Origin: Flavobacteriales bacterium
GTDB taxonomy: Bacteria > Bacteroidota > Bacteroidia > Flavobacteriales > UBA1820
NCBI GenBank assembly: GCA_017620815.1
Contig: JAGAUI010000042.1
Location: 1 to 41,640 of the forward strand
Length of the DNA: 41,640 bases
Direction: 5' to 3'
Shown here: piece by piece, positions 1 to 41,640 of the stretch
How positions within the stretch are numbered: the first letter of the stretch is position 1
Layout: every line of letters begins with the position of its first letter
Program-made: the position numbers and the translations under genes
Notes under the pieces: generated by a model
What the model saw: only the letters and a program-made list of their open reading frames with translations
Database searches by the model: none
Told to the model about the DNA's origin: nothing

Positions 1-44
1 ACCGCCCACCCGCTTTTTTATTGCATATATATTAAGGAGTGTCC

Positions 45-1169
45 TTATGGTAAACGACTACCCATATCAAATGTTTTTACATAGTCAAAGTCTATTTTGG
101 TATTGTGGCCATAAGCTGTGCCACTTTCTGCTTCTATGGATAGATGTACGGGGAAATTGACATCGGCGTCTAGGAGGAATGCTTTGATGGGGTTGCCTTT
201 GCGGTCAAAGACGTGAATGTATGCTTTGTTACCTCCGTTTATCATTATTGCGTTTTCTCTACAAATATATACGCCATATATATATTTGCTGCCTATAAAT
301 ACATCGGAGTATCTTTCAGGTGATGGAGTCATTCTTGTTTTGCCTCCTACCATACGATAGATGCCATCGCCCGCTGAAACCATCTTGCCGGGAGTGGTTG
401 TCACATCTTCGCGAGTGTCTGTAAGGTTTGTATCTCCAAATCCGCCTACATATTCTATCTTACCTTTGGAATTTACACTGTATAAATCTATGCGTGCCAA
501 CTGGTAGTAGGATAGTGCTATCATTCCATTGCCGTGATAAACCATAGGTTTGTTGTGTACATAACGGCTGCCGTCCTCGCGGGCGTTATAACCCAATCTC
601 ATAGAACGAGCAGTATCTATAACGGTTTCTCTATCCTTTGAAGAGCAGGAGTATATTGTGAAACTATCGGCAGTCCTTTTTGTCCATATCTCAATCCCTT
701 TCACAGGAGAGCCTACTATGCTTTTGCCTGCTATTTGGGGGATGTTTTCGCGATGACTTACCTTGCCGTCTTTTATCTGGAATAGTCTGTATGCTGGGTC
801 TTTTATAGTTCTTTTAAGTGTGTAAAATGTCGTAGCATCATATACCCCTATATTTAATGCATCTACAGACAGAAAATCATCGGGGCCTTCACCTTTTTTT
901 CCAAACGAAATATAGTGCTTAAACCCGGGAGAGGTGTAAATACTGAAAATGTCTTCGCTTTGAGAAGAACCTACTATGGTGTATTTGCCTACTTGTTCTA
1001 TGTGTTTAGGTTGTAGAATTTCTTCTACCGCGATGTCTTTGGCTGGAACGCTTTCCATATTTTTAAGGATATCGGGTAGGGGATAAGGAGTATGTTTAAG
1101 CGGTGCTTTCTGTGCAAATGTCGTGCCAAAAGCAATGAATAAAAGAGTAAAAAAGACTAATTTTTTCAT
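45..1169 (-). CDS. Secreted protein, probable TolB-like six-bladed beta-propeller
   Basis: This 374-residue protein starts with a clear signal peptide (charged MKK, hydrophobic core, cleavage near FGTTFAQ, about residues 1-19), so it should be exported. The rest is soluble and beta-rich. A motif FGKKGEGPDDFL at about residues 90-101 resembles the G-x-G-x-G-P-x-x-F loop common in the BF3164/TolB-like propeller proteins of Bacteroidota. That assignment is from memory of the family and is not proved here. The substrate is unknown. It is divergent from the ribosomal operon, and a minus-strand TAnnTTTG box lies just upstream. A 6-bp hairpin (33-38 with 42-47) overlaps its stop codon and may help end transcription, but the window edge cuts off the context. 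Confidence 0.7.
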   Translation of the reverse strand: MKKLVFFTLLFIAFGTTFAQKAPLKHTPYPLPDILKNMESVPAKDIAVEEILQPKHIEQVGKYTIVGSSQSEDIFSIYTSPGFKHYISFGKKGEGPDDFLSVDALNIGVYDATTFYTLKRTIKDPAYRLFQIKDGKVSHRENIPQIAGKSIVGSPVKGIEIWTKRTADSFTIYSCSSKDRETVIDTARSMRLGYNAREDGSRYVHNKPMVYHGNGMIALSYYQLARIDLYSVNSKGKIEYVGGFGDTNLTDTREDVTTTPGKMVSAGDGIYRMVGGKTRMTPSPERYSDVFIGSKYIYGVYICRENAIMINGGNKAYIHVFDRKGNPIKAFLLDADVNFPVHLSIEAESGTAYGHNTKIDFDYVKTFDMGSRLP

Positions 1170-1194
1170 ATTGTTGTGTGGTTTATGTTTATGT

Positions 1195-1202
1195 CAAATG
1201 TA
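1195..1202 (-). promoter_or_regulatory. Possible -7 box for the propeller gene
   Basis: On the minus strand this reads TACATTTG, which fits the Bacteroidota -7 form TAnnTTTG, 26 bases before the start codon. I find no good TTTG at the -33 distance, so this is a weak call. Confidence 0.4.
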
Positions 1203-1277
1203 GTAATTTTTTTTCTGCTCCTAATGACGAATGTTAAAAGTTTTCTATGTAACGCTGTGAAATAGAGTGAAAAAAGA

Positions 1278-1308
1278 TTTGTTTTTCAAAATAAAAATAT
1301 TACCTTTG
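1278..1308 (+). promoter_or_regulatory. Promoter of the str-S10-spc-alpha ribosomal run
   Basis: TTTG at 1278-1281 and TACCTTTG at 1301-1308 are 19 bases apart, an excellent match to the Bacteroidota sigma-ABfr consensus. Transcription should start near 1315, about 245 bases before rpsL. No equally good promoter was seen inside the ribosomal run, so this one may serve much or all of it. Confidence 0.8.
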
Positions 1309-1314
1309 CAACCC

Positions 1315-1559
1315 GTAATATAGAGTGCGTATAGTGTCTCGCTGGCATTTTTGCAAGTTGTTGATGGAGAGTGATTTATGGGGTGAGATGGTGAGGGGTG
1401 AGGAGATGTATGAGTGCAAAAATGTGAGTAAAAATGGGTGGAAGAAAATGGAAGAGGAGTGTTAAAATGGGGCGGGGAAGAAAAAAAACTCTATAAAAAA
1501 GGAAAAATTTTAAGAAAAAAGTTGAACCATAACATAAACAAAATTTTTAAGTAGCAACA
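1315..1559 (+). promoter_or_regulatory. Long purine-rich leader of rpsL with an inverted repeat
   Basis: This gene-free stretch (1170-1559 is 390 bases in all) holds the promoter and a leader rich in G and A. CATTTTTGCA at 1346-1355 is perfectly complementary to TGCAAAAATG at 1415-1424, giving a possible 10-bp stem that closes a loop of 59 bases. No convincing small gene was found in it. A ribosomal-protein-binding leader is possible but is inference. Confidence 0.45.
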
Positions 1560-1967
1560 ATGCCAACTATTCAACAATTAGTAAGAAAAGGAAGAGCCAC
1601 ACTCGCCAAGAAGAGTAAATCGGCTGCTTTGGATTCTTGTCCTCAAAGACGCGGCGTATGTACCCGTGTTTACACTACAACACCTAAAAAGCCAAACTCA
1701 GCGATGCGTAAAGTAGCGCGTGTACGTTTGACAAATGGTAACGAAGTGAACGCATACATAGGCGGTGAAGGACACAACCTCCAAGAGCACTCGATAGTAT
1801 TGGTACGTGGCGGAAGGGTTAAGGATTTACCAGGTGTACGTTACCATATCGTACGCGGTGCCCTAGACACAGCAGGTGTAAACGGTCGTAGACAGCGTCG
1901 TTCAAAATACGGTGCAAAACGTCCAAAACCAGGACAGGCTCCTGCAGACACTAAAAAGAAAAAGTAA
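1560..1967 (+). CDS. rpsL: 30S ribosomal protein S12
   Basis: S12 sits at the decoding centre of the small subunit and controls translational accuracy. The 135-residue protein carries the family signatures [12 protein letters not shown] (residues 40-51) and [13 protein letters not shown] (84-96). The lysines at 43-44 and 88, where streptomycin-resistance changes arise in other bacteria, are wild type, so no resistance at this protein is predicted. Asp89 is the residue usually methylthiolated. It has a basic C-terminal tail rich in Lys. It is the first gene of the run, and 37 bases separate it from rpsG. The start has no Shine-Dalgarno but an A-rich upstream, as is usual in this phylum. Confidence 0.97.
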
Positions 1968-2004
1968 TCCTTAATCATTCACACATTAAAACAAAGTTAA
2001 ACAA

Positions 2005-2481
2005 ATGAGAAAAGCAAGAGCTAAAAAAAGAGTTCTTCTTCCCGATCCTAAGTTCAACGATACGCTGGTAACACGTTTCGTTAACAACCTAATGTGGGAT
2101 GGTAAGAAAAGCACTGCTTTGGAGGTATTTTACGATGCACTAGATATCGTAGCCGACAAAACAAAAGATGCAGAAAAATCAGCATTGGAAATATGGAAAG
2201 ACGCCCTATCCAATGTAATGCCTCATGTGGAAGTACGCTCACGCCGTGTAGGTGGTGCTACATTTCAGATACCTATGCAGATACGTCCAGACCGTAAGGT
2301 TTCTATGGCTATCAAATGGTTGATAAAATATGCTCGCCTACGCAACGAGAAATCTATGGCACAGAAACTAGCTGCCGAAATCATCGCTGCTTCAAAAGAA
2401 GAAGGTGCTGCTGTTAAGAAACGTATGGATACCCACAAGATGGCTGAAGCCAACAAGGCATTCTCGCATTTCAGATTCTAA
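2005..2481 (+). CDS. rpsG: 30S ribosomal protein S7
   Basis: S7 starts assembly of the 3' domain of 16S rRNA and lines the E site. At 158 residues it has the usual length. It shows the conserved stretch [16 protein letters not shown] (residues 75-90) and the C-terminal region [15 protein letters not shown], which contacts the E-site tRNA in homologues. It lies 21 bases upstream of fusA, the normal str order. In E. coli S7 is the str-operon autorepressor; nothing visible here shows whether that holds in this organism. Confidence 0.97.
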
Positions 2482-2502
2482 ACCTCAAAGCAATAAAGTA
2501 AA

Positions 2503-4623
2503 ATGGCAAAAAGAGATTTACATTATACGAGAAACATCGGTATCATGGCCCACATCGATGCCGGTAAAACTACTACTACCGAGCGTATCCTTTACTACAC
2601 TGGTGTGAACCACAAACTAGGTGAAACTCACGACGGTGCAGCTACTATGGACTGGATGGCTCAGGAGCAGGAACGTGGTATCACTATCACATCTGCTGCT
2701 ACGACAGTGTTCTGGAACTATCCTACAGTACAGGGTAAACCAACTCCAGAGTCTAAAAAGTACAAAATCAACATAATAGATACTCCCGGACACGTTGACT
2801 TTACAGTAGAGGTTGAACGTTCATTGCGTATATTGGACGGAGCTGTAGCTCTTTTCTGTGCAGTGGGTGGTGTAGAACCTCAATCTGAAACAGTATGGCG
2901 TCAGGCTACCAAATATAACGTACCTCGTATAGGTTTCGTTAATAAAATGGACCGTAGCGGTGCCGACTTTTTCAACGTAGTACGTCAGGTTAAAGAACGT
3001 CTAGGAGCAAACCCTGTGCCACTTCAGGTGCCAATAGGTTCAGAAGTTGACTTCAAGGGTGTTGTTGACCTTCTAGATATGCAGGGTATCATCTGGAACG
3101 AAGCCGACAAAGGTATGACTTATCAAGTGGTGCCTATCCCAGAAGACCTTAAAGAAGAATGTGAAAAATGGCGCGCTCACCTTATAGAGTCTATCGCTGA
3201 AACATCAGAAGAACTGATGGAGAAATTCTTCACAGATCCAGAATCTATCACTCGTGCAGAACTTATAGAGGGATTGCGTAAGGCAACTATCTCTATGGAT
3301 ATCACTCCTATGTTGTGCGGTTCTTCATTTAAGAACAAAGGTGTGCAGACTATGCTTGACGCAGTTATGGCATTCCTTCCATCTCCTGCCGATGTAGAAG
3401 CTATCAAGGGTGTGAACCCTAAAACAGACGAAGAAGTAGAACGTCGTCCATCGGTAGATGACCCAATGGCCGCTCTAGCGTTCAAGATTGCAACAGACCC
3501 ATTTGTAGGACGTCTGTGCTACTTCCGTATGTACTCTGGTAAACTAGAAGCTGGTTCATACATCTACAACCCTCGTACAGATAAAAAAGAACGTATCTCT
3601 CGTATATTCCAGATGCACTCAAAAGAGCAGAAACCTATCGAGGTTATAGAAGCTGGTGATATAGGAGCAGGTGTAGGTTTCAAGGATATACGTACAGGTG
3701 ATACACTATGTGATGAAAAAGAACCAGTAGTTCTAGAATCAATGTCGTTCCCAGACCCTGTGATAGGTATTTCTATTGAACCAAAGACTCAGGCCGACCT
3801 AGATAAACTAGGTGTAGGTCTAGCCAAATTGGCAGAAGAAGACCCTACATTCCGTGTATCTACCGACGAAGTATCTGGTCAGACTATCATCTCTGGTATG
3901 GGTGAGCTTCACCTAGAAATCATCGTTGACCGTTTGAAACGTGAATTCAGCGTTGAAGTAAACGAAGGTCAGCCACAGGTTGCATATAAGGAAGCTCTTA
4001 CAGGTACTGTAGAACACCGTGAGGTTTATAAGAAACAGACAGGTGGTCGTGGTAAATTTGCCGATGTTATCTTCCGTATGGAGCCAAATAGCGAAGGCAA
4101 GACAGGTCTAGAATTCTCTTCTGAAATCAAGGGTGGTAACATTCCTAAAGAATTTATCCCATCTATCGAGAAAGGTTTCAAGGAAGCAATAGGTGCAGGT
4201 CCTCTAGCAGGTTACGAACTTCAAGGTATGAAGATTACTGTCCTAGATGGTTCATTCCACCCTGTGGACTCAGACCAGTTGTCATTTGAACTTGCAGCCA
4301 AATTGGGTTATAAGGAAGCTGCTTCTAAAGCATCTCCAGTTCTTCTAGAGCCTATCATGAAACTTGAAGTAACTACTCCAGAAGAAAGTATGGGTGATGT
4401 AATAGGTGACCTTAACCGTCGTCGTGGCCTTATCAAGGGTACAGACAGCCGTGCAGGTGCTACAGTAGTAAAAGCAGACGTTCCACTAGCAGAAATGTTT
4501 GGATACGTTACATCACTACGTACACTTACTTCTGGTCGTGCAACTTCATCTATGGAGTTCTCACACTATTCAGAAGTGCCTCGTAACATAGCCGAAGAGG
4601 TTATAGCCAAATCAAAAAAATAA
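2503..4623 (+). CDS. fusA: Translation elongation factor G
   Basis: EF-G is the GTPase that drives tRNA-mRNA translocation and, with RRF, ribosome recycling. The 706-residue protein has the P-loop AHIDAGKTT (residues 16-24), switch II DTPGH (93-97) and NKMD (147-150). Domains II to V follow, including the domain IV stretch [14 protein letters not shown] short insertion near residues 72-86, just before switch II, looks absent from the E. coli form. It sits between rpsG and rpsJ; tuf, which follows fusA in Proteobacteria, is absent from this position, as is usual in Bacteroidota. Use of CTA (Leu) and ATA (Ile) codons is high for such a strongly expressed gene. Confidence 0.98.
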
Positions 4624-4653
4624 TAGAACAGATTTAAGACCAATATAAATACA

Positions 4654-4959
4654 ATGAGTCAAAAAATTCGCATCAAACTTAAGTCTTATGACCATAACTT
4701 GGTAGATAAATCTGCCGAGAAGATAGTCAAGACAGTAAAATCTACTGGTGCTGTAGTAAATGGTCCTATACCACTACCTACACAGAAAAAGATTTTTACA
4801 GTATTGCGTTCACCACACGTTAATAAAAAATCACGTGAGCAGTTCCAGGTATGTTCATACAAACGTCTTCTGGATATATACAGCTCATCTTCAAAAACCA
4901 TAGATGCTCTTATGAAACTAGAGCTTCCTAGCGGTGTAGAAGTAGAAATTAAAGTGTAA
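4654..4959 (+). CDS. rpsJ: 30S ribosomal protein S10 (NusE)
   Basis: S10 is part of the small-subunit head and, as NusE, links RNA polymerase to the ribosome and to antitermination. The 101-residue protein has the typical [10 protein letters not shown] start and the [25 protein letters not shown] core (in two parts: [14 protein letters not shown], then [11 protein letters not shown]). It follows fusA by 30 bases, so the str and S10 clusters are joined. It is followed by a 110-base gap with a strong hairpin, so it may be expressed at a different level from rplC onwards. Confidence 0.97.
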
Positions 4960-4995
4960 TTCATTAAGAAATCTCACAAAACAATAGATGGATAA

Positions 4996-5023
4996 CTTCC
5001 CCTACTTAGGTAGGTAGGGGAAG
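4996..5023 (+). promoter_or_regulatory. Hairpin in the rpsJ-rplC gap
   Basis: CTTCCCCTAC (4996-5005) pairs perfectly with GTAGGGGAAG (5014-5023) across an 8-base loop. There is no U-run after it, so it is not a classic terminator. It stands in one of the only two gaps over 100 bases in the ribosomal run. It could be a protein-binding leader for rplC/rplD, an RNA-processing site or a weak attenuator; the sequence does not decide. Confidence 0.55.
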
Positions 5024-5069
5024 CGATGTCCTTAAAATTAATAATTTGTCCAATAATTAAAACCACAAA

Positions 5070-5687
5070 ATGTCTGGATTAATTGGTAAAAAAATTGGTA
5101 TGACCAGCATTTTTGATGAAAGCGGGAAAAACATTCCTTGCACAGTAATCGAATGCGGTCCATGTGTAGTAACACAGGTCAGAACCACACAAGTTGACGG
5201 TTATGAAGCCCTTCAGCTTGGTTTCGATGACAAAAAAGAGAAAAACGTAACCAAGGCACTCAGTGGACACTTCAAGAAAGCAGGGACAACACCTAAAGCC
5301 AAAGTGGTAGAATTCAAAAACTACGAAGGCGAATACAAACTAGGTGATGTCATTGCGGCAGACCTATTTGCCGAAGGAGAGTTCGTTGACGTATCAGGTA
5401 CCTCAAAAGGTAAAGGATTCCAAGGTGTCGTTAAACGTCATGGATTTGGTGGTGTAGGACAGGCAACTCACGGTCAGCATAACCGTGCACGTAAACCCGG
5501 TTCTATAGGTGCCTGCTCTTATCCTGCAAAAGTATTCAAAGGAATGCGAATGGCAGGACGTATGGGCGGAGAAACCGTTAAAGTAAAGAACCTTCGCGTA
5601 TTGAAAGTAGAAGCAGATAAAAACCTGCTGGTAGTAAAAGGATGCGTTCCGGGCGCAAAGAACTCATATTTAATTATTGAAAAGTAA
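5070..5687 (+). CDS. rplC: 50S ribosomal protein L3
   Basis: L3 nucleates early assembly of the 50S subunit and reaches into the peptidyl transferase centre. The 205-residue protein starts [15 protein letters not shown] and has the loop region [20 protein letters not shown]; the glutamine in HGQHN corresponds to the residue methylated by PrmB in E. coli. Its stop codon overlaps the rplD start by one base (TAATG), which suggests translational coupling of L3 and L4. Confidence 0.97.
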
Positions 5688-6316
5688 TGGAAATAGCAGT
5701 ATTAGACATAAAAGGACAATCTACCGGACGCACAGTCGTTCTCGAAGATTCGATATTTGGTATCGAGCCAAACGAGCACGCAGTATGGTTGGACGTTAAA
5801 CAGTATCTGGCTAACCAACGTCAGGGTACTCACGCTTCAAAACACAGAGGCTTAGTATCTGGTAGTACGCGTAAACTTAAAAGACAGAAAGGAACAGGTG
5901 GTGCCCGTTGTGGTAGCATCAAGAGCCCAGTATTCCGCGGTGGTGGACGTGTTTTCGGTCCAGAACCACGTGATTACTCTTTCAAACTCAACAAAAAGCT
6001 GAAAAGACTGGCTCGTCGCTCTGTTCTTTCACAGAAAGTTTCTGAACAGAATCTTCTTGTCGTTGAGGATATTACACTAAATGCGCCAAAAACAAAAGAA
6101 TTTGTTAACATAATTGACGCATTAGGAATAAATTCTAAAAAATCATTATTTGTTACGGCAACCGGAGATAAAAACGTATATTTGTCATCACGAAATTTAC
6201 AGTCCGCTTCGGTTGTGCCTTGCACAGAATTAAACACTTACGCTATCATCAATGCTAAAGTTTTGGTGATATGTGAGAGTGCTTTGGAGCAAATACAGAA
6301 CAACTTAAGCAAATAA
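5687..6316 (+). CDS. rplD: 50S ribosomal protein L4
   Basis: L4 binds 23S rRNA and extends a loop into the exit tunnel. The 209-residue protein has the tunnel-loop motif KGTGGARCGSIKSPVFRGGG (residues 68-87), the area where macrolide-resistance changes occur in other species, and no obvious change is seen. In E. coli L4 represses its own S10 operon; whether it does so here is unknown. It overlaps rplC by one base, and rplW starts 6 bases after it. Confidence 0.96.
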   Translation: MEIAVLDIKGQSTGRTVVLEDSIFGIEPNEHAVWLDVKQYLANQRQGTHASKHRGLVSGSTRKLKRQKGTGGARCGSIKSPVFRGGGRVFGPEPRDYSFKLNKKLKRLARRSVLSQKVSEQNLLVVEDITLNAPKTKEFVNIIDALGINSKKSLFVTATGDKNVYLSSRNLQSASVVPCTELNTYAIINAKVLVICESALEQIQNNLSK

Positions 6317-6322
6317 CGCAAG

Positions 6323-6613
6323 ATGGATATATTAGTAAGACCACTTATCACTGAAAAGATGACCGCTATCACAGATAAGAGCGGCCGTTATGGTTTTATC
6401 GTAACACCACAGGCTACAAAAGAACAGATTAAAGCTGCTGTTGAGAAAGCCTATAACGTTACTGTAAAAGAAGTAAATACCATTCGTTATGCTGGTAAAG
6501 CTCGCACACGCTATACAAAAGCAGGGCTTATAGCTGGCCGTACAAATGCGTTTAAGAAGGCTATCGTTAAAATAGCCGATGGACAGGTAATCGATTTTTA
6601 CAACAATATCTAA
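6323..6613 (+). CDS. rplW: 50S ribosomal protein L23
   Basis: L23 lies at the exit of the peptide tunnel, where trigger factor and the signal recognition particle dock. The 96-residue protein starts DILVRPLITEKMT, the family signature, and keeps the usual small alpha/beta fold length. Its neighbours rplD and rplB are 6 and 9 bases away, which indicates tight cotranscription. Confidence 0.96.
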   Translation: MDILVRPLITEKMTAITDKSGRYGFIVTPQATKEQIKAAVEKAYNVTVKEVNTIRYAGKARTRYTKAGLIAGRTNAFKKAIVKIADGQVIDFYNNI

Positions 6614-6622
6614 TAAGAAGAT

Positions 6623-7450
6623 ATGTCAGTTAGAAAATTTAAACCAACTACTCCCGGTCAGCGTCACAAAATCATAAATGGTTTTGACGCTATTACGGTT
6701 AAAAACCAGCCCGAGAGAAGTCTTTTGGACACAGTAAAGAAAACAGGTGGCCGCAACAACACTGGTAAAATGACTATGCGTCAGATAGGTGGCGGACACA
6801 AACAGCGTTATCGTATCATCGACTTCAAACGTAACAAATTTGGAGTTCCTGCTACGGTAAAAACTATAGAATACGATCCTAACCGTACAGCATTTATCGC
6901 ACTCCTCTCATATGCTGACGGAGAAAAGAGATATATGATTGCCCCTGCTGGTCTTCAAGTAGGCCAAACAGTAGTTTCTGGTCAAGGAGTTGCTCCAGAG
7001 GTGGGTAATACTCTTTTCTTGAGCGAGATACCACTAGGTACTATCATTTGCTGCATAGAGCTACGCCCAGGACAGGGTGCCGTTATGGCTCGTTCAGCTG
7101 GTACATATGCACAGTTGGTAGCTCGTGAAGGAAAGTATGCCACTATCAAACTTCCTTCGGGAGAAACTCGTATGATACTTACTACATGCATGGCTACTGT
7201 AGGTACAGTATCAAATTCAGACCACCAGCTAGAATCATCTGGTAAAGCCGGACGTTCACGTTGGTTGGGTCGTCGTCCTCGCGTACGTGCTGTCGTGATG
7301 AACCCTGTCGATCACCCAATGGGTGGTGGTGAAGGTCGTGCATCTGGTGGACACCCACGTACACGTAAAGGTACGCCTGCTAAGGGTTACAAGACTCGTT
7401 CTCTTACCAAGGCAAGTAATAAATACATTGTTGAACGAAGAAAGAAATAG
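6623..7450 (+). CDS. rplB: 50S ribosomal protein L2
   Basis: L2 is needed for subunit association and peptidyl transferase activity. The 275-residue protein has the RNA-binding core [20 protein letters not shown] (residues 42-61) and the C-terminal motif [14 protein letters not shown], which includes the conserved histidine near the catalytic centre. Length and order (rplW-rplB-rpsS) are those of a standard S10 operon. Confidence 0.98.
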
Positions 7451-7458
7451 GATAGAAT

Positions 7459-7737
7459 ATGGCACGTTCATTAAAAAAAGGACCGTTCATCCACTACAAA
7501 TTGGAGAAGAAAGTATTGGCCAATGTGGAGGCAAACAAGAAAACTGTCATCAAAACTTGGTCACGCGCTTCTATGATATCTCCAGACTTTGTGGGTCAGA
7601 CTATCGCGGTACACAACGGAAAATCTTTTATCCCAGTGTACGTAACTGAAAATATGGTAGGCCACAAACTAGGTGAGTTTGCGATGACTCGTAACTTCCG
7701 TGGTCACGCCGGTGCAAAGGATAAAGGAAAACGTTAA
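7459..7737 (+). CDS. rpsS: 30S ribosomal protein S19
   Basis: S19 is part of the small-subunit head and contacts the B1a intersubunit bridge. The 92-residue protein has the start [10 protein letters not shown] and the motif [24 protein letters not shown]. It is of normal length and starts 8 bases after rplB. Confidence 0.97.
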
Positions 7738-7758
7738 TTTCAAGTAGGTTAAAACAAA

Positions 7759-8175
7759 ATGGGAATTCGAAAGAAACAGAGAGCTGAAGCTCTAAAAGAG
7801 GCCAAAAAGCAAGTTGCCTACGCAAAACTGAACAATTGCCCTTCATCTCCTCGCAAGATGAGACTTTTGGCAAATTTGGTACGCGGTGCAGAGGTAAACA
7901 AAGCACTTTACATACTTAAATTTAACACAAAACACGCTTCTGCGCCACTAGAAAAACTATTGCTTTCTGCAATAGCCAACTGGCAGGCTAAAAACGAAGG
8001 CGTAAGCCTAGAAGAAGCCAAACTATTTATCAAAGAGATAAAAGTAGATGGTGGTTCTATGCTTAAAAGACTTCGTCCTGCTCCACAGGGACGCGGACAT
8101 CGTATTCGCAAGCGTTCAAATCACGTAACTATCGTTTTGGACAGTACTATTAATCAACCAGTAGAAACTAAATAA
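7759..8175 (+). CDS. rplV: 50S ribosomal protein L22
   Basis: L22 binds all domains of 23S rRNA and lines the exit tunnel with its beta-hairpin. The 138-residue protein has the motif [17 protein letters not shown] and the hairpin end [21 protein letters not shown]. It carries a basic N-terminal stretch (about the first 20 residues) that makes it somewhat longer than the E. coli protein. It lies 4 bases upstream of rpsC. Confidence 0.96.
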
Positions 8176-8179
8176 GAAA

Positions 8180-8935
8180 ATGGGACAGAAAACAAATCCA
8201 ATAGGCAACCGTCTAGGTATCATCAGAGGTTGGGAATCTAACTGGTATGGTGGCGACAACTACGGCGATAAAATAGCTGAAGACAGCAAGATACGTAAAT
8301 ATCTTAACGCTCGTCTTGCTAAAGCTAGCGTAGCTCGTATCATCATAGAACGTACTCTTAAACTAGTTACAGTTACAGTTATGACTGCACGCCCAGGTAT
8401 CATCATAGGTAAAGGCGGTGCAGAAGTTGATAAGATTAAAGAAGAGCTTAAAAAACTGACAGGTAAAGAAGTTCAGATAAACATATTTGAAATTAAAAAA
8501 CCTGAACTAGATGCCAATCTAGTTGCTAATAACATAGCTCGTCAGATAGAAAGCCGTATATCTTATCGTCGTGCCATAAAAATGGCTATGGCTTCAACTA
8601 TGCGTATGAATGCAGAAGGTATAAAGGTTATGGTATCTGGCCGTCTTAACGGTGCAGAAATCGCTCGTAGCGAGACCGTCAAAGAGGGACGTATCCCACT
8701 TTCTACTTTCCGTGCAGATATAGACTATGCTCTAGCAGAGGCACACACTACATATGGACGTATAGGTCTTAAGGTGTGGATTATGCGTGGTGAAGTATAT
8801 GGTAAACGCGACCTTTCTCCTAACTTCTCTACACAGGGTTCTGCTTCTGAAAGAGGTGAACGCCGTCGTGGCGAAGGACGTGGTGAAAGAAAGGACCGTC
8901 GTTCATCAGACCGTAATAGAAAAGCAAAGAAATAA
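8180..8935 (+). CDS. rpsC: 30S ribosomal protein S3
   Basis: S3 lines the mRNA entry channel and has helicase-related function. The 251-residue protein starts [20 protein letters not shown], has the KH-domain signature PGIIIGKGG (about residues 73-81), and the C-terminal core SEIARSE-like region (here [17 protein letters not shown]). A tail of about 30 residues rich in Arg, Gly and Glu extends beyond the core and should be disordered; similar tails occur in other Bacteroidota. Confidence 0.97.
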
Positions 8936-8959
8936 TAATCAGGGCAAAATATATTAAAG

Positions 8960-9382
8960 ATGTTACAGCCTAAAAGAACTAAGTTCCGTAAAGTCCAGAA
9001 AGGAAGAATGCACGGTGTGGCTCACAGAGGACACACATTGTCATTTGGTACTTTCGGCTTGAAGTCACTTGATGAAAAATGGATTACTGCTCGCCAGATA
9101 GAGGCAGCACGTATCGCCGCAACACATTATATGAAACGTGAAGGACAACTTTGGATCCGCATATTCCCCGACAAACCTGTAACCCAGAAACCTGCCGAAG
9201 TACGTCAAGGTAAAGGTAAGGGTAACGTGGAATACTGGGCAGCAGTAGTTCTTCCAGGACGTATAATGTTTGAAGTAGCAGGGGTACCACTTGATATAGC
9301 TAAAGAAGCTCTACGTCTAGCAGCTCAGAAGCTTCCTATCAAGACTAAATTTGTAGTAGCCCGTGATTTTGTTGAAGCTTAA
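8960..9382 (+). CDS. rplP: 50S ribosomal protein L16
   Basis: L16 helps position tRNA in the A and P sites of the large subunit. The 140-residue protein starts [19 protein letters not shown] and has the signatures [20 protein letters not shown] and [21 protein letters not shown] (given here in part). The Arg near residue 81, hydroxylated by a 2-oxoglutarate oxygenase in some bacteria, falls in this region. The length is standard. Confidence 0.97.
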
Positions 9383-9394
9383 TAACATTACCAA

Positions 9395-9586
9395 ATGAAA
9401 CAATCAGTAATAAAAGAGCTATCAATAGCTGAATTGCAGGAAAAGCTCTCAGAGGAAAAAGCAAAACTCACAGAGATGCGTCTTAATCATGCGGTTACTC
9501 CACTAGAAAATCCTATGGAGATACGTAAAACGCGTAAAACAATAGCTCGTCTTGCAACTGAGCTCACAAAAAGAAACCTTCAATAG
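9395..9586 (+). CDS. rpmC: 50S ribosomal protein L29
   Basis: L29 is a small helical protein near the tunnel exit. The 63 residues include the family pattern LRLNHAVTPLENPMEIRKTRKTIA-like segment (visible as MRLNHAVTPLENP and IRKTRKTIARL). It lies 12 bases after rplP and 15 before rpsQ. Confidence 0.95.
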   Translation: MKQSVIKELSIAELQEKLSEEKAKLTEMRLNHAVTPLENPMEIRKTRKTIARLATELTKRNLQ

Positions 9587-9601
9587 TAGAATCAGCTGAA
9601 G

Positions 9602-9859
9602 ATGGAAACAAGAAATCTAAGAAAAGAGCGTATAGGCGTTGTTACTTCCAATAAAATGGACAAATCCATAGTAGTTTCTGAAGTAAAACGTGTGAAACAC
9701 CCTATGTATGGTAAGTTCCTCATCAAAACGAAGAAATACTATGCACACGATGAAAATAACGAATGTAACGTGGGTGATACTGTCCGCATAATGGAAGTTC
9801 GTCCGCTGTCTAAAAACAAACGTTGGAGATTAGTCGAAATCGTAGAAAGAGCAAAATAA
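9602..9859 (+). CDS. rpsQ: 30S ribosomal protein S17
   Basis: S17 is an OB-fold primary binder of 16S rRNA. The 85-residue protein has the motifs [33 protein letters not shown] and [20 protein letters not shown], which are diagnostic. It sits between rpmC and rplN in normal order. Confidence 0.97.
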
Positions 9860-9876
9860 TTATTATCTAAAATTTT

Positions 9877-10245
9877 ATGTTACAACAAGAGTCAAGATTA
9901 AAAGTGGCCGACAACACTGGTGCTCGTGAAGTGCTAGTGATACGCGTTCTTGGCGGTACAAACAGACGCTACGCATCACTAGGTGATACAGTAGTGGTTA
10001 CTGTTAAAGATGCTACCCCAAATGGAAGCGTTAAAAAAGGTCAAGTATCTAAGGCAGTTGTAGTCAGAACGAAAAAAGAAGTTCGTCGTCCAGACGGTTC
10101 TTACATTCGTTTCGATGACAATGCCTGCGTTCTGTTGAACGCAGCCGGGGAGATGCGTGGTACTCGCGTATTCGGACCCGTAGCACGCGAATTGCGTGAC
10201 AAACAGTTCATGAAGATTGTATCACTTGCACCAGAGGTGCTTTAA
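9877..10245 (+). CDS. rplN: 50S ribosomal protein L14
   Basis: L14 forms intersubunit bridges and is the docking site of the silencing factor RsfS. The 122-residue protein starts [19 protein letters not shown] and ends VSLAPEVL, both typical of the family, with [13 protein letters not shown] near the C-terminus. The length matches E. coli closely. Confidence 0.98.
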
Positions 10246-10260
10246 ACCTGAAGAAAAAAC

Positions 10261-10575
10261 ATGACAAAATTGAAAATCAAAAAAGGAGACAAAGTCGTTG
10301 TTATTTCTGGAGGTTCTAAAGGCAAAGAAGGCGAAGTAATTCGCGTAATGCCTCAGGATAACAAGGCAATCGTAGAGGGTGTAAACATGGTGTCAAAACA
10401 CACCAAACCCAGTGCTAAAAATCCACAAGGTGGAATAGTGAAAACCGAAGCCCCTATTCACATCTCAAACCTAGCGCTTATAGATCCAAAATCTGGTAAA
10501 GCGACTCGCGTAGGGTACAAGATGGAAGGAGAAAACAAAGTAAGGGTTTCTAAAAAATCAGGGGAGGCAATATAA
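10261..10575 (+). CDS. rplX: 50S ribosomal protein L24
   Basis: L24 is an assembly initiator of the 50S subunit. The 104-residue protein has the KOW motif [20 protein letters not shown] (residues 7-26) and the following [13 protein letters not shown] stretch. Its stop overlaps the rplE start by one base (TAATG), which suggests translational coupling of L24 and L5. Confidence 0.97.
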
Positions 10576-11126
10576 TGACATATCAACCAAGACTTAAAGT
10601 GCAGTACAAGGAACAAATAGTTCCTGCTCTGATGAAAGAGTTCGGGTACAAAAACGTAATGATGGTGCCAAAACTCGTAAAGATAGTTATATCTAAAGGT
10701 GTAGGTTCTGCTGTTGCCGATAAAAAACAGATAGAATACGCCATAGACGAACTTACTCGTATCGCTGGTCAGAAAGCCGTAGTTTGTGTGTCTAAAAAAG
10801 ACGTTGCTTCTTTCAAACTGCGTAAAGGCATGCCTATCGGTGCAAAAGTTACTCTACGTTCAGACAAAATGTATGAGTTCCTAGACCGTTTGGTAAGTGC
10901 ATCACTTCCTCGTATCCGTGACTTCAACGGTATCAACGCCAACGGATTTGACGGACGCGGTAACTACAACATGGGTGTTACCGAACAAATCATTTTCCCA
11001 GAAATAAATATCGATCAGATACATAAACTTTCTGGTATGGATATCACTTTTGTTACTTCTGCTCCTACAGACAAAGAAGCAAAAGCATTACTCACAGCAT
11101 TCGGTTTACCCTTTAAAAAGAAATAA
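10575..11126 (+). CDS. rplE: 50S ribosomal protein L5
   Basis: L5 binds 5S rRNA and contacts the P-site tRNA. The 183-residue protein has [20 protein letters not shown] at the start, [11 protein letters not shown], and [20 protein letters not shown] in the middle, all diagnostic. It is one base overlapped with rplX, and rpsN follows after 5 bases. Confidence 0.98.
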
Positions 11127-11131
11127 GCACA

Positions 11132-11401
11132 ATGGCTAAAGAATCAATGAAAGCGCGTGAGCGCAAACGTGAAGCATTAGTTGCCAAATATGCTGCAAAA
11201 CGTGCGGCTCTTAAAGCTGCTGGCGATTACGAAGGACTACAGAAGTTGCCTAAAAACGCATCTCCTGTACGCCTACACAATCGTTGCAAACTTACAGGTC
11301 GTCCTCGTGGATATATGCGTCAGTTCGGCATATCTCGTGTTACTTTCCGTGAAATGGCCAACCAAGGTCTTATTCCCGGTGTTAAAAAGGCAAGCTGGTA
11401 A
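11132..11401 (+). CDS. rpsN: 30S ribosomal protein S14, zinc-free form
   Basis: S14 completes the small-subunit head. The 89-residue protein is the long form and ends [27 protein letters not shown] (last part given as GVKKASW). It has one cysteine only (in [15 protein letters not shown]), so it lacks the CxxC-x12-CxxC zinc site of the short form. Such zinc-independent S14 proteins are common. Together with the zinc-free L36 this suggests little zinc demand by these two proteins. Confidence 0.97.
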
Positions 11402-11435
11402 TCAATCAATATTTAACCAAGGATTAATTTAAGTT

Positions 11436-11834
11436 ATGATAACAGATCCAATAGCAGACTATCTTACACGTCTTCGCAACGCCATCAAAGCTGGCAAGAG
11501 AGTTGTTGAAATACCAGCCTCCAACATTAAAAAAGAGATAACAAAAATCCTTTTTGAACAGGGCTATATTCTCAACTATAAATTTGAGGGCGAAGCTCCT
11601 AAGGCTACTATAAAGATAGCTATAAAATACGACAAGGTAACAAAAGAACCAGTTATCAAACATTTGGAACGCGTTTCTTCTCCTGGACTACGTCAGTATG
11701 CTGGTGCAGCAGAACTTCCTCGCGTACTTAATGGAATGGGTATCGCTATCATGTCTACTTCTAAAGGCGTTATGACAAATAAAAAAGCCAAAGAAGAAAA
11801 CGTGGGTGGTGAGGTAATATGTTACGTTTACTAA
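11436..11834 (+). CDS. rpsH: 30S ribosomal protein S8
   Basis: S8 binds the central domain of 16S rRNA and is the spc-operon repressor in E. coli. The 132-residue protein starts ITDPIADYLTRLRNA and ends with the signature GIAIMSTSKGVMTNKKAKEENVGGEV (visible parts STSKGVMTNKKA and GGEVICYVY). No S8-type operator was identified by eye near rplE here. Confidence 0.97.
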   Translation: MITDPIADYLTRLRNAIKAGKRVVEIPASNIKKEITKILFEQGYILNYKFEGEAPKATIKIAIKYDKVTKEPVIKHLERVSSPGLRQYAGAAELPRVLNGMGIAIMSTSKGVMTNKKAKEENVGGEVICYVY

Positions 11835-11855
11835 TCTCATAAGGAATTTTAAGAA

Positions 11856-12407
11856 ATGTCAAGAATAGGTAAACATCCAGTAGCTATCCCTCAAGGTGTT
11901 ACAGTGACTATCGCCCCAGAAGGTAAAGGTATCACTGTTAAAGGTCCTAAAGGAGAGCTGACTCAAGAAATCAAAGTAGTATCGGTTAAAGAAGAGGATG
12001 GTCAGATAGTTGTCGTATGTGATAATATGAACGACAAACTAGCTCACAGCCTCTACGGTACTTACCGCGCACTTATAGCCAATATGGTTAAAGGTGTATC
12101 GGAAGGCTTTACAAAAGAATTGGAACTAGTGGGTGTAGGTTTCAGAGCTACAAACCAAGGTCAGAAACTAGACCTTGCACTAGGTTTCTCTCACAATATC
12201 GTGATGGAATTGCCTGCCGAAATCAAAGTAGAAACAGCAATGGAAAAAGGTAAAAACCCTATCGTTAAGCTTACATCACACGATAAAGAGCTTCTAGGTA
12301 AGGTATGTGCCAAAATCCGTTCTTTCCGTAAACCTGAACCTTACAAAGGAAAAGGTGTCAAGTTCGTAGGTGAAATCATCAGAAGAAAAGCAGGTAAGTC
12401 TGCATAA
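11856..12407 (+). CDS. rplF: 50S ribosomal protein L6
   Basis: L6 lies at the base of the L7/L12 stalk near the factor-binding centre. The 183-residue protein starts SRIGKHPVAIPQGVTV, contains LELVGVGFRATNQGQKLDLALGFSH (in part) and ends with EPYKGKGVKFVGEIIRRKAGKSA (in part). Two similar alpha/beta domains fit the length. Confidence 0.98.
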   Translation: MSRIGKHPVAIPQGVTVTIAPEGKGITVKGPKGELTQEIKVVSVKEEDGQIVVVCDNMNDKLAHSLYGTYRALIANMVKGVSEGFTKELELVGVGFRATNQGQKLDLALGFSHNIVMELPAEIKVETAMEKGKNPIVKLTSHDKELLGKVCAKIRSFRKPEPYKGKGVKFVGEIIRRKAGKSA

Positions 12408-12419
12408 TAGTTTGTTACT

Positions 12420-12773
12420 ATGGCATTAAGTAAACAAGAAAGAAGACAAAGAATACGTTACAGAATCCGCCGCACAGTGGTAGGAACAGCTGTACGTCCT
12501 CGTCTATCTGTGTTCAGAAGCAATAAAGAAATCTATGCTCAGCTTATAGATGACGTAGCAGGTGTTACTCTAGCAGCAGCATCTTCTCGTGAAAAAGATT
12601 TTGATGCAGCAGGAACCAAGATAGAACAGGCAAAAAAAGTAGGTCAAAAAATAGCCGAGAAAGCTCTGGCAATAGGTGTAGAATCTTGTGTATTTGACCG
12701 TTCAGGTTATCTATACCACGGTCGTGTACAAGCCCTAGCAGACGGAGCAAGAGAAGGCGGTTTAAAATTCTAA
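12420..12773 (+). CDS. rplR: 50S ribosomal protein L18
   Basis: L18 binds 5S rRNA with L5 and L25. The 117-residue protein has [26 protein letters not shown] near the start (visible as [20 protein letters not shown]) and ends with [19 protein letters not shown], all family signatures. It lies between rplF and rpsE as expected. Confidence 0.97.
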
Positions 12774-12782
12774 TTCAATATT

Positions 12783-13310
12783 ATGTCTGAAGAATATAAT
12801 AAATCTGTAGAAAGAGTAAAACCCAGCGGGTTGGAACTCGTAGACCGTCTAGTAGGCGTTAACCGTGTTACAAAAGTAACAAAAGGTGGACGTGCTTTCG
12901 GTTTTTCAGCTATCGTTGTAGTAGGTGATGGTAATGGCGTAGTAGGTCACGGTCTAGGTAAATCCAAAGAAGTGTCTGAAGCTATAACCAAAGCTGTTGA
13001 CGATGCTAAAAAGAATCTTATCCGTGTACCTCTTTACAAATCTACTATCCCTCACGCACAGGAAGGTAAGTTCAGCGGTGCTAGCGTTTATCTACGCCCA
13101 GCAGCTCATGGTACTGGTGTGATAGCAGGTGGTGCTGTACGTGCCGTGCTAGAATCAGTAGGTGTGAAAGACGTACTTTCAAAATCTAAAGGCTCATCAA
13201 ACCCACACAACGTGGTAAAAGCTACTTTCAATGCTCTAGCTCAGATGCGTAGTGCAGAACAGATAGCTGAGGCTCGTGGAATTTCAGTTAAAAAAGTATT
13301 CAGAGGTTAA
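12783..13310 (+). CDS. rpsE: 30S ribosomal protein S5
   Basis: S5 helps mRNA unwinding and accuracy at the small-subunit back. The 175-residue protein has the dsRNA-binding-like domain with [20 protein letters not shown] and [20 protein letters not shown], then [21 protein letters not shown]. The spectinomycin-contact loop (VTKGGRAF) appears unchanged. It is followed after 6 bases by rpmD. Confidence 0.98.
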
Positions 13311-13316
13311 TAAATT

Positions 13317-13499
13317 ATGGCACAGATTAAAATCACTCAAATCAAAAGCCGTATAGGCCAGCCGAAGAATCAAAAACTGACTTTGGATGCTCTAGGGCTT
13401 AAAAAAATGAATTCTCCTATTATCAAGGAAGCTAGTGATGCTATACTAGGTATGGTTAAAAAAGTTAGCCACTTGGTAAAAGTAGAAGAAGTAAAATAA
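13317..13499 (+). CDS. rpmD: 50S ribosomal protein L30
   Basis: L30 is a small large-subunit protein of the short bacterial type. The 60 residues contain [20 protein letters not shown] and the typical [10 protein letters not shown] continuation. It is followed by a 112-base gap with a hairpin, which separates it from rplO. Confidence 0.95.
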
Positions 13500-13530
13500 A
13501 TATTAATCTATAAGGATTTTTAGGAAGAGA

Positions 13531-13559
13531 AAGTATCCGTTTCAAGGGGGCGGATACTT
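13531..13559 (+). promoter_or_regulatory. Hairpin in the rpmD-rplO gap
   Basis: AAGTATCCG (13531-13539) pairs with CGGATACTT (13551-13559) across an 11-base loop with a run of five G. No U-run follows. A second weak stem, CCTTTT (13589-13594) with AAAAGG (13602-13607), ends five bases before the rplO start codon. This is a candidate control element for rplO-secY or a processing site; its role is inference. Confidence 0.5.
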
Positions 13560-13611
13560 GTTCTAAGGGAAACCGACTCCGAAAAAAACCTTTTCTAAAA
13601 CAAAAGGACAA

Positions 13612-14064
13612 ATGAATTTAAACAACCTTAAACCAGCACCAGGTTCTGTAAAAAGCAGAACACGTGTAGGTCGTGGACAGGGTTCTGGTAAAGGCGGAAC
13701 ATCAACACGTGGTCACAAAGGCCAGATGTCTCGCTCTGGAGCCAAACACAAAGTAGGATTCGAAGGTGGTCAGATGCCATTGCAACGTCGTCTGCCTAAA
13801 TTCGGTTTTAAAAACATCAATCGTGTAGAATACCGTGCAGTTAACATCTCTACCCTTCAGAAACTGGTAGATGAAGGTAAAGTTACAGACGGAGTAATCA
13901 CAGTGGACGTTCTTATAGAGAATGGTCTGGCTAGCAAAAATGACTTGGTAAAAGTTCTAGGTCAGGGCGAGCTAAACGCTGCGTTGAACGTAACTGTTCA
14001 CAAGTATTCAAAAAGTGCTGCCGAGGCTATCGTAAATGCCAACGGTCAGGCTAATACTCTTTAA
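13612..14064 (+). CDS. rplO: 50S ribosomal protein L15
   Basis: L15 is a late-assembly large-subunit protein. The 150-residue protein starts MNLNNLKPAPGSVKSRTRVG and has the glycine-rich GRGQGSGKGGTSTRGHKGQ segment and GGQMPLQRRLPKFGF, all diagnostic. It leads directly into secY (11 bases). Confidence 0.97.
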   Translation: MNLNNLKPAPGSVKSRTRVGRGQGSGKGGTSTRGHKGQMSRSGAKHKVGFEGGQMPLQRRLPKFGFKNINRVEYRAVNISTLQKLVDEGKVTDGVITVDVLIENGLASKNDLVKVLGQGELNAALNVTVHKYSKSAAEAIVNANGQANTL

Positions 14065-14075
14065 AACACTACCAA

Positions 14076-15398
14076 ATGAAAAACTTTTTTGAAACACTGG
14101 CAAATATCTGGAAGATAAAAGAACTACGTGAAAGAATTCTTTTCACGCTGGCTCTTTTGGCCGTGTATCGTCTAGGTTCGTTCATTCCTCTACCAGGTGT
14201 AGATGAGATGAAGCTCATAGGTCTGAGCGAAGCTGCCGAAAATAACGGACTGCTGGGTTTGCTTAACTCCTTTACCGGTGGTGCATTTGCACACGCGGCT
14301 ATACTCGGTCTAGGAGTAATGCCATATATCTCTGCATCTATCGTAGTGCAGCTTATGGCATTTGCTATACCAGCCCTTCAGAAATTGCAAAAAGACGGAG
14401 AAAGCGGTCGTAAGCAGCTTACACAGATTACTCGTTGGTTGACTATTGCCATCGCAGCTGTACAAGGCTTCTCTTACATCGTAGCTATCGACTCTCAATA
14501 CCAAATAGTTGCAGAGGGCATCAATATGGCTGTATTTTACGTTTGTGCCATTGCTCTATTGGTTACAGGAACTATGTTCTGTATGTGGTTGGGAGAACGT
14601 ATTACCGAAAAAGGTATTGGTAACGGTGTGTCACTTATCATTACCATAGGTATCATAGCTCGACTTCCGCTAGCTTTGGCTCAGGAATTCACCAACAAAT
14701 TCACAGGTGGTAGCGCTTCTGGTGTTATACTATTGTTGTTTGAGGTGGTAATGTGGTTGGCTGTTATACTTTTCACTGTATATCTAGTAAAAGGTGTACG
14801 CCGTATCCCTGTACAGTATGCCAAGGCTGTGGCAGCTGCCGGTAGAGGTGGCCGTCCATCGGCTGTAGGACGTCAGTACATACCGCTTAAAGTGAACACT
14901 GCAGGTGTAATGCCTATCATCTTTGCTCAGGCTATAATGTTCTTGCCTGGTCTATTGGGTGGGCTCTTCAGCGAATCCGTTAAAATTGCATTTCAGGATA
15001 TGTTTGGTTTCTGGTACAACGTGGTGCTAGCCGCTCTTATCATCGTGTTTACATATCTATACACAGCTATCGCTGTTAAAACAAATGATATGGCTGATGA
15101 CCTTAAACGCAACGGTGGCTTTATACCAGGTCTTAAACCAGGAGCTGAAACCGCTTCAAAACTGGATAAGATACTCTCCTATCTGACTCTTCCTAGTTCA
15201 TTTGCATTGGCTCTTATAGCTATTTTGCCTGCATTTGCTTCACTGGCAGGTGTAGATGCAAACTTTGCAATGTTCTTTGGAGGAACGTCATTGCTTATTA
15301 TGGTGGGCGTAGTTATAGATACTATTCAACAAGTAAACTCGTATCTACTTAACCGCCACTATGATGGACTGATGAAAACAGGTAAAATCCAAAAGTAA
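14076..15398 (+). CDS. secY: Preprotein translocase subunit SecY
   Basis: SecY forms the protein-conducting channel of the inner membrane with SecE and SecG. The 440-residue protein has ten hydrophobic segments by eye, beginning near residue 22, the plug-region signature NSFTGGAF and the conserved [14 protein letters not shown] and [10 protein letters not shown] (in the cytoplasmic C5 loop that binds SecA and ribosomes). Its place between rplO and infA is normal. The map gene (methionine aminopeptidase), which often follows secY in related bacteria, is not there. Confidence 0.98.
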
Positions 15399-15405
15399 TC
15401 TAGGT

Positions 15406-15621
15406 ATGGCAAAACAAGCTGCTATAGAAGTAGAAGGAACAATTATCGAGGCTCTCTCAAATGCTATGTTCCGCGTAGAACTAGATAATTCTCACGTTGT
15501 CATAGCACATATATCTGGCAAGATGCGTATGCACTATATAAAACTTTTGCCAGGAGATAAAGTGAAATTGGAGATGTCTCCTTATGACTTGTCCAAAGCA
15601 CGTATTACTTATAGATTTTAA
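15406..15621 (+). CDS. infA: Translation initiation factor IF-1
   Basis: IF-1 blocks the A site during initiation. The 71-residue OB-fold protein has the signatures [20 protein letters not shown] and [19 protein letters not shown]. It starts seven bases after secY and is followed by the short rpmJ gene. Confidence 0.98.
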
Positions 15622-15685
15622 CAGTAAATAAATCCAACAAAGCATAATCAATACCGTTTAAGAGCGGAAAAAATACACCAAAAAA

Positions 15686-15802
15686 ATGAAGGTTAGATCA
15701 TCATTAAAAAAACGTAGCGCCGAATGCAAAATAGTACGCAGAAAAGGTCGCTTATACATCATCAACAAAAAGAACCCTAAGCTAAAACAAAGACAGGGAT
15801 AA
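15686..15802 (+). CDS. rpmJ: 50S ribosomal protein L36, zinc-free form
   Basis: This 38-residue gene is easily missed by length filters. It reads [20 protein letters not shown] and ends NPKLKQRQG, which is clearly L36. Compared with the zinc form (Cys11, Cys14, Cys27, His33) only Cys14 remains; the other three are Ser11, Asn27 and Leu33. It therefore should not bind zinc. The same kind of L36 is common in Bacteroidota, as far as I recall. The start follows an A-rich stretch 64 bases after infA. Confidence 0.96.
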
Positions 15803-15829
15803 CTCTAATTTTAAAACAATAGAAGTCTT

Positions 15830-16207
15830 ATGGCACGAATTGCAGGGGTAGACTTACCAAAGAATAAAAGAGGCGTTATAGGCCTTACATACATATTCGG
15901 TATAGGTAAGAGTAGAGCTCAGAAAATCTTGGCAGACGCCGGGATAAGCGAAGACAAAAAAGTCAATGAATGGAACGACGACGAACTAGCACTTATACGT
16001 AAAGCTATCGCCGATAACTACAAAGTAGAAGGTGAACTTCGTTCTGAAGTCCAGATGAATATTAAACGTCTTATGGACATAGGTTGTTACCGTGGTATCC
16101 GTCACCGCATAGGTCTTCCTTTGCGTGGTCAGCACACAAAAAACAACTCTCGTACTCGTAAGGGTAAACGTAAGACAGTAGCCAACAAAAAGAAAGCCAC
16201 TAAATAA
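15830..16207 (+). CDS. rpsM: 30S ribosomal protein S13
   Basis: S13 forms intersubunit bridges B1a and B1b and contacts the P-site tRNA. The 125-residue protein has [20 protein letters not shown] at the start, the helix-hairpin-helix region [12 protein letters not shown] and the basic tail [18 protein letters not shown]. It begins the alpha-type cluster together with rpsK, rpsD, rpoA and rplQ. Confidence 0.98.
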
Positions 16208-16217
16208 TAAATAGGAT

Positions 16218-16610
16218 ATGGCAAAACAAGCAAAAGTAAGCAGCAAAAAACGTAAAGTCGTTGTTGAGCCTGTGGGAGAAGCACACATAAGTGCATCTTT
16301 TAACAACTTGATAGTAACTCTTACCAATAAAGCTGGTCAAGTAATTTCTTGGTCATCTGCTGGTAAAATGGGATTCAGAGGCTCAAAGAAAAATACTCCT
16401 TACGCCGCTCAAACAGCAGCGGAAGATGCAGCCAAAGTAGCTTTGGAAGCAGGTCTTAAAAAAGTAAAAGTATACGTGAAAGGACCAGGTAATGGTCGTG
16501 AATCTGCTATACGTACTATCCACTCTGCAGGTATAGAAGTAATGGAAATCGTTGACGTTACTCCATTGCCACACAATGGTTGCCGTCCTCCTAAACGCAG
16601 AAGAGTATAA
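16218..16610 (+). CDS. rpsK: 30S ribosomal protein S11
   Basis: S11 lines the platform near the anti-Shine-Dalgarno end of 16S rRNA. The 130-residue protein has [20 protein letters not shown] and the C-terminal signature THSAGIE-like region (here [20 protein letters not shown]) followed by [11 protein letters not shown]. This is relevant in Bacteroidota because the anti-Shine-Dalgarno is thought to be masked by neighbouring proteins on the platform. Confidence 0.97.
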
Positions 16611-16644
16611 TCACAGAGTATTTAACCTCAAGTAAAAAAAGAAA

Positions 16645-17247
16645 ATGGCAAGATATACAGGTCCAAAAACTAAGGTTGCACGCAAATTCGGCGAAGCTAT
16701 ATTTGGAGAAGATCGTTCTTTGGAAAAAAGAAACTACCCTCCTGGACAGCATGGTCTAGCTCGTCGTCGTGCTAAACGCTCTGAGTATGCTACTCAGTTA
16801 CAGGAAAAACAAAAAGCAAAATACACTTACGGTATCCTTGAAAAACAGTTCCGTAATATCTTTGAACGCGCTTCTCGTGCCAAAGGTATCACCGGTGAAG
16901 TGCTTTTGCAGATGTGCGAAGCTCGTCTAGACAACGTAGTTTACCGTCTAGGTATAGCTCCTTCTCGTGCCGCTGCTCGTCAGTTGGTTACTCACAAACA
17001 CATCACTGTAAACGGAGAAGTTGTTAATATTCCTTCTTACACACTTAAAGCTGGCGATAAAGTAGCTGTACGTGAAAAATCAAAATCTCTTGAAGTTATC
17101 CTTAACGCTCTGGAAACTCGTAAGTCTTATGATTGGCTTACTTGGAACACAGAAACAAAAGAAGGTACTTTTGTAGCTGTTCCTCAGCGTGTACAGATAC
17201 CAGAGAACATTAACGAACAGCTCATCGTCGAGTTGTACTCTAAGTAA
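16645..17247 (+). CDS. rpsD: 30S ribosomal protein S4
   Basis: S4 starts 30S assembly and binds the 5' domain of 16S rRNA. The 200-residue protein has [20 protein letters not shown], the S4 RNA-binding domain [20 protein letters not shown] (residues 93-112) and [18 protein letters not shown]. No zinc-binding cysteines are present at its N-terminus. In E. coli S4 represses the alpha operon; no pseudoknot was identified by eye before rpsM. Confidence 0.98.
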
Positions 17248-17280
17248 TATTGACTCTTACTTCTTAAAGATAAAATTTCT

Positions 17281-18273
17281 ATGGCAATTCTCAATTTTCA
17301 AAAACCAGATAAGGTGGTCATGGTCCACTCCCTAGAAAACGAAGGACGTTTTGAATTCCGTCCTTTGGAACATGGTTATGGACAGACCATAGGCAATGCA
17401 CTTAGAAGAGTTCTTCTCTCTTCTTTGGAAGGTTTTGCCATCACAAATATCCGTATAGAAGGAGTAGAACACGAATTTACAACCATCCCTGGTGTGGTGG
17501 AAGACGTAACCGAGATTATTCTTAATCTTAAACAGTTGCGACTACGCCGTCAGGTGGAAGATTTGGAAAATGAAATAGTAAACGTTTCTATCACAGATCA
17601 AACTGTTATTACAGCTGGTGATTTCCAACGCTTTATTTCTGGTTTCCAAATCCTTAACCCAGAATTGGTTATATGTACTACCGAACCTTCTGTACGTTTC
17701 AATATGGAGTTCTCCATAGAAAAAGGTCGTGGATTTGTTCCAGCAGAGGAAAATAAAAAAGCTAATGCTCCTATAAACACTATAGCGATAGACTCTATAT
17801 ACACACCTATTAAAAACGTGATGTATCTAGTTGAACCTTATCGCGTAGAACAGAAAACCGACTATGAAAAGTTGGTGCTGGAAATAAAAACAGATGGCTC
17901 TATATCTCCTAAAGATGCTCTTACAGAGGCTAGTAAGATTCTTATCCATCACTTTATGTTGTTCTCTGACGAAAGAATAACTCTTGAAACAGAAGAGATA
18001 TCAAAAGCAGAAAACTATGATGAGGAATCTCTACATATGCGTCAGCTTCTTAAGACCAAACTTATAGATCTAGACCTTTCTGTACGTGCGCTTAACTGCC
18101 TTAAAGCAGCCGAAGTGGAAACACTAGGTGAGTTGGTTGCGTACAACAAGTCAGACCTAATGAAGTTCAGAAACTTCGGTAAAAAATCTCTTACCGAACT
18201 AGAAGAACTGGTAGCAGCCAAAGGTCTCCAATTTGGAATGGATTTGGCAAAATATAAATTGGATAAAGAATAG
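17281..18273 (+). CDS. rpoA: DNA-directed RNA polymerase alpha subunit
   Basis: The alpha dimer starts RNA polymerase assembly, and its C-terminal domain touches UP elements and activators. The 330-residue protein has the N-terminal domain (to about residue 230) with the signature [20 protein letters not shown] (residues 31-50), a linker, and the C-terminal helix-hairpin-helix domain with [20 protein letters not shown] and [14 protein letters not shown] terminator-like hairpin lies immediately after the stop codon. Confidence 0.98.
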
Positions 18274-18282
18274 TGAAACTAT

Positions 18283-18308
18283 GAGCCGCCTGTAAAGGCA
18301 GGCGGCTC
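18283..18308 (+). terminator. Terminator-like hairpin between rpoA and rplQ
   Basis: GAGCCGCCTG (18283-18292) pairs perfectly with CAGGCGGCTC (18299-18308) over a 6-base loop. The tail that follows (CACATTTATTTTTATAA) has a broken U-rich stretch, not a clean U-run, and the rplQ start is only 18 bases on. It may act as a partial terminator that lowers rplQ, or as a barrier to 3' decay of the long upstream message. Confidence 0.6.
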
Positions 18309-18326
18309 TCACATTTATTTTTATAA

Positions 18327-18827
18327 ATGAGACACGGAAAGAAATTTAACCACCTAGGCCGCACTGCTGCTCACAGAAAGAGCATGCTTACAAACATGGC
18401 CTGCTCTCTTATAGAGCACAAAAGGATAAACACTACACTGGCCAAAGCTCGCGAATTGCGTAAATTCATTGAGCCTATCATCACAAAGGCCAAAACTGAT
18501 GAGACTCACTCTCGTCGTGTAGTATTTGCTGCACTTAGATCAAAAGAAGCCGTTAAGGAAGTATTTGGTCCTATCGCAGCAAAGGTAGGTAATCGTCCTG
18601 GAGGCTACACTCGTATCATCAAACTAGGTAACCGTCTAGGTGACGCTGCCGAAATGTGTATGATAGAGCTTGTTGACTTCAACGAAATCTACTCTGCATC
18701 TGCCAAGACTGAAGCCACTAAAAAATCTCGCACTCGTCGTGCAGGTAAGAAAAAAGCTGAAGAAGCTGCTCCTGCCGCTGAAGAAGTTGCTCTTGAGGCT
18801 CCAGCAGAAGAAAAAGCTGCTGAATAA
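18327..18827 (+). CDS. rplQ: 50S ribosomal protein L17 with acidic/alanine-rich tail
   Basis: L17 lies at the tunnel exit side of the large subunit. The 166-residue protein has [20 protein letters not shown] and [20 protein letters not shown] at the start. The conserved core ends near residue 120; after it comes a basic patch ([12 protein letters not shown]) and a tail rich in Ala and Glu that should be disordered. Such extensions are known in Bacteroidota. It is the last gene of the ribosomal run, ahead of a strong terminator. Confidence 0.97.
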
Positions 18828-18879
18828 TAGGCTTGGAAGAACATTTGAAAACGGTATAGTTGCGTTTTTGAATATAACA

Positions 18880-18911
18880 AAAACGGATAGACATTGTCTA
18901 TCCGTTTTTTT
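18880..18911 (+). terminator. Terminator of the ribosomal run
   Basis: AAAACGGATAGA (18880-18891) pairs with TCTATCCGTTTT (18897-18908) over a 5-base loop, directly followed by more T. The A-rich start of the stem makes it work from either side, so it may also end the minus-strand protease gene. Confidence 0.88.
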
Positions 18912-18936
18912 ATGTTGTATGTGTTAAAGATGGGAC

Positions 18937-20166
18937 TTATAAAACGTCTTTTTCAAAACTTATTTCTATCTCATCCTTACCTCTTAATATCTTGACAGTC
19001 CATCTTTCGGCGTTATGACTCATGTTTTCCAGTGTTTTATCATCTATTTCGTTTATGTTTTTGCCGTTGATAGATAGTATCATGTCACTGCTTTTTATAC
19101 CAGCCTTTTGTGCATTACAACCCTCTGTAACTCCATTTACCACCCAAGCATTATAGCTTTTACCACGGGGAGTAAGAGTAAGTCCTGTGCTATATTTAGG
19201 GCTAGGGATAGAAAAGTATGATGATGGACGTATGTACATATCTCCGCTAGATAGATTGATGATGATATCGTAACGTTTGAGAATGGCATTGCCTATGATA
19301 CCATCATAACGAGTATCTGAAATAGCCCCTCTATCATCTGTGGAGAAATAGATGATTTCATCATCTGTCTTGTGTCCTCCTATTTCTATCTCCTTGATAC
19401 GAGAAACATTATCAATCCTCTCTCCTCCTACTCCGCCATTTACTAGATGTGTAGATTTGGCATTAGTAAGTTTTTCAGATAGCTGATATTTGCTGGAGGT
19501 TTCATATCCTATGATGATACCAGCACCAGCTCCCGTATCCAGTAGAAAACGCCCATCTATTACTGTGTTGTCATCTATTGTTATTCTTACGGGCATTATG
19601 AGGCGATTGTGCTCAGCATCTAGAAAAGAACATGGGATATGTGTGTAGGTGTCGTCTATGGCATAGTCAGAAGGTAGAAACCTCATATAGCTATCATCAT
19701 ATGATATCTCTACTATGCTGTCTTTGACTAGATTCATACCTAGAAGGCCATCGGCCTTATCTCCCAATATAGAACAAATGTCAAGAATCAGTGCCATGTC
19801 TTCGTTGCGGGAGTATTTCCCTATGCGGTATTTCCAAGGATTCATATCTAGGGTAGCCCTTTCTATTTGATTGCCAGCACCTCTTACCATAGCATTGCGT
19901 AGGGTACGGTAACTGCCAAAGACGTCATTGTAGAATTTTTTGTCTAGTAGAAGCCCTGTGTTACCAGTGTCAAATGCAAGGGTGGCATGAGTAGTGTCAT
20001 CTATCAAAACGTCAAAATATATATGTGAATCAAAATCAAATGGTATGGCATCTTCGGGTATAGTAATGGCTTGAGGAGTGGGAGTAGGAGATGTAGATTC
20101 TTCTGCTCCTTTGCATGAAAATATAAACATCACTATGAAAATAAGTGTAAGTAGATAATGTTTCAT
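18937..20166 (-). CDS. Lipoprotein aspartic protease with PDZ domain
   Basis: The 409-residue protein begins with a lipoprotein-like signal (hydrophobic stretch ending FIFSC, Cys18), then a Ser/Thr/Pro-rich linker. Two retropepsin-type active-site motifs follow: DTGNTG at residues 66-71 and DTGAGAG at 210-216. The two-motif layout suggests two pepsin-like halves in one chain, a single catalytic unit. A PDZ domain fills the C-terminus (about 330-405, with KAGIKSSDMILSINGK). Related proteins in Bacteroidota are usually annotated as aspartyl protease family with PDZ domain. The likely site is the periplasm or outer membrane; the substrate is unknown. It stands alone between the ribosomal terminator and a divergent HAD gene. 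Confidence 0.85.
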   Translation of the reverse strand: MKHYLLTLIFIVMFIFSCKGAEESTSPTPTPQAITIPEDAIPFDFDSHIYFDVLIDDTTHATLAFDTGNTGLLLDKKFYNDVFGSYRTLRNAMVRGAGNQIERATLDMNPWKYRIGKYSRNEDMALILDICSILGDKADGLLGMNLVKDSIVEISYDDSYMRFLPSDYAIDDTYTHIPCSFLDAEHNRLIMPVRITIDDNTVIDGRFLLDTGAGAGIIIGYETSSKYQLSEKLTNAKSTHLVNGGVGGERIDNVSRIKEIEIGGHKTDDEIIYFSTDDRGAISDTRYDGIIGNAILKRYDIIINLSSGDMYIRPSSYFSIPSPKYSTGLTLTPRGKSYNAWVVNGVTEGCNAQKAGIKSSDMILSINGKNINEIDDKTLENMSHNAERWTVKILRGKDEIEISFEKDVL

Positions 20167-20197
20167 AATGGTATAAAATGAATGTAGATAATGATTA

Positions 20198-20232
20198 TTT
20201 GTTACAAAAGTAGATATTTATTGGTAATTTTG
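20198..20232 (+). promoter_or_regulatory. Probable promoter of the HAD phosphatase
   Basis: TTTG at 20198-20201 and TAATTTTG at 20225-20232 (TAnnTTTG) are 23 bases apart, slightly more than the usual 19-21. The -7 box is 22 bases upstream of the start codon. Confidence 0.5.
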
Positions 20233-20238
20233 CACAAC
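20205..20238 (-). promoter_or_regulatory. Probable promoter of the aspartic protease, overlapping the HAD promoter
   Basis: On the minus strand 20212-20205 reads TACTTTTG (TAnnTTTG), and GTTG at 20238-20235 lies 22 bases further upstream. It interlocks with the plus-strand promoter, so the two genes may compete for polymerase. Confidence 0.45.
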
Positions 20239-20254
20239 ACTTAAAGGATATAAA

Positions 20255-20905
20255 ATGAAAAATACCAAGGCTATAATATTTGATATGGACGGGGTGCTTA
20301 TAGACTCTGAACCATTCTGGGGACAGGCATCTATGGAGGTCATGCAGCGTGTGGGAATACCATATACCCGTGATGATGTGATGCGTTATCAAGGGGTGAG
20401 GATAGGTGATATAGTCTCTAGAGTATGGGACGAAAATCCTGTTTCTTTTTCAAAACAAGAGATAGAAAAGATGGTGTGTGATAGGGTAAGCGAATTGGTA
20501 CTAGAGAGTGGACGTGTGCTACCGGGTATAGATAATGTACTGAAAAGAGCAGAGAAGTGGGGACTCAAAATAGGGCTTGCTACATCTACTCCGCGTAGCG
20601 TGGCTGTAAATTTCATCAAAAGAGTGGGTATAGGTGATAGTATAGAGGTGATGTGTACAGGCGAAGAGGTAGTCTATGGAAAACCCCACCCAGAGATTTA
20701 TATCCTGTGTGCTTCTCGTCTAGGTGTAGAGCCGTGGGAGTGCATAGTATTTGAGGATTCTGTAAATGGGGTAGTGGCAGCCAAAGCGGCTCGTATGCAT
20801 ACTATCGCGGTTCCAGCTCCTATATCATATGAGGATAAACGATACGGTATAGCCGATGTCAAACTTCATAGCCTCACAGACTTTATCGATGATATGATAC
20901 CATAG
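20255..20905 (+). CDS. HAD-family sugar-phosphate phosphatase, HxpB-like
   Basis: The 216-residue protein is a subfamily IA haloacid dehalogenase hydrolase. Nucleophile Asp10 and Asp12 lie in FDMDGVLIDSEP; motif II is ATSTP (109-113); the lysine is K143 in YGKPHP; motif III is FEDSVNGV (166-173). The end (KAARMHTIAVPAP, then ADVKLHSLTDF) closely resembles E. coli HxpB (YniC), which removes phosphate from hexitol phosphates and 2-deoxyglucose-6-phosphate, and beta-phosphoglucomutases are the other close relatives. The substrate here is inference. It is monocistronic, ended by a strong bidirectional terminator shared with the Bat operon. Confidence 0.85.
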   Translation: MKNTKAIIFDMDGVLIDSEPFWGQASMEVMQRVGIPYTRDDVMRYQGVRIGDIVSRVWDENPVSFSKQEIEKMVCDRVSELVLESGRVLPGIDNVLKRAEKWGLKIGLATSTPRSVAVNFIKRVGIGDSIEVMCTGEEVVYGKPHPEIYILCASRLGVEPWECIVFEDSVNGVVAAKAARMHTIAVPAPISYEDKRYGIADVKLHSLTDFIDDMIP

Positions 20906-20909
20906 CAAG

Positions 20910-20946
20910 TGACAAAAAGGCGAGCCGCAGGCTCGCCTTTTTGTCA
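20910..20946. terminator. Bidirectional terminator between HAD gene and batE
   Basis: A 17-bp perfect stem (20910-20926 with 20930-20946) over a GCA loop has a GC-rich core GGCGAGCC flanked by A5 and T5, so it has a U-run in both directions. It ends the HAD gene on plus and the Bat operon on minus. Confidence 0.9.
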
Positions 20947-20962
20947 TCGTAAAGTATAAAGA

Positions 20963-21754
20963 TTAAATCTTCTCGGCAGCCCATAGAGGTAGCCAACCAG
21001 TTTTGCCATCGGCTAGACGTATCTTATACCAGCCATCCAGTGTCTCTTCTATGGCAAATTTAGCTCCTTCGTGTAGTGAGAAGGCATCACCACCAGCATT
21101 GCTTGGTTCGCTTTTTACGGTAACATTGGTGGCAGTGATAATGGCATATGGGCATTGGTTGATTCTATTGTGGGCACTGCGGTTCATAGCATAGAATAGA
21201 GATGAAAGAGCTATGGATATGATAAACAGGTAAAATGACGTGCGACGTACTCCTACCGATTTTCCATAGATAAACATCACAAATAATATCCCCGTTATCC
21301 ATAGGCAAACTATTGTTATAATACCCCAAGTGCTAGCATCAAAAAGACCTACCATCGCCTCCCACACGCGTGAAGTAAGCGAAGTACCTAGAGGTACTAT
21401 GTTATCTGTGGTCATACGGCGAGCTAGCGTCAAGTTATGTTCTATGTCTTTGTCGCTAGGGTCTAGAAGGGCAGCTCTCTCGTATGCTAGTATGGTGGGA
21501 GCTATATATCCCAGACGATAGTATGCATTGCCTAGATTGTTATAAAGTTCGGCACTATGGTATCCTGCCGAAAGTATAGTCTGGTAGGATTCGGCGGCAG
21601 TTTTATAATCTCCGTTTTTATATGCTGTGTTGCCACGAGAGAATAACGTGTCTATGTTCTGTGCATGGATAGATAATCCCGATAGTAGCAGGATAGCTAT
21701 GCAAATGATATTCTTTATGTCAAGTATCTTTTTTCTCATCTCTGGTTTTGTCAT
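20963..21754 (-). CDS. batE: BatE: TPR and SH3-like membrane protein
   Basis: The 263-residue protein has an N-terminal hydrophobic signal (residues 14-31, ending HAQ), TPR repeats at about 36-105 (NTAYKNGDYKTAAESYQTIL is typical), two membrane segments (about 142-162 and 171-190) and a C-terminal SH3b-like domain with the pattern WYKIRLADGKTGWLP. It is the last gene of the Bat operon. Its start overlaps the batD stop by one base. Bat proteins were named for aerotolerance in Bacteroides fragilis; the molecular job is still uncertain and may concern cell-envelope integrity. Confidence 0.88.
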   Translation of the reverse strand: MTKPEMRKKILDIKNIICIAILLLSGLSIHAQNIDTLFSRGNTAYKNGDYKTAAESYQTILSAGYHSAELYNNLGNAYYRLGYIAPTILAYERAALLDPSDKDIEHNLTLARRMTTDNIVPLGTSLTSRVWEAMVGLFDASTWGIITIVCLWITGILFVMFIYGKSVGVRRTSFYLFIISIALSSLFYAMNRSAHNRINQCPYAIITATNVTVKSEPSNAGGDAFSLHEGAKFAIEETLDGWYKIRLADGKTGWLPLWAAEKI

Positions 21755-23637
21755 TAGTTCTTGATACTCTTGTTTACATCTTCTATCGCTATGCGTGCGG
21801 CATTGTAGTCTTCTAGTGCAGTAGAAGATGAAAAACCTGCATAACGAGCCATCTGGCAGGATTCCAATACTTTTATAAGACGCGATGCTATTTCTGGGTC
21901 GGCACCACGGGATATAAGACGTCCACCTATATTCTCTATAGAAGCATCGCTACGACGTATCTTGAGTTTGTCTAGTATAAAGCTATACATGGCGTCTTCC
22001 ATCTCTCCATAAAATGCGACATAATCTCCTCTATCCAGAGCCTTTTTGGCACGGGAGAGTTTCTTTTTGGCAGCAGAGGCAGCACGTTTGGCACGCGAAG
22101 CAGGCGAATTACGGTCTATGCTAGATGTGAGGAATCTGATGGCTAGGCATAGAGGTATTAGTCCTAGTGGAATGAGAGCTAGTATAGTAAATACCCAAGT
22201 GTCATACCATTTGGCGATGTTTTTCTGCTCTAAACGGTTCTCATGTTGTATGTAATGGATGTCGTCAGAAAGGTATTTGACATCGGTTTTATTGGCAGTG
22301 GGAACAGCGTTCTGTGTGGGGGTGGCAGTGGTGTTTACTACTGCATCTCCTGTGACGTTAAGTGTTTTTTCGCCGCTTTTAAGAGTAGTGTATTTTCCTG
22401 TTTTGGGGTTAAAATACGAGAAATTTACCGAAGGTATAGCATATGAGCCTTTAAGACGAGGTATGAGTATATACTGGATGTCTATTCCTCCAGACATAGT
22501 AGAAGAGCCTAGACGACTTTCCTTGTTTACCTGTGGGTCATAGCTTTCTATCTCCTGTGGAAACTCTACATGTGGAGTTTCAAGCAATGGTATGTTACCC
22601 TCTCCTTTGAGTTTAATGGTATATGTGGATGATGCACCCGCACTTACGTCTGATGGAGAAAGAGTACTCTCTAGGGTGTATTGACCTACTGCTCCGTTAA
22701 AGTCTGCTGGACGACCAGCACTAGGTAGTTCGCGTACATTTATGGACAGGCTGTTACTGTTTATGGAGAGTTGGGATGCACGTGTTATCTCCTCTCCCCA
22801 CCAATCATACTGCCCAGTACCTACTTCGGCAATCATGTTTACAGAAAGTGGAGATATCTTAAATGTGCCAGCTTTCTGTGGTATAAGTAGTGTTTTATAG
22901 AAAGTAACTACGTTATATAGTTCGTCTTTATAGTAGTCGCGTTGACCTTCATTGCGAGGGATATCACTTTCTTGGTAGGCTTGTGTCCAAAACCCGTCAA
23001 ATTTTGGCATTGAGTTAAGATATGTCTGACCAATGTTTACTCTATAATACAGACGATATGTTATAGTAACGGGCTCTCCTATGTAAGGTCGTGAATTTGA
23101 AACAGTAGCTACTAGGTGTATGTTTTCGGCAGCATTGCTAGGGGTGTTGAGCATAGATGATGAGGCAGACGCCTGTGAGGAGGCGTTGTTCTGCCCTTCT
23201 ATGGCTGGGCCTACGCTTATGGATATGCCAGCGGTGCTATGCTCCTTGCCTTCTACTATGACTATGGCAGGTCCTATAACGGCTTCTCCCTCACGCAAAG
23301 GTTGTAGTATGTAAGATATGGTGGTCTTACGCTCCATGCGAGAACGACCATTGATGTTGTTATAAGACATGCTAGAGAACTGATTGGGCCCAGCAAGCAC
23401 GTTGAAGTCTGAAAGGACAGGGGGGATAAATTTCTCCATATCATCATTGACGACTATCTCTAGAGAAATGTTTTCGTTGACAGCTATTTTCTTTTTGCTG
23501 ACAGTGGCTGTTACTATGCTCTCATTTTGAGCATAAAGACTTTCACTCCCCAATGCTATATAAGCACACAATATCCAAAGCAACATTCTAGCTGCTCTGG
23601 ATATAGATGTAGTTATGTTTATGTTCCTTATCATCAT
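21754..23637 (-). CDS. batD: BatD: large exported membrane-anchored protein
   Basis: The 627-residue protein has a signal peptide (ending SLYAQ, about residue 37), a long beta-rich periplasmic part of the BatD (oxygen tolerance) family with VATVSKKKIAVNENISLEIV near the start and repeated Ig-like segments such as YIGEPVTITYRLYYRV, then a single membrane helix near residue 480 (TWVFTILALIPLGLIPLCLA) and a basic helical cytoplasmic tail (rich in RAKRAASAAKKKLSRAKK). It overlaps batE by one base. This matches the family layout and suggests it passes a signal or force across the membrane; that is inference. Confidence 0.9.
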   Translation of the reverse strand: MMIRNINITTSISRAARMLLWILCAYIALGSESLYAQNESIVTATVSKKKIAVNENISLEIVVNDDMEKFIPPVLSDFNVLAGPNQFSSMSYNNINGRSRMERKTTISYILQPLREGEAVIGPAIVIVEGKEHSTAGISISVGPAIEGQNNASSQASASSSMLNTPSNAAENIHLVATVSNSRPYIGEPVTITYRLYYRVNIGQTYLNSMPKFDGFWTQAYQESDIPRNEGQRDYYKDELYNVVTFYKTLLIPQKAGTFKISPLSVNMIAEVGTGQYDWWGEEITRASQLSINSNSLSINVRELPSAGRPADFNGAVGQYTLESTLSPSDVSAGASSTYTIKLKGEGNIPLLETPHVEFPQEIESYDPQVNKESRLGSSTMSGGIDIQYILIPRLKGSYAIPSVNFSYFNPKTGKYTTLKSGEKTLNVTGDAVVNTTATPTQNAVPTANKTDVKYLSDDIHYIQHENRLEQKNIAKWYDTWVFTILALIPLGLIPLCLAIRFLTSSIDRNSPASRAKRAASAAKKKLSRAKKALDRGDYVAFYGEMEDAMYSFILDKLKIRRSDASIENIGGRLISRGADPEIASRLIKVLESCQMARYAGFSSSTALEDYNAARIAIEDVNKSIKN

Positions 23638-23659
23638 CTTTAATTCTTAAAATACAAAG

Positions 23660-24583
23660 TTACCAATCTTTGGTGGATTTTTTACCTACTCCCTGTACTT
23701 TCTCTCCTTTGACTTTTTCCTGTGTCTCCTTTTCTTTTCCTGCTATTGCATTAAGCATTTGTTCGTCCTGGGAGGATAGAGGGCGTTGTTGTGGAGGGGG
23801 ATTCTGCCCCTGACCATTGTTCTGATTTTTATTCTGGTCTTGGTTATTTTGATTTTGGTCTTTGTTCTGGTCTTGGTTATTTTGATTTTGGTCTTTATTC
23901 TGGTCTTGGTTGTTTTGGTTTTGGTCTTTATTCTGGTCTTGGTTATTTTGGTTTTGGTCTTTGTTCTGGTCTTGGTTGTTTTGGTTTTGGTCTTTGTTCT
24001 GGTCTTGGTTGTTTTGGTTTTGGTCTTTATTCTGGTCTTGGTTATTTTGATTTTGGTCTTTGTTTTGGTCGTTCTGACCTTCACCATCACCGTTCTGGTT
24101 CTGATTTTGATTATCCTGATTTTGGTTCTGTTGCTGGTCTTTGAGGAGTTCTTTGGCTAGGGCTAGATTATAACGAGCCTCTTCGTCACTGGGATTGCGA
24201 CGTAGGGCGTCCTTGTATAATTTTATGGCTTCGCCGTAGTTCTGAGCATCCATTTGCAGACCTCCTAGGTTATAGAGTATATCTGCTTTTTCCTCCTCAC
24301 CGGGGGTGTTCATAAGAGCCTTCATCCATTGGGCGTGTGCCGATGCCGCATCCCCACCTAGATAAAGAGCATTACCACGATTATAATACCCTATAGCATA
24401 AGACGTGTCATTCATTACCGCCATAGCATATAGGGAGTCTGCTATGGGGTAACGAGCTTTTTTATATTGGCTATTGCCCTCTCGTAGGTATTTTTTCTTC
24501 TCCACTTGACCATAGACGTTATATGTCGAAACCAATAGGGCAACAATGGCCAAAAATACCGATGTTATATAGTGTCTTTTCAT
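23660..24583 (-). CDS. batC: BatC: TPR protein with an Asn/Gln/Asp/Lys repeat
   Basis: The 307-residue protein has an N-terminal signal or anchor (about residues 7-25), a TPR region at about 30-150 (for example ILYNLGGLQMDAQNYGEAIK), then a low-complexity part of 7 units of DQNKDQNQNNQ (residues about 172-250) between Asn/Gln-rich flanks, and a C-terminal segment that keeps the motif PLSSQDEQMLNAIAGKEKET and ends KSTKDW, as in other BatC proteins. The repeat is encoded by 33-base tandem DNA units and looks prone to change in length. It lies 15 bases after batB and 22 before batD. Confidence 0.9.
   Translation of the reverse strand: MKRHYITSVFLAIVALLVSTYNVYGQVEKKKYLREGNSQYKKARYPIADSLYAMAVMNDTSYAIGYYNRGNALYLGGDAASAHAQWMKALMNTPGEEEKADILYNLGGLQMDAQNYGEAIKLYKDALRRNPSDEEARYNLALAKELLKDQQQNQNQDNQNQNQNGDGEGQNDQNKDQNQNNQDQNKDQNQNNQDQNKDQNQNNQDQNKDQNQNNQDQNKDQNQNNQDQNKDQNQNNQDQNKDQNQNNQDQNKNQNNGQGQNPPPQQRPLSSQDEQMLNAIAGKEKETQEKVKGEKVQGVGKKSTKDW
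23832..24062. repeat. Seven 33-bp tandem repeats inside batC
   Basis: Seven adjoining 33-base units (231 bases) start at 23832 with TTCTGGTCTTGGTT and repeat at exact 33-base steps (23865, 23898, 23931, 23964, 23997, 24030). They differ only at a few positions (A/G in TTATTTT/TTGTTTT and GATTTT/GGTTTT, last base A/G), which appear silent in the batC frame. Degenerate copies continue on both sides. Other frames stay open here only because the unit is repeated. Confidence 0.93.
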
Positions 24584-24598
24584 TTCTTTATCAATGTT

Positions 24599-25660
24599 TT
24601 AGTCCTCATCTATGGCTTTTTCCTCGCCAAAAATGTTGTAACGGCTACCCAGACGACTACGACGGTAACCTATCAATACTTCCAATATCAAGAAGAGTAG
24701 AGCAGCCCCAGCAAACCACTGATAACGGTCTTTGTATTCTATGATTTCGGTGGTGCCGTATTCGTTTTTTTCGCTTTTGCCTAGTATGTCCTGTATCTTT
24801 TCTACTACGTTCTGTGTAGAAGAACCATCTATGTATTCTCCACCCGCTGCGGCTGCTATGCTGGAGAGGGTAGCCATATCGGCTTTGGTTACTACTACCT
24901 CGCCTTTTGTGTCTTGTTTATAAGACTTGATAAAACCATCGGGGCCGCGTAATGGTATAGGCCCACCAGCAGGAGTACCTACACCTACTGTATATATCTT
25001 GATGCCTGCCTCACCCGCAGCTTTGGCTATGGATGCAACGTCTAGGTCTTCATCGTGGTCTTCACCGTCTGATATTACCACAACCAATTTGTTTTTAACC
25101 GTAGGGTCATCAAAATATTTTTGTGCTAGGATTATGGCTTCGGCGATTGAAGTGCCTTGTGATGAAACCATACCGGGTTCGGCTGTGGATAGGAACATTT
25201 TGGCTGCCGAATAATCGCTAGTGATAGGTAGCAGAGGGTAAGCACTGCCAGCATAGACTATTATACCTACTCTATCCCCTCCCAATGCGTCTATGGTGCG
25301 AGAGATGACTTGTTTGGCACGAGATAGACGGTTTGGAGCTATGTCTTCGGCCTTCATAGATAGAGAAATATCCAGTACAAATACCACGTCTGAGCCTTGC
25401 ATTTTGACCTTTTCTATCTTGGTGCCAATGCGAGGATTAACTAGTGCAAGAGTAAGACATACTATGGCACAGGAAACCATTATGGTCTTCCATACGAGTG
25501 CCGAAGTACTTTTATATGGCACTAGAGAAAGCATAAGACGGCTGGAAGCAAAGCTTTCGGCTTTTTTTCTACGATATCTCAATATGTATGCCAGTAGTAT
25601 CCATAAAATAGGTACTAGCAATAGTAGGTAAAGATATATTGGTTTGTCTAGTTCGTACAT
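24599..25660 (-). CDS. batB: BatB: membrane VWA-domain protein
   Basis: The 353-residue protein has two N-terminal membrane helices (about 8-28 and 58-75), a von Willebrand A domain with the metal-binding motif DISLS at residues 97-101 and SDGEDHDED further on, and a C-terminal membrane helix (about 316-336). The VWA domain should face the periplasm. It is a paralogue of BatA directly upstream; the two likely work as a pair. It is 39 bases downstream of batA. Confidence 0.92.
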   Translation of the reverse strand: MYELDKPIYLYLLLLVPILWILLAYILRYRRKKAESFASSRLMLSLVPYKSTSALVWKTIMVSCAIVCLTLALVNPRIGTKIEKVKMQGSDVVFVLDISLSMKAEDIAPNRLSRAKQVISRTIDALGGDRVGIIVYAGSAYPLLPITSDYSAAKMFLSTAEPGMVSSQGTSIAEAIILAQKYFDDPTVKNKLVVVISDGEDHDEDLDVASIAKAAGEAGIKIYTVGVGTPAGGPIPLRGPDGFIKSYKQDTKGEVVVTKADMATLSSIAAAAGGEYIDGSSTQNVVEKIQDILGKSEKNEYGTTEIIEYKDRYQWFAGAALLFLILEVLIGYRRSRLGSRYNIFGEEKAIDED

Positions 25661-25699
25661 AGTTTTCTGTTTTTGTTCTCTATAAATGAGAGTGAAACA

Positions 25700-26707
25700 T
25701 TATATGAATCCTTTGTATATAGTACGGCGGAGGATTATCTCTATCATTAGCAGGCATAGAGCAACGAGTAACCACCCCCTGAACATCTCGTCATAGTTAT
25801 AGAACTTGATGTCCTCTATCTTGCTTTTTTCCAGAGAGTCTATCTCGTCATATATAGACTGAAGTTTGTTCTCATCGGTAGCACGGAAGTATTTACCTCC
25901 TGTGGTAGATGCTATGTCTCGCAATAGAGCTTCGTCTATCTCTACCGGTACTTTCTGATACACCACACGACCTGTGCGAGGGTCTTTGGCAACGGGGTAG
26001 TCTGCCAGACCGTTGGTACCTATACCTATGGTATAAACCTTGATGCCTAGTTTACGAGCTATGTCTGCCACGGTACGAGGGTCAACAAAACCGTCGTTGT
26101 TTATACCGTCTGTAAGTAGTATGATGACTTTGCTTTTGGCTTCACTGCCTTTAAGACGGTTTATAGCAGTACCTAATCCCATACCTATGGCGGTAGTCTC
26201 ACCTATAAGCCCCTGACGCAGATTCTGTATGGCTTGTACCACTACACGTTTGTCTGTAGTAAGAGGAGTCTGTGTGAATGCTTCGGAAGCATATGAAACC
26301 AGTGCTACACGGTCTGATGTGCGTCCCTGTACAAAATCTGACGCTACCTTTTTAAGTGCATCAAGTCGCGAGGGTTTGAAGTCTGCTGCAAGCATACTGC
26401 CCGAAAGGTCCACAGCCATAACTATATCTACTCCTAGACCAGCACGGGACTGTGTGCTTACCTCTACATCTCTAGGACGTGTCATGGCAACTATGATACA
26501 CGCTAGTGCAGCAAAACGCAGTACCCATAGTACATGACGTGTCTTTACTCTCCACGAACTACTCAAACGGAACGCACGAGTAGATGAAATCTTTAAGTAT
26601 GGATACATCTTATGTCCTCTCCACCATATAAATCCTGCTAATAGTGGCAGAATGAGTAGTAGGTAGAAAAAGACTTTATCTACTATTTCAAAACTATTCT
26701 GTACCAT
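25700..26707 (-). CDS. batA: BatA: membrane VWA-domain protein
   Basis: The 335-residue protein has helices at about 12-28 and 58-75, a VWA domain with an intact MIDAS (DLSGS at residues 100-104, the Thr in TPLTTDKR, the Asp in LTDGINNDG) and a final membrane helix near 308-328. Family members may act with the MoxR ATPase of the same operon as a chaperone-like pair. The start codon overlaps the stop of the preceding gene by 14 bases, showing tight coupling. Confidence 0.93.
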   Translation of the reverse strand: MVQNSFEIVDKVFFYLLLILPLLAGFIWWRGHKMYPYLKISSTRAFRLSSSWRVKTRHVLWVLRFAALACIIVAMTRPRDVEVSTQSRAGLGVDIVMAVDLSGSMLAADFKPSRLDALKKVASDFVQGRTSDRVALVSYASEAFTQTPLTTDKRVVVQAIQNLRQGLIGETTAIGMGLGTAINRLKGSEAKSKVIILLTDGINNDGFVDPRTVADIARKLGIKVYTIGIGTNGLADYPVAKDPRTGRVVYQKVPVEIDEALLRDIASTTGGKYFRATDENKLQSIYDEIDSLEKSKIEDIKFYNYDEMFRGWLLVALCLLMIEIILRRTIYKGFI

Positions 26708-27683
26708 TTTCTTTGGGTTTTTGGGTGAGGGATTCTTCTGCTGGTGCTGGACGTAGAGTATCTATTATAGCCTCTATGAACATACGATAACGGTTGTTGT
26801 CATCTGGAGAAGGGAACATCTTGGCAAATTTCACGAGGTCTGCATCGGTGAGGAATTCACGCATCTGATGATACTGCTCGTGAGTGAGATGAAGTTTCTT
26901 TATCTCGGCTAGTATTTCACTAGATGTGCTCTCTGGTGCAGGAAGGTCAAATTCTTCATCCAGATATAGACGTATTACATCGGTAAGACCTACATAGTAT
27001 TCTTTTACCATGTCTTTTTCTATATACCCAGCCTCGTCCAGACGATTAAGACGGAATTTGGCACGTTCATAAGGACTCAAAAGTAGTTCTGGAGCCATGC
27101 GTTTGATACGTTCTTTGCGTATTACGCGTATTATCTCCCATACGAGCAATGCCAATACTATAAGTACTAGTGGTATCCACCAGTACTGTTGCAATACTTC
27201 GGTAAATGTGTAGCGGTCTGTACGTATGTCCTTGATGCCGTAACGAGCCTGTTGGAGAGTGTCCACAGGTACTGTAAGCACTTCTATCTCAAAAGGGTCG
27301 GTAGTGATGATGTCTTCACCAGCTTTTACCTGAATAGGAGGTATGTGGTATTTACCCTCATCAAACGAAGTAATACGATATGTGGTCTTGTATATTGCAC
27401 GCTCCTTTTTATATGTAGTGTCTATCTTCCCGTGACCTAGGACTTCTATGCTATCGGTAGAAGGTTTGATTTCGGGAAAGGCTACTATGTCTTTACGGGG
27501 AGCGGTTACTTCTATAGAAAGGTTTATCTGTTCGCCTAGACGTATCTTGGTAGTGTCTGTCTGCCAAGATATGGTAGGACTATTCTGTGCATGGAGCATA
27601 GGTATTCCTATCATAAATGATAAAAATACAGCCCACACACATAATTTATTTGCTCCTAAAATATCCCAATAGTTTTTTTGCAT
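26694..27683 (-). CDS. Unnamed Bat-operon membrane protein between DUF58 and BatA
   Basis: Read from ATG at 27683 it gives 329 residues with a good signal peptide (MQKNYWDILGANK..., cleavage near HAQ, about residue 32), a beta-rich periplasmic part with an Ig-like LGEQINLSIEVTAPRK stretch similar to BatD, one membrane helix at about 165-187 (WWIPLVLIVLALLVWEI) and a helical cytoplasmic tail (SPYERAKFRLNRLDEAGY, then EYYVGLTDVIRLYLDEEF), similar to DUF4381-type proteins in MoxR-VWA operons. An ATG six bases upstream is also possible. Longer reading to 27836 would overlap DUF58 by about 190 bases and hide the signal peptide. It overlaps DUF58 by 38 bases and batA by 14. A partner that places VWA proteins at the membrane is inference. 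Confidence 0.8.
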   Translation of the reverse strand: MQKNYWDILGANKLCVWAVFLSFMIGIPMLHAQNSPTISWQTDTTKIRLGEQINLSIEVTAPRKDIVAFPEIKPSTDSIEVLGHGKIDTTYKKERAIYKTTYRITSFDEGKYHIPPIQVKAGEDIITTDPFEIEVLTVPVDTLQQARYGIKDIRTDRYTFTEVLQQYWWIPLVLIVLALLVWEIIRVIRKERIKRMAPELLLSPYERAKFRLNRLDEAGYIEKDMVKEYYVGLTDVIRLYLDEEFDLPAPESTSSEILAEIKKLHLTHEQYHQMREFLTDADLVKFAKMFPSPDDNNRYRMFIEAIIDTLRPAPAEESLTQKPKENGTE

Positions 27684-28509
27684 AATCATCTCGGGTGCTA
27701 GTGGTGATGGTTCCTGCTCCACTATGGCGGAACGATTCTTCAAAATAATTGCAACGTGATATATATTGATTGCGGTACTGACGGCGTACTTCTCTAGACG
27801 AAGTGTCTGCCCATACATATTCCCCGCTCTCATCATGACGCATGAGTACCATACCTACATCGGGTAGTTCTTCTTCGGCAGGGTCATAGATGCGAATGCC
27901 AGTCATATCGTGTTTACGAGCCATGATTTTAAGGGAGTCTGCATATCCAGCGTGTATGAAGTCTGATACTAGAAATACTATGGATTTTTTCTTCATCACA
28001 CCAAATAGATACTCCATCGCCACTTTGATATCTGTTTTCTGGCTGTGGGGAGTAAATTCTATAAGTTCGCGAATGATACGCAGTACGTGCATACGTCCTT
28101 TGGCAGGAGGGATAAAAAGTTCTATGGCATCTGAAAAGAGGAGTAGCCCTATTTTATCATTGTTTCCCATAGCCGAAAAGGCCAGTGTGGCACATATTTC
28201 GGTGATAATTTCTCTTTTGGTAATGTCATCACTGCCAAAGAATTCGCTACCAGAAACATCCACAGCAAGCATAAGTGTGAGTTCTCTCTCCTCTTCAAAT
28301 ACCTTGACGTGTGGAGTATTGGTCTTGGCAGTTACATTCCAGTCTATGTTACGCACGTCATCTCCATACTGGTAAGCACGCACTTCGCTGAATGTCATAC
28401 CACGTCCCTTGAAGGAGCTGTGATACTCTCCCGAAAATACATGGTCTGACAGTCGCCGTGTCTTTATCTCTATCTTGCGTACTTTTTTAAGTACTTCCTT
28501 TACGTCCAT
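27646..28509 (-). CDS. DUF58 protein (VWA-like) of the Bat operon
   Basis: The 287-residue protein is a typical DUF58 member: YQYGDDVRNIDWNVTAKTNT (residues 46-65), then the metal-site motif DVSGS at 84-88 in a VWA-like domain. No membrane segment is visible, so it should be cytoplasmic. DUF58 proteins are almost always coded next to MoxR ATPases and are thought to be partners or substrates of them. A gap of 67 bases separates it from moxR. Confidence 0.9.
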   Translation of the reverse strand: MDVKEVLKKVRKIEIKTRRLSDHVFSGEYHSSFKGRGMTFSEVRAYQYGDDVRNIDWNVTAKTNTPHVKVFEEERELTLMLAVDVSGSEFFGSDDITKREIITEICATLAFSAMGNNDKIGLLLFSDAIELFIPPAKGRMHVLRIIRELIEFTPHSQKTDIKVAMEYLFGVMKKKSIVFLVSDFIHAGYADSLKIMARKHDMTGIRIYDPAEEELPDVGMVLMRHDESGEYVWADTSSREVRRQYRNQYISRCNYFEESFRHSGAGTITTSTRDDYAKKLLGYFRSK

Positions 28510-28576
28510 CTCTTGTGTGTTTTTATGTTATAAATTGGGCAGGGGTTCATGCTGCCATCATAGTAGAGGGAACGCT

Positions 28577-29587
28577 CTATGGTACTTGTACTTCGTTGAG
28601 GATAGAGCTTATGATTTCTTCTGAATGTACGTTTTCTGCTTCGGCCTCATAAGTTACTCCTATACGGTGGCGTAGAACGTCTGGTGCTATGGCACGTACG
28701 TCTTCTGGAATGACATAACCACGACCGCGTAGGAAAGCATATACTTTGGAAGCGGTAACTAGATTTATGCTACCACGAGGCGAAGCTCCGTATGCGATAA
28801 GAGGTTTGAGTTGGTCTAGTTTATACTGTTCTGGGTAACGTGATGCAAATATGATGTCTAGGATGTATTTTTCTATCTTTTCATCCATATATACTTCGCG
28901 GGCAGCAGCACGTCCACGAGAGATGTCTTCCAGTGTAACCACGGGGCGTATTTTCTTCTGTCCTTCGGCAGATGTGTTGTTACGCATGATGCGTTGTTCA
29001 TCCTCTATAGATGGATATGAAACCACTGTTTTAAGCATAAAACGGTCCATCTGTGCTTCGGGTAGAGGGTATGTACCTTCCTGTTCTATAGGGTTCTGTG
29101 TAGCCATCACTAGGAATGGTTCACATAGTGGGAATGTCTCATCACCTATGGTTACCTGACGCTCCTGCATTGCCTCCAGTAGTGCAGACTGTACTTTGGC
29201 AGGGGCACGGTTGATTTCATCGGCTAGGACAAAATTGGCAAAAACAGGCCCTTTTTTGATAGAGAAGTTGCCCTCTTTTACGTTGTATATCATAGTACCT
29301 ACTACGTCGGCAGGGAGAAGGTCTGGAGTGAACTGGATACGAGAGAATACACCATCTACGGCTTTGGAGAGGGAGTTGATGGCGAGTGTTTTGGCTAGAC
29401 CGGGGACACCTTCTAGTAGGATATGTCCGCCACCTAGCAGTCCTATAAGCAGACGTTCTACCATCTGGTTCTGTCCTACTATGACGCTGTTTATCTCACT
29501 GGTTAGCAGGCTTACAAATGCACTTTCACGAGCTATTTTTTCACTTATAGCACGTATATCTACCGATGTTCTGCTTGTCTGTTCCAT
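28577..29587 (-). CDS. MoxR-type AAA+ ATPase
   Basis: The 336-residue protein has Walker A GVPGLAKT (residues 60-67), Walker B LADEINRAP (121-129), sensor 1 ATQNPIEQEGTYPLPEAQMD (starting at 162) and the C-terminal lid domain. MoxR ATPases act as chaperones that mature or remodel partner proteins; in this layout (MoxR-DUF58-VWA-TPR) the partners are the Bat proteins. It is the first gene of the minus-strand operon. No good promoter match was found in the 200 bases upstream, shared with mtnN. Confidence 0.92.
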   Translation of the reverse strand: MEQTSRTSVDIRAISEKIARESAFVSLLTSEINSVIVGQNQMVERLLIGLLGGGHILLEGVPGLAKTLAINSLSKAVDGVFSRIQFTPDLLPADVVGTMIYNVKEGNFSIKKGPVFANFVLADEINRAPAKVQSALLEAMQERQVTIGDETFPLCEPFLVMATQNPIEQEGTYPLPEAQMDRFMLKTVVSYPSIEDEQRIMRNNTSAEGQKKIRPVVTLEDISRGRAAAREVYMDEKIEKYILDIIFASRYPEQYKLDQLKPLIAYGASPRGSINLVTASKVYAFLRGRGYVIPEDVRAIAPDVLRHRIGVTYEAEAENVHSEEIISSILNEVQVP

Positions 29588-29754
29588 AACTTTTCAAATG
29601 TGTTTTTAAGGTTTATCTTTTTCTTCTATTTAACTGATACGAAAATCGTAATATTTGTTTTATATAGCTGTTAAAAAGCCGTTAAATCTTCTGCTAATCA
29701 TATGGTGCAAGTTATAAATTTGCCCTAAAAAAGCAGCATATATATTAAAAACCG

Positions 29755-29762
29755 TACCTTTG
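29755..29762 (+). promoter_or_regulatory. Probable -7 box of mtnN
   Basis: TACCTTTG fits TAnnTTTG, 25 bases upstream of the mtnN start. The same eight bases occur as the -7 box of the ribosomal promoter. No TTTG is found at the proper -33 distance. The rest of the gap (29588-29754) shows nothing else clear. Confidence 0.5.
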
Positions 29763-29787
29763 CCATCAAATAAGAAAATCATAAAAC

Positions 29788-30537
29788 ATGAAAATAGGAA
29801 TACTAAGTGCTATGCAGGAGGAATTTGACCTCTTGCTTTCGGAAGTGAAAAATCCACGCACTACATCGCTAGGTATGCGTGAGTATATAGAAGGAACACT
29901 CTATGGAAAAGATGTGGTGCTCGTCTTTTCACAATGGGGTAAAACAGCATCGGCTTCTACTACGGCCAATCTTATAAACGTCTTTAAAATAGACCGGCTC
30001 ATATTTACCGGTGTAGCTGGAGGACTAGATGATAATGCCAAAATAGGCGATATAGTCATAGCTCGTCGTCTTTTCCATCACGATGTGGACGCATCACCAT
30101 TCAAGCGTCGTTACTATGTGCCGCTGGTAGGCGCAGATGGTATAGCGACAGATGAAAAACTGAGCGATGAACTAGCTTGTGCGGCACAGGATTTTGTGGA
30201 TAATATATCTAGCTACATAAGTGATGAAGATAGAGCAGAATTCTCTCTGTCCAATGTTATAGTTCACCGTAAAAACATTGCCACAGGCGACCAATTCATA
30301 AAAAGTAGCGATGTGCGTAACCGTATAATGGAAGACCTTCCAGATATGTATGCCGTAGAGATGGAAGGAGCAGCAGTGGCACAGGTGTGCTGGGAGCATA
30401 AAATCCCATTTGCTGTGATTCGTACCATTTCTGATACTGCCAACGAACACTCACCTATGGACTATCCCAAATTCTTGCATCGTGTGGCTAGTATATATTC
30501 GCTATACATAATGAAAAATTATATAGAACATCTCTAG
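29788..30537 (+). CDS. mtnN: 5'-methylthioadenosine/S-adenosylhomocysteine nucleosidase
   Basis: The enzyme splits adenine from MTA and SAH, so it clears by-products of methylation and polyamine or quorum-signal synthesis. The 249-residue protein starts MKIGILSAMQEEFD with the catalytic glutamate Glu12, has GVAGGLD (75-81), ATGDQF (165-170), the ribose-binding EMEGAAVAQV (191-200) and the catalytic Asp216 in RTISDTANE. It is monocistronic with a strong terminator after it. No luxS or pfs neighbours are seen. Confidence 0.95.
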   Translation: MKIGILSAMQEEFDLLLSEVKNPRTTSLGMREYIEGTLYGKDVVLVFSQWGKTASASTTANLINVFKIDRLIFTGVAGGLDDNAKIGDIVIARRLFHHDVDASPFKRRYYVPLVGADGIATDEKLSDELACAAQDFVDNISSYISDEDRAEFSLSNVIVHRKNIATGDQFIKSSDVRNRIMEDLPDMYAVEMEGAAVAQVCWEHKIPFAVIRTISDTANEHSPMDYPKFLHRVASIYSLYIMKNYIEHL

Positions 30538-30556
30538 TGGGATGAGTTTAAATCAT

Positions 30557-30593
30557 AAAACATCGGGCAGCCCTCTGGGCTGCCCGATGTTTT
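30557..30593. terminator. Bidirectional terminator between mtnN and the CdsZ-like gene
   Basis: A 17-bp perfect stem (30557-30573 with 30577-30593) over a TCT loop, with A4 before and T4 after a GC-rich core CATCGGGCAGCCC. It can serve both converging genes. Confidence 0.9.
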
Positions 30594-30611
30594 CATATCT
30601 CTAAAGAAACA

Positions 30612-31394
30612 TTAAATGTCAAAGTCTGCAAAAAGAGGAGCCATTTTTTCTTTTTCCTCGGCAGCTAAAGCAGGGTCCACAAGGATACGTCCGCTGTTCT
30701 CGTCTGCTATGATTTTCTTACGCATGGCTATCTCTATCTGACGTTGTGCAGGGATAGTGAAGTATGAACCTTCGCTGGCACCGCGGTCTATAGATACTAC
30801 GGCAAGACCATTGTGTACGCGGGCACGTATCTTGCGATATGCAGTAAGTAGTCGTGGCTCTATCTGTGTAGAAATCTCGTCTGCTTTTACTTGTAGAGAT
30901 TCCATTTCGCGTTGAGTTTCTGCTAGTATGCCGTCAAGTTCGCTCTGTTTAACACTCAATTTACCACCCAATGTCTGTATTTTTTCTTCGGTGGCAGCTA
31001 TATTTGATTTATGTGCTTCTAGTTTTATAGACGCTTCGCGTATCATTTTTTCGGCGTGAGTGATGTTGAGTTCTTCGTACTCTATCTCACCTGTAAGGGC
31101 GTCATATTCGCGGTTATTGCGTACGCTCTTCTGCTGGTTTTCATAACGAATGATAGCGTCTTTGGATTCTAGTATGGCTTTTCTGAGGTCTTTAAGACCG
31201 TCTTCGGCTTTCTGATATTCTTCTCTAAGACGTCCCAAACGAGTGTTAAGACCTTCTATTTCGTCTTCTAGGTCCTGTACTTCTAGAGGTAGTTCGCCTT
31301 GGATAGCACGTATCTGGTCTATGCGTGAATCTATAAGTTGCAAGTCATATAGTGTACGCAACTTCTGTTCTACTGTAATTTCTTTTTCTGCCAT
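30612..31394 (-). CDS. CdsZ-like coiled-coil protein with a cysteine-less zinc ribbon
   Basis: The 260-residue protein is a long coiled coil (about residues 5-180, heptad-rich with Glu, Lys and Leu) followed by the small C-terminal domain that normally is a C4 zinc ribbon. Here the ribbon frame is kept (IPAQRQIEIAMRKKIIADEN, then SGRILVDPAL), but the two Cys pairs are replaced: SEGS instead of a CxxC and A-D-E-N-S instead of a second CxxC. No cysteine exists in the whole chain. The usual zinc-ribbon relative (CdsZ or zf-RING_7) is linked to NIF3-family genes, as here, where the NIF3 gene ends one base before this start. The function is not settled. Confidence 0.8.
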   Translation of the reverse strand: MAEKEITVEQKLRTLYDLQLIDSRIDQIRAIQGELPLEVQDLEDEIEGLNTRLGRLREEYQKAEDGLKDLRKAILESKDAIIRYENQQKSVRNNREYDALTGEIEYEELNITHAEKMIREASIKLEAHKSNIAATEEKIQTLGGKLSVKQSELDGILAETQREMESLQVKADEISTQIEPRLLTAYRKIRARVHNGLAVVSIDRGASEGSYFTIPAQRQIEIAMRKKIIADENSGRILVDPALAAEEKEKMAPLFADFDI

Positions 31395-31395
31395 T

Positions 31396-32499
31396 TTATT
31401 GCAAATAATTGATAGGGTTTGTGTCTATATCTGATAAACAGACTGCAAAGTTAGTGAATTTTTCGGATATATAATCCCATAAAATGTTTTTTGTAAAACG
31501 TTCACTCTCAAAATGTCCTATATCTGCCAGAAGAATGTCGCCTTCGGCAGAAAAATAGTCGTGGTATTTAAGGTCGGCAGTGATAAAAGCATCGGCTCCA
31601 GCTCTACGTGCCGATGTTATGGCAAAACTGCCAGAACCACCCAATACGGCTACCTTTTTTATCTTTTTTCCAGTAAATGCCGAATGTCTTATCCCTCTCG
31701 CATCAAATGTATCCCTTACCATCTCTAGAAAACTTTTCTCATCCATAGCATAGGGTAGATGAGCTATCATTCCCATGCCTATGCGTTTGTTTTTATTCTC
31801 CAATGCTACTATTTCATATGCAGGTTCTTCATAGGGGTGAGAGGAAAGCAGAGCGTTTATGACAGATGATTTGCAGTGGGAGGGGACGATGACGTTTATC
31901 ATGTCTTCTTCCTCGCTGTGAAGAAGTCCTACACTCCCTACATAAGGAGTGGCTCCTTCTTTTCCACAGAATCGCCCTGTCCCCCTTGTCGTCCATGAGC
32001 ATTGGTCATAATCCCCCATAGCTCCTGCTCCTGCTGCCGATAGGGCGGTTCTTACTATCTCACTATGGGATAGAGGGACATATGTGGAAAGACGATAAAG
32101 AGTGTTTTTCTGTGGAATGAGTATTTTTCTGCCTTTAAGCCCCAATGCACGACACATGCCTTCGTTTACTCCTTCCCAAGAATTATCCAGTGCGGTATGT
32201 ATGGCATATATAGCTATGTCGTTTTTTATGGCTGTCATAACGGCTCGTTCCACATAGTTGCTGCCTGTAAGGCGTTTAAGTCCCGAGAATATGATAGGGT
32301 GGAAGGCTATAATCATATTGGCTCCTTTTTCTACTGCCTCCATGACTACTTCTTCTGTACAGTCGTGGGTGATGAGTATGCCCTTGACTATACTACTGGG
32401 AGAGCCTACCAGAAGACCTACATTGTCAAAATCTTCGGCATAGATGGTGGGTGAAAGTTGTTCTAACGCTCTTGCTACGTCTTTTACTCTTGTTTCCAT
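31396..32499 (-). CDS. NIF3 family protein (YqfO/YbgI type metal hydrolase-like)
   Basis: NIF3-family proteins are a widely conserved but poorly defined group with a two-metal site; GTP cyclohydrolase type I annotations are based on weak evidence. Read from the ATG at 32499 it has 367 residues and starts METRVKDVARALEQLSP, with DFDNVGLLVG, the metal-site AFHPIIF and, near the C-terminus, DIGHFESERF (His and Glu ligands). A middle insert with HPYEEPAYEIV makes it the long YqfO-like form. An upstream start at 32529 would add ten residues but overlaps a -7 box, so 32499 is preferred. It is coupled to the CdsZ-like gene with a one-base gap. Confidence 0.87.
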   Translation of the reverse strand: METRVKDVARALEQLSPTIYAEDFDNVGLLVGSPSSIVKGILITHDCTEEVVMEAVEKGANMIIAFHPIIFSGLKRLTGSNYVERAVMTAIKNDIAIYAIHTALDNSWEGVNEGMCRALGLKGRKILIPQKNTLYRLSTYVPLSHSEIVRTALSAAGAGAMGDYDQCSWTTRGTGRFCGKEGATPYVGSVGLLHSEEEDMINVIVPSHCKSSVINALLSSHPYEEPAYEIVALENKNKRIGMGMIAHLPYAMDEKSFLEMVRDTFDARGIRHSAFTGKKIKKVAVLGGSGSFAITSARRAGADAFITADLKYHDYFSAEGDILLADIGHFESERFTKNILWDYISEKFTNFAVCLSDIDTNPINYLQ

Positions 32500-32526
32500 A
32501 GGTGTGTGTATTGGATTGCTAAAAGA

Positions 32527-32534
32527 CAAAAGTA
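32527..32534 (-). promoter_or_regulatory. Possible -7 box for the NIF3 gene
   Basis: The minus strand reads TACTTTTG (TAnnTTTG) 28 bases before the preferred start. No clear -33 box was found. It also supports the choice of the downstream start codon, because transcription would begin after the longer alternative. Confidence 0.4.
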
Positions 32535-32605
32535 GTCATAAAATCTTTTCTTTGGTAGAAAATATTAAAATGATTAAATTGCTCCATCGTTAAAACACTA
32601 TAAAA

Positions 32606-33292
32606 ATGAAGAAAAATCTATCTCTTAAACATCTATATGCCCCACCTGCTAGAGCTTATGAAGGTGGAAGAAAAAATCCTCTATTGGTTTTAGTGCATGG
32701 CTATGGTGCCGATGAAAATGATTTGTATTCGCTGGCAGGAGAGTTCCCCGATGTGTTTCATGTGGTAGCTCCTCGTGCTCCTATAGACCTTGCGTGGGGA
32801 GGGGCAGCGTGGTATTCGTTGGATTTTACAAATGGAGAGAAGTTTACTTGTGAGACAGAGGCTGTCGCTGCACGGGATACACTGCACACATTTATAAATG
32901 AAGCTGTGGAAGCCTATGACGCCGACCCTGCCAATGTGTGGTATCTGGGATTCTCACAAGGAGCTATACTTGGTTATGGAATCATGACTACATATCCACA
33001 TAGGGTGCGTTACTTTATGCCATTGAGTGGGTATCTAGAAAAGTCTATCGTGAATTATAATGTCTCCCCAGAAGACTTATGTGGAATAAAGGTATTTGCT
33101 ACACATGGACAGGTAGACCCTGTCATCCCTGTGCAGTGGGCTAGACTAGTAAAACCATTTATGGAGAGCAAAGGTGTGGATTTTACATATAACGAATACT
33201 ACATGGGACACGGTATCCATCCTAGTGGATTGTCTCTCATGCGTGGGTGGGTAGATGAAAATTTGCAGAAGGACAATGAAATAAACTTCTAA
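32606..33292 (+). CDS. Alpha/beta hydrolase, phospholipase/carboxylesterase family
   Basis: The 228-residue protein has the oxyanion start LVHGYGADENDL (residues 29-40), nucleophile motif GFSQGA (about 114-119), Asp in THGQVDPVIP and the catalytic His in GHGIHPSG, which complete the serine-hydrolase triad. No signal peptide is visible, so it should act in the cytoplasm on small esters or acyl-protein-like substrates. It is alone between the NIF3 gene and fba. A weak TTTG (32551-32554) and TAAATTG pair 20 bases apart may be its promoter. No terminator is seen after it. Confidence 0.88.
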   Translation: MKKNLSLKHLYAPPARAYEGGRKNPLLVLVHGYGADENDLYSLAGEFPDVFHVVAPRAPIDLAWGGAAWYSLDFTNGEKFTCETEAVAARDTLHTFINEAVEAYDADPANVWYLGFSQGAILGYGIMTTYPHRVRYFMPLSGYLEKSIVNYNVSPEDLCGIKVFATHGQVDPVIPVQWARLVKPFMESKGVDFTYNEYYMGHGIHPSGLSLMRGWVDENLQKDNEINF

Positions 33293-33294
33293 AT

Positions 33295-33326
33295 CTTGGA
33301 GTGAAAGGAACTAAGTCGTATCTTTG
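33295..33326 (+). promoter_or_regulatory. Promoter of fbaA
   Basis: CTTG at 33295-33298 and TATCTTTG at 33319-33326 are 20 bases apart, a good match to the Bacteroidota promoter form. The leader before the fbaA ATG is about 80 bases. Confidence 0.7.
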
Positions 33327-33411
33327 TACGTCATTCTGTGAATGAAAATAAAGAAAACAAATCAATAATTAATTGACAGACCCCTGTCATATATTTATAA
33401 ACATAAACACA

Positions 33412-34482
33412 ATGAGTCAAAAAATCAAATCAGGAGTAGCAACAGGTGCTACATTGGGTGAGATATTTGCCCTAGCCAAAGAAAAAGGTTTTGCCATCCC
33501 AGCTGTAAACTGTACTGGTACAAACACTATGAATTCTGTGATGGAGGCTGCCGCTGCAGTAAATTCTCCAGTTATCATTCAGTTCTCAAACGGTGGTGCA
33601 TCGTTCATAGCTGGTAAATCTCTATCAAACGAAGCTCAGAAATCTGCAATAGCTGGTGCGATAGCAGGTGCCAAACACGTTCACACTGTGGCCGAAGCCT
33701 ATGGCGTTCCAGTGATTCTACACACAGACCACTGTGCCAAAAATCTTCTTCCATGGCTAGATGGTCTTCTTGCAGCAGGTGAAGAGTATTTTGCTCAAAC
33801 AGGCAAACCTCTTTTCTCTTCTCACATGATAGACCTATCTACCGAATCTCTTAAAGATAACGTTGCTCTATGTAAAGAATACCTTAAACGTATGAGCAAG
33901 ATGGGTATGACTCTAGAAATAGAGCTAGGTATCACAGGTGGTGAAGAAGATGGTGTTGACCACTCAAACGTAGATTCTTCTCGTCTATACACTCAGCCAG
34001 AAGACGTAGCATATGCTTATGAAGAACTTCTTTCTGTAAGTCCAAACTTCACTATTGCTGCTTCGTTTGGTAACGTACACGGTGTGTATAAACCAGGTAA
34101 CGTAGTCCTTAAACCTACTATATTGCGTGATTCACAGGAATATATAGAAAAGAAATACGGTACTGCTCACAACCCTGTAAATTTTGTATTCCACGGTGGT
34201 AGTGGTTCTTCACTAGAAGAAATACGTGAATCTATCTCTTACGGTGTAGTTAAGATGAACGTAGATACCGATACTCAGTTTGCATTAATGGAAGGCATAC
34301 GTAACTACATGGATGCCAAAAAAGACTACCTACAGACACAGATAGGTAACCCAGAAGGTCCAGACGCTCCAAACAAGAAATACTATGACCCACGCGTATG
34401 GCTACGCAAAGGTGAAGAAACTCTTGTGGCACGTGTTAAACAGGCTTTCTCTGACCTTAACTGTATAGACGCTCTTAAATAG
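33412..34482 (+). CDS. fbaA: Fructose-bisphosphate aldolase, class II
   Basis: The enzyme splits fructose-1,6-bisphosphate into glyceraldehyde-3-phosphate and dihydroxyacetone phosphate in glycolysis and gluconeogenesis. Read from ATG 33412 (MSQKIKSGVATG) it has 356 residues, close to E. coli FbaA. It has the catalytic and zinc-ligand region HTDHC (Asp106, His107), NVHGVYKPG, FHGGSGS and VVKMNVDTDTQ. A TTG start at 33373 would add 13 residues, but the ATG gives the normal N-terminus. Codon choice resembles the ribosomal genes, so expression should be high. It has its own promoter and terminator. Confidence 0.96.
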   Translation: MSQKIKSGVATGATLGEIFALAKEKGFAIPAVNCTGTNTMNSVMEAAAAVNSPVIIQFSNGGASFIAGKSLSNEAQKSAIAGAIAGAKHVHTVAEAYGVPVILHTDHCAKNLLPWLDGLLAAGEEYFAQTGKPLFSSHMIDLSTESLKDNVALCKEYLKRMSKMGMTLEIELGITGGEEDGVDHSNVDSSRLYTQPEDVAYAYEELLSVSPNFTIAASFGNVHGVYKPGNVVLKPTILRDSQEYIEKKYGTAHNPVNFVFHGGSGSSLEEIRESISYGVVKMNVDTDTQFALMEGIRNYMDAKKDYLQTQIGNPEGPDAPNKKYYDPRVWLRKGEETLVARVKQAFSDLNCIDALK

Positions 34483-34521
34483 TAGTCTTACTTTAAAACG
34501 TAGATAATTTGTTCTCAATAG

Positions 34522-34548
34522 ACGCTGCCGCCCACAGGGCGGCAGCGT
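34522..34548 (+). terminator. Terminator of fbaA
   Basis: ACGCTGCCGCCC (34522-34533) pairs with GGGCGGCAGCGT (34537-34548) over an ACA loop, followed by TTTGGTTTTA. Confidence 0.88.
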
Positions 34549-34581
34549 TTTGGTTTTAAATGTTGTGATGGGAAAAAATAA

Positions 34582-34601
34582 ACGCTCCTTGAAAGGGGCG
34601 T
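34582..34601 (-). terminator. Terminator of the rpiB-rnr-tadA operon
   Basis: An 8-bp stem with one G-T pair (34582-34589 with 34594-34601) is followed on the minus strand by a T-rich run (TTTATTTTTT), as expected for minus-strand transcripts that leave tadA. Confidence 0.7.
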
Positions 34602-34626
34602 CTATATAAGTTTTTAATCGTGTATT

Positions 34627-35064
34627 CTAACGCAATTTTTTGAAAAAATCATCTATGATGGCCTGACATTCACCAGCAAGTATGCCGCTGGTAGTCGTTG
34701 TCTTGGGGTGAAGACTAGCACCCATCGCTCGGTATCCACGACGAAGGTCATCGGCACCCCATACCACGCGTGATATCTGTGCCCAATAGAGTGCTCCTGC
34801 ACACATTTGACAAGGTTCTAGTGTTACATACAGAGTGCAATCGTTGAGGTATTTGCCTCCCATAGCTTCGGCAGCACAAGTGATGGCTTGCATTTCGGCG
34901 TGGGCAGTAACGTCGTTGAGAGTCTCGGTGAGGTTATGAGTGCGGGCTATGATACGTCCTGCTCCCACTATGACAGCACCTACTGGTATCTCGCCTTTGG
35001 CGGCTGCCATATGAGCCTCTTGTAAGGCTGCCTTCATAAAATATTCATCGCTGCCGTATTCCAT
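34627..35064 (-). CDS. tadA: tRNA-specific adenosine deaminase
   Basis: TadA converts A34 of tRNA-Arg(ACG) into inosine. The 145-residue protein has the zinc-site HAE (55-57; Glu57 is the proton shuttle) and PCQMC (84-88) with PVGAVIV before it. It could also be a close nucleoside-deaminase relative, but the position next to rnr and the length favour TadA. It starts three bases after the rnr stop codon. Confidence 0.92.
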   Translation of the reverse strand: MEYGSDEYFMKAALQEAHMAAAKGEIPVGAVIVGAGRIIARTHNLTETLNDVTAHAEMQAITCAAEAMGGKYLNDCTLYVTLEPCQMCAGALYWAQISRVVWGADDLRRGYRAMGASLHPKTTTTSGILAGECQAIIDDFFKKLR

Positions 35065-35067
35065 GTA

Positions 35068-37344
35068 TTAGTCGTTTCCTGTTTCGTTGTTATGGAGTGC
35101 GTCTGCTGTACTTACAAACTCAAAATCTATCTGTTTGCGTTCTAGGTCGGCATTTTTAAGACGTACTATCACTTCATCTCCCAGACGTAGCACATTATGG
35201 CTGTTTTCTCCCACTAGAGCATAGTTCTTGGAATCAAATGAATAGTAGTCGTCTCTTAAATCACGTATGCGTACCATGCCTTCACATTTGCTGTCAATGG
35301 TCTCTACATAGATGCCCCATTCTGTAACACCGCTTATAACACCTCGTAAATCTTGCCCAGCAAAACGTGTGATATATTTTACCTGCATGTATTTCACAGA
35401 ATCACGTTCGGCTTCGGCAGCTATGCGTTCGCGTTCAGATGAGTGTTTGCATTTTTCCTCATAACTTTCTGCATCTACACTCTTGCCTCCGTCTAGGTAA
35501 CGAGCTAGCAGACGATGAGCCATCACGTCTGGATAACGGCGTATGGGTGATGTGAAATGTGTGTAATAATCAAATGCTAGACCATAGTGACCTATGTTAT
35601 CGGTAGAGTATTCTGCTTTTGCCATACAACGCATGGCCAGAGTCTCCATCATGTTGCCTTCCTTGCGGGAGTGGCTTTCCTTGAGGAGTTTGTTAAGTGA
35701 TGATGAAATGGCACGGCGGTCTTTGGTTGATATCTTGTACCCAAACTGACGTGCTATCCCCGAAAGAGCAAATAGTTTGTCGGGATTTGGGTCATCATGC
35801 ACACGATAGACAAATGTAGGAGGATTGCCTTGATAGCGACCGCCTTCTTTGGCTATTTCACGACCTATGTATGTAGCTACACGGCGATTGGCTAGTAGCA
35901 TAAACTCTTCTATGAGTTTGTGTGCGTCTTTGGAAACCTTGATGTGTATGCCTATGGGCTCGTTTTTATCATCTAGGGAGAATTTGACCTCTTCCTTGTC
36001 AAACGAAATAGCTCCGTTTTTCATGCGTGCGGCACGCATCTTTTTGGCAAGGGAATCAAGTGTGAGTATCTCTTTTTTAAGGGTGTCATCTCCTCCTTCT
36101 ATAACTGCCTGTGCTTCTTCATAGGTAAAACGACGCACAGAATGTGTTACTGTACGACCAAACCATTCGTTCAGTATTTCACCCTTGGAGTTCATCTCAA
36201 ATACTGCCGAAAACGTCAATTTGTCTTCGTTTGGGCGTAGTGAGCATACGTTATTACATAGCACTTCGGGGAGCATAGGTACGACTCTGTCCACCAGATA
36301 CACCGATGTCCCACGTTCATATGCTTCATTGTCCAGCAGGGTGCCCTCTTGCATGTAGTGTGATACGTCTGCTATGTGTATACCTATACTGTAATTGCCA
36401 TTTTCTAGCTCTTCAAATGATATAGCATCGTCAAAGTCTTTGGCGTCGGCAGGGTCTATGGTAAATGTCGTAACTCCACGCATGTCACGACGACGAGATA
36501 TTTCCATGCTTGTTATTTCCAGTGGAAGTGCAGCTGCTTCTTTTTCTACCTCGTCTTCAAAACGATATGGTAGACCGTATTCTGCTAGTATGGAATGTAT
36601 CTCTACATCGTGCTGCCCCGGTGTGCCTAGAACTTCGGTGATACGTCCTACTGGGCCAGCGGCTTTTTCTGGCCACGAAGCTATCTCTACTATTACTTTA
36701 TCTCCGTTTTTGGCGTCTTTAAAGCCTTCGCGAGGGATATAGAAGTTTACGTGTATGCGGTTATTATCTGGCAGTACAAAACCATAGTTGCCCGATATCT
36801 CTATACGTCCTACAAAATGTGTCTTGGCACGGGAGATGATTTCTACTACTTCGCCTTCTGGACGACGGCCACTCTTGCGTTTGAAGACATAGACACGTAC
36901 TTTATCCCCATGGAGGGATTGGGCGGTTGAATTTGACGGGATGTAGATGTCATCGGTATAACGTTCTTTGTCGTCTGGTATGAGGTATGCAGCACCAGAT
37001 GCAGTGAAGTCCATGGTTCCTACTATGTATTGTGTAGTAGGAGCTGCTTTATAGCGTCCTTTTTCACATTCTTCTATCTGTTTTACAGCCAAAAGGTGAT
37101 TTATAGACGCACTCACTTTTTCCTGCATGGTCTGTGGAAGTTCCATGCGAGCTGTGAGCTGGCGGACGTTATAGACACCATGTGGATTGCGGTGGAACAT
37201 ACCCAATACCTTGATGTCAAACTCGCCCAGTGTATTGCCTTGTTTTATCTCATAATGCTTTTTCTCACCTCTGGTGTGTTTTTCCAGAGAGCGACGAGCA
37301 GCCTTATGAGAATGAATATGTTTATTGTCTTTTTTCTTTCTCAT
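35068..37344 (-). CDS. rnr: Ribonuclease R
   Basis: RNase R is a 3'-5' exoribonuclease that degrades structured RNA, including defective tRNA, rRNA and trans-translation substrates. The 758-residue protein has a basic N-terminus with a winged-helix region (about 40-100), cold-shock domains (about 105-260), the RNB catalytic domain with the metal-site acidic residues Asp297, Asp303, Asp305 and Asp306 in IDPADAKDFDDAI, and a C-terminal S1 domain (about 665-745, starting near DLRGVISGVTEWGIYVETID). It lies between rpiB (33 bases) and tadA (3 bases) in an RNA-metabolism and sugar-phosphate operon. Confidence 0.95.
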   Translation of the reverse strand: MRKKKDNKHIHSHKAARRSLEKHTRGEKKHYEIKQGNTLGEFDIKVLGMFHRNPHGVYNVRQLTARMELPQTMQEKVSASINHLLAVKQIEECEKGRYKAAPTTQYIVGTMDFTASGAAYLIPDDKERYTDDIYIPSNSTAQSLHGDKVRVYVFKRKSGRRPEGEVVEIISRAKTHFVGRIEISGNYGFVLPDNNRIHVNFYIPREGFKDAKNGDKVIVEIASWPEKAAGPVGRITEVLGTPGQHDVEIHSILAEYGLPYRFEDEVEKEAAALPLEITSMEISRRRDMRGVTTFTIDPADAKDFDDAISFEELENGNYSIGIHIADVSHYMQEGTLLDNEAYERGTSVYLVDRVVPMLPEVLCNNVCSLRPNEDKLTFSAVFEMNSKGEILNEWFGRTVTHSVRRFTYEEAQAVIEGGDDTLKKEILTLDSLAKKMRAARMKNGAISFDKEEVKFSLDDKNEPIGIHIKVSKDAHKLIEEFMLLANRRVATYIGREIAKEGGRYQGNPPTFVYRVHDDPNPDKLFALSGIARQFGYKISTKDRRAISSSLNKLLKESHSRKEGNMMETLAMRCMAKAEYSTDNIGHYGLAFDYYTHFTSPIRRYPDVMAHRLLARYLDGGKSVDAESYEEKCKHSSERERIAAEAERDSVKYMQVKYITRFAGQDLRGVISGVTEWGIYVETIDSKCEGMVRIRDLRDDYYSFDSKNYALVGENSHNVLRLGDEVIVRLKNADLERKQIDFEFVSTADALHNNETGND

Positions 37345-37377
37345 ATTTTATAGTTTTATGGTATGTAATGTATAATC

Positions 37378-37809
37378 CTAACGGCAAGGTATTTTCTCTA
37401 TACGAGTCTGGTGGCGTCCCCCTTCAAAAGCTTCGGTGAGGAATACGTCCACCATGCCTAGTGCGTCTTGTAGTGATACAAAACGTGCTGGGAGGTCTAG
37501 GATATTTGCATCGTTGTGCTGACGTGCCAGACGAGCTATATCTGTTCTCCAGCATAGGGCAGCACGTATGCCTGCGTGTTTATTGGCTGTCATGGCTGCT
37601 CCGTTACCGGTGCCACATAGTATGATACCTCTTTCAACTTCGCCATTTTCTACCGCACTGGCTACCGGGTGTATGTAGTCTGGGTAGTCAACACTAGCAC
37701 TGGTAGCAGGACCAAAATCCTTTACTGTGTGTCCTTTCTCTTCTAGATGTTTTATGATGGCAGATTTATATTCTACACCTGCGTGGTCACTTCCTATGGC
37801 TATTTTCAT
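37378..37809 (-). CDS. rpiB: Ribose-5-phosphate isomerase B
   Basis: The enzyme interconverts ribose-5-phosphate and ribulose-5-phosphate in the pentose phosphate pathway. The 143-residue protein has SDHAG at 7-11, the active-site cysteine Cys65 in LCGTGNGAAMTANKHAGIRA (64-83) and His98 in QHNDANIL. A related allose-phosphate or galactose-6-phosphate isomerase is possible, but the motifs suit RpiB. It is first in the rpiB-rnr-tadA operon. Confidence 0.94.
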   Translation of the reverse strand: MKIAIGSDHAGVEYKSAIIKHLEEKGHTVKDFGPATSASVDYPDYIHPVASAVENGEVERGIILCGTGNGAAMTANKHAGIRAALCWRTDIARLARQHNDANILDLPARFVSLQDALGMVDVFLTEAFEGGRHQTRIEKIPCR

Positions 37810-37851
37810 ATTCTTTATGTTTTAATGTGTTTATAGATTCTATGTGTGTAA

Positions 37852-37859
37852 CAAAGATA
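37852..37859 (-). promoter_or_regulatory. Probable -7 box for the rpiB operon
   Basis: The minus strand reads TATCTTTG (TAnnTTTG), 42 bases upstream of rpiB. The -33 side (TTTC at 37879-37876) is weak and only 16 bases away. Confidence 0.5.
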
Positions 37860-37924
37860 AAGTTTATTTTAATGTGAAACTATAATTTTTTTCAATCTCG
37901 CAATATGTAAAAACGATATTCTTT

Positions 37925-37956
37925 TTTGCATGGAGGATAACATTTGCTTATATTTG
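37925..37956 (+). promoter_or_regulatory. Promoter of the desulfoferrodoxin gene
   Basis: TTTG at 37925-37928 and TATATTTG at 37949-37956 are 20 bases apart, a full match to the Bacteroidota consensus. The leader is about 40 bases. No obvious regulator site was identified. Confidence 0.75.
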
Positions 37957-38003
37957 TTACAGGAATTAGAAATGAAATCATTAACCTTTAAAACATTCAA
38001 ATC

Positions 38004-38384
38004 ATGGCTGTAAAATTTTTTAAGTGTTCTCATTGTGGAAATGTAATAGTAAAAGTGGTGGATGCAGGTGTGCCTGTGGTATGTTGTGGAGAAAAAATGC
38101 AGGAATTAGTGCCAAATACGGTGGATGCCAGCGGCGAAAAACACGTGCCAGTGGTTACTCGCCTAGCAGATGATAAGATAAAAGTAGAGGTGGGTAGTGT
38201 AGCTCATCCAATGCTAGAAGAGCACCATATAGCATTTGTTTATGTGGAGACAAAAAATGGTGGAATACAGGTAAACCTTAAAGATGAACCTAATGCTGTA
38301 ATAACTGTCCCAGTAGATGAGGTGGTAGCTGTTTACGAATACTGCAACCTGCATGGACTGTGGAAGAGCGATGTAAATAAATAG
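38004..38384 (+). CDS. dfx: Desulfoferrodoxin (two-iron superoxide reductase)
   Basis: The enzyme reduces superoxide to hydrogen peroxide without making oxygen (EC 1.15.1.2), useful for anaerobes. The 126-residue protein has the N-terminal Fe(SCys)4 centre I with Cys8, Cys11, Cys27 and Cys28, and the catalytic centre II with His47, His68, His74, Cys114 and His117. The Glu45-Lys46 pair before His47 matches the family lid. It is monocistronic from its own promoter. No rubredoxin or rubrerythrin neighbour is present, so the electron donor is unknown. It complements the Bat aerotolerance operon elsewhere in the window. Confidence 0.95.
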   Translation: MAVKFFKCSHCGNVIVKVVDAGVPVVCCGEKMQELVPNTVDASGEKHVPVVTRLADDKIKVEVGSVAHPMLEEHHIAFVYVETKNGGIQVNLKDEPNAVITVPVDEVVAVYEYCNLHGLWKSDVNK

Positions 38385-38407
38385 TAAGAGGAAGTCTTTG
38401 AAAAAAA

Positions 38408-38434
38408 AACGCCCCGCCTTTCAGGCGGGGCGTT
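38408..38434 (-). terminator. Terminator of rpsA (also below dfx)
   Basis: AACGCCCCGCCT (38408-38419) pairs with AGGCGGGGCGTT (38423-38434) over a 3-base loop. On the minus strand it is followed by a long T-run (T9), the mark of a strong terminator for rpsA. On plus the tail is weak, so it may only partly end dfx. Confidence 0.9.
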
Positions 38435-38455
38435 CATCATAAAATGTATAGAGGA

Positions 38456-40228
38456 TTATTTGCCTTCTTCCATTTTCTTTTTAAGTTCTACTAGTGCGTC
38501 TAGGTCTCCAAGTGTAGATTTAACTTCTGCTGTAACTTCGTTTACAGGAGCAGCTTTTTTGGATTCTTTCTCAACGCGAGCAGGACGTTCTTCTTCTTTG
38601 AAAGTAGAAGTGTGAGAAACTACTATGCGTTTGAACTCTTTGTTAAATTCTATCACTTTGAAATCTACGCTTTCGCCTTTGGCTAGTGTAGAACCATCTT
38701 CTTTGGCTAGATGACGAGGAGGGCAGAATGCTTCTAGACCTTCGTGGCCATCAAAACCTACAGTAGCACCTTTTTCAAATACTTCTAGTACGTTACCTTT
38801 AACGGTAGTGCCTACTGCAAATGCTTTTTCATATACATCCCAAGGGTTTTCTGTAGTCTGTTTGTGGCCTAGAGATAGACGGCGGTTTTCTGTGTCTAGT
38901 TCTAGAATTACAACGTCTAGTTTGTCTCCTATCTTGCAGAATTCAGATGGGTGTTTGATTTTCTTGGTCCATGAAAGGTCAGAGATATAAACAAGACCGT
39001 CTATGCCTTCTTCTAGTTCTACAAATACACCGAAGTTTGTGAAGTTGCGAACTGTACCTTTCTGTACTGAATTAAGTGGGTATTTTTCAGAAATGTTTTC
39101 CCATGGGTCTGGAGTAAGTTGTTTTATACCCAAAGACATCTTACGTTCTTCGCGGTCTAGAGTCAAGATAACTGCTTCTACTTCGTCACCTATCTTAACA
39201 AAATCCTGTGCTGAACGCAAGTGTGTGCTCCATGACATTTCAGAAACGTGGATAAGACCTTCAACGCCTGGCATTACTTCTATGAAAGCACCGTAGTCTG
39301 CTAGAACTACTACTTTACCTTTCACGCGGTCGCCCACTTTGTATGTTTCAGAAAGAGCATCCCAAGGGTGAGCTTGAAGCTGTTTAAGACCTAGCTGGAT
39401 ACGAGTTTTGTCTTCGTCAAAGTCTAGGATAACCACGTTAATCTTCTGGTCAAGTTCTGCAACTTCAGAAGGGTGGTTTATGCGGCTCCAAGAAAGGTCT
39501 GTGATGTGGATAAGTCCGTCAACACCGCCCAAGTCGATGAATACACCGTATGGAGTGATGTTTTTAACTGTTCCTTCCAATACCTGACCTTTTTCAAGTT
39601 TTGAAACGATTTCTTTTTTCTGTTCTTCGATATCGGCCTCGATAAGAGCTTTGTGAGAGATAACGACGTTTTTGAATTCGTGGTTGATTTTAACAATCTT
39701 GAATTCCATAGTCTTATCTACATACTGGTCGTAATCGCGGATAGGTTTAACGTCTATCTGGCTACCTGGCAAGAATGCTTCGATACCAAATACGTCAACT
39801 ATCATACCGCCTTTAGTACGACATTTAACAAAACCGTTAACGATTTCACCAGCTTCGTACGCAGCATTTACGCGGTCCCAAGCCTTGATAGCACGAGCTT
39901 TCTTGTGAGAAAGAACCAACTGGCCGTTTTTGTTCTCCTGACGGTCAACAAGTACTTCTACTTTGTCGCCTACAGCTAGGGCAGGGTTGTAACGGAATTC
40001 AGATGTAGGGATAACGCCTTCGCTTTTTGCGTTGATGTCCACGATAACTTCGCGGTCATTTTTGGCAACAACGGTACCTTCTACTACTTCGTGTTCGTTT
40101 ACGCCGCTTAGAGAAGCTTCGTACATTTCTTTCATTTTGTCCTGTTCTGCTTTTGAAACGGTAAGACCGCTTTCATATGCTTCCCAGTCAAAATCGGTAT
40201 TACCTACCAATATATTTTCCTGTGACAT
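38456..40228 (-). CDS. rpsA: 30S ribosomal protein S1
   Basis: S1 binds mRNA and brings it to the ribosome. Its role is of special interest here because this phylum starts translation mostly without a Shine-Dalgarno. Read from ATG 40228 (MSQENILVGNTDFDWEAYES) it has 590 residues. Six S1-type domains follow in series, for example GTVVAKNDREVIVDINAKSE (first), GTVKNITPYGVFIDLGGVDG, GKVVVLADYGAFIEVMPGVE and GTVRNFTNFGVFVELEEGID. The tail is short and charged (KEEERPARVEKESKKA). A longer start at 40285 adds 19 residues with a KKKHFFPN stretch not typical of S1, so 40228 is preferred. Confidence 0.96.
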   Translation of the reverse strand: MSQENILVGNTDFDWEAYESGLTVSKAEQDKMKEMYEASLSGVNEHEVVEGTVVAKNDREVIVDINAKSEGVIPTSEFRYNPALAVGDKVEVLVDRQENKNGQLVLSHKKARAIKAWDRVNAAYEAGEIVNGFVKCRTKGGMIVDVFGIEAFLPGSQIDVKPIRDYDQYVDKTMEFKIVKINHEFKNVVISHKALIEADIEEQKKEIVSKLEKGQVLEGTVKNITPYGVFIDLGGVDGLIHITDLSWSRINHPSEVAELDQKINVVILDFDEDKTRIQLGLKQLQAHPWDALSETYKVGDRVKGKVVVLADYGAFIEVMPGVEGLIHVSEMSWSTHLRSAQDFVKIGDEVEAVILTLDREERKMSLGIKQLTPDPWENISEKYPLNSVQKGTVRNFTNFGVFVELEEGIDGLVYISDLSWTKKIKHPSEFCKIGDKLDVVILELDTENRRLSLGHKQTTENPWDVYEKAFAVGTTVKGNVLEVFEKGATVGFDGHEGLEAFCPPRHLAKEDGSTLAKGESVDFKVIEFNKEFKRIVVSHTSTFKEEERPARVEKESKKAAPVNEVTAEVKSTLGDLDALVELKKKMEEGK

Positions 40229-40357
40229 ATTAGGAAAAAAGTGTTTTTTTTTGTATCTCACGCCACCTGTAAAAACGTGCGGCAAGTGTCTATGAGAGGG
40301 TTTTACTTAATTGTTTTATATCAGTTATTTACGGTTTTACACGCCGCACCCGTAAAT
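40229..40357 (-). promoter_or_regulatory. Leader of rpsA with inverted repeat
   Basis: The leader is about 130 bases long. GTGCGGC (40277-40283) is complementary to GCCGCAC (40343-40349), so a 7-bp stem may close a loop of 59 bases. S1 controls its own message in E. coli; a similar control here is inference. Confidence 0.4.
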
Positions 40358-40363
40358 AGCGTG

Positions 40364-40394
40364 CAAATATAGTGATTTTCACGCTGATAGCAAG
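40364..40394 (-). promoter_or_regulatory. Promoter of rpsA
   Basis: On the minus strand CTTG (40394-40391), 19 bases and TATATTTG (40371-40364) match the Bacteroidota promoter form. Confidence 0.75.
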
Positions 40395-40423
40395 TGTTTT
40401 TTTTAGATTTTTGTGTGATGAAA

Positions 40424-40453
40424 AACAGGGCAGCCCGCAAGGGCTGCCCTGTT
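40424..40453 (-). terminator. Terminator of the zincin/small exported protein operon
   Basis: AACAGGGCAGCCC (40424-40436) pairs with GGGCTGCCCTGTT (40441-40453) over a GCAA loop, followed on minus by TTTTT-CATCAC. It closes the minus-strand gene pair ending at 40463. Confidence 0.88.
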
Positions 40454-40462
40454 GATTATATT

Positions 40463-40933
40463 TTAGTACTCTGCAAATTTATAAGCTCTGGCTTCTATGA
40501 CGGTGAGGCTATCGGCAGTGAAATCCCGACGGTCTATCATATAGACACGCTCCTGCAGGAGCAGTTCTGTAAAGAATACCTCTGCTTCTCCTTTTGTTTT
40601 CTGTGGGCCTACCACGTCCCAATCTGTGTACTGTATGCTATCCAGCCACACGAGAGGTTTTTTATAGATACGCAGTGGATTTTGAACATTTTTCAAACTC
40701 TCGTGTTCTATATAATAAGAATAATCATTGTTGTATATATCGTATATAATAGCAGGATAGTTTTCTTTTGAGGAATCATATAGATCTGTTTCATTAGTGT
40801 CTATTTGTCCTACACCTATGCCTTGGGCTGTGCTATCGGCTTCTGTGTCTGTGAGACCAGTGAAAACGATGTAATGCTGTGCGTATGTGATATTACACAT
40901 ACACAAAATTGCTAATAAAAGAATCTGTTTCAT
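40463..40933 (-). CDS. Small exported protein of unknown function, coupled to the zincin gene
   Basis: I do not recognise this 156-residue protein. It starts with a clear signal peptide (MKQILLLAILCMCNITYAQ, cleavage near residue 19). After cleavage no cysteine is seen. The mature part is acidic and rich in Tyr and Asp (for example YDIYNNDYSYY), with a C-terminal stretch AEVFFTELLLQERVYMIDRR. It starts two bases after the stop codon of the zincin gene, so the two are probably translated together, and a terminator follows. A partner, inhibitor or specificity factor of the peptidase is possible but is inference. Confidence 0.7.
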   Translation of the reverse strand: MKQILLLAILCMCNITYAQHYIVFTGLTDTEADSTAQGIGVGQIDTNETDLYDSSKENYPAIIYDIYNNDYSYYIEHESLKNVQNPLRIYKKPLVWLDSIQYTDWDVVGPQKTKGEAEVFFTELLLQERVYMIDRRDFTADSLTVIEARAYKFAEY

Positions 40934-40935
40934 AA

Positions 40936-41640
40936 TTATAAATTGTTTTGTCTTAAATATTTTTTTATTTTCCTTTTTTCCAAAGGTGATAATTGTTTGA
41001 AAGCTTTAGTCTTTGTAAGACTTCCCCATTTACCATAGATGTAGTATTTCTCATCATATCCAGGGAATAATTGCCTTAATAGTCTTTCATATTCATCAAT
41101 ATTTGAGGCTGTATAATTGTGATGAGCAGAGTTGAAATCTATTGTGCCAGTATCTATGTTGTAATGTTGATTGTAAAAATTATATAGAGATGGGTTAATG
41201 TTTTTGAGATTACTCATAAAATTACCTGCCAATAAATTATAGCAATAATTTTTGATATGCTCCATTTCGTGGGAAACAATCAAATTTAAGATTTTATCAG
41301 AAAGTCCTTTGAGTACCTTTATTTTAAATCCTATGACGTTTCCGTTACTATCTTTTATGGGAACTGTCTCGGCCAATCTTCCTTCAGCCAACTCTGATGC
41401 TTCACATTCTTCATATTCTAATGTAAGACTAAATAATGTTGCACTTAATTCTGGAGGCGAGAAATTTATAATCCTTTCTGCAATGTTCTGTATATTTAGT
41501 TCATATGCAGTAGGAATATGCAGTCCTCCGCCTATGTTTCCTCCATATCCTGGTAATGTGTCTTCGAAACCATCATTGCCTGTCCCAGGCAGGGGAGGAT
41601 ACTCCTCGTCATCCTCCTCGTCATCTCCCGGCCAGTTTCC
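40936..41640 (-). CDS. Probable secreted zincin-type metallopeptidase, 5' end beyond the window
   Basis: The frame is open from 40936 up to the window edge (235 residues visible, no stop), so the N-terminus is missing; a TTG at 41391 is inside the frame and is not a credible start. The visible part starts with an acidic, Pro/Gly-rich linker (DDEEDDEEYPPLPGTG, then GYGGNIGGG). A zincin signature HEMEH (HExxH) follows with hydrophobic flanks (ILNLIVSHEMEHIKNY). Further on, a second His pair (SAHHNYTASN) may give the third ligand, and YGKWGSLTKTKAFKQLSPLEKRK closes the domain. This layout resembles a zincin module that I recall at the C-termini of secreted Bacteroidota proteins. The substrate is unknown. 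It precedes the small exported protein by two bases. Confidence 0.72.
   Translation of the reverse strand, partial: GNWPGDDEEDDEEYPPLPGTGNDGFEDTLPGYGGNIGGGLHIPTAYELNIQNIAERIINFSPPELSATLFSLTLEYEECEASELAEGRLAETVPIKDSNGNVIGFKIKVLKGLSDKILNLIVSHEMEHIKNYCYNLLAGNFMSNLKNINPSLYNFYNQHYNIDTGTIDFNSAHHNYTASNIDEYERLLRQLFPGYDEKYYIYGKWGSLTKTKAFKQLSPLEKRKIKKYLRQNNL

Follow-up and report, generated by a model that had tools for sequence, protein, structure and literature searches.

The FlgZ/CdsZ family (COG1579, DUF164) is built as a long coiled-coil hairpin followed by a ribbon-fold domain with two zinc-binding CXXC pairs (PF02591), and an NIF3/DUF34 gene is a frequent, though not defining, neighbour. Its chlamydial member, CdsZ (CT398), reportedly binds sigma-54 and the secretion apparatus. 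Zinc ribbons that have no cysteines and are still functional are known from the C-minus ribosomal proteins (L31, L33, L36 and S14). In Helicobacter pylori FlgZ, each of the single changes C202S and C223S greatly reduced RpoN (PMC3372290), indicating that the zinc site matters in this protein; C202S (position 2) was stable and C223S (position 3) was unstable. That paper (Pereira, Tsang, Mrazek and Hoover, 2011) also described an SXXS_X20_DXXS motif in DUF164 proteins of Flavobacteria, for which a function without zinc was suggested, and recorded NIF3 as a neighbour in Bacteroidetes and the co-occurrence of DUF164 with RpoN. The loss of the cysteines in flavobacteria was thus already published in 2011, and the protein described here is a further member of the published class. 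The same text, as far as accessible, contains no mention of convergence, intermediates, a C-terminal helix or retention in symbionts, and a search lying mostly outside subscription papers found no later literature on the cysteine-free form.

The window, i.e. the whole stretch of 41,640 nucleotides that was analysed, contains such a gene next to NIF3, with the following features:

30560..30590, no strand assigned: perfect 14-bp inverted repeat with a 3-nt loop and A/T runs on both sides, between convergent genes (read from the sequence)
30612..31394, minus strand: cysteine-less FlgZ/CdsZ-type gene (P0001), 260 aa, best PDB sequence match 4ilo (CT398)
30618..30674, minus strand: C-terminal helix (LAxEExEK tail), residues 241-259, from the AlphaFold2 model; sequence varies within the genus
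30675..30800, minus strand: ribbon-fold domain without cysteines, residues 199-240 (PF02591 match; predicted strands and helix)
30693..30704, minus strand: former second CXXC, now D231-E-N-S234 (homologue alignment)
30765..30776, minus strand: former first CXXC, now S207-E-G-S210 (homologue alignment)
30867..31373, minus strand: long coiled-coil hairpin, residues 8-176 (AlphaFold2 model; PF24481 CT398_CC, 23.7 bits, cut-off 27)
31396..32499, minus strand: NIF3/DUF34 gene with its ATG at 32499, 1 nt upstream of the cdsZ-like start (PF01784, 243 bits; TIGR00486, 179.8 bits)

The reading frame of P0001 is unbroken, as the original prediction had stated, being open for 260 codons from an ATG to the TAA stop at its end, and the 260-aa product has no cysteine at all. 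Upon alignment with homologues, the family cysteine positions corresponded to S207, S210, D231 and S234; the claim that all four had been changed, with SEGS and ADENS in their place, was right, the third and fourth residues being exactly Asp and Ser, respectively. The sequence frame of the family ribbon, also predicted to be kept, is present around the changed positions (GA-xxG, IPxQRQ-EI, KK and SGRILVD), and the motif and spacing are those of the flavobacterial proteins (S207-xx-S210-x20-D231-xx-S234). Coupling to NIF3 was borne out by a gap of a single nucleotide between the NIF3 stop and the start of P0001 (TAA-A-ATG).

In the protein search, PF02591 matched residues 207-238 with 26.3 bits against a curated cut-off of 29.1, and it reached 29.2 bits, just above this cut-off, in a six-frame search of the genome; 66 of the 69 cysteine-poor relatives matched the same profile at E 0.001. 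The best solved structure by sequence was C. trachomatis CT398/CdsZ (4ilo; phmmer E 2.5e-6). A profile of the 69 relatives found CT398 at 8.9e-28 and HP0958 at 1.1e-21, with two lamin coiled coils as the next PDB matches at only 1e-4; since the two family members lie so far ahead of the lamins, homology to the FlgZ/CdsZ family is clear. The description CdsZ-like in the original prediction is therefore valid for a homologue of CdsZ but not for a CdsZ equivalog, as NCBIfam NF047363 gave 44.3 bits over residues 9-250, whereas its cut-off is 275. Taken as a whole, the explanation that we consider probable is that the window protein belongs, as nothing out of the ordinary, to the cysteine-free flavobacterial branch of this family and would be a working adaptor, very likely metal-free.

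Judging from its sequence, the inverted repeat at 30560-30590 is probably a bidirectional terminator, although a consensus terminator scan did not flag it; the convergent gene downstream of it belongs to the PNP_UDP_1 phosphorylase family (PF01048). An Rfam search of the window gave no match. It was also noticed that the minus strand at 20963-29587 has a gene run resembling a Bat (aerotolerance) operon, with MoxR-type ATPase, DUF58, BatD-like, two VWA (one BatA-like), TPR, BatD and TPR/SH3 genes.

Homologues were detected in 55 of the 59 sampled genomes besides the window's own (56/60 with it). The four positions were read in 220 homologues, comprising 208 of the 209 loci (including L001 of the window) and 12 more, with L197, a fragment of a broken gene in G393, left out of tallies and trees. 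Two genus relatives (L002 and L003) had replacements identical to those of the window protein; with the gene also present in the 55 other genomes, this is not a chance occurrence. The fourth sampled member of the genus (G002, 97% complete) gave no match to the gene or to NIF3, a blank that fits a missing stretch of its 140-contig draft or the loss of both genes. Loci with none, one, three and all four of the cysteines numbered 74, 2, 2 and 25, respectively, in the window's order, 4, 3, 0 and 61 in the rest of the class, and 3, 12, 0 and 34 in the rest of the phylum, in a sample picked by hand with stratification by family and weighted towards close relatives, such that percentages are not phylum frequencies. 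By family, the site was kept in 57 of the 82 in the phylum, lost in 23 and mixed in 2; in the window's order, it was lost in 11 of 16. The ten loci with taxon names, from Flavobacterium, Polaribacter, other Flavobacteriaceae and unclassified Bacteroidetes, all had S-S-D-S, and this order is very probably Flavobacteriales. The loss is a clade feature shared by the genus and these 11 families. Neither outcome named in the original prediction as speaking against it was seen: the close relatives having the gene are without the four cysteines too, and most sampled families of the phylum keep them. For much of the phylum, the name "C4-type zinc ribbon" given to PF02591 is a misnomer. A separate state was observed in L036 and L105 (family f11), in which the first pair has lost its second cysteine, along with a deletion of 2 residues, and the second pair is complete; this is possibly an early stage of another loss.

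Within the genus, where three members with a match were compared (G002 having none) and synonymous sites were near saturation, nonsynonymous difference per site was 0.034, 0.034 and 0.045 for the ribbon and 0.162, 0.247 and 0.175 for the rest together. In sliding windows of 38 codons (223 in total), the ribbon had 0.038 and the first 49 residues 0.028-0.031, with a median of 0.19, these being the two best-conserved segments. The ribbon is not the most conserved part, as nine of the 223 were lower, the lowest eight listed starting in residues 1-12. Identity in the tail (residues 241-260) was 45-70% within the genus, a variability that speaks against a critical packing role of the helix. In proteins of the Flavobacteriales type, a conserved LAxEExEK tail typically extends 22-27 residues beyond position 4; the four-cysteine members of the order have 10-17 residues there. 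The idea that the tail marks the loss is weakened by the four-cysteine f77, which already has a version of the tail and helix, by distant four-cysteine proteins with long but different tails, and by the variation within the genus.

The number of losses was assessed on a tree of the coiled coil only, with the ribbon columns left out, containing 99 rows (208 rows thinned to 101 by an identity rule, after which six long-branch rows were removed and four added). Four-cysteine versus lost states required 8 changes (bootstrap 7-9; the starred branches alone force 7), and one clade for all 25 Asp-bearing rows was rejected with p-AU 1.2e-6, the groups having been named after seeing the tree, which favours rejection. 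The tests did not reject a single origin for the Flavobacteriales type with f57 (p 0.48), for these two with f21 (p 0.463), or for the A[FY]C[TS] group together with f34/f36 (p 0.643). Some placements were odd: two long four-cysteine rows (f69 and f96) sit inside the cysteine-free clade, probably by long-branch error, and the four-cysteine f77 is nested between f57 and the rest of that clade. Because of these placements and the mergers that the tests do not reject, the claim is held to at least four losses, not 8. By this count, the zinc site disappeared on at least four occasions within the phylum, every one of them giving members that have Asp as the third and Ser as the fourth residue of the site. 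One origin comprises the Flavobacteriales type with f57 and f21, these two having the loss either through common descent or through gene transfer; here the third residue is still Ser and the fourth still Cys in f14 and L170. Another is f22 (ACDS), a family that also includes a four-cysteine protein; a further one is f34/f36 with its sister group A[FY]C[TS], which has Cys at position 3 and Thr or Ser at position 4, so that only f34/f36 have Asp-Ser; and the last is L162 (C-DS) in f45, the two other f45 members having four cysteines. One cysteine of the first pair remains in f22, f34 and L162. The one-cysteine intermediates f14 (TSSC) and L170 of f57 (SSSC) are consistent with the first pair being lost before the last cysteine.

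Of 108 loci picked for having the gene, in both cysteine forms, 107 had a same-strand NIF3 upstream of it, L223 being without one; the survey list further included a second entry for the window and one locus lacking the gene, and 8 entries with overlapping open frames fell outside the spacing rule of the script. When five genomes without a CdsZ-like gene (G002, G160, G045, G391 and G091) were searched for NIF3, four were without both genes. G091 (L263, f11) had NIF3 in a 577-aa frame, with no CdsZ-like match in the ~0.55 kb after it or elsewhere in the genome; adjacency is therefore not universal. A different situation was seen in G393, a genome of ~490 kb from the same class, in which NIF3 and the FlgZ/CdsZ-type gene (L197 / L225) are each in two pieces and apparently broken. 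In the window NIF3, the first His of the metal-site HHP pair is Phe (AFHPIIF); eukaryotic NIF3 has Tyr at this position, according to the accessible part of PMC8469502. Phe or Tyr occurred there in 51 of 75 NIF3 rows with a site-lost partner (49/73 minus two extra copies of the window NIF3) and in 0 of 32 rows with a four-cysteine partner, two rows being gapped. However, nine families (f5, f8, f14, f21, f22, f34, f36, f48 and f57) lost the site and retain HHP, and in locus L238 an NIF3 with FHP is paired with a four-cysteine protein; these exceptions indicate that the His change and the site loss are not tied. In these bacteria, the ribbon domain provides no basis for metal-delivery models of the NIF3 pair.

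The AlphaFold2 model made on the cysteine-poor alignment had a mean pLDDT of 87.7 (76-85 in the ribbon blocks, lowest at the first knuckle) and showed the family architecture, with ribbon strands, a short helix (216-224) and the terminal helix (241-259) after the coiled-coil hairpin. The order of elements was the same in the model of the four-cysteine f77 (mean pLDDT 95.6; ribbon 97-98); the lower ribbon confidence of the window protein in this comparison counts against the metal-free explanation. The top four VIA-align matches, 4ilo (Z 17.8), 3na7 (17.1), 5y06 (15.9) and 5y05 (15.7), were solved family members, and the next row, unrelated, had Z 12.8, a gap by which the fold match stands above the coiled-coil background. 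A ribbon-like fold retained without the cysteines, which the original prediction had expected, is thus found in the predicted structure; as AlphaFold2 works without zinc modelling, this fold is no proof of the metal-free state.

We propose that the ribbon-fold domain on its long coiled-coil hairpin very likely folds without zinc. The Asp and Ser replacing the second cysteine pair would hold the turn by backbone hydrogen bonds, as the zinc-bound thiolates did, and the added C-terminal helix may pack on the ribbon domain. The H. pylori mutants show that the cysteines are not simply removable without compensation; by analogy, the unstable C223S and the stable C202S fit a special replacement at position 3, here Asp. 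The protein, produced from a two-gene unit with NIF3, would most likely act as an adaptor or chaperone. Its best candidate client is sigma-54 (RpoN), as for H. pylori FlgZ and chlamydial CdsZ, and it probably has at least one further, more basic role, given that some genomes retain the gene without sigma-54.

In the sampled genomes of the phylum, both the homologue and RpoN were present in 198/198; in the order, the homologue was found in 187/196 and RpoN in 186/196, and in 150/152 and 152/152, respectively, when high-quality genomes were counted. With both nearly universal, co-occurrence carries little information. More telling is family f16, made up for the most part of 183-634-kb genomes that resemble those of insect symbionts among the flavobacteria. 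RpoN was detected in 55 of its 68 sampled genomes, and 64 of the 68 gave a match to the gene, namely 55/55 RpoN-positive versus 9/13 RpoN-negative genomes; these are related genomes in which non-detection may be divergence, and as they represent few independent events, the counts favour a tie to sigma-54 only slightly. The nine carriers without RpoN (L251-L259, 183-300 kb) were also without detectable NIF3, and eight of them have a full-length open frame; among the 18 f16 genomes searched for NIF3, 3 had it. Seven of the nine are from genus g238 and gave weak matches (E 1.7e-10 to 2.8e-4; G509 with only a 144-aa frame); in the g238 copies, from genomes of 183-200 kb, the first knuckle is decayed and the second leaves a D-x-x-T-x-K-I-L remnant. 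The two g235 copies without RpoN keep DE[NT]SGRI. Walczuchella, Uzinella and Blattabacterium reportedly retain RpoN, which has been called unusual for insect endosymbionts, and the table in the accessible part of that paper gives one RpoN absence among four, by elimination Sulcia (PMC3971599); this absence would fit the g238 pattern if g238 is Sulcia. Since nine carriers have neither RpoN nor NIF3, neither partner explains the protein fully, and the f16 pattern suggests that the sigma-54 tie is not the whole function. A partnership with sigma-54 is plausible on the basis of co-occurrence, without being the only role. A protein of unsettled function is retained in some very small, symbiont-like flavobacterial genomes without its two supposed partners.

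Loss of all four ligands could also mean that the ribbon is a dying domain in one genome, or a sequencing artefact, and first-knuckle decay does occur in the g238 genomes, which are without RpoN. Such isolated decay has hardly any credibility left here and is refuted by a replacement that is both shared and conserved: it is the same throughout the genus members having the gene, the site is lost in most families of the order, the ribbon is one of the two best-conserved segments, and DE[HN]SGRI is kept even in genomes of 263-345 kb (L037, L261 and L262). The strong conservation of D-E-H-S in most site-losing families of the order would agree with a hard-ligand site in which the new Asp, Glu, His and Ser bind another metal. 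This is improbable, since several families have Pro, Ala, Ile or Thr at position 1, leaving no conserved ligand set, and E-H is present already in the four-cysteine form (CEHC) and hence is not a new ligand set; in addition, the window genus has Asn233 where relatives have His, and Asn occurs there also in L110. C-plus/C-minus pairs are known for ribosomal proteins and provide a precedent for regarding the protein as the zinc-independent half of such a pair, like the spare ribosomal proteins of zinc starvation. For the window genome, we consider this extremely unlikely and refuted unless a second copy lies in missing sequence, as a search of this 99.46% complete genome at E up to 10 gave a single PF02591 match and no cysteine-bearing copy, and P0001 had one match in G000. 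The double matches in G200, G223, G263, G393 and G415 are pieces of one gene; two matches are listed also for G069, G182 and other f30 genomes.

Far more weight is given to the view that the main job is independent of sigma-54 and NIF3, e.g. binding RNA, the ribosome or RNA polymerase, with a co-occurrence that is incidental because both are near universal. It is favoured by the nine f16 genomes with neither partner and by Actinobacteria and Thermi, in which, according to the accessible part of PMC3372290, DUF164 is present and RpoN mostly absent. On the other hand, RpoN is missing from all four f16 genomes that gave no match, every one of the 55 RpoN-positive genomes has a match, and a decayed first knuckle is seen in each of the seven g238 copies that were read, whose genomes are without RpoN. 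We regard an independent main job as a serious possibility, somewhat short of probable.

Returning to the metal-free adaptor of the flavobacterial branch as the preferred explanation, a wider reading is advanced tentatively, as one that may well be too ambitious when its parts are taken jointly: that the zinc ribbon became metal-free at least four times, the second-knuckle CxxC turning into DE[HN]S each time, via TSSC/SSSC in at least one lineage; that the C-terminal helix, present in the four-cysteine f77, predated the loss; and that the domain is essential enough to persist in 183-300 kb genomes after sigma-54 and NIF3 are gone. If true, this would provide a natural series for the replacement of a structural metal and place the ancestral role of the family outside both known partners. 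The potential importance lies in this evolutionary series, that is, the parallel replacement of a structural zinc site by the same two residues, with living intermediates.

Compared with the known systems, the window protein has a motif and spacing identical to those of the flavobacterial DUF164 class, from the same phylum (PMC3372290); nothing essential differs, the window genus having Asn for the usual His (DENS). H. pylori FlgZ/HP0958 (3na7) has a similar coiled-coil hairpin and ribbon and NIF3 upstream, and it matches the window model with Z 17.1 and rmsd 6.1 over 236 residues; it differs by its four zinc cysteines, two of which were tested and needed for RpoN accumulation, and identity is 15%. 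C. trachomatis CdsZ/CT398 (4ilo) is the closest solved structure (Z 17.8, rmsd 3.4, 235 residues), but it has four cysteines and is 19% identical to the window protein. The C-minus ribosomal proteins are spare paralogues under zinc control, whereas the window gene is a single copy that was replaced for good.
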